64,000 nt of DNA from Antedon mediterranea. Its lineage: Eukaryota > Echinodermata > Crinoidea > Comatulida > Antedonidae. Below are positions 1 through 64,000 of this stretch, piece after piece. Made by a program: the position numbers and the translations under genes. Within the stretch, counting starts at the first letter, position 1. Every line of letters begins with the position of its first letter. The DNA lies in assembly GCF_964355755.1 (NCBI RefSeq), contig NC_092674.1, positions 13,211,001 to 13,275,000 of the forward strand, read 5' to 3'. Under the pieces are notes generated by a model, which saw only the letters and a program-made list of their open reading frames with translations, did no database searches and was not told where the DNA came from.

Positions 1-370
1 CCTTCCTAGAGGGGGAGGGAAGCGAGCTCACCCTCTAGTGTTAAAATTTGTTGTTTTTTTTATTAAATGTGTACATGCTTTTAAAAAATGTACACTTATT
101 TAGAATAAAAACGTAATGATCTGTAGTTTCAAGACTTTTTGTTAATGCCACCAACTCTCTTTTTTTGTGTGTTTGTCGCCCTCTACTTGGAAAAGGTTGT
201 CAATAGAAAATTAATATGGCTGCGCCCATGCAAGCATGTTGAGATGTTGGCTAAACTAGTTATTTGCAGTATAAAACAATCACATAGAAGCTATTAAACA
301 TTAAGGAATATGCAATGTAGTTGTCCATATCAGAGACATTCAACTGTACGGTAAATATCTGTACCCCTTT
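1..370. other. AT-rich sequence without a gene
   Basis: No coding region is supported here. A stretch at about 53-140 (around ATGTGTACAT and TGTACACTTATTTA) recurs in the same orientation at about 6226-6310, beyond the two TIR elements that follow, so it is a short dispersed or duplicated repeat. Confidence 0.5.
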
Positions 371-639
371 GATTGAGTGGATCAGGTGCCTTTTTCGGCC
401 ACCTCGACTTATCTGGACTATACCATTATTATGATAGGGGTGTGGTGTATTATGTTTTATGTAGAGAAGGGTGTCTATTGAATGGGAAGACAATACAATT
501 GTTCTGTTATGTAACCTACAGTACAAACTACAAGGAACAATACAGAACATCAAAAACTAGCATTTTAAAAAGGCATGTTATTATTAGGTAGGCCTACTGT
601 GTTAGGGAATGCCAAGATTTTGTTAGAATATTACTATAT

Positions 640-1640
640 TAACTAAATATATTTTATATAAAACAAATTGTATAGACAAATTTAATGAAGAACCATCTAC
701 TAACTGGATAAAGCCATTTAGGAAAAATAAAAAACAAGTTGATCATAACGAGTGGTTTTCAAAGGCCCAAAGCAAAACAAAATTCCATGCAAAACAACGT
801 TAACGGAATATACTATGTATAAAGGAACCAAACCTTGAACAATATTTGTTAGATAAAACTAATTTTAAGAGTATCAATTTAAAATTTAAAGCAAGATCAA
901 ACTCTCTAGATCTTGAGGGTCGTAGAAAATCCTGGTCAAATCATAACACAGGATTATGTAAGATGTGTACAGTACAAACGAAAAAGAAACAGTAAACCAT
1001 TTTTTATTTAAATGTCCTTCATTAAACTCTGTTAGACAATAATTAAGTATGTACCGGGATAATTTTAATCAGTGGACCTCAGTTAAAACACCACTTTATG
1101 CTAGACAATTTATTCACTGAAAATGAAACATTAGGAAAAATCTTTGATTTTTATTGTAAAACATATTTAATGAAAGCATGGGTTACTAGATCTAAAATTT
1201 TATCAACATTACCTCTCTCAACTAATTGATTAATATAGTAAACAAGCTACAGACATCTCTATGAGGATGTATCTGTAAGTTTTATTTATTTCTTAGGCCT
1301 ATCCTGTATTTTTGTTGTTCTGTTTTTATTTTTGTAGTTATATATATTGTACAATATACGTATTATGTATTTTCATACAGATCTAATTAATTAGTTTACA
1401 TTTTGTTTTGATGTTATGTATTAGTATTTAGAACTTTGTGGCTTATGTTATTTGTAATTTTGTCTGTAAATTGGATGCACCATAAACTGATAAATGTGTG
1501 ACGCCGATATAAAGATTAAGATTTTTTTTTCTCTATTTTGCTATGGATATTATATTATGTCACCATGATATTCCGAAATAAAAAGATAAATGAAATGAAT
1601 GAATGAAAAGGTGATTCCTATGAATAAATAAATAAATAAA
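640..1640 (+). pseudogene. Decayed LINE C-terminus and 3' tail
   Basis: Broken reading frames at about 870-1040 give a basic stretch (FKARSNSLDLEGRRKSWSNH) followed by a CxMC and a delayed HFLFKC-like motif after a frame change. This is the zinc-knuckle-like end found in many non-LTR retrotransposon proteins. AT-rich sequence follows, with simple repeats (GAATGAATGAA, AAATAAATAAATAAA) near 1600-1640 that look like a LINE tail. Frameshifts and stops show it is dead. Confidence 0.5.
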
Positions 1641-2094
1641 AACTATATAAGTAGGTATACTTACTTATTATATATAAAAACTAAACTAAACACTACAGTA
1701 TAATCAAAATTAAAGCATATTAAATACTAGGCCTCTGTTATTCCTATCTGGATTTAAACACTTTAAATTTTAGTACAATCGAATTCGAAATTAGAAAATT
1801 TTAAATACTACAATACAATCGGAATTAAAACATCCTAAATACTACATTACAATCGGTTAAATTACCTAAACTCTATAATGTTGTGAAATATGTAAAAGAA
1901 TGTTGGCAAATGCATTCTAATCGGCCCAATCCTATCGGTAGATAAATCATATTTTTTATTTTCTTGAACTAAACATAAATAAAACGAAAGAAATAAGGAT
2001 TGATTTTCGAAAACATAATTGGTCTGACAGTATACATTAATTAAAGTAAAGGAAGTAGAGATTGTTAACAATTATTGATAAGTATCTGGCAGTA

Positions 2095-2481
2095 GTGTTT
2101 GACTAAAGCTAAATGGGTGGACATGTTGATCGTAGTTAAGAAGTTAAATACAAGGCTGTACTGCTTGAGCTAGGAAACTCGGTTCTTTGGGGTAAAGCAG
2201 GATATTTGTACTATAGAATGTTTATGTTTTACTAATCAGTGATGTTCTATTTGGGCATATTGTATATTGGGCTAGGAATATCAGTAAGGGAATGTAAGGG
2301 GGATAAAGACCGAATTGAGAAGGTGCTGGGTAGAGCGTGGAAAGTAATTGGTTTGTCTAGTATGCAAATGCTTGACTCCTTCTACAGCGAACAGCTTGCC
2401 GATGTATTCCATGCTATATTGGAAGACACCAATCATCCGCATGGCGACATTATCAGCTCCGTTTTACATTCGCTATTATAA
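2095..2481 (+). pseudogene. CR1/L2-like reverse transcriptase C-terminal fragment
   Basis: The translation around 2260-2460 (ECKGDKDRIEKVLGRAWKVI, then DSFYSEQLADVFHAILEDTN) matches the end of the longer LINE copy in this window at about 10740-10900 in order and spacing. Weaker matches extend upstream to about 2095, with stops and frame changes. It is a short relic of the same LINE group, inside the TIR element at 379-3054. Confidence 0.7.
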
Positions 2482-3323
2482 CGTTTTGATGCAAACGTTG
2501 TTCAATTAAAACATGTATTTCTACACAGAAACGTTTAAAAACGTGTTTAAAACATTTTAGAAAGACCAAACCTAAAAACATGCAATGTCAAACGCTGTGT
2601 TTTCTCGGAACAAAATGGTACAGATTCATTGACAAAATTATAATGTTTATTTGTTTTACTTATTACCTAATAATCAGTATGTGATAAATGTACTACTGTC
2701 ATCTTTATTAAATGTACTACTGTGTTATCGTTGGGTAAATTATATTTTTTATTTGTAACTGGAATAAAAACTTTCTTTATATACTTTCTGTATTTATAAA
2801 TCTGTAAAAATTATATAGAAATAAAGAGCCATAATATACTGCATTAACTTGAAAACTGACATTAATTCTACAGCATGCAGGGCGTAGTTGTTTTCCCTTT
2901 GTTGCTGAAACAACAAGAAAAACAAAAGAACAAAAGGAGCAGTATTTTAACACATTAACACACTCAATTAATAAATGGGACACCCCTATTTTCCCATCTT
3001 TTTATAATGGTATAGTCCATACAAGTCGAGGTGGCCGAAAACGGCACCTGATCCGATTGAGTTTACATGTTACCGTTTTATTTGCTATGTTTGTGTTTAT
3101 AAATTATCATGCCCTCTAGCTAGCTATATGCCTACCTAGGGGTAGTAACAAAGTGCGAGGCAGCGAGGCACGCGAGGCAGGGAAGGCATGCGAGGCAAGT
3201 CAGAAATTTATGCGAGGCATCGTTTTACCATCATCAAAAAATGCGAGGCATCATTTTATCATTTCTCAAAATTGCAAGGCAGGAAATCACCGAAATTGAA
3301 GTAGCCTAGGCCTAGGCCCGCTA

Positions 3324-4229
3324 GCGATTTTTTTTTTCGTACATAAGTTGGGGACCCCCTCATGAAACGTCACAAAATAAACATGCATAATTCATCAGTT
3401 AATTAATGTTCTTGTTCCGTGTGCACCCAAGCGTATAGCAACAAGAAGCGATTACACAAGTGCGGTACGATTCTAGGCCTATCTCCGCGCTGTTGTTGCG
3501 GCGTGCGATTTCATAGAAGAATAGCGGCGTTTTGTGTGGATTGTCGAAATAATCAGCCTTTAGTTTATGATAGTGTTTTTAATATAATTTATTACTAAAG
3601 AATTACGTGTTAAAATTATAGTTTCTATTAATACTATTAGGCCTAGGCCTAATTATTAGTCTCTAAACATATGTCTATTCTAGTAGAGCTGTGTGTGTGA
3701 CGTGTGTGTGTATAGGTATGACACAATCCGAGTAATAAGTCAGCAAAATTAAACAATAAACATTACACAAAAATACAGTTTTTATTCTCGTCCAATCTTC
3801 CCATCTCATGTGTTCATATACGCGCATTTTTAAAGTTCCTTTGAGTACACATGCATTGTTTGATAATAAAATAGCAGAATTTAAAAAAATACAGTACACA
3901 AATTATACACATTCTTTATTCTTGTGGGTCTAAGCTTTCTTTGGGCTATGTCCAATGAATTACTACTTAGTTTAATGTCTTGCCTAGCTGTCGATTAGCC
4001 TCGACTCGACACATTTTGTGTGAAGAAGAGTGCGCGAAGGCAATCGCGTGAATTGACTTAGAATCCTAGGCCTACTGTAGAAAGTATCGTATCGCAGTTG
4101 TGTAATCGCTTCTTGTTGCTATACGCTTGGGTGCACACGGAACAACACATTTAACTGATGAATTATTCATGTTTATTTTGTGACGTTTCATGAGGGGGTC
4201 CCCAACTTATGTACGAAAAAAAAAATCGC
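3324..4229. mobile_element. Nested long-TIR element with 9-bp target duplication (Mutator-like)
   Basis: The arm at 3324-3480 begins GCGATTTTTTTTTTCG and continues through ACATAAGTTGGGGACCCCCT. It reappears inverted at about 4080-4229. The arms are about 150 bp and highly similar. GGCCCGCTA flanks both sides (3315-3323 and 4230-4238), a 9-bp target duplication. Long TIRs plus a 9-bp duplication suggest a Mutator-like (MULE) derivative. The roughly 600-bp middle has no supported gene. It sits inside the hAT-like element, so it inserted later. Confidence 0.72.
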
Positions 4230-4239
4230 GGCCCGCTAG

Positions 4240-5075
4240 GCTAGTTTCCTTTTGCACCTGCCTTGTATTTTAACCAACTTTATCCTGAATACCACAGCCT
4301 ATTAGAATTAGTAGGCCTACTTTAATGAAGAAAAATCACATAAAAGTAACAATAAATCCATTAAATTGGTGATTTTACAGACGTTGTTTTTCTCGCATTT
4401 CGCACACTCAATGTTCAATATTTTGGTTTCTATGGAACGCCAAAAGAGCAAAATTAATTAGAGGGCTAAAAACTCTGTGGAATCCATTTATATTTAACGC
4501 ATTATTTGGTGAAAATCAAGTACAATTTCAATAGATTTTGTCACTGTCAGTAAGGAAAAATGTTACTGTTGATAATGTACACGGTTTCGTTACCTTTTAA
4601 AGAATAAAATAGAAAAATTCATCATAATATCCTTAGTAGGATGTCCTAGGTCTAGACTAGGTAGTGATGTTGATTTAGGATCGATTATTATTCTTTGAAA
4701 ACAGAACAGTATCAGCAGTAACATATTACAACATTTTTATTGACAAATTAACAAATATATTGAAATAAAACGTGTTTTTCACCAATAAATGCATGAGAAA
4801 TTGACGCATTCCACTGAGTTTTAGTCCTCTATTATCGTTGCTCTTTTGGCGCTCCATAAAAACAAAAATATTGAACATTGAATAAGTGAAATTCGCGAAC
4901 AGTGTGCGAGAAACACGACTGTAAAATCATTAATTTAAGGATTTATTTGTTACTTTTTATGTGATTCTTTCATTAAAGTACTCATGAGGTATACTTCTAA
5001 GGTGTGGTATATACACGATAAAGTTAGTTATTTATCAAATTTGGAGTAAAAATACAAGCGAAGGAAACTAGCGCC
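4240..5075. repeat. Foldback repeat
   Basis: About 240 bp at 4240-4480 (CTAGTTTCCTT at the outer end, CTCTTTTGGCG-type core further in) recurs inverted at 4790-5075 with moderate divergence, leaving a loop of about 300 bp. It is probably an older non-autonomous element within the hAT-like unit. No convincing target duplication was found. Confidence 0.6.
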
Positions 5076-7496
5076 AGGTTTATTAGTACGTACATGGACA
5101 ACAATAAATAAAAATCGTTCGTAATATACCTAGCTTACTAAAACAGGAATAGTGTATCATTATTAAATATTACACCAATTATTATTTTATCAAAATTGAT
5201 TAGATTATTTTCTACATAGGCCTCTTATCTAGGTTAGGGCTAAGCATATTAGCTAAAGTTTAATTTTAGGCCTAGTATTACAAGTCTTTTTTCACACGCG
5301 CTCCAGAATTCTGTTGCAATTTTTTTCTTTGCGGCATGTTATTGGATCGGCATATCAGTTACCTTTTATTCACCGCCAGTTATTGAACTTGTCCTGGCAA
5401 TCGCTGTTCACTTTATTTGCGAAAGAGGTACACGTGTTGTTCCTAGAGAATGGAATGTCAAAAAATGTCTTTGGCACGCCGCTCAGAGAGAAGTCTGTGC
5501 GTTGCTGCTGAAACCACGTGCTATAGGAGGGGAATGCACCACAATCCTCTGAGCTGAGGGCTGAATCATTCCGCTACCTGCTAAATAGTAAAGAGGGATT
5601 TTCCATCTCTCGGGTCTACCGGATCTAGGCGCAGGGGTGTGACAAAATATTATTTTCACTCTGCTATGTTCGAGAGACATGTGAGTAAAATAAAATAAAC
5701 AACATGATGAGTGTATACACGAATCTATTTAGATACGCTTGTATCGATTGATTATTAGGCCTATAATATAGCATAATAGCACGTTAAGATATGCCTCGCA
5801 CCTTTTTGAAATTGTAAACTATATGCCTCGCATGCCTCGCACTTTTGGAAATGATAAAATGATGCCTCGCACAAATATTTGGCATGCCGCGCTTGCCTCG
5901 CGTGCCTCGCTGCCTCGCACTTTGTCAACACTCCCTACCTAGGCCTAGGCCTGGCCCTAGCTAGGCCTAGCCTAGTTCTGGTCTAGCCTAGGCCTAGCCC
6001 CTTTATCTTATGTATGTTTGATTACTATTGCAGTTAATCATTGAAGATCATATCAGGTCAACGCATTTTAAATTAACAGTAACCAAGTTGTCTCTGTGTG
6101 TTTGTATTGCAGCCTAGGGCCTACATCATTATTATTGTACTGTATTGTCAATGAATGAGGATCATTCACAATTAAGAAAGTGTACAACCAGTTGATTTGT
6201 ATGCATGTTATCAGTTTTTGTTATTTTAATCAAATGTGTACATTCTTATAAATGTACACTTATTTATAATAAAACAACATAACAATCTTGAGTTTCAAAC
6301 AAGATTGAATTCATGCTTGTTGAGAAACAAATTATGGGATCTTTATAGAGGACGGTATATACTATAATTACTCATCAATCATATTAATTTAAACTGTTGA
6401 AATACACTGGCGTACTCATTTTTTATTTGCTTGAATTTGTAGTTACTTACATTTTTCAACCATTGTCTGTTTCTTTTTTAGACGTGACAATCCATGTTTT
6501 CTAGAGGGAGATTTTTGTGAACAACCTTATGGTTTTAGAAATGTCATTCCACTGGTTGATGATATTAATTTATTTGAGGTAAAATATACTCTGTTGAGTT
6601 CCTAGACTTTGTTTCTATTGGCATGATGGCTATATTAAATGCTACTGACATGGCTCAGGATTTAATGCTCTAAGCTAAGCACACATTAAACACATCACTT
6701 GCTCACACAAAACAACCCCATTCATCGAATTGAAGACTTTTACTTACCAAATTTACTATTTTATATCATGTGACATTAGTAATTTTGTTGCATTCAGTGA
6801 TAAATTAACAGTGACATTCAATGGTCCCATTCAACGGGCAAGTGAAAATGGTGAGCTTTGTTGTCATGTAATAAGCCCAAAAATGTGAAAACCAACCAAT
6901 ATAGGCTTGGCTAAAATGTGAGCCTTGCTTTTTGCATGGACTTTAAATACCAAATTGTCTTGACCATTTTATGTTTTTTTATAATTGCACATACTTTTTT
7001 TTTTAGAGAACACTTAAAGATCAAACCTTTTCAATGAGTCTTGATAGACCCGAGGGTGGACTTGATGCCCTGATGCAAGCTACTGTCTACAGGGTATCTA
7101 ATTTTACCTATTTACTTATTGGTAGTTTGTATGCTAAATTAACCTAAATAATATTGATGGATCAAAAGTAGTTTATTATTTTATGTTTATATTGATTTAT
7201 CTATCAAGCAAAGGATGTGTCAATACTATTAATTTAATTTTAATGTATTAACAATGTATAATTTATTTCTCTATACAATAGTGGGCCTACTGTGATCGTA
7301 CTGTTTACAATGTTTTTGTTTGATTTGTGTTTAATTTAACTGTTTCTTTTGACTAAGTTTTATAAGTTAAAAAACATTTGATGTAATTGATTTTTCAGGA
7401 GCATATTGGTTGGCGTAATTATTCAAGACATTTTATTATTTATATGAGTGATGCAGGATTTCACTTCGCACTTGATGGCAAGGTTTGTAGAAAAAA

Positions 7497-7760
7497 CCCA
7501 TCATTTGAGGGGGTAGCCAGCTCATTTGAGGGGTAGCTGGCTCATTTGGGGGGTAGCCGGATCATTTGAGGTGTAACTGGCTCATTTGAGGGGTAACTGG
7601 CTCATTTGAGGGGTAGCCGGCTTTTGAGGGGTAACTGTATCATTTGAGGGGTAGCTGGCTCATTTGAGGTGTAACTGTATCATTTTAGGGGTAGCTGTCT
7701 CATTTGATGTTTGCTGGATTATTTGAGGGGTAGCTGACGCATTTGAAGGGTAGCTGGCTA
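7497..7760. repeat. Minisatellite, about 20-bp unit
   Basis: About a dozen imperfect tandem copies of CTCATTTGAGGGGTAGCTGG lie in the integrin intron directly after the exon ending at 7482. Confidence 0.9.
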
Positions 7761-8499
7761 AAATATTTAGTCATAATTTAATTATTGTAAATAATTAATA
7801 TTATTATATAAACTATTTACAGATAAAAAAAATTCTAAATTAAGACCAAAGATGTGGATAATTTCCATGTGGGAGAGTGGAGATGTATCTGCTGTGTGTA
7901 GCAATTTTTCCTACTTTTGTATTTTGTACCATTTATGAATTAATTTTCAAACTTATTATACCACATTGATTTAAAAGAAATGAGGGAAACATTTTTGTTT
8001 TCTTATATACCACATTTTGAGTGAGTTCATAAGTGGAAGAAAAAAAAAATTACAACCAAATGTTTTTAATTTTTCTTTTAGGTTGGCGGGCTGACCTTAC
8101 CAAACGATGGTGAATGTCATTTAGATGATGATCAAGGATATTATACTCATTCTGTAAAAAATGTAACTAATTTTCTGATTTACTTTTCTGATTTAATTTA
8201 TCATTGTTGTGTTACTTATGTAAATACGGACAATAGTCCAAATACGAAATTGAATTGAAATCATATAAAAAACTCAATTAATTAAATTACAATAATAATA
8301 ATACGGTCAACTCTACCAACTCTACCAACTGAACTCTCTGAAAACTGGAAACTTTCCCAAAACCAGACGTTTCTTGAATTAAAAATTAATTTTTACCATT
8401 AAAAACAAATTCTGAATACCAGAATTGCCAGACATTTTAGCCCAGCCCAAAGATTTCTGATATTGGGAGAGTTGACTGTATTATCTATTAAAAATCCAC

Positions 8500-11216
8500 A
8501 TAATTCTATCAGAGGGGAAACAAGACAAAATGGCGCATGCACTATCTGAACCCACGCGTTCAGTCGATGTCAAATAAAATGGACGAACTTAGAGCGAACG
8601 CGAAATACTTTCGTGAATTCCGTGATGCCAGTATAATGTCATTCACTGAAACATGGTTGCAGGATAGGCATGATGATTCTCATATCGAAATTAATGGTTT
8701 TAAAATACTTAGGGAGACAGAACATGTGAATCAGGAAAGAAAAGGGGTGGTGGTATCTGTATTTACGTCAACGAAAGATATTGTCACCAAAATAACGCAG
8801 TCGTGAAGAAGCACAGATGCTCACCAAATTGTGAAATTCTTGTTGTAAGCGTACGCCCCTATTATATACCCAGGGAATTTTCACACGTTGTCATTGTTAC
8901 TGTATATATTCCCAGAACAAATCTGGTCAAGTATATTAGACCTTTGCTACACAACCGTGAAAAACGCATATCTTTCAACCCAGTGGCCGTGCTTGGGAGA
9001 TCATTTTTTAATCGTACTAAACTCGAAATACATTCCATTAGTTAAACGAGAGAAGCCAAGGACTATTAAAGTAAAGAAATGGACAGCGGAAGCAACGGAA
9101 CGCTACAAGATGCATTTGATGATACGGACTGGGAGATGTTTATTAATAACGCTAATGATCTGAATGAACTTACGGACACAGTGTCTGAATATATAAACTT
9201 TTTTAGTGATATGCTTATCCCAACTAAAAAGGTTAAAGTGTTTGCGAATAATAAACTGTGGATAACCAAAGATGTGAAAATTATTATTAACCGGAAACAG
9301 AAAGCATTTGCTGAAGGTAATAAAGCGAAATTAAAAGAGGTCCAAAAAGAATTAAAATGTGCAATACGTAAAGAAAAATACAAGTTTAAAAATAAGGTTG
9401 AAAAGAAGTTCACGGAAAATAACATGAAAGAGGTGTGGCAAGGAATGAGGTTAATGAGTGGACATATAAATAATAAACAAAAATCTGTATCGCTACCAAA
9501 AATTGACAAAGAATATGCAAATTAATTAAATATATTTTTCAATCGTTTTAACAAATATGATTTTTCAAAAGAAATTAAGGAACGGAAGTGTCAGCTTGAA
9601 TCAAATATAAATGACATAAAAATTGATACAAATGAGGGTGAAGTATATAAGTATTTTATAAATTTGAATGCTAAGAAAGCTCCCGGGCCCGATAAACTGA
9701 AACCAAATATTTTAAAATCATGTGCAATGCAGTTATCGTATATTTTCTCAATTATTTTTAATTTGTGTTTCACAACTAGTTTACTTCCAGAAACATGGAA
9801 ACAATCATCTATTCCTATTCCAAAAAGCCGTGTTATTAAAGTATATGAATGATCTCAGGCCAGTTGCCTTAACATCAGTTGTAGGTAAAATATGTGAGAA
9901 AATTGTTTTAAAATGCTTAAAAGCAATAGTCACTACGCATACTGATCCCATGCAATTTGCATACAGAAGTGCTCGGAGCACCGAAGATGCGATTGTCGTT
10001 AAACTTGAAAGGCTGTATCATCATTTAGATAAAACAAAGGTTGGAAATTCAGCCCGTGTTATGTATTACGACTTCTCCTCTGCGTTTAACACTATTCAAC
10101 CCAATTTACTAGTAGATAAGCTGTGTAAGATGGCCATTCCCTTTAATTTGATTCTTTTTATTCTGAATTTTCTAACAAACAGAAAGCAGTATGTGAAGCT
10201 TAGCCCAACAGTATGTTCTGATGTTAGTGTTTCCAATACAGGTGCGCCACAAGGCACTGTATTAGCCCCTTTTTTGTTTACCTTGTATACAAGTGATTAT
10301 AGATCTAAATATGATTCTTGCCCAGTTGTACGATTTGCCGACGATACGGCAATGATTGGCTTGATTCAGAAGGACGATTGCACTTCATATTTAAATCAGA
10401 TTAATAATTTTGTAAAATATAGTTATGATAACTTTTTAGAATTGAATGTTGAAAAAACAAAGGAAATTATTATAGATTTTAGAAAGAAAACGAATAAATG
10501 TGATCTAGTTGACATAATGGGTAGACAAGTTCAGAGGGTGGAAACATATAAATATCTGTGGGTTGTATTTAACAATAAATTGACGTGGAGTAACCACTTG
10601 GATCTTGTTATGAAGAAAGTAAATACTAGAATGTACTGTTTAAGACAACTAAACAAGTTCAGTGTAAATTATAATATTTTGATTACATTCTATCAGGCTA
10701 TTATTGTTGGGGTTTGGAAATATTGTATTGCAGGGTGGGGTGGAAATGTTACAGAGGGAGATAAGGGTAGAATTGATCGTGTGGTAAGAAGGGTTGAGAG
10801 GATGTCTGGTTTGTGTCAGCAGTCGGTGGATTCAGTTTATTGCGAGAACCTGGACAGGCTTTTTGGGATGGTGTTGAGGGATGAAAGTCATCCTGTGAAT
10901 TCCGATTCAGGCAGTCTCAGGAGTGCTCGCAGTGGAAGATTGCGATCCGCGGCTGCTGACACAAACCGATATCTTTTCTCCTTTCTGCCCACAGGTATCA
11001 GGAGACATCAGCGACATACATCCAGAAGAGCACCATGAAATAATATGTAATAATATGTTCTTGTTGTGAGTTTTTAATATTGGTATTGTTATGTTATTTT
11101 ATATATTGTAATTGTGATGTATTTGAAGACGAGCAATGTAATTTTCTCCTTGGGAACGAATAAAGACGCATGTCAATTTCTTGTTATGCATTTTATTTTA
11201 TTTTATTTTATTCAAT
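8500..11216 (+). mobile_element. CR1/L2-like LINE, near full length but decayed
   Basis: Endonuclease remnants are at 8537-9045: SMSNKMDELRANAKYF is the usual start of an APE-type endonuclease, with FTETWLQ further on, split across frames. A basic linker is at 9079-9525. The reverse transcriptase runs from about 9600 to 11038, with KKAPGPDKL, NDLRPVALTSV, YYDFSSAFNTI, GAPQGTVLAPFLF and the catalytic FADD box. Frames change near 8800, 9060, 9530 and 9845, so it is inactive. The 3' end runs into TTTTA-type repeats at about 11183-11216, a usual LINE tail. It lies in an intron of the broken integrin gene. Confidence 0.9.
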
Positions 11217-11400
11217 TTTCAGGCACAACAATACATGACAACACAGCGGTGCAGCACCCTGAGGATTGCCATGAGTGCAAAGCACTATCGAGATGGCTCT
11301 CCATATACTGCACTAGAACATATACACAAGATGCTCTACATAGACAAAGACTTATTATTAAGTCTTTGGGAGTGGAGTTGTAAATTGTCATGAGAAAAAA

Positions 11401-11472
11401 AAAAAAAACCCAGGACCCTTAGATTGGTAGCCAAGCATCATAACCACCAAGCCAAGCTCCACTCCCTCTCTC
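11401..11472 (-). repeat. tRNA-derived SINE head, truncated
   Basis: On the minus strand the sequence has a box-A-like TGGCTTGGTGG, an anticodon-arm-like stretch, then GGGTCC where box B should begin, but it breaks into a T run. It looks like a degenerate tRNA-derived SINE rather than a working tRNA, since the T-arm and acceptor 3' half are missing. Confidence 0.45.
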
Positions 11473-12539
11473 CTATTATGCTAAAAAAATGGATCAATAC
11501 AAAGTATGATTGATATACATATTTTACATTTACTTTGTTTATTTTCAGGATTTTCCATCTTTAGGACAGCTTCATGAAAAATTATTATTAAGAAATGTAC
11601 TGTAATTCCGATTTTTGCAGTTAGCAAAATCAAAACAGCGTGACGATCCAGCTCTTTATCAGGTATTGAATATGTTGAATCATGATAGAATACATTCTAG
11701 TATCTTGTGTTAATTCTTTAGAATACTCCACATGCTAGTCCTATTAGTGCATGGTTTTAGTATCTGCTACTTGATCAACTTATATATATATATTGTTATC
11801 TGAAAAATAATGGTTGGATATGCCATTTTAATGTCATGTAATAGTTATTCCATTCAAAAAATTTGGTCGGAAAAAATGATTTACCTACCTGCCACTGCAG
11901 CATCTACCCAGATCAGCATGCTGGGAGATGAACCCTGCTCTTTTTTTTAATAATGTACCAAGTTCTTTAACATGCACTGTACAAGGGGCCAGCGGCTTTA
12001 TGTCCCATCCAGAGTATGAGGTATATTTTAATTTGTATTTCTTTATTTCAACAGGAATTAAGTTGTAAATGAGTTTTTCCCAGGTGGATCTGTGGGAACA
12101 CTAGCTAGTGATTCAAAAAACATTATTGAACTTGTTCGTAGTAGTTATGATGTAAGTTTGGAGTTTTTCATAGCACCTTTATTTTTATTTGAGATTTTTT
12201 CCCAGTAGTTTTTTTTTCACCAATTATTATGTCATTAACACAAAACCAGCTAAGCAAACATTTATGCTGTTTGTGAAACAATTTTTGGATTTATAGGCCT
12301 TTATCGAGTGTAAATAAAATTAGGCCTACATGCCATTAAAACTTCTTGAAAAATTGCTTTTTCTACAGACTTCGATGAATAAAGTACTGACGATTTTAAA
12401 TGATATTGCAATATATTTTTGTTTTGTTTTTATATAGTATTTATATGCATTTTTAATGTTTATACAAATTATATGTTATATGTATGTTATATGTAAATGT
12501 TTTTTATACAATCAGTGCAATAGGAGACTAGATAGTGAT

Positions 12540-12660
12540 TAAGGTCGCTTTTTAGGAATCCTGTCTCTGCCTAGTTTTGTGTGATGTTTTCTTTTCTTTG
12601 TCCATGTTTTTCTATATTGTATTTTTATGGAGACAAAAATAAATGAAATGAAATAAAGTT
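12540..12660 (+). repeat. LINE 3' tail fragment
   Basis: Sequence ending TATGGAGACAAAAATAAATG followed by AAATGAAAT repeats has the form of a non-LTR retrotransposon 3' tail. No coding part is attached. Confidence 0.5.
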
Positions 12661-14599
12661 TGATGTAAATTTAATTTAAATTAAACATTTAACTACATAA
12701 AAAGACTTGACCTCAATTAAAGTAACATTTTTCTTGTTCAAAATTACTTTAATTCTGTAAAAAACATCTTTCACACAGATGTGGAGTTATACACCATGCA
12801 GCGAAAGGATTAATGCACACATTTTGTTAATTGCACATGTTTTATTAGTTATTAGTATCATAATTAATTAAAAAAATTATTTTTATAGAAAATTACATCT
12901 GAGATTCAACTTGTAGACACGGTGACAGCTCCTATTCATGTAACCTACTCAGCCTATTGCGATGGCGAGACATTGACAACAAATTCGCAGAACTGTAGTA
13001 ACATTCGCTTAGAAAATGTCATTACATTTAAACTGTGTTAGCGTTGATGAGTGTACAACAAATCCTTTCTCCTAAGACATGTTTACATTGTTTATTACCA
13101 ATCACAAGTGGAGCATTAACCTTGGTTCATGCGTTGGAACGCTTAAAACAAATGTTTCTGCTGCCCAAGCCTGACTGACCCAATATATTTTGGTCAGCTT
13201 CTTTTTTTATTTGTTTAATTGTAGGAGCATTTAATGAAAAAGCACAAATAAAATTAAAAGGCAATATTATTTTCCCAAAAATTAATTATTTTTAAATCAA
13301 CACTAAGGATTGAAGTAACAAGTAAATTGAAATTGCATTTTCTCTAGAACTACTTGTCCAAAAAACTTCATTTTTGTACAAGAGGCAAGAGTTATAATTT
13401 GTGATTTGTAATTTTAAAACATAATTCGATTTAATGTGCACCTTTTTTTATGCGAGTAGTTTAAAAAACCTATTTCTATTCAAATTCACTCGTTTGATGT
13501 TCGTGTTGCTGTTCTATTGTTAGTCAACTGAAGCTATTTTTAATTTAAAGGCTTGTTACACATAACCTTGCATACACATGCTTGTAGTGAAATTAGCCTA
13601 AATCACAAACAGCATTAAGACACACACAAATATATATACAGTATATATATTTTTCCCGGAGTAATCTTATGTAGGAGAATTTTACAGTAGGCGGAAGTAT
13701 GCACTCGTTATTATTATTTTAAAAATGTCCATTTACTGGATAAATGGTATGATTGATACAAAGTTGAATAATTTCGACTATGCAGTGGTTGAAAAAATAA
13801 GAGCTTTCTTTTAATATTAATAAGTTACAGGATACATGATGTGCTTGAATTTTTATCAAAATATTTAGTTTTTCATTTAAACCTCTCGGATTTGAAGAGA
13901 ACCTAGAAGTTGTCATAATAACAAATTGTGAATGTGAATGTACCAAATCTGTGACACCAAACAGTAAGCTGTGTAGCAATGGTAATGGTTCACTGGTCTG
14001 TGGTATTTGTGAGTGTAATGAAGGCCGGTATGGAGAGGTCTGTGAATGTGATGACACTGGCTCAGATGAAACTGAAACACTTGCAGATAGTTTACCATGT
14101 CAAACGTAAGTTAATTTTTCTAAGGTTTTTTCAACTTCTTTACTTTATTTCCTTTTTGCAAAAGCATAATATACCGCTAACCTAGTTTACTATTGATTAT
14201 TTATCATACATCAAGCATAAAAAAAATATTCCTGTTGAGTGTAGTTTACAATTGTTTAACCATTATTTTCTGAACACATACTGTAAACTATAGAGGGCAG
14301 AAATCATAATTTTGATTTCTTATTTTCAATATCCAATCAATGAAATGATGTATATGCCTATATGTACTTGTATGTTTAAAAAATAATAGTCAAATCCTAT
14401 TTTCATTTATTTCAATAGAAGTAACTCATCTTTGGTTTGTTCAGGTCAAGGGTCATGCATATGTGCGAAATGTGTGTGTAACAGGCGACAAGTAGGTGAA
14501 ATAATTATATGATTTTATAGTTTTCTTATTGTGGAATATCAGTAGGTCAACTATTACAGTATGTACTGTGAGTAAATTGTCTTGTTATATCGTCTTAAA

Positions 14600-16816
14600 T
14601 TTGTTGTTTCGGTGATATTTTTGTATCCAGTTGCCTTATTTATACTTTCATTATGTATCTAAGTATAGTTATATCGTGTTTCGAGCTCTGGTTTCTGTTG
14701 GTTTTCGATGGAATTGGTAGTTGTTTGTCGACGGTACCACCTAGGCCGAGTTACCCACCCTGCTACATCACGTATAGCCGCGAGGAGCTCATTCAACTCC
14801 GACCTGCGTTACCCGGCGTGCAACGTAGATCTAGGCCTAGTGCCACTGACACTGACACGTTAGGAGCGCAGATCAAAAACAGGAAACGAAGGAGAAGAGG
14901 TGGTCTTAAAGCTAGACTTAAACGCCGTAAGTTTTCTGCTCCGCTACCCTCTATACTAACAGGGAATGCTCAGTCACTCCGCAATAAACTGGATGAGTTG
15001 AAAGCATGCACCCTTTATCTCAAGGATTATCGTGATGCAAATTTGATATGTATGTCTGAGACATTTTTTACAGATACTGATTCTGAGTTTGATACAAACA
15101 TCGATGGATTCTCATGTGAAAGGTCTGACCGAACACTAGACTCTGGAAAATCCATTGGAGGCGGTGTTTGCGTTTTTGTCAACAGTCTATGGTGCAACAA
15201 TGTTACGGTGAAATATCGGCGGTGTACTACTAACTATGAACTCATTACTGTTTCGCTTCGTCCATTTTATCTTCCTCGCGAGTTCAATAAAATTTTTGTC
15301 ACAGTAGTCTACATCCACCCAAGAGCTGATATGAAAGTAGCTGCATCTGACATTCAAACCATATTAAGTGAACTGGACACAGAATCCCCTGATGCTGTTA
15401 AGTTAGTCACTGGTGACTTTAACTCGTGCGACCTCAAGAAGGTTTCGAATTATTATCAGTACGTAGACTTTCCCACACGCGGTGACAAAATACTTGATTG
15501 TTGTTACGGCAACATAAAGAACGCGTACAAGTCAGGTAAATCTTTAATACCAGCTTATAAACAAAAGTTAAAACAAAGTAAACCAATGGTCAAGGAAATC
15601 AAAGTGTGGACAAATGATAGTATGGAGGAATTTAAAGGATGTCTTGAAGCTACGAATTTGGATGTGTTTATGAATACAGATTCTATTGACGCCACTATGG
15701 AAACAATTGTTGAATACATTATTTTTTGTGAGTCTAGCATCATTAAAAAGAAAGAAATAAACATTTATCCAAATTGTAAACCATGGGTCACTAAGGATAT
15801 CTGAGAACTTTTACAGCAAAAACAACAAGCTGTCCGCAATAATGATGTTATGGAAAAGAAGCGTATTCAGAAGTTAAGGAAAAAGCGAATTAATGATGCC
15901 AAACGCAAATTTGGAGAGAAAATAAAGAATGATTTTGATAGCGGTAACCCCAAGCAAGCATGGAATGGATTAAAGAAAGTTATTGGAAACGCGAAAAGGC
16001 AGAACACAATAATAGTTCCATCCGGATCCCGACCATTGGACTTTGCAAATAAACTAAATATATTTTTTAACAGATTTGATAATGATGACCAAATTAATAA
16101 TACTAATGATAATGATGTTAAACTGAACCTAGAGTTAAATACAACCAAATCTGATGTACCTGAATTTGATCTGCTTTCAGTTGAGAAAGTATTTAAGGGT
16201 GTTAAGCCAAATAAAGCAGCTGGGTCAGATAAACTAACTGGCAATATTTTAAAGTCATGCTATAAACAACTTGCGCCTATCTTTTGTAGATTATTTAACT
16301 GGTCGTTAAGCTCTTCTTGTGTCCCATGCATGTGGAAGTATTCAATAATAGCCCCAATAAATAAAGTACCTAAGCCGAAAATATTAAATGATTATCGTCC
16401 TGTTGCTCTAACCCAAATTATTACAAAGTGCTTTGAGAGGCTATTTAAAGATGTATTGATTAAAGAAACGTTGCCTTTTGTTGATAATAATCAGTTTGCA
16501 TACTGTAGTAATAGAGGTGTCGACGATGCAATAACTACTCTCTTGCATCCAATCTATGAAACTTTGGATAAACCTAGGCAATATGTAAGGACGTTATTTT
16601 TAGATTTTTCTTCGGCTTTCAATTCAATGAAACCAAACATACTTCTTGATAAATTAGTTAGTATGAATGTTAATCCTTTTGTTTGTCTATGGATCAGAGA
16701 TTTCTTGAAAAACAGAACCCAGCGTGTTAGAATTGATAATGTTTTGTCTGATATCATTGTTTCAAACACCGGTGCCCCACAGGGATGCATGCGTGTTATC
16801 TCCATTGTTGTTCACA
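14600..16816 (+). mobile_element. CR1/L2-like LINE, second copy, 3' part missing
   Basis: A reading frame at 14653-15804 has a basic N-terminal segment and an APE-type endonuclease (LPSILTGNAQSLRNKLDEL, ICMSETFF, LVTGDFNSCDL). An in-frame TGA at about 15802 interrupts the linker. The frame resumes at 15850-16827 with the reverse transcriptase (NKAAGSDKLTGNILKS, NDYRPVALTQI, FLDFSSAFNSM, GAPQGC). After GAPQGC a small frame change gives VLSPLLFT, and the element then stops dead at 16816, where a Helitron begins. The FADD catalytic box and everything after it are absent. It is well preserved but not functional. Confidence 0.9.
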
Positions 16817-19355
16817 TCTATATATAAATTTACGTAAGGGCAAAATTCGGTAAATCGCGCCTTACTTCTAGAATTTTCACTCGATGGTATGTAAAGTTGG
16901 TTCGTACTTTCGGTACTGATTTTAACCGCCTGATGTAACCCTGTTTACTAATTAAATTGAGTTAGATAATTAGTTATTGACGATTAAAACGAAATTAGGT
17001 TCAAAGATTTGCCCCAAATAGGGGTGTTTTCCGATCGTGGTATACACTGTCTAATGGATGTCCATCTTGAAAAATACCCGCCAAAAAAATGCGAGGAGGC
17101 TTCGCATTTTTCTATCTCCTCCTACGATAATTGTTTTTAATAGCTGAAAACCGGTTGAACAGCTAGAGTACACCATCATAATGTTGAAGACAGGCCGATT
17201 TTCTTTAAAAAATACTATTTTGATAGATTTAATATACGATTATACAAATGTATTGATTTGCGATGAATGGAACATCCCAATCTCTCAGTCTGCCAGAGTT
17301 TTAACACAAGTACTGTAGGTAAATTTATGAGCCCTTGGTTTAACACATACGGTAGGTAAATATATGGGCCCTTTGAGAATAAACTTGCAATACTTTGACA
17401 ATACTGTAAATACCTATTAACTATTTTTCATTTGAATCGAACATTTCTTACTGTGAATGTTCGTACTGTTAGATGTAATATAAAAATATATACAAATAAA
17501 CTTTATTACTGAGACTGTGGATAGGCTCTACTGTTAGATATACAAATAAACTTTATACTGACAGTTCCTTCTCAACGTTTGTATTAATTAATAATTACCA
17601 AAAATATAAATGTCGTAGTGGTGTATCGTGACATGTACTTTAATATTTCAATCGATTATGACAGTGACAGTTTTAACAAAGTATTAAATCGCAAATGTTT
17701 TAGGCCTACTGTATTTAGAGGTATATTATTTATAGGCCTATAAAACATGAACAAAATATTTCGTTACTCAGTGGATAAAGAATATATTTAAAAATTGTTC
17801 CTCTTTGTACCTATCCGCTTTCCCATCCCTCAACCCTAATGTTACATAGCGAGGAGGCTTCGCATTTTCCTATCTCCTCCTACGATAATTGTTTTTAATA
17901 GCTGAAAACCGGTTGAACAGCTAGAGTACACCATCATAATGTTGAAGACAGGCCGATTTTCTTTTAAAAATACTATTTTGATAGATTGCTAGAGTACACC
18001 ATCATAATGTTGAAGACAGGCCGATTTTCTTTAAAAAATACTATTTTGATAGATTTAATATACGATTATACAAATGTATTGATTTGCGATGAATGGAACA
18101 TCCAGTTTGGTTTAACACAAGTACTGTAGGTAAATTTATGAGCCCTTGGTTTAACACATACGGTAGGTAAATATATGGGCCCTTTGAGAATAAACTTGCA
18201 ATAGGTTCGGAAAATGTTAAAAAACCAATTTCTATTATTCGGTAAACAGTTTCCATTTATTATACATTGATAATGAAACATGAAATATTCCTATTTATGT
18301 CCCTCGAGGTTCATTACAATTTATATTTAGTAGTCCCACGGACTTCATCTCAGCCACTCCCCCGAGTGCTAAGGCCAAATTTATGATACCCTACTTTCTA
18401 TGTAAGTTTAGTTACAGTTAGTTCTTGACGATAATACAACGAATTTAGGTTACACCCTTCGGCCGCGAAAACGTTTCTGTACAAATATGATACCGATTGG
18501 CTTTATTTCATTCAACAGCGACCATAATCTCGCCAATTACAGGATAGATAAACTATTTTATTATTGATGTGCTTATAAATTAAGACTCATGTAAACAGCT
18601 TGATTACATCATTTTACAGACAAACGAAACTTTTTTAAACCTACTGTTTCAATAACTGAGTATAATACTGTATACGTTTTCATAAGTAAGTGCATATACA
18701 TTTTCGTGTTTTCAATGACGAGATTGTAATAGTAACTTCAGTAACTATTACAGTACTTATTTATTATACGACACAAGACAATTGTATCTGACAGGTACGT
18801 ACATTATTCTAAAAAATAAGTCTAGATAGATCCCTTAGGCGTCATAAATCACAGGCCAACAAATCAGTACTCATGACAGAAATTCGACCCAGTTTGGTTC
18901 ACACAAATGTTTACAGGAAGTTCAACACCACAACCGATGATTTGCCCTAAATATTTAGGTAGACTACAGTTTAATTTTTCACTGAATAGGAGCTTGAATT
19001 TCCGATTTCCATTTCGCAGAATGTCTAGGTCTATTTATTTAGTTTGGTTCTTATAATATATAAATACAATCAACTTTATTACTGCGGTTCCATCACCACA
19101 ACCACGTGCCGCCGCCCAATTCCCGTACATACATTTCCATTTCTCCCTAATTTCTTTAATCCACATAAATTAATTGTCCTTTATGGAATCCAGTATTGGT
19201 TTTGTTGTCTCTATTTCTGAATACCCCAATTAGGGGGACACTTCCGTTTTTGTTTAGTGTCCCAAAAAAGTCCCCGTCCGTGGATTCTACTGTATTCGAG
19301 AACCATCTGTGAGCACCCCTAGATGGTACGCGAGCGAAGCGAGCGTGCCATCTAG
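16817..19355 (+). mobile_element. Helitron, non-autonomous copy 1
   Basis: It starts TCTATATATAAATTTACG after an A and ends in a GC-rich hairpin (GCGAGCGAAGCGAGCG between ACC/GGT arms) followed by CTAG, with a T next. A TC start, 3' hairpin, CTAG end and insertion between A and T without target duplication are the Helitron hallmarks. Four other copies in the window share both ends. About 17090-17400 is partly repeated at 17850-18200, an internal duplication unique to this copy. No Rep-helicase gene is present. Confidence 0.85.
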
Positions 19356-19434
19356 TATATTTAAATTTTATCAATACTGTGACTATTTTTAATAATAATA
19401 ATTGTTTAAATATTTAAATATTGTTTTTTTTAAG

Positions 19435-21759
19435 GATTGCTGTTAATATCTCCTACTTTGGCCTCTCTCTGAGTACTTCTGATTTTGGCGTTAATCATTA
19501 CATATCTTTTCTTGTATCTGGTGCTACCGAGATACCTGCCTATGCATTGAGTATTGTAGCTCTGGACTATTTTGGACGCAGACGATCTTTATCAGCAACA
19601 TTGTTACTCGGTGGCGTTGCTTGTTTACTAACTATTTTTATTCGTAAGTAAACAACAACACCAATAATGATAATAATGATAATAATAAAAGAATTTATAA
19701 TCCTTCATATTTCAAATCAAATGCTCATAGCTGCAGTACATACATGTTAAAAAATGATTAAAACAAGTTAAAATTCCATAAAGGTCTACGACAACTAGTG
19801 ATACTAAGGTAATTAAACTGTTTGTTTAAAGGATTTGGTATTTGCTTCCATAGTCAAATACAGAATTAGCTTTCGAAAGTATTACCTTTCGAATTCCAAC
19901 GTAAAAACTTACATGGACACCTTTCAGTAGTTTTAATATACTACATTATTATAAGAATGAGGACAGTAACATTTCAGCACATTAAGTCCTAATAGAAGTC
20001 TATGTAATTTAAACAAGTCATCAATAGATAATAATTCTAGCACTTTCAATCTATACAAATAAGATGTGTCACAGGAACCTTTCTAAACATCATTATTCTT
20101 GTTGCTTTCCTTTGTATACTTTCTATTCTATTAATTAACTTCTCAAATGGTGCCCACATTGACGATCTTGTACGTGGTATAGTAAACTTCTCCATAACAT
20201 TCTCCAGCTGTCCAAGTCTGATGGAACTCTAAACAGTATTGTATCATCTGATGATCTAAGTGAGAAAGCTGGTTGATACGATACAATATTCTACTCAAAT
20301 AATAATTTGGAGTAATATTCTGACGTGCTTTAAATGTGGTTATGAGTAATTCATACTTAATCCTGCGATGAACTGGCAGCTAATGAAGAAGATCTATGAA
20401 TTAAAAGTTCCTTTTAATTATTGGTGATTCGTACTAGAATCACCTATTGGTGACATCAGACATCACTGTGTTTTGTTTATACCAATAATTGACTTTGTAA
20501 TATATTTTTTATTTTGTTGAAAAGCAATGGGAATAGGACGACTGACAGTAGCGATGGTAGGAAAGTTTGGAGTAACCGCTGCATTCGGTATTATATTTTT
20601 CTATACTGCAGAGCTGTATCCAACTAACATACGGTTAGAAATATAATATTCTCCTATTTAGTGGTTATAGCTAGTCTAGTTAAATTGATAAAAGTTAAAT
20701 ACTGTGTTAAACGAGCAACTGTAATATTATAATAATTATAATTGTATATTCGACGTCCTGAGGTGGTGAGGACTTAAAGCACATCATCTTTTTACTCCCC
20801 TATTCACTATCATCAAACTCATACAGAATAAAACAATGATTCTCGCTGATGATTATTTTATTTTGACATTATAATCTCATTAGTTCTTTTTATTGTAATG
20901 TTGATGTGTTCTTTATCCATTCCATCTTCATTATGATGATGGCGTTATTGAATAAATGTATCTAGTTGTCAAACTAACCGACTGCTTTATTCATTTGGCA
21001 ATAGGTCAGTTGCTGTTGGTATTTGTTCAACATCTGGTCGGATTGGAGCCATCCTATCACCATATATCCTCCACCTGTCAAGGTATTGGGCACCACTTGC
21101 AATGTTAACATTCAGTGTATTAGCTATTTCATCTGGAGTACTTGTTTTACTTTTACCCGAAACTGCCAATAGAAAGTTACCAGATACAATGGATGAAGTC
21201 ACAGAACTTAAAATGTAAGGGTTTGTTTGCAAATGTTTCAAAATTTGCATTCAGAATGTACTAATAAACCGCAGTCATTGAACATAATGGGTTCAGTAAG
21301 ATTTCTAATCTATCAGGGCACGAATTATGATTATGTGTAATTTGTTGTTTTTTGTAATTATAAAGTTAATATTTGCATCATTTGTTGTCAGCGCTAGTAA
21401 GAGCATGTTGCTTTTGTTGGGTCTGTGTGTGTGTGGTTTATCTTCTTTCTAAGTTTACAGCATCGTTTCGACCAGGGAAGACGTGTAGACGTATGCCTAT
21501 GTTACAGGAATACGATCACTTTTGAATTTCATGGTCTAAACAAACATGTTAAAACGTAAAATAGCTATTTTATGTTAAACTAACCAGCCGTACCTTGGGT
21601 GTATTTGTATAAGTTCTTTCACTTTATTTTCTACACTATTCAATGTCCATTAATGATAATATTAACGTTTTATAATTTATTTTCAGATCTGTGACAAAAT
21701 TATCGTCAGCAGAATTAGGAGAAAAAGAAGCTATGACACAAACAACATTGATATCATGA
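19435..21759 (+). CDS. SLC22-type organic ion transporter, last four exons only
   Basis: Exons are 19435-19643, 20526-about 20633, 21005-21214 and 21687-21759 (stop TGA), with GT/AG borders and matching phases. The product is the C-terminal half of a major-facilitator transporter of the SLC22 family (organic cation, anion or carnitine type). It has a DYFGRRRSL loop like the RRxSL signature after a membrane helix, then [20 protein letters not shown] and LYPTNIR, then [16 protein letters not shown], and LLLPET near the end, the usual PETK/R-like motif. These pieces fit transmembrane helices 8-12. A charged tail of about 25 residues follows. The N-terminal half (large extracellular loop, helices 1-7) was not found upstream, where a Helitron and a LINE lie. 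The exons themselves show no frameshift, so this may be a live gene whose 5' exons lie beyond the insertions, or a truncated copy. Confidence 0.85.
19700..20290 (-). pseudogene. Decayed LINE fragment in the SLC22 intron
   Basis: The minus strand, across several frames, gives [20 protein letters not shown] followed by [16 protein letters not shown]-like sequence. This resembles the C-terminal thumb region of LINE reverse transcriptases. Stops and frame changes are frequent. Confidence 0.5.
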
Positions 21760-21946
21760 GAAAGGTTACACCGACGTAACATGATAGACTTCGGTAAAAA
21801 CGTGAAAAACAGAAGTTCCCAAAAAATAAATAATCCTGTGGCTTGCTCATAAAAGCAATTGGGGTGATAAGGGTTATTAAATACTCAACGCTATTACACT
21901 GTGTTTTAATCAACATTATGATCTTGATTTGTATCAGTACTTCTAA

Positions 21947-23580
21947 GGGTCTGTTTCTGCTGCATAACGCAATTTAACCGGTTATTTTAAAATAGATTAA
22001 AAATAGATAACAATAACAAGACCGCGTTTCTGCTCAATTTGTGCTCCGAAATAACCGGTTAAATCTATGGGTGGTCGTCGAGCAAAACGTCATCATTACC
22101 CAAAATTCAATACACTCAGACGGAAGTAGAAGTTGGCTGTTTGTTTACATCGACGTCGTGAGTACACACGTGTGTATTATATCGCCGAACATCTCACTCA
22201 AACATGTTAAAAAAATAAAATGTTGTCTCCAGGTCTACAAGTTTTGTTTTTTGTAAAGCCTACTTACATCGCTAATAAAATTAATTCTCATGGCGCCTTC
22301 AATAACATGATGGGGAGGGTCGTGCAGCGCCCGATCGCCTAAACTAGGATAATTTTTATCCTCAACAAAGGCGATGACATACGGCCCTTCCCACGTGAAC
22401 GACTGTTGTCTTTCGCGAGCGCGGTCCTACAAAACACCAAACGGAAACAAAAACGAGACTCAGAATGTTGCAATACTTACCAAACGAGAGTAGATAATTG
22501 TTAATTAATTTTGAAAACCCAACTTTTATAGCAAAAATCGTCCGAATTTATGTTAAAAACGATGAGTTTAGCCACAAAAACTTAAATCAAACGAGAGTAT
22601 CCAAGTCATAGAATATCGCACGCATATAGTGCCTTTAATAAAATAATGAGTATTGAACATTATTTCGTATATTTATGTACTAACATAAATAATAACACAT
22701 TTCTATGCTTAATAAAATCATATTTAATATATTATCAAAGGCTCTGATTACCTTTGTTTTCGGTCGATGTGATGTTTTTCTAAAAAATTATATTATGTAA
22801 AACGATCAAAGTAAGAATGTTCATTGTTCTCCTATTAAAGGCACTAAGGGCATGCCATAAATACGCTCGTTTGGATTAAGTTTTTGTTGCTAAATTCATC
22901 GTTTATAACATAAATTCGGATGATTTTTGCTATAAAATTTGGGTTTTCATAATTAATTAACCATTATCTACTATCGTTTGGTAGGTATTTGCAACATTCT
23001 GAGTTCCTTTTGTTTCCGTTTTGGTGTTTATATAGGGGACCATCCATACCCTTCGCGAGCGTGTAGCCTACTAACGCCTCAAATTGCTTAGCTTGGGTAG
23101 TCCCCGGAACTCCACCCCAAACTCCTCTTTTACTTTCGCAAAAATGCTCTTATTTATTATCTGTGATTCTTTTCTATTCCCTGCCATCCTTCCCCGTACT
23201 TTCTCTCCCCCACGACTGAATAACATATCTTGTGATTTCATTCATCCACATACATGTTCACTTCTTCGTTCGACTGTCAAAACCACGAGGAAAACACACA
23301 TCGTATGCGACGGTATCTGACCCGGGGTCACAACTGTCAATCAAATAACCGTTATTTCGTGTTGCAGCTAAGAATTGCTCAGCGATAACCGGTTAAACGG
23401 CGTTCTAACACCGATTTAAATTGGTGTTTTTAACCGGTTATTTTGCGCTGCCTTTTAACCGGTTACCACAAATGTGTCCTGTTTCTGCTGCCAAGAAAAT
23501 GGAGTTAATTTATTCACACTGATTTTAATTTATTCACACCGATTTTAACCGGTTATTTTCTATGCAGCAGAAACAGGCCC
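21947..23580. mobile_element. Harbinger-like foldback element with AACCGGTT subterminal repeats
   Basis: The ends are inverted: GGGTCTGTTTCTGCTGCATA at 21947 and GGGCCTGTTTCTGCTGCATA on the opposite strand ending at 23580. Flanks are TAA on the left and TAG on the right, compatible with a 3-bp duplication with one change. The palindrome AACCGGTT recurs near both ends (about 21977, 22053, 23388, 23430, 23457, 23545). The tip and 3-bp target suggest PIF/Harbinger. No transposase was found. Confidence 0.62.
22390..23065. repeat. Inner foldback repeat
   Basis: About 240 bp at 22390-22640 (containing TTCGCGAGCG, CGTCCGAATTTATG) recurs inverted at 22820-23065, with an AT-rich loop between. It is either the core of the Harbinger-like element or an element nested in it. 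Confidence 0.65.
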
Positions 23581-23804
23581 TAGATTATCTATAGAATACT
23601 AGTATATCAACAAATTAGTGGAAGTCCTTATAATAGGTAACTAAACGCATTTCATCAACTACTAGTTGTATTTCACACTATTTAAATTTAGACTTGTGTT
23701 TAGCATTAAATTTCAAATTTATAAAAATGTAGGCCTACTTAGAGTATTTGAAAATATAATCAAATTAGCCAATTATTATGGAACGCCTCCTCTGCCTTCA
23801 GTTC

Positions 23805-24190
23805 ACATTTATCATGCTGTACACACCAATCATCATGCAGTACACACCAATCGTCATGCAGTACACACCAATGGTTATACAGTACACACCAATCGTCATG
23901 CAGTACACACCAATCGTCATGCAGTACACACCAAACATCATGCTGTACACACCAATCGTCATGCAGTACACACCAATCGTCATGCAGTACACACCAATCG
24001 TCATGCAGTACACACCAATGGTCATGCAGTACACACCAATTGTCATGCAGTACACACCAATCGTCGTTCACATTTATCATGCAGTACACACCAATCGTCA
24101 TGCAGTACACACCAATCGTCATGCAGTACACACCAAACATCATGCAGTACACACCAATTGTCATGCAGTACACATCAATCGTCATGCAGT
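23805..24190 (+). repeat. 21-bp minisatellite array, left TIR
   Basis: About 18 copies of a 21-bp unit (ATGCAGTACACACCAATCGT plus C) with point variants. Two copies are interrupted by TTCACATTTATC. Because 21 is a multiple of three, all frames stay open and give repetitive peptides (HAVHTNR and the like). These should not be read as genes. Confidence 0.95.
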
Positions 24191-24816
24191 CAAATACCGC
24201 CACCTATCGACAAAATCGAATATCACGTGATAGTAGGGCGGCCAATGTGAGCTTTTTCATCATGGGGGAATTTTCTGTTAATAGCAGGCAACCATGTGGA
24301 ATATATCCCTTATGGAATGACAAAAAAGATAGGGGTGGATGCCGCTCTCAAATTTCAGGTCAAATGTCATTTTCAAGGTTATAAGGTCAAATATGGTAAA
24401 ATAGAGGTTTAAGCTGTTTTCAACAACATATAAGCTAATTAAAAGAAATGTAACCATTATTGACATATTGCTGTAGATGGTGAAGTTCATCAATTTTTCA
24501 ACTTACAAGTTTAAAGGTCATTTTCAAGGTCATAAGGTCAAATAGAGCACAGACCTGTTAATTATCGATAGCCTGGGGCTGATGGTTATAGTGTGATGTC
24601 AAAAAGACCAGAATTGTACTGGGAAGATTTTAAACTTTTTGAGTCACTCCTGGAAGGTGTTCAAGGAATGGAGAGGATGAGTCCTAGAGTATCAAAATAA
24701 CCGAAATTGGAGGCCTACTGGAATGTCTTAAATTTCATTTAAAAACTGTCACAGAGGGTTTGTGGGTTGGGAGTAATGGGCGGCATGGGCACATGCCAAT
24801 ATTCGACATTTTTCGA

Positions 24817-25450
24817 TACGGGTTGGGTAGGTTTGGCCAGTATGCGTACCTTTTTATGGCTAGCGGGCGTCCCGGAAATTGCGCAATATGGCCAGCGGGC
24901 GTCCAATTATTGCGCAATATTTGTTCAATGGCAGCGTCCGCTCCGTGCGTGTGAAATACGTACAATGCGACACAGATGGCGCTATATACATAATTAATTT
25001 TATATATACAGAATTTGCAAGTAGGGCAAGGCTGAACTGAGGCCTCTAAAATCCAATCTATCTGTTCAGAGCAGGCTAGTAGCCTAAGTTAAACTGATTT
25101 AGTAAATTATACTACTGTATTTTAGGGCCTAATTAATAACAATTATTAATAGTTTTAACTATTATAATGTCAATCAAAAAATATTTTAAATGAAATTTCA
25201 CATTATTTAATATTTTTTTTCTGATAAATAATAATAGTACGTGGCCGGCCGGCATCTCGCGCGGAAAATGTAAATATAACGCCCTCTCTGTCGCATTGTA
25301 CGTATTTTTCACACGCATGGAGCGCGCGGACGCTGCCATTGAAAACATATTGCGCAATAATTGGACGCCCGATGGCCATATTGCGCAATATCCGGGACGC
25401 CCGCTGGCCATAAAAAGGTACGCATACTGGCCAAACCTACCCAACCCTGT
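24817..25450. repeat. Nested foldback with GC-rich arms
   Basis: About 160 bp at 24817-24985 (containing CCAGTATGCGTACCTTTTTA, ATTGCGCAATAT) recurs inverted at 25275-25450. The arms are more GC-rich than the surroundings. It looks like a separate MITE inside the larger element. Confidence 0.75.
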
Positions 25451-26889
25451 AGCATTTTTCTGCGATGGAAGGAGGTAACGCTTTGAGGTGGGTATTTCTT
25501 CAAGCACTGATATATAATGCCTACTGGCCATCTGGGTAACGGCAAATGATTGAATCACAACCACATATGCATGCTTTCTGTAACAACTTCATCTGGCTTT
25601 TTAGTTTACATACACATGTAACAAGTTCCAAACTGACAACTGGGTTAGGGGCTTCCAAACGAGCAGATTCATTTAGGTCACATACTGATCTCTGCCTGAT
25701 AGTTGGCTCGTATGTTTAAGTTCTATGATGTCTGTATTCACCATAGGCGAGTTTTTTTAATTTTAAGTGTTTCCCGAAGTAGAAATACAGGTACTTAAAT
25801 ATTTATTGAGTGAAGTGAAATACTTAATATTTAAGGGAAATATGGTGTTAATGGTATATAGTCACTGAGTCTAGATGGAGGTAGCACCAAAGAGTAGTCT
25901 GTTATTATACAGTTATCTGCTCAAGAGTACCATATGTTTGGCAAACTTTAGTGTACACTGTACGTGGAAAGTCTTAATCTTAATCAATTCCATTTACAAG
26001 GAGTGGATGCGTTACAAATGATTTCCAGTATGACCTCTTTCCATAACCAGCAAATAATGACGTTCTGCAACCTGTAATGGCATGGAAGCTGATTAGATTA
26101 TTCTTAATAGGTTTTCAACCACTTTATTGTTCACTATACTTCATCGTCCATACTTTTGAAGGCTACTGTTACAAAGTGCATATCATTAATTAACATCAAC
26201 TTTCATGTATAATTGCAAGCTCTTTGTTATTGACATAAAGAATGTCTAAAAACTTCGTGATAATTGTTCTCCTCCAAACCGATGAGTGTGGCCCCTTTCC
26301 AATGTAATGATCAAATACAACAAAATGACGAAATATCTAGGTAACTTGCATAAATACTTGCATAGTCACCAAATGTTTACAGCCATGTTTACTGCATCCT
26401 ATAGTGCATTTAAGTTTTTACTGTAAGTTTTCTTCTGGAACATCTGTGGGTATTTCAACGCCATCCATCAAGATATGTGAAGTCATATTTTGTTAAAGAT
26501 ATTAAAATTGGGCTATGATCATACTCCAATGGTTGATCAGCAGATTTTCTGTCAGTTTTTATATACTTTATCAAAACAGTTGCCTTATAGAAATCCGCAA
26601 AGGTTTAGAGCAATGCTTTCTCAGTGGCTCATGAAGTTCTACTGTTTTTTTTTCTTTCAATAAGTTGTTACTTTAAATATAAGATCTTCCTTATCTGTCA
26701 GTTCGAAAGAATATTGTGTATTGTGTGATTCGTGATCAGTCTGACCATGTCATGCAGAACCTATCAATGAATTACAGCGTTTCTTGTTATACCAATGATT
26801 CTATTTTGAATTGATCAATCATCCACTCAGTGTTTAGAATATTGGTTCTGATAGTTTAGATAGGTAAATTTGTTTAGTACCATTTTAAC

Positions 26890-27290
26890 CTCATTTCTAC
26901 AACGAATTCAATCGGTTTTTAAATGTGTTGGTGGTTTCAGAAATGACGACTTTGGTTGGCAAACTATTAAAATATATAATTACTAATTGTGAAAAAGTGG
27001 ATCTCCTATCAGTCCTTTGTGAAATTTAGGTTTAAAAAGTCTAAGCTGATGTCCTCGTGTATTTCTGCTTAGATTGCATCTCATTTGAAGGAAGTTTTCC
27101 TTGGCTACATCCTCGAAATCTTTTGGAAAATTTTCAATCAAGTCACCATGAATTCGTCTGTCATACAGGGTTGTTAGGCCAAGAAACTTTAAACGATCTT
27201 CATATGAATAAGAATGGATAGCTGGAATTTGATTTGTCGCATGACGTTGACCTCTTCAAGTGCGTTTATGTCTTTTTGGAGAAATGGATT
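26890..27290 (-). pseudogene. LINE reverse transcriptase C-terminal fragment
   Basis: The minus strand reads KFLGLTTLYDRRIHGDLIEN, then NTRGHQLRLFKPKF, then after a frame change NSLPTKVVISETTNTFKNRL and a stop. This order is typical of CR1-like LINE C-termini (YEERLK..TL..RR..GD, TRGH..KL, WNSLP..V..A...FK..L). No upstream catalytic domain is attached. Confidence 0.72.
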
Positions 27291-28464
27291 TCATACCTCA
27301 TGGACACAGTAGAAGAAGAAGAAGAAGAAGTCTCCAATTACCACTCCTTCCAACCTTGATAAAGTCCAATAGTTAGGGTTTTTGAAAACAAAGACTCGAT
27401 ACCCAGGTTTCTCTTTCGAGATTTCAATAAAAACTTGTATCATTGAAATAATGAAAAAAATGTTTAAATAATTACATTATAGGGGGTCTCTGACCCAAAC
27501 AAAAACATCTCGACATTAGGTCATATTAGGTCTCTGTTTTAAAATTTTTCTAAAAACAAATTTCTAAATATTATTACATTATTATAGGTAATATTAATAA
27601 TTTTTATAAAAACAAATTTCTAAATATTACTGTATTACATTATTATAGGTAATATTAATAATATTATAGTAAAAGACCAATCTTTTGACACATATGACGT
27701 TTCATACATATAACGCTTGACCTATTTTTTCCGACAAAAATCAAAATGATGACTGGTGGACAACATGAAAAAGACAAATTTACAACAGATTGGGAAAAGC
27801 CTATTAAAAAACTGTGTGTACTTTACAGAAATATGTGAAAACAACATTTTGAGAAAATGACACTTTATATTTAATTTCCTATGTTTTTATGTGTAAAATT
27901 AAATGTTTATCTCATAATTATTATTGATCTTCAGATATACCTTTTTGGATAGATCTGATGATGTAAATGATTTTCCGTGAATAAAAAAAAATCCTATATT
28001 TTGACCTTGTTTGACCTCTTGACCACATAAACTGACCTTAAAACCCAAAACTGAAGATGGCATCCACCCCTATCGTTTTTGTCACCCCACAAAGGATACA
28101 TTCAACATGGTTGCCTGCTATTAACAAAAAATGCCCCCCAAACTTTTTATAGAGGACTTTTGTGTATTTGGCCTCTCTACTATGAGGTTTATTAGACGGC
28201 TGTAAAACTAAGACTATTTAAACTTCTTTTATGGAATTCAATAATTGCAATGGCCTCCTAGACGCGCCTGTGTCTCGCATAATAAATTATTGTATATATA
28301 AAAAACAGAGCATTCACAGAGATGTGTAGCGGTTAAAATAAGTACAGTATGTCAAACATAAAAGAAATCTTAGAGTCGATGGCCTAGTTTTACAGCCGTC
28401 TAATAAACGTCACGTGATATTCGATTTTGTCGATAGGTGGCGGTATAAATTACGCAATATTTCA

Positions 28465-28800
28465 CTGCATGACGATTGGTGTGTACTGCATGACGATTGG
28501 TGTGTACTGCATGACAATTGGTGTGTACTGCATGACCATTGGTGTGTACTGCATGATGTTTGGTGTGTACTGCATGACGATTGGTGTGTACTGCATGATG
28601 TTTGGTGTGTACTGCATGACGATTGGTGTGTACTGCATGACGATTGGTGTGTACTACATGATGATTGGTGTGTACTGCATGACCATTGGTGTGTACTGCA
28701 TGATAAATGTGAACGACGATTGGTGTGTACTGCATGACCATTGGTGTGTACTGCATGACCATTGGTGTGTACTGCATGACGATTGATGTGTACTACATGA
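28465..28800 (-). repeat. 21-bp minisatellite array, right TIR
   Basis: About 16 copies of the same 21-bp unit as at 23805-24190, in opposite orientation (GACGATTGGTGTGTACTGCA reading plus), also with one GTGAAC interruption near 28710. Variant units do not simply mirror the left array one for one. Confidence 0.95.
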
Positions 28801-29559
28801 CCATTGTGAACTGAAGGCAGAGGAGGCGTTCCATAAATTATTGCCTTGTTAACGATTTAATAATACACTGCATAATGGTTATTGATGTACATATCGTATA
28901 TTTTTATTTTAATGTATGGATGATCTGTTGAATTGTAAAATAATCTTAAAAATAAATGGGACCATTTTTATTAACAAAAAAAAGCCATAACATCAAAATA
29001 TCAAAAGAAACAAAACAAAACATAAATTTGTTTTTTTCTTATAATTTGCAACAGTGATAATTATACTAACTAGATGGTACGCTCGCTTCGCTCGCATACC
29101 TGGTTCTAGAATACACAATAATTTCAGCGTAACAAAACTGGCGATTTCAAATGTACGTTCCGCAGGACTATAATACTATAATTGTCGTTTACAGAAACGA
29201 ATAAATAGACACGATGATTTATGTAGTCAACTAAAATTAGCACCCTGGGAATTACTTCCGAAGGAGAAACTTATCACAAAATGAGTCCACATTATTGATT
29301 TGGACTCATTTAAAGAAACCCAATTTGTGTTTTGTATGTAACATTAGGGTTGAGGGATGGGAAAGCTGATAGTGTACAAATAGGAACAATTTTTTAATAT
29401 ATTCTTTATCCACTCAGTAACGAAATATTTTTTTCATGTTTTATACGCCTATAAATAATATACCTCTAACTACAGTAAAACATTTGCGATTTAATACTTT
29501 GTTAAAACTGTCACTGTCATAATCGATTGAAATATTAAAGTACATGTCACGATACACCA

Positions 29560-30497
29560 TAGACTTGCCCCAAGTCTGTAATGTTTTTTTTTTTATTCAT
29601 TTGTTTTTATTTCGACCGCGATTTTTGTCTGAAAATACAGACTTGTGAAACACGTATAGAAATCGATTTGCAGACCGCAAACATCCGATAAGAATGACGT
29701 AGGTTATCATACCGTATTTGGCTATATGGGGCGGGCGGTATGTAAATATGGATTTCGAATCAACCAATGATCATTTTGTTTCAAAATGAAAAAGATCGAG
29801 TAGGCCTGCGTACAGTGCTGAATGTACGATCGAGACGGGGATCGAGACTGTTAAAATATGAAATCGTGTTGCCAAGTTGTTTTGTTTATTAATTGTTTAG
29901 TCCTTAGCCTAGGCCTCCTTCGTAGGTCCTACTCAACTCGCACGTATGACCTGCCAAATAAAACGCCAATAAGGTAGGCCTACATAATACCACCACCGGC
30001 ACACAACAGGATTCACACACAACAGACAGGGCTATACACCACTACACAGAACAGGACAGGGTCTGGGTGGGAATTAAATCAAATTATCTCCGCGTAATAT
30101 TAAATCAGGGAGATGTAAATTACATCTCCCTGATTAAATGATCCATATAAAATCCTTTCTAGCCTTCAGAAACTTTCATCAATGTACTCACAAGTACACA
30201 TTGTCTAAACGTAACATAGCGCATGCGTACCATCTTAGTTGTTGAGTCTTTGAAATTCTGAAATATGAATATTAAAACAGTGTACGAGTGAGTAGCCAAT
30301 CGCATGCAGCTGAAACTAGTCAACCGGATAATCTATGCACCAAGAATTCTTGGTGTCAAACCACGTGACTTTTGCGTGTTTCCCCAGACGGAGTATCCAA
30401 ACTCAAGTAATACACGTATGAAACGCCATATGTGCAAAAATATTTATATTTTTACTAATACAGTATTAAGAAAAAACTCCGTCTGGAGCCCAGTCTA
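29560..30497. mobile_element. 938-bp insertion in Helitron copy 2 with 9-bp target duplication
   Basis: GATACACCA is duplicated exactly at 29551-29559 and 30498-30506, and the sequence joined across it is the uninterrupted Helitron seen in other copies. The tips are inverted for about 7-10 bp (TAGACTTGCC and TAGACTGGGC). The insert is less AT-rich than its surroundings and contains the perfect palindrome at 30103-30135. The family is not identified. Confidence 0.75.
30103..30135. repeat. 33-bp perfect palindrome (CAGGGAG type)
   Basis: Arms of 16 bp (AATCAGGGAGATGTAA) around a single A form a perfect inverted repeat. A related 28-bp palindrome lies at 46586-46613. Confidence 0.9.
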
Positions 30498-31309
30498 GAT
30501 ACACCACTACGACGTTTATATTGTTGGTAATTATTAATTAATACAAACGTTGAGAAGGAACTGTCAGTATAAAGTTTATGTGTATATAATAATGTGTTTA
30601 TATATCTAACAGTAGAGCCTATCCACAATCTCAGTAATAACGTTTATTTGTATATATTTTTATATTACACCTAACAGTACGAACATTCACAGTAAGAAAT
30701 GTTCGATTCAAATGAGGATCAAAAATAGTTAATAGGTATTTACAGTATTGCTAAAGTTTATTCTCAAAGGGCCCATATATTTACCTACCGTATGTATTAA
30801 ACCAAGGGCTCATAAATCTACCTACTTGTGTTAAACCAAACTCTGGCAGACTGAGAAATTGGGATGTTCCATTCATCGCAAATCAATACATTTGTATAAT
30901 CGTATATTAAATCTATCAAAATAGTATTTTTAAAGAAAATTTTCAAAATTATGATGCTGTACTCTAGCTGTTCAACCAGTTTTCAGCTATTGAAAACAAT
31001 TATCGTAGGAGGAGATAGGAAAATGCAAAGCCTCCTCGCATTTTTGTGGCGGGTATTTTTCAAGACGGACATCCATTAGACAGTGTATACCACGATTGGA
31101 AAACACCCCTATTTGGGGCAAATCGTTGAACCTAAATTCGTTTTAATCGTCAATAACTAATTATCTAACTCAATTTAAATAGCAAACAGGGTTACATCAG
31201 GTGGTTAAAGTACCGAAAGTACGAACCAACTTTATATACCATCGAGTAAACATTCTAGAAGTAACGCGCGATTTACCGAATTTTGCCCTTACGTAAATTT
31301 ATATATAGA

Positions 31310-32273
31310 TACTAATAAAGATTATGATGTACTGAAAAAAAAGGTTAGAGTGAATCCCACAAAAAAGAAACTAAAAAAAGTACAGCCAACAATTTCTTTT
31401 CTTTCAAAATACTTAAGACTTCAGATTTTATAATGCACGCTATTAACTCAACATGAAAAGCTTTTAAAACTTATTTGAATACATCATATAACACCACGTG
31501 TAGGCTCCTTATTTATTATATATATTTATTCTATACAAGTTATTTATTATTGTTTATTTAATTTTTAATCTTTAATCTTTCTTACTTCTGGTTAACAATA
31601 TTATGGTCCTGTTGAAAAACATAAACAAATCTTAACTACAAAATGTTAAGAATTTAATTTAATTCTATTGATTTCGTTCTATTGTTGACAAAATATACGT
31701 ATAATAAAATATATCTATTAATGTAAACGGATTGACTTGACCAATCACCTGGCGATTGAGTTACTCCTCATTAAACAGCCTGTAGTGCAGTGTTAAAAGT
31801 TCCAAGTTATAACTATGCGTCTATATAATAATATTATTGTAACATAAGCCTGTAAGCTTGTCTTCTCAGGATAGTCATAAGTAATTATAAATTCAATAAT
31901 CTGTAGTTTACATAACTATATTTGCAATATACACAAATAAAAGAGAGTCTAAAGGTTTATAACCGAATACAGACTTTGTTACATGTACAATTGTGAAAAA
32001 GGTTGTATTATTATATTGATGTGATGATGAGAATCCCAGCCGATTCTGAATGAATCGTGCAAGTACATTGTCGATGGGTATAGGGCGAGTATGATATATA
32101 CAATAACTTTGGTATTGTACCTGAGAATTATTGACCAGTGGTGATGTTCTTTATGATGCTGGTGGCGTATTTGACGATGCGACGATCTACCTGACTATGT
32201 TGCTGCCTGGTGAACCCACGCACGTTCCAGCCACGCTCCTGTATACCGACCAGTGGTGATTCCCACAAGGAAG
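31310..32273. other. AT-rich sequence downstream of the Roc-COR gene
   Basis: This lies between Helitron copy 2 and the stop codon of the minus-strand gene and should contain its 3' UTR. No specific polyadenylation site was assigned. Confidence 0.4.
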
Positions 32274-35200
32274 TTAGGGTTCAGTTTCAAATTGATCAGC
32301 TAGGTCTGTTCTGCCTGTATGTCTTAGAGCTTCTATAAGCTGTGAACGCTTGGACTTCTCGTGACTCTGCCAAACCTCCAACATGCTTTGCATTGCTCCT
32401 TGTATGTTATTAGGATTGTCTTGTTTAAATGTATAAAGATTGGCTTTCGTGAAGCCAAGACGTAATCCTAGTTCTTCCCATTCACCGCACAGGTTGTTGG
32501 TTAGATCCGCTAATTCTCCACCCGTTAATTCTCTGCTCGTCAAGCCTGCATCTAAACAAATATATATAAATTAAATATATATAAATTAAATAAATCATCC
32601 ACTAAAAAAAACATCGTCTCTGATAGATTATAAATCAGATAAGGTAGCTTGCTAGACATTTAGTAGTAATTGTTGTATTTGGCCTGTATACACATTTATA
32701 ATTATATTAAGTTTTGTTTTGTATTTCTTTTTACTTCACCTGACGGAGGCATTCCTGCTTGAATGCATTTTTGGCTACTGCTACGTTATTGAGAGATTAT
32801 TTGAAAATTTTAGATATTTTATATTGGTTTATAAAAAAATTAAACTTGTAACAAGGGGTAAATCTAACTTAGATTTAAATTAATTAATTACTTATAGTTG
32901 ACGTATACAGATGAGATTTTATAATGCACGTTTGTTTAACTGTATACATCATATCGGACATACTGTAGGCACATCTATATTACCTAAAGTAATATTTTAC
33001 GATTATCAGTGTTGTATCTACACATACTTCAATATTTGCAAAGTATCATAGGAATATGTTTGTAATACAGTATCTCATTTGTATCTCATGTCACCTTATG
33101 TGGAGCCTGACGTGTCGCATAAGGTTAGGTTAAGTGTTATGTTATGGTATACTGTATGATACTATGAGATACATGTGTCACACATGTGATATTGTAAAAC
33201 CAAACATTCCTATGATACTTGAGAAATCTAGATACATTACCATTGTGATGATATATGACGCGGGACCAGTAATTAGCTTTTCATTTTTTATCTTATGTGG
33301 CGTCTAAACAGAGCGACAGAATTATAATGCATAATCCTCATTATATTTCCATCAATCAGCCTCAAATACTGTTATAAGAGAGCACGTATATTGTACAGGG
33401 ATTTTAACGAAATGTTTGCATTGTGTGCACCTATCTGTAAGAACAATTCGCACTTGATGCAAAAATAGGAACCAACTAACCTGTAGCCTGAGGACCATCA
33501 CTCGGTGTATCTATGTACAAAACGTATGACTACGTATTAGTAAACATCTCAAAAACTAATTGCTCATATAAAAAAATGTTAAGCCTTACAATTGAATTAT
33601 TATTAGCTTACTTTATAAAACGTTTACATAACATTGTTGCTAGATCAGTTTTTAAGTACAGTGACAACAAACTACCTACTGTAGGTCGAATTGTGCTTGT
33701 TTCTACATTGAAACGAGCAGCTAATAAAATAAAGGATAGTGACCAATTAACATAAGTGAGAAGTATCTGATATGATACCATACCTAACTATAAAGTGTAC
33801 GTTTAAAATCATATTTCGCAAGTTTACTGAACTTTTGACTATTATTTTATAAAAAAATAATCAAAATAAACACAATATTCAAAACATTTTTTTTTAAATT
33901 AAAAAAAGATTGCATCGTTTCATTTTGATTTAAAAAAGAATCTCAGATTGCACACTAGTAAAACAATTTAGGCATGGATATAAAAACACTCGTAATTAGT
34001 CTTTGATTGAAAAAATATATTATTTTAAGTTATTTAATTGTTAAATTATAACTTATATATAAGCATAATCTATTGAAATATTAACTTTTGGGTAGTATCC
34101 ACAGTATTTCAGTCTATAGTAATAAAACATATTTTCCTATATATAACACTATAATCTATGAACCAGTTCTAGTTTATTTGTTCTCTATATTTTACTGTAG
34201 TATAGCCTATCCTTAAACTTACCGCCAAAGAGTCGCTTGTAACGTGTCACATCCATGCCTTTTATGTTGCATGGCAACATGTCATCCTGGAAATCTCCAA
34301 AAATTTGCATATGCTTCTTTTCGGATGTCTCGCTACAAACACAGGGAATGCATCTGTGGAAGGTAATCCCCCTCCTACCACCGTCTCTGGAATGTCCAAA
34401 TGACATCTCAATCGTTGACAACACCTTTCAAAAACAAGAATTGCAGTTTAATGTTTTTTTTAAATTAGGATGTCTATCAATAGCAAAAGTTGTACAACAT
34501 TAATTGTTATTTCTTTTTAAAATAAACCTCAAAAATACAATATTAAACGGAATCAAATATAGAGCCACCTTAATTGACCTGAATAAATTATTAACGTTGG
34601 CAAAATGTGTTTATTTGTCGAGTACTTACAAAAAAAAGCCTACAATAGGTAAATTATAATAAAATAATATATATATATAAATACATACCTCTTTACATGC
34701 TTCGGGAGTGAGTTCACATACTGTGTTTATTGGTTCCATAATTGCCTTTCTACGCGTAATAGTTACCTAATATTTTAAAAGAAGCATGCAGTATATTGGT
34801 ATGTGCATAGCAAACGTTATGAATGAATGTTCTGGCATACTATATGCCTATACTTTATCTTGTCCAAACTTGTGTAAGCTAAATGTGATTGTGGCAAAAA
34901 TTATTAAAGGAATGATGTTTATGTTTCTTTTTTATATAAGGCATGCTATAGCGTTTTTAATCAATAATCGGTACCGGCAATTGCTGCAACATAGAGTTAT
35001 TTTGTAGTTGTCTGCGTTTTACATTGTTTTTGTTCACCTTTGATAGTACAATATAATTACAGTAATAACATTTGATGGCTGTAAATTTGAAAAAAAGTGT
35101 TGTTCCACCCACTAATGGTGGTGCTAAAAAGTTGCTATACAATAGGATTAAAAAAATGGATATTACTTGAATTACTGAAAACTAGATGGTACGCTCGCTT

Positions 35201-38200
35201 CGCTCGCGTACCATCTAGGTCGTGCCCACAGATGGTTCTCGAATACATAATAATTTCAGCGTTAAAAAACTGGCGATTTCAAATGTACGTACCGCAGGAC
35301 AATAATACATGTCGTTTACAGGAACGAATAAATAGACACTGTGATTTATGTACTCAACTAAAATTAGCACCCTGGGAATTACTTCCGAAAAAGAAACTTG
35401 TCACAAAATGAGACCAATTGTTTAAGTCAAATTTAAACAAACTTAATTTGTGTTTTGTATGTAACATTCGGGTTGAGGGATGGGGAAGAAGATGGGTGCA
35501 AAGAGGAACAATTTTTAAATATATTCTTTATCCATTTAGTAACAAAATATTAATGGAACTTATTCAACCTTATGTTCCTAAGCGGTCTCTGAGATCTAGA
35601 TCTGAGTCTCTTCTTGCCCATATATTTCATCCTTCCACTAAGTTTTATGGAAATCGTTCATTTTCTTCGGCATTCGTTTCTCTATGGAATGCGTTGCCTA
35701 TTGAAATCCGTCAGGCTACTTCCACTAGTGTCTTCAAATCTCTCCTCAAAACCCACCTTTTTAATTTGTAATTTTCTAAATGTTTCTGTCTTTGTAAAGC
35801 GCATTGAGGCTTTCAGCATAATGCGCTATATCAAGTACCAGTTATTATTATTATTATTGTTTTCATGTTTTACAAATAATATACCACTAAACACAGTAGT
35901 AAAACATTGCGATGTAATACTTTGTTGAAACTATCACCGTCCTAGTGGATTGAAATAGTACAGTACATGTAACGATACATCACTACGACGTGTATATGTT
36001 TATGTAATGTAAAACAATTTGTGAAAACCACCTCTATTCGGGGAAAATCATAAATTCGATTTAATCGTCAATAAATATTAAATTATCCAACTCAACTTAA
36101 TTAGTAGGCCTAATGGTTTTCAATTCTTTCTTAGAGCCAATTCATACTTAAGTTGGTTCCTACTGGGGTTCCTACCCTACCCACCAACGTTGTTCTGCGT
36201 TTAGGCCATGTGATGTACCTTAGGCCTATCCTCTACTGGTTTTACAACGCTACTCATGCCACTGAGGGAAGGGTGATGATGTGGGTGGTTTAACTGCAAT
36301 AATAACGATTTGTACATACAATATATGGCGAGTGAAAACGCTAGCTCATTATCCGTTTAAAAAAAAATTATATCCAACCTCTGCAGCACAGATTGAAAAA
36401 AAAAATGGATCGAATTTCTGTTATGAGTATACAGGACTTGCCTTTACGACACCTGAGGGAATAGACACTTGTGGAACACAGATTGGAATGTTCCATTCAT
36501 CGCAAATCAATACATTTGTATAAACGTATATTAAATCTATCAAAATAGTATTTTTTAAAGAAAATCGGCCTGTCTTCAACATTATGATGCTGTACTCGAG
36601 CTGTTCAACCGGTTTTCAGCCATTAAAAACAATTATCGTAAGAGGAGATAGGAAAATGCGAAGCATCCTCGTATTATCGTCTGCGGGTATTTTTCAAGAT
36701 GGACATCCATTAGACAGTGTATACCACGCTCTAAAAACACCCCTATTTGGGGCAAATCGTTGAACCTAAATTCGTTTTAATCGTCAATAACTAATTATCG
36801 AACTCAATTTAATTAGTAAACAGGGTTACATCAGGTGGTTAAAATCAGTACCGAAAGTACGAACCAACTTTACATACCATCGAGTGAAAATTCTAGAAAT
36901 AACGCGCGATTTACCGAATTTTGCCCTTACGTAAATTTATATATAGATAATATATCATGCTACCTTTAACAGGAACTTTCGCTCATTCTTCTTAGTTACG
37001 AATTTGTCAAGAGACAAGATCACGTGATGAAATTGGTCTAAGTAGAGTTCGGCCAAATCATGCGTTAATGCTGGATCATCTCCGGTTTCCTTCTGATATT
37101 TGTTAATGAACTCAATAACTAAATATGGAAACACTACGTCAGGCAGATATCCACAAAGGTCGTAATAGATACTGATAGAGTGGTTGTCATCAGGTAGAGA
37201 TCTCGATTCACTGAATGGAGTATCAAAAGCAAGTCGCAGTGGCACAAAAAACGATTGCTTGACACCTTCTGGTTCCTGAAATATTAATTGAAAATTTTAA
37301 AGATCTATTGTCCCTTTGACTAATTAAAAAAAAATGTTTTTAATATTTCGAAAAAAGTGGGTCATTTTGAAGTATCATAATAGTTATTAACTTTCACCAA
37401 AAACTAGTCGGAAAAACATAATTTAACCGAAATACAGACTTTTTTTTTGTTTAAAAAATAACTTTGACTTCCAGTCAAAGTTTTCGATCAAAACATATCT
37501 CATAATGCAACGCGCTTGTTTGGCTACTCTGTATGCATAATAAAAAAACTTCTTCGCGATCTGTGTGAAAACACCTTCTCAACCGCAATGAGTTGTAAAC
37601 AATCCTAATTAGCATCATGCATAATGTATACTCATGGTTTGGAATCTTTGTTTACTTTCGCTCGTGACAATTTTCCAGACGAAATGTAATCAAATTAATT
37701 TACCTGTTAATTACATAACATTGTTGTTTTTTGCTCAAATTTTCGACTTAAAGTGAATAACTTTAATATTACTTTAATATGGCCAATTTAAATTTAGAAT
37801 ATTTTTTTTCCATTTTTTTGTGTTTCAATGGACAATACATCTTTAAATAAAATACAAGACGCCATTTAATTGAAATTGTACACACAATAATAAATGTACT
37901 ATGAGTATATGTAGTGCACTAAACCAGTAATTTTCTTATTTTGATCGAATCAGCTCGCAACACACACATAAACCAGGAAGCATTATCAACGGGGTTATAT
38001 TATAGGCCTAATATCAATATACAAATGTTTGGTATGATCGCTTCGCTCGCGTACCATCTAGGTCGTGCCCGCAGATGGTTCTCGAATGTCAGCGTAAAAA
38101 ACTGGTATTTTTCAAGATGGACATCCATTAGACTGTGTGTACCAAGGTCGGAGCAAATAGTTGAAGCTAAATTCGGTTTAATTGTAAATAACTAATTATT

Positions 38201-41200
38201 TAACTCAACATAATTACCAAACAGGGTTACATCAGGTGGTTAAAATCAGTACCGAGAGTACAAACCAACTTTATATACCATCGGGTAAACATTCTAGAAG
38301 TAACGCGCGATTGACCACATTTTGCCCTTATGTAAATTCATATATAGAAGACAGGGACCTATTTCTGTCATTGTCAACCCACCTAACCAAGTATGCTCGA
38401 GTCAAGTACAAAAAACCCATACCGTTGCCGTGACTTGACTAGTAGAGGTTATCTTCCTACAAATGAAGCCAAATCGGATCATTAACTCTACGAGGTACTG
38501 GAACTTCTCCATGTCAATACCTTGCTCCTCCCATAATTTGTGTAACAACGTTTCATCCAGTATGCCTTTGTTAAGGTTCCAAAAGGCTTCACGATACATA
38601 CCTGTCTAAAATAGAATACAAAATAAATATTATGATGTTTGTGTTTCTGTATAAGGCACAATACATTCTATGGTGAAAAGTATTAGGCCTCATACGTTTT
38701 CTTTTTGATGGATAATTGGATCATCAGCAAAACATATCAATAATATATTCTTTGGAAAGGAGGCACATCAGTGTAAATTATCTTGTAAATGGTAAGTTGA
38801 TAAATAAATGAAACCGTCGCAGGTTTGAGACGTTGTAGAGAAAGAAGTAACAACCAACTACGAGCTATGATGCTCAAATTTCATATGATATTTAAAAGAG
38901 ATGTAGAAATAATATAAAACAGAATTTGATAATCTAAATGAAAGTTTATTAAGCCAAAAAACGAAACATACATCTTAAGAGTTTACAGAAAGCGAGAAAG
39001 TAAACATTGAGACAAATGATAATAAAACTAAGTTGTTCACATTATCCTTTTTAAAGGAAAATGTCAGCCCGTACTATGAGGTAACTTACTGGAAAGTCAG
39101 GTGGAATCACAGTGACAAACGCGGTGATAACTTTAACCAATCCCATAGGATCTACCACCACTTCGTCTTTTAATGATTCATTATCAGGCAGGTAGATGAT
39201 GTCACCAAGATCATACAGGAAGTTAAGAAGGGCCGACTGTTGATTTTCATCAAGAATTCCGCTTTTTCTTGCCAGAACTTTAACCTGAAAAGTTTACATC
39301 GAAATACAAAAATCTAATTTTCTTTTCTTACATCGTATCAGCAATGTGTAATACGAACAGTTTTACTGTTGCTTTTTCTTTTTACTATAAATAAATATTT
39401 ATAATGTACATTTTAAAAGAATTTTAACAAATCAAAACCGTTGTATTACAAAAAATGTACCATTTTAAAATAAAAATGGTACAATAATGGATATTTCTTT
39501 TTAATTTACCTCTTCTAAAGTACATATCAATTTTGCCACCCGTAGATTATATATTTCACATCGAAAGCGCATCCACTTCAACGGAATAACCTTTTTTAAA
39601 TGGTTCATAAGCTTATTAATTTCTTTTTTAAGATCATCAAAGCTCTTATCAGTAGTTGCTTCACTGTTTTCAACAGCAAACATTCCATGTACATGCTTTT
39701 GGTACGGTTTCCCTATGAGAGTCTCGTCAATCTTCTTTAACAACTTCTTTGACTGAATTAAAAAAAACAACAACTAAACTAAATTGTGAAGATGCAATTA
39801 GCCTACTATCAATATAAGACACAGGATATAAGCACATTATTAAACATGTTATGCAAAATGTTTACCATTTTCATTTTGTCTTCCTTGTATAAAACGTTAA
39901 CATTGGCGAAAAAATTTAAATTTTACAACTGTCTAAATTTTCAAATGTACAATTGATTGATGTAGGTTAGGATAACATACCGTACCGATTATGTCAGAAT
40001 ATTTTATTTTAAAAAAATGAAAATTAACGCGGTCAATTGAATGTATTAGGATGATAATTACAATATATAAAATGTAATAATAAACGTGACTGAAGTGAGT
40101 AAACATTGTTTATATATGATTTCACTATTAGGTCATCAAACGATTTAAATTTGATGACCATTAAACAATAATTTGGTAAAAAATATAATAAAATAGCAAA
40201 ATTAGGCCTAAACCTATGCGACTTCAAGTCTAAATATGTAGTTGCGATCCTTAAAGGTATAGCGTATACTCCCACAAACCGTCCCATCCCTTATTTTTAG
40301 AATACGAATTTCTCCCATCATTAGTCCGTATTAGATCTCTTTACACTCGAACTGGTAGATATAGAAAGTCAACTCCATATAATAGCAAAACATCTAGATA
40401 AGATTAGTCTAACTATAAACTGTGTCTCATTGTAGGCATCATGACAATTTGTTGTTATTGGAATTTCTCTTTTGCCTGTATGCTTTTTTTAATCTTTTAA
40501 TGTGTTTTTTCATTATCGTGTTTTTTGAGGTTTTTTTAAAATAATTTTACGAGGTTTGTCTGTGTACAAATAATACATTTTAAATGTTTTATATATTTGA
40601 CAATAAATGCTGTGCAAGCAGCGCACTCAATCATTCAAAACTAAAGTAACGTTTCTAGAATTGCGTAAAATATGACTTGTACCATGTCATTTCGTTCCTC
40701 TTCCGTGTCTCCAAGCTTTCCTTTGTGCGTACCCACAATAAGAATAACAGGTAAATGAACTTTCTCCTTTATATTCTCAATAACGTTACGGCTATGAGAA
40801 TAAACTGAGAGGATCGACGATAATATGAATTGGAGATTGGTCAAATGGTGTACACGTTTGTGCTAAAACATAAAACAAAATATATTATATATAAATTAGT
40901 TGTGTGTGAAATTTTCATTTCAGTTTATACAAAGCCAAACATACACTTCAACAATTGTTTTCACAATTAAACTTTTGAAGGTCATTATAAAAATAATAAT
41001 TTAAAACAAAAATGATAATAATAATAATAATTCTTTCCGCGCTACGGTACAATATAAGCATAGTGATTTTTTTTTTTTTTTTTATAAATGATCTTCATCA
41101 ACAGTTAGGATTCCTCGTGACTTGTTCAATCTACTCAACAATTGTACAAATGACTTAAAAAAACATACTTACTCCATTTGAATCTAGGACAATTGCAGGA

Positions 41201-44200
41201 TCATAGAGGTTTTTACTCATGTCAAATACAACTAGATACACTGCTCCTAGTGTCATAAAGATCTAAATAAAAAAAACAATTATTTATACAGCTATTTACT
41301 ATGACTAGAGGGTCATCTAGTAAGTGTAGACGATGGTTCTCGAAATGTTTAATAATGACTCGGGTAAAAAGCAGTCTGGTCCACGGACGTTTCGACAGCT
41401 TGTTTCGGTCTATTTTCGGGGGGCGGCTACCATAGCCTAATCTTTGTTATTGGAATTCTTTAATGAGATATTTTAAAATATACATTTTAAATGTTTACTG
41501 GATATTTATTGGTTATTTGTTAAAATAATGTTTCTTAGTGTCTTGATGAATTTATATTATGAAATACAATAAAAAATATCAAAATCCTTGATAAATTATC
41601 AATGAATTCTACTACATCTAGAACTATGTTTTAACATAACGTTGAACGTATATAAGTATAGTGGCAATTTATTTGAGGGGAGTTTATTCCAAATGTTGTT
41701 TTTTGGGGAGGAGGGGTAGGTTCGTCTGCTTATTCAAAGCAGTGCGTTTATTTTATTACGGTAATTAGGCATATTTCTCTAGGCCTAGTTGATTTCTTCT
41801 CTAATTTGATCATCGTTAATGATTGAGTGTTCTAGATATTGATGGATTACGAATAGACCAAGGAAAGCAGATATTACAGTTTTAGGCATAACGCAATTAT
41901 AACATTCATAGATAATAAAAATTAGATGAGGTCTCTCAATTATTTATCTCACAATTATTATCGTATGTATTACACCGATGATTTCTCTATTGAACATAAA
42001 CATGTGCGCTTACACTCTGTATTCTATGGTAGATGATCTGTCCTCCATGATCCCATATTTTGAAGGAGTGTTGCAATGGAGTCGTTTCTGCTTGTTTTTC
42101 AAAAATACCCTGAATGATATCGTCATCAAACTGGCCACGTACTTCAAATGATGCATCTTCAGTAACGTCTTTGGTCACATTCAACACTAGTTTAATTTAA
42201 TTTTTTTTAAATGTAAATAAAAAAAACAGTCATTATCATCAAATTCGTCGTCATCATCGTGATTATCATCAATCATCATATATCAACGATTACAATAACA
42301 CACTTATCTGTAATCTTCCTTGACATTTACCATCATGCAATCAGCATTTCGATTCATTATCATCATCGTTAACATTAAAGTCGTTGATAATGTATTGATT
42401 TTCTTATTCACTCAATAAGATGTTTTATAATAGTTTACGCACTGTCTTTTGTATTTTTGTGAGGGTCCCTAATGATCAGCTTCGGCTGGATGGACCACCC
42501 ATATTTTTGAAATAAAAAAATAAAAATAAACTGCATATCAAACACAACAAACCTTCTTTAGTTGATTTTTGGCTAACATAAAACAAAAAGATTGGCAAAT
42601 ATCATTATTTATTCCATTCAAATCAGTTACTGTCACTTATAAAATGTATTACGGGTTTATAATAAATTTTTTTTTCAGGCTCATTTTTCTCTTTTTTGAA
42701 TTAAACGTTCATGGTGTGTGCTGTAATGATATATGCATGTACGCGTACATCAACACTTCAAAACTATATCTACATTTCCAAAACATTTCGGGTTTATTTC
42801 GAGCGATTTGATCATTTATCCCACATTTAGTTGGATAGAAAATACCTTTTAAGTTGAATAGTTAATAACATTCTATTTAGGCCCTAACTTTAAAAGATAT
42901 CCCGGAATTTTAGTAGATCAGAATTAACAAATGTGAGTAATAACATCTATAAACAATATTACCTATTTCAATTTAAAAGCAGAAAGGAAATACCAATGTA
43001 TAATGATTTGATAACTGAATGGTACATTACCAATTTACATTGATAACTATACTAATTACCATTGGGAACTATTGATCATTGTATTTGGCTGTTATTTAGG
43101 AGACATTGGCATTTATGAGCAATTAAAATGTTGTACAGATGCTAACACACCATTGTTACAAATCCTTTAATACATACACAACATGAACATTAAGATACTA
43201 CATAAGTATACATGTTGATGACAATAAAAATAAATATTCATATCTTAAAATTCATTCATAAATTCTAGTAATTAAAGATTTATCTTGAGAATCACATTTA
43301 ATTTGTCGATTGCAAATTTGGTTTTATTTAATATTATTTTGGCAATCGATTATAAATTATAATACTTACATCTTTAGTTTCTGTTGATGTTCCACCTTTA
43401 GCACCTTTTGAAAAAAAAAGCATGTTTATTTCAGTAAGGAAGTAATTAATTTGAATGCCCACATTTGCTTGGTACCTGTAGGTAACAATAATGTCAGAAA
43501 ATGTGTATTTTTTCCTTTTCAGATATCTGTTTTGTTTTCGGAATTTTACATTAAGTGGGCCATATTGTAATTGCAATATGACACACTATACAATATAAAA
43601 CAACTTATGATTTTGACTAATTTCATATACAATTGTTATAATAAATATTGTAATAATAAGTAATAAGTAGTGTAATACGCTAAAAGCTAGTAAAGCATAC
43701 ACAAGAGCACAAATAAAACGTAGCCTACATGATGTCTATTTTATTTAAACTGTCGTAAGAAGCATTTATTTCAATTCCTTTGTCTTACCTTCTTAAAAAA
43801 TAACATTGTTTTGACAGAAAACTACAAATAAACATGTCTATGATTACCTATATCCATTTATTATAACATTATAAATTATCAATATTTAGGTCTTGTGTGC
43901 ATGAAAACAATTATTCTTAAATCATAATAAAATCATTTTTCCGATTTACAGAGAGTGAAAGAAATACACTCGTATCCATGACTACTATCCCTTCTCCCTC
44001 TATACTTCCTCTACACTATAAACATACGTTATGTTATGTGTCTAGCTAGACAGAGTAGCGTGCGAGAATCCGCTGAGAAATAACACTTTGTTAGATAAAA
44101 ATTAAAAATTTGTGACGTCACTTTGTCTCTTATCTTATTTTTTTTAAAGGAAAAAAAACAACAAAGACGATGGAAATCAGGCTTCTTAGTTTGGGTGTAT

Positions 44201-47200
44201 TAGCCCAAATAGATGAACATACAATGGTTAGCACAAAAAAAAACATCTTTTCTTCCGGCATCTCCATTTAAAATGTAAAACTTGACACGTAAACCTAAGC
44301 CTAAGCCTAAACAACGTTTAGGCTTACCATTGTTAAATAATTATTATTAATAAGAGTCCAAAGGAATTTATTCACTCACCTTTGATGACCTAATATATCT
44401 ATGTGATGAAATAAATAGTCTACTAGGTTATTAAGTAAAAGCAAAGATTAAACCTTGTGTACAAAATATAATAAAATAATTTACCACTGTTGGAAGTCGT
44501 TGTTTTAGTAACGGTCTAAAAGAAATAAATTACAATTATTAATAAGCAGGTTAATGTGAATAGTATTATTATTTTACCTAATTTATATATATTGTGCATT
44601 GTTTCTAAAATCATGTGACTACGTCATAAAACTAGATTACTTTAATCTTAAATAGAATCAGGTCTAACTTTATTATGTATGCGCATACAATATAACGTCG
44701 TTTTATATAATATGTAAAGAGTGTGTATTTAACTAAACATTGTACAATATTAATGTGATCATCTTCTTACACTGTTATGATTCAATAATCATTATACATT
44801 ATTTTGTAAGGTTGTGAATATTATATAAATATAGAGCTAAAAAAGGGAAAACATATTCAGACAATGTTAAATTGAAGCAAAACGGTTTAAAATATATTTA
44901 CCTTTTGAGAGGAAACTTTTCGTATCATACCACGTACTTTTCTCGCGAACCAAAATGTTTCTTTAGACTTCGGATGCACCACCTCCTCTTGATGTGGCTC
45001 GTTCATTGTTGTTTTGATCTATGTGGTGCAGTTGAAAAAGAATATTGTATTTTATTAAGTTTGTATTATTCTTTTATTACTATGCGTAACTAATGAATTG
45101 AAAAATCAGTGGCTATCAAAGATGATCAATTTCATCCGGCCTCTAGTATGTTCCAGTTGATGCGGAGCGGTCGGCGATTTCGTTCTATTAAGGCCAATAA
45201 GGCACCATTTAAAAATAGTTCCTTTCCAGGAGCTATTAGAGCATTAAACATCATGTAGACACTTTTTGTAATGTTTTTGTTTTGAGTTCGTGTTGTGTCC
45301 GTTGGATATTGTGCTCCGCCAACAGAGCAAACAGATTTTCTATGTTTTTTTCTTAAAACAAATGACAATAAATGATACTTGACTTGACTTAAACTTAATG
45401 CCATAACATAACCTATAGTCCAATGTATAACATGCTTAACACATGTACTAGTTTTATAATATTGTCTTTATCCGGTATGTGTTTGATATGATTGCATTAC
45501 ATTGCTCAGTGCTTCAATAGAAAGTAAATTCAATTTTTTAAGACCGTATTATCAATTTAAAGATGTATTGTCCCTTTGACTAATTCCAAAAAAATAAAAA
45601 ATAACAGATTTCGAAAAAAAATGGGTCAATTTGAAGTATCATAATAGTAATTTAACTTTCAATAAAAATTAGTCGAAAAAAAAATCATTCAACTGAATTA
45701 CAAACGGTTTTTTGTTAAAAAAAAAACTGTGACTTCCAGTCAAAGTTTTCGATCAAAACATATCCCATAATGCAACGCGCTTGCTAATGAATTATGCATA
45801 CAACTCCTTTTTTGGCTTGTTTATTTCTGTACGTACCGCAAGAGAACACACGTGTGAGTTGATTATCATCGTTCATCGCGAGAGAGACGAACCCGTGGTA
45901 AAGGATGGGTAAACGAGGCCCTTATTCTGGATTGAGATCATCGGAAAAGAAAAGGCGCAAACTTACACGTAATGTAGCGTCAAATGCTCGCAGAATTTTG
46001 CTAAACTTCGATACATTTCAGAGATGGTCCGTAGTAAAAGAAGCAAATAATTTAGCAAGTAATTCTGATGTTGCAAATTTTTTGCTTGACAGTAGGTAAC
46101 TTCTCTCTTTAGAAATAGTACAGTGTCCATCGGCTCTAGGGATTAGTTAGGGCCTTTTATTTAGTAAAATAGGCAATACTAGTAAGTAATGATAATTATT
46201 ATTATTGGTACTATAGTTCCACAGAGTTATAGATAGCCTAATAATTTTGAATTTAGTATAATACTAATAATAATAAATAGGTTAGGTTAGACCTCCAGGC
46301 TAGGCCTAGCTAGCCTATCTATACTAACTACTATAATAGCCTATACTACTACTACTACTACTACTACTAGGCCTGCCTACCTTTGCAATTAGATGAATCG
46401 TTCGAAAACAGGCGGATTGATAGGCCTAGGTAGATAGAGTAATACAACACACCTTTCGTAGTACAGCAGGTATTTTGAGACAGAAAGTATACTTTTAGTG
46501 TTAGTGTTATATATAATCTAGCATAGAATAGCTAGCCGCTAGGCCTATGCCTAATTAAAATCATAGATCCGGTTACCTAGCTGAACCAGGGAGTTGTTAT
46601 AACAACTCCCTGGCTGAACATACACACAGCACAGGTCCTACCATTTTTTTTAAATAAAAAAATTGGCCACCCATGACGAAAAGGTTTACCTCCTAACCAT
46701 TTGACTTGGAATTTTAAGTAGATAATTGATTACAATACCATCTGTTTGGTAGTGAGGGCCTTCACAAACAGGGCTGGTAAAATAATTATTTTCCTAGCTA
46801 GAGTGGGAATTAACTTTGGTACCTCCTCTGTTGTTACATTACTAGGGCTAGCCAGTGTCAATTTTAGTACAGTATTAATTTGATGATTTGGTATATTAAT
46901 TTTTTTTTTAATTTAAATTGTAAAATTGTTTTCCCTTATTCTATACCTCTTCACACTGTGCTTTATTGTTTTACGTTTAGTCATGCAGAAAGACATAGCA
47001 CAGCTTCTGGGCCGACCAGGACAACAGTTTCTACTCACCTTCCTACAACATCGACGCCTATAGAAGGTGCTTATTTAAGAACTACACTATCTGGTGGTTC
47101 AGATACAAGGTATGAAAATTTAGATATAATACAAATTTTGTTATGAAATATATTACTAATAATATTAATACCGTACTTAAATTAGATCACATGGGATTCA

Positions 47201-50200
47201 CATAGTGAACGGTTGCTTTCTACACTCACGATTACATGGCTTCAACACTCACTACTAACTGACTTCTCAATAGGAACTCTACAAATATAACTAAAGAATA
47301 TAGAAATTGTCATCGATCATAAATTGTTCTTTAGAATTTCTTCAATATCTGGAATTGATAGATTTTCCAAGTGCTTCTGAAGATGGAAGGTAAGTTTAAA
47401 CTAAAATTGCAGCGCTTTAACTTTTCTGTTTCACTTAATTCCAATGGAATGAACACAGCAAAATCCTTGTCTGTGGCTTGATAATACCCTGCACTCTTTA
47501 TACACTATGCCAATCTGATTACTGTTATTGAGAAATAAAATGGCATTAAAACTGTTATTTTTTTAGTATAAGCAACATTAAAGAAGAGGACAGACTCAGG
47601 CTCTGCTGAAATATTAAAGTAAATGAATTCTGTATACTTTTCATTTTATATGTTACAATGTATTAATTTTAATTACATAGTTTAAAATCCTTTCCCCCTC
47701 GATTGCTAGTGTTTCTAATCACACAATTAAGAGGTTGACATCATTGCACAAGTATTACTATTATTCTTTCAGTATGACCATTGACATTAACTTGTCAAGT
47801 GAATCTGAGTCAGAGAGCACTTGTGATGAAGATGAAGATTATGATTTATATGAACCATCATTTGACATAAGCCTTTGGTAAGTCATCATCTATTCCTTTA
47901 ACCCAAACTTTATTGTGATGCAGTAAAGCATCATTTAAAAAAAAATTAATGTTTGAAATTAAGTCATACATACATTTTTCAGTCCCAACAATGCACTTAA
48001 CCTCAGAGAAACCTCATTCGTTGAAGAGGAATTTGAAATTGAGGCAGAAAATGATGATCCATCCAGTCAGATTGAGGAGGACATTGAAGGTGTGGAAGTT
48101 GAAAGCCCTTATGTTAAACACATTGATATTATGGAAGAGTCTGACTTTCTTATAAAAGATGAAACCTGCATAGTGTACTTAAACTGTTTGAAAACCTTGG
48201 CAGAAATCAAAATCAACAAATCTTGTACTAGAAAATCCTGTAGTAGTCCTGTTGATCTGCATTCAAAGTTTGTTGGTTCTGCTGTGTATTTCAAATGGGT
48301 AAAAAGTCTTACTTTCAATTTTTGTAAACATTTTATCTTAATTTAATAATTCATAATTCTAATTAATTCCTGAAACCAATTTATGAACAAGTCTATGGTA
48401 CCATCAAACAATGATGGTTGCTATGTAATGTGTTTCAGCTTGTCAAATGACTTATTTTATGAAATTGGTTTAATGGTTTATTTAATAAATATATTATTGT
48501 GATCTACTTAGATTTGTACAAATGGCCACCTGAACAACAAATGGTGTTCTCTACCAATTCTAAAGAACAAATTGCATGGAGGGGATTTGTTAATGTCTAC
48601 GGCACTTTTAGCTTCTGGAAACAACTATGCAAAGATTGCTCTTCTGGCCAAGTTTTTAAAACTTCATATTCTGAATGTCAACACATACTATAGAATTCAG
48701 AGAAAATATCTTGTGCCTGCAGTTACTGAATTATGGGAAGATACCCAGAAAGAAATCTTGACAGCACATGAAGGAAAAGATGTTGTACTGCTTGGTAGGT
48801 ATTATAATATAAAATGGAGGTGTATGGAAAAAAAATAAATGTGACTAAACTAAAGTTCATAGGTCAAGGCTTCATTGTGCAAATGAAAATGCAGGATGGA
48901 ACTAAATTACTGAAAAACGCTAATATTGTTTTTGACGAGTTATATTCTATTAAAAACTGTTTTTAGTGGTGGTCAGGTACAAATCTACTTATATACAGTA
49001 CAAGAACGTTATTACTGTAAATATTTTTTTTTCATAGGAGATGGAAGGATGGACAGTCCAGGACACTCTGCCCAATTTTGCACGTATACTATGATGGACA
49101 ATGCTGACAAAAGTATTTTGTCAATTATGACAATTGATAAGCGGGAGACAGAGGGCAAAAGTACTTTAATGGAAAAAGTAGGATTTCAGAAGAGTGTTTC
49201 ATTTCTCAAACAACAAAATGTGAATGTCGTTGAATGTGTAACCGATGCACACTTACAGATTGGCGCATTGATGAGTATGTTTTATTTTTACATCGTAATT
49301 CTAGATGATCACCAAAATCTAAAATAAATTTTTGATTAACATGTTTTTATTCTGTAAAATATGGTTTATTTTTATATTTGTTTTTCTTCATCACTCTAGA
49401 AAACGAATATCCAGACATCAAACACTCACACAATATTTGGCATGCTGCCAAGAATCTAGCAAAAGCATTGGTTGCAGTAAGTTTTTTGGTAATTTGCAGA
49501 CAATGTAAATTATTTTATTATAGTTATACCCTAATTTCATAATATGTAAAATAGGATATTTATTATACAAATTAATACTAATCTTTTGTTTCATTGGTAT
49601 TTTTTATACAATTTAACAGGCTGGTCAGAAGAAAGACTGCAAAGTCTTATTAAGTTGGAGCAAAGATATTGTAAACCATTTCTGGCATACCTGCGAGACT
49701 TCAAAGACATATGATGAATTTCTTGTATGTACATGTTTTAATTTAATGATGCACATACTGTATATACACTCTCAAAGACAAGTTATATTGTTCTTGAACA
49801 TAAACTTTAGCACAAGATCTTCTTTATTGTGGAATTAATTTCTTTATTCTGGTTCTACTATGTTCATCAATTTTAAAGGCTCACAGCTATCTTCAGATAC
49901 TGACATTGTCATATTATCTCTGTGTGTATCTGATATTGTATCCATTTTTTCCATATTTAAAAAAAGAAATCTGTATTTGAGATATGTATTTTACTGATTT
50001 TCTTGTTCAATGATAGGGAATATGGTGTGGAATTCTTCACCATGTGGTGGATGAACACCAGTGGGCTTTATCATATAGTGATGTTGGTACAGCCTCCTGT
50101 AGTCATGGACCTCTTGAGAGCGAGAGACAAAAGGGATGGATGACAAAGGGTCATCCAGCGCACAATGCACTACGAAAGATCGTCCTAAACAACAGATTTC

Positions 50201-53200
50201 TAAAGAAAATCCCATATTGGCTTAATTTTCGGTGAGCAAATTGATTAAAAATAGAGGAATGGTTTATACTGTACAAGCATTTCTGTGCATATTCTGTAGT
50301 ATTGATTAAAGCTAAAAAAAAAAAAAACAGGTGCTCTAAACAATAAATATACATTTCAACAGAACAATATACACATAATAAACACATTTATTAGTATTAC
50401 TTTAAAATTTGCATATTTTATTGCATTTGACAACAGTATTGACTTAGCTATTTATATATACATATTGTGTATTTTTAGTGGAACTGCTGAACTGGAAAAT
50501 TTCCACCAATGTATTTTGATGTATGCGGCCAAAAGATTCCATTACAGTCCACCAATGTACAAAGTAAGGAATCTTCTGGCAGCATTGGATTACACAGCAA
50601 ACCATCAACGAGAGATCAAGAAAAATAAAGATGGGACCACAAGGTACATTCCATAGTTTTTTACAGTTGAATATTAATTGGCTATATTAATTACTAAATA
50701 CCGTACTACATATGAAACCGACAAGTCTATTCTTAAATCAATTGTATCTTTATGCCATGTACAACGGAGTTACCATGGAACTAGCTACAGGTATATGGGC
50801 AAAAGAAATTTGACAATTAATTTTAAAATCGGTTTTCCCGAATTGCAATCTAAGCAAAATATTCCAAATTGCTGTCAAAAATTATAAACAATTATTTTCT
50901 GTTGTGTAGATATCAACGCTTATTTAACAAAAAAAGTAAGAGGTGGACAGTGGTGCCTGTTAAAGAAGAAAAGGATTACAGCTACATCCAGAAATTGGTG
51001 GAAATGGTTGTATACAGAAGACTACTTGATGAAACTAGCCTGAAAACAGTAACAGGCTTAGGAGAAGATGACCCAAGAAGGCTCAGCAGAAACATTGCTT
51101 CAGTACCAGCACCACCAACTCATCAACTAGTTGAAGAGAAATTGTCAAGATTTAAAAAAAAACTATGATGTATCAGTTACCTTTCTATTCGTGCAAACAG
51201 TACTGGGCAATTCCTGTTAAGTTTTTAATGTATTCAGTTAAAAATGATTTATTTTTTTCTGTTATGGTACTAAAATGAGCAATTAAATTTGGAAATCTAT
51301 TTGTGGGAATTGTACAAAGGGACAATACATCTTTAAATTCGTCCTGGTTGAAAACCAACATACTGGCCAAATGCATCGGGGTATTTGTCCCGTACTGCCC
51401 ATACACAACTGGGTATTATATTCTGATGCCAATACCGAGACGACCATGTGGTCACAAAACATACTGCCGGTAGGCTGTATGTTTATGACCCCTACTCCAT
51501 TTGTTGTCCATAGGCGCTGCTAATATATCTTGATGATAGGCTCGTGCCAATTGCAACATTGCTTCATTAAGAATGAGCAACTAAAAGTCCTAAAATGAAA
51601 AAAAAAAATGTTTATTTAGTATTTTTTGTTTAGTTTATGTTATGCACTATTTTTCAAAATAATATAAGCTGGTAACAGGTCTGTATTTTAACAACAGTAC
51701 TTATTAAAAATAAAGCAGAACTTTTAAAATTAGTTTGACAAAAAGACAATTCTTTTTGTGTTTTTTTAGATACACTATATCGACACTTTATCATTGTAAT
51801 GCATTTTATCAATAAGTATGTTAAATTAATATACTGTAATGTTTCACACGTGCAATTACCTGAAATTTGTTGTGTTTTCGTGTGTATAGCCACAGAACAC
51901 TCTTTCATTTTCAGTTTGAATTTGCCAGCAGTTGTTGCAAACACACCAACTTGGTGTAGTTGCTGGTGGTACAGGATGATGACCTCCCTCTGGTACTTTT
52001 TCTCTGCTGCTTCCTTTAGTTAGTAGGTCTTTAGCCTCTACCTCTGTCAAGGCATTAATTTTAACCTAAAATAAAATTGTTATAAATTGTTTACTGCTAA
52101 ATATGGAAATATGAAATATTTATCGTGAGGAATCTTTGCCATTTGCCACCAGAATTTCAAATGTTGAACCAGGTTTCACAATATCTTTTTACCTTTATGT
52201 ATTACTGGTCCATTGACAAGTAACATTAACAGTGAAGCTAATTAGTTGCGAATATTTTTAAAAGTATTGTCACAAAAATAGTAAATAACCACAGATCCTA
52301 TAGATTTTTATATATATTGTATATGGAAATTATAGTATTAATTATTAGTAACATATTTCTAATTAAAAAATCCCATGGATATGATTAGTGTATTTCTTTT
52401 TATACACAGTACAATTCAATAGTTAGGCTACTACTACTAGTAATAGGCTAGTCTTTAAAAATAGAACTGGCATCTATCGTCAAAATGACGAATCAGTTGC
52501 CAGTACAGTGGGCTAACTTGGGCACATTTTACTAGCCTATACTCGATAATTAGTAATGATGAACCGATCGGACCTGGCAAAAATTAATACGGGTAGCCAA
52601 CGAATACTTAAAAATGAGTCTAAAGCATAGGCCTAATATTAATAAAAAGACAACGTGAACCTGAAAGGTAGACCTACCTACCTAGAGTAGCCTAGGCCTA
52701 GGCTAGAGTAGAAGGCTAGGCCTATCCTAGGTAGGTACTGTGCAAGTTACAGCTTAGAGCTAGGCTTAGTAGTAGTAGCCTAGAGTATCTAAACTAGGCC
52801 ACAAGTATACATTTTATTTGAGAGAAACTAAGTAAAAAATAGTAATATATTTACCGATAAATCCATGGGTTTCTTGAATACATTAAAACAAAATTCGTTC
52901 CGCAACTAGGCCTAGGCATACACTGCCGGCCGCGCCGCAGCGTTGCCAGCGATAAAATTTAAATTATGCCGTATCCTGTCTCAAATAATGCCAGATTGGG
53001 AAAAATAATGCCAGATCCCCAAAATGTGGCCCTAAACAGCGCCACCAACGGTTGTATGTCTAATAAACGTTTGTAAAACCCCAACTGACACAAAATAGGG
53101 CCTAAAATTGTATCCCCATGTCGTACAAAATTTATATTTTTAGTTTTGTGAGTAATAACTAATAATTCTAAATATCTGGGGTGCGAAAATGTTAATTGCA

Positions 53201-56200
53201 AATGCAAATGACACCAACCCCCACCCCGCCCCCACCCTAAAAAAAAAAAAAAAACAGCCATGGAAATTTATAATTTTTGAGCTGAAATATGAGAGCTGCT
53301 CGATGGCCGGGATCTTTGCACTTAATTTAAAAAATAAAAGGATCTTATAGCCACCATAATTAGAAAATGGAAATTATAATTTAAAATAGGAAATAAAAAA
53401 AATTATTTTGAGTGTCTCCAGGACCTCAGCCCCACCACCATGGTTGATAAGAAAATTTGGAAAAATACAGCTACTCGATGGCCGGAAATGGCACTTAATT
53501 TAAAATATGAAATTAAAATATATAGACGTGTCTCCATGATCTTAGCCCACCATAGTTCGAAAATGGCAATTATAATTTAAAATAGGAAATCAAAATATAT
53601 ATTAATTGTGTCTCCAGGACCTCATGGTTGGGGCTGAGGTAAGAAAATTTGAAAAAATAGAGCTGCTCAATGGCCGGAAATGGCACTTAATTTCAAATAT
53701 AAAATAAATTTATTAGTACCTCCAGGATCTTAGCCCATGATAGTTTTGAAAGTGCCAATTATAATTTAAAATAGGAAATAAAAATATATATTAAGTGTTT
53801 CCAGGACCTCAGCCCCACCATGGTTGGGGCTGAGGTAAAACAAATTGGAATAATAGAGCTGCTAGATGGCCGGAAATTGCACTTAATTTTAAATAAAAAT
53901 GTACAAGAGTCCCTAAGACCTCGCCCCATCATGGTCACTGAGAGGTGAAGAACATTTGGAAATATAGGGTTGCTACGACGATGCAATGGAACATAATTTG
54001 AAATATGGAAAACAAAATCTCTAGAAGAAATTCTTTTTAAAATTAGAGCTTCTAGTTACCGGAAATTGCCATTTTAAGGGTTGGGGTAGGGGTGTGGCCG
54101 CTTATAATTATGAACTGAAAAAACAAAACCCCTTTCATAATGTGTTTTCGTTCAATTGTCTCTATATCTGGGGATCCAATAACCTGCATGGTCTCTGAAA
54201 TAGAGCAACATAATTGGCCAATAGGTAGCCTCTTCGGATTTGTTGTGCTGCCTATATCGCACACACGGTAGTTTTCGAGCAGCCTTCCTATCCGAAGAGC
54301 CGATTAAGTCCGAAACGAAAGGATGGAAGAACTACTATTGTACGGAAAACCCGAACAGATCTGTTTTGTACGATATGATATTGCGTAAGGTGATATGTAT
54401 TAACAAAATATTTTATTTTTGTTCTGTGGTATATTATTTTTTTGGTTGTTCAAAAAACACAAAATTATGCCAGATTATGCTAAAAACGGCTAAATAATGC
54501 CGCGGCATTATGCCAGATGCCGTGGGCCTCCAAATAATTCCAAAAAGCATAATAATGCCAGAAATGGCAACTATGCCGCGCCGGCGGCGCGCGTTACGTA
54601 CAGTTTGGCTATACTGTATATGCATAATCATAAAACTTCCTCTCTCGATCGCGCGATATGTGTAAAAACATCTCCTCAACCACCGTGACAAGTTGTAAAC
54701 AATCTTAATTAGCATATCATGCATAATTCATACTCGTGGTTTGAAATCTTTGTTTACTTTCGCTCGGAATGATTTTCCAGACGAAATTTAATCAAACTAA
54801 TTTACCTGTTAATTACGTAAACTTGTTGTTTTTGGCTCGAATTTTTAACTTAAAGTGAATAACTTTAATATTACTTTGATATGGCCAATTTAAATTTAGA
54901 ATATTTTGACCTTCATTTTTTGTGTTCAAAGGGACAATACAACTTTAAAGAAAGGGTCATGTGAGGTGGGTTTACAGTACATTGATGTAGGCCAAAGTAT
55001 AATGTGATGCTTGTTTGATGGCTTGTAATTAATAAGTAAAAATATCATTATTTCTATTATATATTGTACGTACGTTTTCACACGAGGCGGGAGACGCCAG
55101 CTCTTCTACTTCAACATCTTCTTTACCTTCTATTCTTTTGTTGATATTTTCTTCAGCAAGTTTTCGATACAATGAGTTTGGGTTATCTATAAATCAGTAA
55201 ATGTATTGTCTATAATAGAGTGAAGAAGCCTTCGGTTTCTGTATTAGGCCTGAGCTGAATTGAACGATTTTTTAGCATTAAGGGCAAATGTTATAGTATA
55301 GCTCAATATGCTCAGTTTACAAGCTAACTATAAAGGAAAATGATTTCAAGAAGAGCATAATTGATTTAATAAATCTAAGCAGAACTTCGATGCACGTCAA
55401 AGTGGGCACCAGATTATTTACACATCAGAGCTATGTATTGAAATTATGGCTCTGCAACCCATTGAGTAATGTGATTGGTAACATAATTTTGTAAAATTAT
55501 TATCTGATTATTATCTGATGATTATTCTGACGGTTTGTCAATAAGAAGAACGGATACAAACAGACACATTCTTAGAAGTGTGGTCGATAAATAGTATACA
55601 ATTCCTGATTCAAAACGATATTGTTTTATCGACATATGATAAACACCATCGCAATTTCTGCGACAAGTACGTGCATTTATTAACTTGGTTATTCGTATAA
55701 AAACGTGTTAAGGGGACTTATGGTAAACGAAATTGCTTTAATATAGGACAGAATGGTATTATTTATTCAAGTAAATTGAATACTGTGAACAGTAAATATA
55801 TAATTCAGAAAAAATGAATTGATTTCCAATCCAATCTATTTCAATACAATACTTGTTCATTTTGTGATGAATGGTCTATTATGATGAATGAAACGATGGT
55901 GAAAACGTTGTTATTTATTTTTACCACTTTCGTCATTCTTGTCCCATTTGTTTAATTCTGCGTTTGTTTCTATAGTTTTAATAACAGCCACTCCGTCTGT
56001 TATTTCATGATTGACGTTAAATCTGAAATTTAATAATTTAAAAAAACTATATATACACAAAAACAATATTGAACCAAAATAATATGAATTAAACGCACAG
56101 AATAAAAAAAAACACATGCTTTCTTTTAGAGCTATGTTTGTGTTCCCTAATGATATAAGAAACGAGAAATTAATTTATTGATATCTTTAGATTCGTTTGT

Positions 56201-59200
56201 CTCTCCCAGTCTATAGTGAGACATCAACAACATATTATATAAGTGACATTGAACGCCAAGAATTACATTTATATATATGCCTACATATACTCATATTATG
56301 AAGTTTATTGTGCACAGTAATTATTTGATTTTGTCACATATGAAAAAAACATAATATTAATTCAGTACACATTTTACTTTATGAATTGTTGCCATACATT
56401 ATATTCTGGAGTGCATGTTGTGTGCATTGATTTTGGTTTTAATTTAATGTAAATATACTTTTCTGAAATCGTCTACTTACTATACTTACTAGACGTAACA
56501 ACAAAGCGGGCATACTATTTAGTATTGACAAGTACTCCAAATTAAAATATGGAAATTTATTATAAATACAATAATACTAATTGTTGGTAAATATTATTGT
56601 ATTTTTAAAATATAACATAAATAATAAACACTGTGCTTATAAACAGAATATTTATTTTTTTTATATTATATGTAAGCTTATGAAAACTATTACTATTATG
56701 TTTGTGCTATTATGCTTAGCTATCTACTTACTCCTTTCCAAGACAAGCATTTACTAAACAGGTTTTACCCACACCTTCCTGTCCAATTACTTTAAGAATT
56801 CCAAGATTCACTTCAATTTTACCCTCTGTTAATGCTTCAATGTAAGTCTTCTCTACAAGCTTACCACGCGCAGTAATCACATATGGAATATCTAGATCTG
56901 TTAATTATTATGTAATTTAATACAATGAACAGTTAAAATGAGTATTAATGTTTTTGAGTAAATACATTACATTAAACTCATTCAAAGATGTCTCATTATT
57001 ATAATGTATATTGATTCGGATTTATAAGAAGTAGCATAGATGATTTACACTCAAATCAATCGTCTTCGAAGTTGTAATGTGTTTGTAGCCTAATGATTGC
57101 ATTACATGGTAAAACAATTAACGTAATAATGTGATTTGATGAAATACGATTAATCATTAGAATTTATAAAAGCAATACAGTAGTTTTTATTTAAAGACCA
57201 AATACATTATACGCACATAAGCGTATGAAATAGTGAAAAAAAGAAATGAAAAACACTAATTCAAATAACAATATTCTTCCTTAAAATTCTATTGTATGGA
57301 ACAATTATTCATACCTGGCGTTTCAATATCTATGTCGGGCAATGGTCCACCTAAAACAAAGTTAGAATATATGTGTAAATAAAAGTACATGAAGCAAAAT
57401 GCGAAAATGTAAGAGATAGTGTAAAAACCTCAGACCTCACTCACAACATACTGGTGTAACATGGGCTTTAAGTGCAGCGTTGGAACCAGTTATTCCGTGT
57501 GACATCATAGAGGCATCGCCCATCTCCAACAAAATGTCCACTAAAAATGGTTTTGTTTAAAATGGCTGATTTTTATATTTTTTTCATATTGATTTGTTTC
57601 CTGTAAAGCGGGCTATAGGCCTAAATGTGATAAAAAATATTATTTATAATTATTTTCTTAAACTCAAAGCCCACAGTATAAAATACACAGTAGGTAGTTA
57701 GATATAAGAAATACAAACATAGATTAAAGATCACGGTCCTGTTCATGGTTGAAAGGTGTTTTTATTGTTTGATTTTGATATTATATTTTTTTCATATTGC
57801 ACAGGTTTTTGTTTGTTTTTTTTATTACGCTATAAAAAAATGTTTTTGTAGAATGTGCAAGTTATTTGTATTATTGTCATAGTTTTGATTATCTATCTGT
57901 CATATTATATGTGTATAGGCCTGTTTTGTTATTGTTATTATTAAAACAATAATTAAAAATATCTCAAACTTTATTGATTTAATTTGATTCTATTAATAAT
58001 GTTAAAGAATATAATGTGAGTATCGAGTCAAGAAACTTGTATTAATAGAACTAGAACTAGAAAATCCTTCGTTGTAAATAGCATTCATATTTTTAATTCT
58101 AATGTAAGACGTTAATGCAATTTTTAAATAGTTTTACATTTTTAACAGTATTTTTAACTTTTTATCTTGTATTTTTAATCTGTTATAATACTGCACGTTT
58201 TTAAATTGTTGCAATATTGTTGTTTTAATCTACCAAGCAAAGTGAATTTCCATTTTTATGGACAAATAAAATTTCTTGAATCTTGAATCTTGAATCTTAA
58301 TAATAAGCATTGGTTGAGAATTTACTTACATTGTTATTGTTTTTTTAAATATCTAAAACTTTATTTCTTAAATAATTCCAATTATATTAATACAATGTAA
58401 AAGAATATAATGTGATTTTAAAGAACAACAATCATTGGCTGAGAATTTACTTATATTGTTATATTTATTTTACTTAAAAAATTAAACAAGTAAAAACAAG
58501 ACAATGTGAAACATTACAAACTAAACCTATTTTAGATATTAAGTGGTTTTCCATTAAAGTTTGTGTTATCTTTAAGCTGGACATACCGTCATTGTTTCAA
58601 GATTAGTTGTCAGCTGATTTACACATGTTTACAGCCTACCTCTTAGCCTACTTTGTTATAAACTCACCTTTCAATATGTCAATTATCTCGGCTTTTTGAC
58701 CTGCCCTTAATTCGTTGTCATATTTCTTACACTCGTTTTCATTGTACAAATCTATTACAGATTTGCCATACTGTGTAAATTAAAAATGAATATGGTAGGT
58801 AAAAGAATACATTTTATTTTATTTTTTTTTTATTATATTTTTTTAACATTATTAATCAAAAAAGGAATCGAGTCAATATACTGAGATACTGATTCAAATT
58901 TATTCTAAAAAACAGAAGACCACGTCCTGTAATAATGTCTACACGTTTTGTTAAATCTTCTAATTTGGTATATAAATATAATTTTCAATCCATTATACAA
59001 ACTATTATTGTAAATTAGGGCCTAATATTATTGTATTATCTTCGTTATTTATTTGTATTAATTATTACATTAAATATAACAAAAACTGTATACACAAATT
59101 AACAAAAACAAATTATCATTTTTAATTTAAATACTAATTACGTAACCTAATTTGATTTAACATTAAACCAACCTTATCTTCTTTTGAAACGTAAGATTTA

Positions 59201-62200
59201 CCGGAACATTCCTTCATTATCTATATATAAATTTACGTAAGGGCTAAATTCGGTAAATCGCGCGTTATTTCTAGAATATTTATTTTATGGTATATACAGT
59301 TGGTTAGAATTTCGGTACTGATTTTAACCACCTGATGTAACCCCGTTTACTAATTAAATTTAGTTAGATAATTAGTTATTGACAATTAAAACGAATTTAG
59401 GTTCAACGATTAGCCCCAAATAGGGATGTTTTCCGATCGTGGTATACACTGTCTAATGGATGTCCTCATAAAAAATACCTGCACACAATAATACGAGGAT
59501 ACTTCCCATTTTCCTATCTCCTCCTACGATAATTATTTTTAATAGCTGAAAACCGGTTGAACAGCTCGAGTAAAGTATCATAATGTTGAAGACAGGCAGA
59601 TTTTCTTTAAAAAATACTATTTTGATAGATTTAATATACGATTATACAAAATATGTATTGATTTGCGATGAATGAAACATTCCAATCTCTGTTCCACAAG
59701 TGTCTATTCCATCAGGCGTCGTAAAGGCAAGTACTGTATACTCATAACAGAAATTAGATCCATTTATTTTTCAATCTGTGCTGCAGAGGTTGGATATAGA
59801 TTTTTTTAAAACGGATAATGAGCTAGCGTTTTCAGTCGCCGTATATTAATGTACAAATCTTTATTATTGCAGTTAAACCACCCACATCATCACCCTTTCT
59901 TCACTGGCATGAATAGCGTTGTAAAGCCATTAGAGGATAGGCCTGCGGTGCATCACATGCCCTAAACGCAGAACAACTTTGGTGGGTAGGGAAGGAACCA
60001 ACTTAAGTATGAATTGGCTCTAAGAAGCAATTGAAACCCATTAGGCTTACTAATTAAGCTGAGTTAGATAATTTAATATTTATTGACGATTAAATCGAAT
60101 TTATGATTTGCCCCGAATAGAGGTGGTTTTCACAAATTGTTTTACATTATATAAACATATACACGTCGTAGTGATGTATCGTTTCATGTACTGTACAATT
60201 TCAAACGACTAGGACGGTGATAGTTTCAACAAAGTATTACATCGCAATGTTTTACTGTGTTTAGTGGTATATTATTTGTAAACTAAATGGATAAAGAATA
60301 TATTTAAAAATTGTTCCTCTTTGCACCCATCCTCTTCACCATTCCTCAACCCTAATGTAACATACAAAACACAAATTACGTTTATTTAAATTTGACACAT
60401 TTTGTGACAAGTTTCTCTTACGGAAGTAATTCCCAGGGTGCTAATTTTAGTTGAGTACATAAATCACAGTGTCTATTTATTCGTTCCTGTAAACGACATG
60501 TATTATTGTCTTGCGGTACGTACATTTGAAATCGCCAGTTTTTTAACGCTGACATTATGTATTCGAGAACCATCTGTGGGCACGACCTAGATGGTACGCG
60601 AGCGAAGCGAGCGTACCATCTAGTATACACAATGATGGCTCTGTGATCGTTGTACGTGAGATCTTGTGTGACACATTCATGCAGAAGTGTTCGTTTATCC
60701 TAGTAAATAATATATTTTATTGTGTATAAAATATTATTTTGATTTATGTTAATTATTAAAATTAGTAACTTGTATCTTCGTCACAGGAATAACACACAAT
60801 GACGTCAGATATGTGTCGATTGGATTTCCTCCGTTTGTGAATTTTTAAATGATTAATGGTGATGGACACCATTACCTGTCTACACAATGTACTACCTTCT
60901 GTACAACTTTAGGCCTTCTGTTTTTTTTTAATTCACTATCAGATTACAATCCATACATGGCTCATTATGTAGAGTACCTATTGAGAAGACGCGTGATGTT
61001 CTTGTACTGACATAGCGATTGGGGTGAGTGTCTGATTTATGTACCTATTGTGTTATGAATATATCACGCTGTTTTCTGATGTACGGAAGGCCCTGCATCA
61101 CCCTCTCTAATGTAACAATCAACCCCTAGTGGTAAATTGTTGTTACGTTAGTGCAGGTTAATGTTACGTTAGTGCAGGTTAATTTTTGTTACGTTAGTGG
61201 TTGATTGTTACGTTAGTGGTTAATGTTACGTTAGTGGTTGATTGTTACATTAGTTGTTTATTGTTACGTTAGTAGGTGATACAGGACTTAGATGGTTAAA
61301 GTTTGCACAATACATAACACACAGTTGAAGTGATGATAACACGTGCGATTCATCGTGATCGAAAAAAAGTTGTGTGCAAACAGTAAAGTAGAAGAATGTC
61401 TAATGGAGTCCATCACGAAATAACAAGTTAATACAGATGGTGACGAATGATTACGAAAACAAAAATCTCGAAAACATAGACCACAACACAATCTTCTCAA
61501 TATTAGGCTATATAATGTTTTCGATATTTCGCGAATACAACGACCTCGTTAAATCTTAGCAATACTACGTTATAGGGGTATGTTGAACTTACAAATTACT
61601 CACAGCTTTTCCTCCTCTACAAATGATATCAGAGAGAATGCATTGATTGTGTAAATATGAAATAGCTATAGCAACAGCATTACACTTTGCTATTCATTTT
61701 ATGTCACAACAAGTAATATAACAATATAGTCCAACATCGATACAGGCGTTCTTACGGTAAATGTTTCTTAGAAATAATATCGCATTAGTCGATGTCTTCA
61801 GCCGTTTTTCATACATTACGATGAAGTTTGCTGATGTTATGACACGGTGGCGATACACTATCATTATTAATGCATTTCATATGTTCTGAAGCACGCAGGG
61901 ATTAGGCTTGTATTTACACACTGAGTTATACAACTTTTTTTTGTTTACCTTAATGAAACATGAATCTTTTCAAGCTTCTGTTATATTCGTTGCAATAAAC
62001 TGGCGCAATAGGCCTATGTATTCTCACTTCGTTTATGTTATAGGTTATTAGACCGACTTCAGATTGAGCTAGGTGTCACCCGGAAATGACATATATGACA
62101 CAATGTTTTCTTGGGTTCTTACATGTGTATGAACAGAAAGGTTACAGGAAAACGCACATGGTTGAGGTGATAATTCAAAATGGCCGCCAAAATAGCAAAA

Positions 62201-62514
62201 TTTTAACAATTATGTTGTAGCAATAAGCATTGCCTTAAAACAGAAATGAGACCATTAAATATGATCCCTCTGTGAACTCTAATCAAGCATATGTATATGC
62301 TATACCATGTTTAAAGTTTGGTACAGTGACCACCAATTAAGCACAATTAAATCGAATTGGTTTTTAATGACACGTATGACACACTAAATATTGCCGTATT
62401 GTGTAAATGACTTACGTGGTTCAAATGATTTACGTCTGCTCCAACTTTGATGAGATACATACATGTACGCACGTGACCAAAAGCAGCAGCACACATAAGA
62501 GGTGTTTCCCCGTC
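32274..62514 (-). CDS. Ankyrin-Roc-COR-Death domain protein (ROCO-type GTPase)
   Basis: Exons in coding order: 62514-62416, about 59217-59173, 58770-58668, 57540-57445, 57350-57315, 56897-56732, 56022-55925, 55186-55074, 45018-44902, 44515-44485, 42186-42014, 41262-41173, 40862-40683, 39752-39510, 39284-39090, 38605-38423, 37275-36964, 34766-34689, 34424-34223, 32545-32274. From 58770 on, phases join without a stop; total is roughly 940 residues. Domains: an ankyrin repeat (GETPLMCAAAFGHV, 33 residues); Roc GTPase with P-loop GQEGVGKTCLVN, DHGGQ and LIVGTHKG; COR (LLNFLYDLGDIIYLP, LWEEQGIDMEKFQYLVELMI); and a C-terminal Death domain (GELADLTNNLCGEWEELGLR). It is probably a cytosolic signalling scaffold of the type seen in DAPK/LRRK relatives, though no kinase or LRR was found. 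The Roc G4 motif is THKG where THxD is usual. The first exon is unlikely to be the true start, and the ankyrin exon is assigned to this gene by strand and order only. Confidence 0.82.
33010..33245. repeat. Imperfect inverted repeat
   Basis: AAGTATCATAGGAATATG at about 33040 recurs inverted near 33205-33225, with further partial matches toward the centre. It may be a small MITE in the last intron of the minus-strand gene. The rest of 32550-34220 shows nothing I can support. Confidence 0.45.
35182..36947 (-). mobile_element. Helitron copy 3
   Basis: It has an intact minus-strand 5' end (TCTATATATAAATTTACG, 36947) and 3' end (hairpin arms GATGGTACGC/GCGTACCATC around CTCGCTTCGCTC, then CTAG at 35182), between A and T. 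Its 5' end lies 16 bases past the 5' splice site of the Roc-COR exon 37275-36964. A LINE 3' tail is inserted at about 35551-35858. Confidence 0.88.
35551..35858 (+). mobile_element. L2-like LINE C-terminus and 3' tail
   Basis: The reading frame gives LIQPYVPKRSLRSRSESLLA, then GNRSFSSAFVSLWNALPIEI and SLLKTHLF with a stop, a typical LINE protein end. It is followed by a tail containing TGTAAAGCGCATTGAGGC and ATTATTATT repeats, the usual L2-type 3' end. It is 5'-truncated and inserted in Helitron copy 3. Confidence 0.85.
37301..37842. mobile_element. Kolobok-type MITE (542 bp)
   Basis: TTAA flanks both sides (37297-37300, 37843-37846). The tips are AGATCTATTGTCCCTTTG and, inverted, AGATGTATTGTCC. 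Its first 220 bp match the left end of the large element at 45561, and its last 320 bp match the right end up to 54944. The change-over is at a shared CAACGCGCTTG-like point (about 37520). It is therefore an internal-deletion derivative of that family. It starts 26 bases upstream of the exon at 37275. Confidence 0.9.
38031..38348 (-). mobile_element. Helitron copy 4, internally deleted
   Basis: The hairpin half GCTCGCGTACCATCTAG at about 38046 and the TTACCCGATGG-to-TATATAGA 5' end at 38348 are both recognisable, but only about 320 bp remain and the terminal CTAG is lost. It lies 75 bases downstream of the exon 38605-38423. Confidence 0.7.
41300..41400 (-). repeat. Possible degenerate Helitron 3' end
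   Basis: GATGGTTCTCGAAATGTTTA with CATCTAG just before it resembles the same region in the good copies, with about one change in four. It may be an old relic or a chance match. Confidence 0.35.
42430..42531 (+). repeat. LINE 3' tail fragment
   Basis: GGTCCCTAATGATCAGCTTC pairs with GGATGGACC to form a short stem, followed by GAAATAAAAAAATAAAAATA. This stem-plus-A-rich layout is typical of non-LTR retrotransposon 3' ends. Confidence 0.6.
43372..43406 (-). other. Possible 35-nt cassette exon of the Roc-COR gene
   Basis: It has an AG before and GTAAGT after on the minus strand and reads GAKGGTSTETKD in the frame left by the 44515-44485 exon. Including it breaks the phase into the next exon at 42186, whereas skipping it keeps the frame. 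It could be a rare or alternative exon, or a chance pattern. Confidence 0.35.
45124..45404 (+). pseudogene. LINE C-terminus and 3' tail
   Basis: The plus strand reads RSGRRFRSIKANKAPFKNSS, FPGAIRALN and a stop, a common LINE protein end. A tail follows with ACAATAAATGATACTTGACT repeats near 45385. The opposite-strand reading frame here is a shadow. Confidence 0.7.
45905..51168 (+). CDS. Kolobok-like DDE transposase, 12 exons
   Basis: Exons are about 45905-46095, 46981-47109, 47335-47389, 47775-47877, 47983-48298, 48512-48794, 49038-49274, 49400-49476, 49620-49724, 50017-50231, 50479-50643 and 50910-51168, roughly 710 residues. The N-terminus is short and basic (GKRGPYSGLRSSEKKRRKL), then an acidic linker (SSESESESTCDEDEDY). 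The core has GDGRMDSPGHSAQ, CVTDAHLQIG, HNIWHAAKNLAKAL, HHVVDEHQW, CSHGPL and GTAELENFHQ. The D of DGR, D of TDAH and E of AELENFH are the likely DDE catalytic triad (inference). Similar multi-exon proteins are common as unnamed loci in invertebrates and fish. Phases fit from exon 4 to the stop; the exon 2 to 3 junction is out of phase as drawn and one border is wrong or damaged. Position just inside a TTAA-flanked TIR supports a transposase, possibly recently active. Confidence 0.75.
46331..46368. repeat. TAC microsatellite
   Basis: About nine copies of TAC/CTA in the first intron of the transposase gene. Confidence 0.9.
46586..46613. repeat. 28-bp perfect palindrome (CAGGGAG type)
   Basis: Two 14-bp arms (CCAGGGAGTTGTTA) meet without a spacer. 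It is related in sequence to the palindrome at 30103-30135 (shared CAGGGAG-TGT pattern). Confidence 0.92.
51315..51336. repeat. Internal copy of the Kolobok-like tip with TTAA
   Basis: CAAAGGGACAATACATCT followed by TTAA is a perfect inverse of the 18-bp left tip at 45561. It lies 147 bases after the transposase stop. On the minus strand the TTAA supplies the stop codon of the P2X7-ballast-like reading frame. Confidence 0.9.
51334..52866 (-). pseudogene. P2X7 ballast-like cysteine-rich domain gene, damaged
   Basis: Coding order on the minus strand: 52866-52855 (MDLS, GT follows), 52065-51860 (in phase, ending PSWCVCNNCWQIQTENERVF and CGYTHENTT), then about 51590-51334. The last block reads LNEAMLQLARAYHQDILAAP, HTAYRQYVL, an in-frame TGA where Trp is usual, HGRLG, a one-base frame change, then SCVWAVRDKYPDAFGQYVG and FQPGRI. 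The WCxCxxC pattern, the AYR block, and the final PSC/W/RDKYP/GQYxGF series match the cysteine-rich C-terminal ballast domain of P2X7 receptors, which also occurs alone in many invertebrate proteins. No channel domain is present. The junction between blocks two and three is out of phase, so an exon may be lost. It is convergent with the transposase. Confidence 0.72.
52925..54592. mobile_element. TIR element with GC-rich ends and an internal tandem array
   Basis: The left end (GCCGGCCGCGCCGCAGCGTT, then GCCAG, AAATTATGCC) recurs inverted at the right (about 54550-54592: GGCAACTATGCCGCGCCGGC). Repeated TAATGCCAGA motifs sit inside both ends. Removing it joins P2X7-like-gene upstream sequence to the Kolobok-like right end. 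The target duplication is not clear. Confidence 0.6.
53285..54075. repeat. Tandem array, about 190-bp unit, five copies
   Basis: Units begin near 53290, 53470, 53657, 53857 and 54044 with AGAGCTGCTCGATGGCCGGA-like sequence followed by AAATGGCACTTAATTT. Divergence between units is moderate and the last is incomplete. Confidence 0.8.
58060..58300 (+). repeat. LINE 3' tail fragment
   Basis: AAAGTGAATTTCCATTTTTA, then GGACAAATAAAATTTCTTG and TTGAATC repeats (58270-58300) form a classic LINE 3' end with a short tandem tail. No coding sequence is attached. Confidence 0.65.
59220..60623 (+). mobile_element. Helitron copy 5 (1404 bp)
   Basis: It starts TCTATATATAAATTTACG at 59220 after A. It ends with the hairpin (GATGGTACGC, GAGCGAAGCGAG, GCGTACCATC) and CTAG at 60623 before T. 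It is the cleanest copy at both ends. Its first base is next to, or a few bases from, a coding block of the minus-strand Roc-COR gene (59217-59173). Confidence 0.9.
60624..62415. other. Intron or intergenic sequence, no gene seen
   Basis: Apart from the minisatellite at 61135-61283 there is no supported exon or repeat. Further ankyrin exons of the minus-strand gene would be expected here or beyond the window but were not found. Confidence 0.4.
61135..61283. repeat. Minisatellite, about 18-24-bp unit
   Basis: Seven or eight copies of TGTTACGTTAGTGGTTGAT with variants (GCAGGTTAAT in place of GGTTGAT). Confidence 0.9.
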
Positions 62515-64000
62515 CTGAAAAAAAAGTTAATAATATTTCATAGAAAATGGTTGCTGGTATGAGAAGCGATACTGGGAGTACTGTACATTTATAAAATACA
62601 TGTACACACGATTCACAGATAATTACCATAATAAGCACAGTTTGAATCTTTTATGTTATATGTTTTCTGGTTTTGCTAACGTGTACCGGGAATAGCGGAG
62701 ATATACAATTAAACTAAGTATTTAAAATGTAAAATTGCTTAAGATTCATTAGATCAAAATGTTTGAATGGAAATCTATTTAGCTAACTTATAATGATGCA
62801 TACATTTAGTTATAAATATAAGCTAAATAATATAATAAGTAAGTTATCAGGAATAGTTATTGCTTCAGGTTGACAAACCTTCTATCACTTAAACTATTAA
62901 AATTATGAACAAATACAACACCGTAATTTTTATTACAATACCTTTTCCGTTCCAAGTTTTGTTTTCGTTGCAAAAATAAAGATTTTATTGTTATTTCTAT
63001 CATAATATAATCAAGAAGTGACAAATACAAAACAATGCAAATCACCAGTAGCCGTTTCCAAAAAAAAGGAATACGTTTTAAACGGCCTGCAACATGGGCC
63101 AATGCATCCCGGGTCTCAATGGTGATACAGTACATGCAGATAGCGCGCAACCTATTCAAACCTAACAGCAACTCAACAATTCGGCTACCATGCGGCTATA
63201 TCGGAGTTTTACCTGATTTCAAATGTATCTATCATGGCTATAATCAGTTCTCCTGATATAAGCCTAATGTAATGTTTACCTAATTTCTGATATTTAAAAT
63301 GTTAGGCCTATATTCATTTTACCATTTCCTCCGCGTATACTACGATGATGTTTAATATAATTGATTTGATCGTTGTTTTGCAGTATACTTTTATGTGACA
63401 AAAAATGTGACGTGCCCATATATGGACATGATGATGTCATATCACTACTATATTTGGGCACATCACACTCGTTTTGTTAAACTAATTTGATAGTGTAGAC
63501 AGAGCTTTAAACTTAACACGTAGCCATAAAAAAATTAAAGCATGTATGTCGCCGCAAACGGCAAACATTGGATGGGAGCAAAAACTCGAAAGTCACAAAT
63601 AAAAGGGATTATGCCTACATTACGGAAATCACTTTTATACCGCGGACGGTTGAAAATCTACCGATGAATCAGAAATTGTGTTTTAAAACCCTTTATAATA
63701 TATTCCTAAGAAATATGGAACAATATCGTAATAGTGAACAATAATGTTATTATTACATCTGAGATAAATAAGGTAGGTATCGACGGCGGAGATCTTTACA
63801 AAAGTGTGTCCATTGTGCTCGTCTATGTCAGAATTAGGAACACTTTTTTATATATAGGCACGCTAACATTGATATCATGGAGCACATTTAGCTCGTAGTA
63901 TCATGCACGTGCACATATAGCGCCTCGCGTTGATAAGCCGAGTCCAAAATATTAGTGAAACACGTAACATTGGAGTAATAATCATTCATTCATAAAAGTT
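62515..64000. other. No supported gene
   Basis: AT-rich sequence upstream of the last recognised ankyrin exon. Short open frames on both strands have no recognisable motifs or splice context. Confidence 0.4.

Follow-up and report, generated by a model that had tools for sequence, protein, structure and literature searches.

A Kolobok-type DNA transposon of Antedon mediterranea with a P2X7 ballast-domain gene convergent to its transposase

Within the window, a 64,000-nucleotide stretch of the Antedon mediterranea genome lying on C5, positions 45561-54944 are occupied by a TTAA-flanked DNA transposon of the Kolobok type, inside which lie a transposase gene and, convergent to it, a gene encoding a ballast domain. 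The features of the unit, together with a short deletion derivative (MITE) of the same family in the same window, are as follows.

37296..37852, plus strand: MITE of the focal family, left half 85% like L and right half 83% like R2, junction at 37518.
45557..45560, no strand: left TTAA target-site duplication; the left match of other copies starts at the same boundary.
45561..45787, plus strand: left end (L), composed of the terminal inverted repeat (TIR) AGATGTATTGTCCCTTTGA and ~227 bp of subterminal sequence common to MITEs.
45906..51168, plus strand: multi-exon DDE transposase gene, exon ends approximate and placed from sequence rather than from transcripts.
Near 45906-46095, 47984-48300 and 48512-48795, plus strand: transposase exons, ends approximate.
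Near 49039-49285, 49400-49480 and 49620-49725, plus strand: transposase exons, ends approximate.
Near 50018-50232, 50480-50645 and 50908-51168, plus strand: transposase exons, ends approximate.
51315..51336, plus strand: internal third TIR copy (R1) with TTAA, conserved in aligned copies.
51333..51595, minus strand: last ballast (KolX) exon, read as a pseudogene, LNEAMLQLARAY...AYRQYVL(stop)PHGRLGIGIR(frameshift).
51862..52059, minus strand: preceding ballast exon with the putative zinc-ligand motif WCVCNNC, from a reading of the sequence.
52938..54575, no strand: later hAT-like insertion, not part of the unit, 1638 bp, with 8-bp duplication CCGCGCCG and ends CAGCGTTGCCA / TGGCAACTATG.
54599..54944, minus strand: right end (R2), ~346 bp in common with MITEs.
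54945..54948, no strand: right TTAA target-site duplication; TTAA also comes first in the right flanks of the copies read.

At its edges the unit reads TTAA (45557-45560), AGATGTATTGTCCCTTTGA ... TCAAAGGGACAATACAACT, TTAA (54945-54948), with TIR arms of 24 nt that are 96% complementary and with termini AG...CT, i.e. 5'-RR and YY-3'. Genome-wide (354 Mb, at most one mismatch) the terminal sequence gave 1186 matches, and its reversed control gave none in the same 354 Mb. A speculative initial pattern, TTAACCCTTTA, was uninformative, control counts exceeding pattern counts. The coordinates of the TTAA-flanked TIR unit given by an earlier note, made from the letters of the window, were recovered exactly by repeat search; that description had the borders, the transposase and the ballast gene right and had missed R1, the lesions of the ballast gene and the later hAT-like insertion.

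Kolobok elements transpose by DDE-mediated cut-and-paste at TTAA. The plus-strand exons encode a DDE transposase with the motifs GDGRMDSPGHSA / VTDAHLQI / AELENFHQC, so the multi-exon DDE-type gene described earlier is indeed present on that strand. Between the second D and the E lies a C/DxxH motif, which is DIWH or DIFH in three related elements treated below (L070, L073 and L075) and NIWH in the focal copy, the catalytic residues being placed by alignment only. With Pfam the focal transposase gave a match to MULE only, below threshold at 17 bits; its assignment to Kolobok is therefore drawn, in place of a curated model, from the motifs, the TTAA target, the AG/CT ends and the presence of THAP in sister families. 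Frog Kolobok transposases usually carry a THAP domain (PMC6004289), a pattern that L073 and L075 fit and the focal transposase appears not to, its N-terminus reading as non-THAP; in a Pfam search of the focal sequence tested, with its approximate exons, no THAP domain was matched.

The spliced minus-strand exons match the profile PF20478 (P2RX7_C) with 63 bits and E 4.6e-17 (cut-off 23.5), and match solved P2X7 receptors (PDB 6u9v, 9e3q) over residues 462-592 with E 4.6e-9. The likeness to the P2X7 ballast proposed from reading is thereby borne out, and all the motifs quoted for it were found. The putative zinc-ligand cysteines are kept, as WCVCNNC in the focal copy, as WCVCHAC, MCC, NC and SCC in L069, and as WCQCGRC and LCC in L073. 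Two lesions interrupt the focal gene, one TGA (after AYRQYVL) and one frameshift, and both are the same in all seven aligned copies. An intron spanning the two was considered and rejected, the stretch being too short and the sister families reading through it; for these reasons the preferred reading is a pseudogene common to the whole family. Because the seven copies have both lesions in common, the focal KolX most likely died before the copies spread.

The TTAA target also suits a transposon of the piggyBac type, some of which carry KolX-like genes according to Kojima and Bao 2022 (PMC9587614), and one ballast match of the genome has a piggyBac transposase 4.3 kb away. However, the ends AG...CT agree with the 5'-RR and YY-3' termini by which that paper separates Kolobok from piggyBac, and the sole ballast match near a piggyBac gene sits in an element of its own with AGATCATGG ends. 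The piggyBac profile PF13843 found no match in the focal transposase by Pfam search, and its 37 matches in the genome include none at the focal copies. A piggyBac identity is practically excluded by these results, and the Kolobok reading is followed below.

The stretch that joins the transposase to the ballast gene across R1 recurs with 99-100% identity over 881 bp at seven sites, namely the window on C5, C1:12.14M, C2:20.03M, C2:21.21M, C3:23.90M, C4:14.44M and C9:13.32M, and an eighth copy, on C8, is rearranged and carries both genes. No strong DNA match to the transposase body lies outside these eight places; the other matches are weaker and belong to diverged relatives. The left end of other copies begins where the focal L begins. 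In five intact copies the right end reads ...CAACT, followed by TTAA and then by differing flanks; in the C8 copy it reads ...CATCT, followed by TTAA. The earlier note had suggested looking for the ballast gene in independent, TTAA-flanked insertions; both genes are present in all seven full copies and in the rearranged eighth, and each of the right flanks read, which differ from one another, opens with TTAA. Full-length members without the ballast gene, which that note had set against its own proposal, were not encountered in the focal family within this genome: none of the 16 candidates, all scored, had the transposase alone. A DNA search of the same genome turned up no occurrence of the focal ballast gene outside the transposon; as far as one genome can show, this too speaks for the proposal of that note.

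The genome is full of a 550-bp MITE derivative, several hundred short elements that consist of precisely the two outer ends, and in nearly all loci sampled the structure is L(1-227) joined to R2(1-346). Because MITEs join L to R2, and because the copies run through R1 to R2, L and R2 are taken as the ends that move; judged from sequence, the mobile ends are the outer ones, which enclose both genes. The later hAT-like insertion, which contains internal repeats of ~190 bp, is missing from five other copies compared across that point, and the focal element without it measures ~7.74 kb.

R1 lies between the two genes, just past the transposase gene, and is oriented like the right end; its TTAA contains the stop codon of the ballast gene. 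The presence of R1 invites another arrangement, one of two neighbours: L and R1 would bound a 5.8-kb element with the transposase alone, the adjoining ballast gene would be an unrelated gene of the host, and R2 would be a third end there by chance. The inverted repeat formed by L and R1 (40 nt, 88%) is longer than the L/R2 arms, and R1 ends in CT next to TTAA, as that arrangement would have it. Against this, all seven full copies are unbroken from the transposase via R1 into the ballast gene, the copies whose right end was read finish at R2, the MITEs consist of L and R2, and no copy limited to L-R1 was seen in the genome. A transposase-only L-R1 element was rejected on the full copies and the MITE structure, and two neighbouring units are extremely unlikely. 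R1 was likewise considered, and discarded, as the mark of a nested insertion: the homologous intergenic spacer of the sister family is of similar length and no R1-like TIR is present in it, and R1 therefore looks to have been acquired in place.

Ballast genes of the genome were surveyed by profile search with PF20478, which returned 70 exon matches; many of them fall into sets that score identically, as repeats are expected to do. For at least 34 of these 70 a Kolobok transposase lies no more than 6 kb away, and in each of the 34 pairs the two are convergent; the figure is a minimum, since it comes from scoring 84 of the 208 candidate transposases. The 6-kb neighbourhoods of Kolobok transposases make up 0.18% of the genome, such that ~0.1 close ballast match is expected by chance; copies within one family are not independent events, and the pairing is seen in several families.

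Three further Kolobok families that were read carry ballast genes without stops. The sister family, L069/L070, has transposase exons ~70-88% identical, TTAA and AGATGTATTGTCCCCC ends, and stop-free KolX exons; the L069 transposase has a stop in one exon. The second, L073 1430-6736 (C3:9457929-9463235), is a 5.3-kb, TTAA-flanked element with 30-nt TIRs, a transposase with a THAP domain (PF05485, 65 bits) and an unbroken KolX of 180 aa. Five genome copies of it were found, each with both TIRs, and since two aligned copies are 99.87% identical the family has probably been active recently. The third, L075 (C3:31398484-31404676), is a 6.2-kb element in which a transposase, THAP-like at its N-terminus by reading, and KolX lie inside AGATCATGG ends; L076 is a second copy, 98.8% identical over the part compared.

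These families bear on whether the ballast gene could be a host gene captured once, a passenger of the focal family alone. That the focal copy is a pseudogene is what would be expected of a useless passenger. Yet the same convergent pairing occurs, with KolX uninterrupted, in several distant Kolobok families whose transposases are ~30-35% identical, and Kol0 elements of other animals carry KolX as well, as stated by Kojima and Bao 2022 (PMC9587614). A single capture is thus very unlikely. With high confidence, the focal region is instead one copy of a two-gene transposon of the Kolobok superfamily, the accessory gene of which encodes KolX, a short ballast-domain protein with zinc-ligand cysteines.

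Two other loci from these searches are recorded here. At C8:3538937-3555370 there is a cluster of three ballast matches with stop codons and with no nearby match to a Kolobok transposase among the candidates scored. At C5:15231005-15245827 there are three tandem Kolobok transposase copies, 7 kb apart, with no nearby ballast match.

The L075 family has also given rise to a nonautonomous TTAA element of ~19 copies, mostly 3.1 kb, which has the terminal sequence of that family and keeps a ballast exon; no transposase match was found in the ~19 copies. It is exemplified by L071 3253-6370 (C1:7266652-7269769), with ~18 more places. In the copy compared, the ballast exon runs opposite to that of the L075 parent; it is open in most copies, and ~15 of the ~19 gave a PF20478 match. 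Between parent and derivative, KolX differs at 58.5 of 67.5 synonymous sites (saturated) with dN 0.20, and pN/pS across 13 derivative copies amounts to 0.75. Saturated synonymous change together with low amino-acid change between families indicates that KolX has been kept by selection in the transposon lineage, under long purifying selection as estimated from these sequences. The pN/pS of 0.75 among derivative copies suggests that little or no selection is visible on KolX after insertion, within one family. The derivative shows a route by which such genes can multiply without a transposase of their own. A further step, in which ballast genes spread on their own vehicle as ballast-only transposons that multiply while selection preserves the frame, as it might if KolX assisted its own element in cis, seems rather unlikely. 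If it were true, the scattered channel-free ballast genes would have a direct source in ballast-only transposons, which would also be the sort of raw material that a P2X gene captured.

For the two-gene transposon, the following course of events would account for the observations. The DDE transposase would cut and paste the unit L-R2 at TTAA, and KolX, as a presumed zinc-binding cofactor, would act with it in binding DNA or nucleotides and could be supplied in trans. Action in trans is suggested by the contrast between the focal family, which moved although its KolX was dead, and its relatives, in which unbroken copies exist. Insertions of the focal family with a dead KolX would then have used KolX made by relatives or have needed none, and it is possible that KolX is dispensable for transposition.

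P2X channels are a separate matter in this genome. Profile search with PF00864 found two P2X loci, at 4.20 and 6.70 Mb of C3, and whole-genome profile searches found no PF20478 match near either, so ballast and channel appear to be separate in A. mediterranea as far as sequence profiles can tell. The proposal of the earlier note that the ballast domain travels as an accessory of a DNA transposon holds in this genome, in the convergent pair of the focal copies and in the other Kolobok families. The proposal, and with it the idea of a source for the P2X7 tail, is not new. In Kojima and Bao 2022 (PMC9587614), the ballast fold is assigned to the KolX protein of Kol0 Kolobok elements, and P2X7 is derived from a P2X4-like gene that became fused to KolX. 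The focal and sister families are new members of that published KolX-bearing kind of Kolobok, not a new type of system, and the present results, drawn independently from the whole of one chromosome-scale assembly, confirm that Kolobok transposons carry the P2X7 ballast domain as an accessory gene. In Rump et al. 2020 (PMC7016195), ballast proteins that lack a channel are described from across the animals and taken for host genes linked ancestrally to two markers; transposons go unmentioned there, neither 'transpos' nor 'mobile' occurring in the text. The 'ancestral synteny' of that study may be linkage to transposon genes.

Among known systems, the Kol0 Kolobok elements with KolX (Kapitonov and Jurka; Kojima and Bao 2022, PMC9587614) are alike in TTAA target, 5'-RR ends, DDE transposase and a second gene, KolX, with the ballast fold. 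Compared with Kol0, the focal element differs in a dead KolX, an apparently non-THAP transposase N-terminus and an extra internal TIR; the convergent gene order is established in A. mediterranea and is not stated for Kol0 in the passages of PMC9587614 consulted. KolobokP, described in the same paper, likewise has its transposase on the direct strand and an accessory gene downstream on the complementary strand, but its His-Me nuclease and its 450/660-bp terminal direct repeats were not seen in the focal element, where a repeat search was made and the second gene is the ballast. Channel-free ballast or ZCD proteins and nanor (PMC7016195) share with the focal gene a ballast domain without a P2X channel and the conserved cysteines. 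In the P2X7 receptor (PDB 6u9v, 9e3q), the ballast is fused to an ATP-gated channel, whereas the focal ballast is a separate gene of a transposon.
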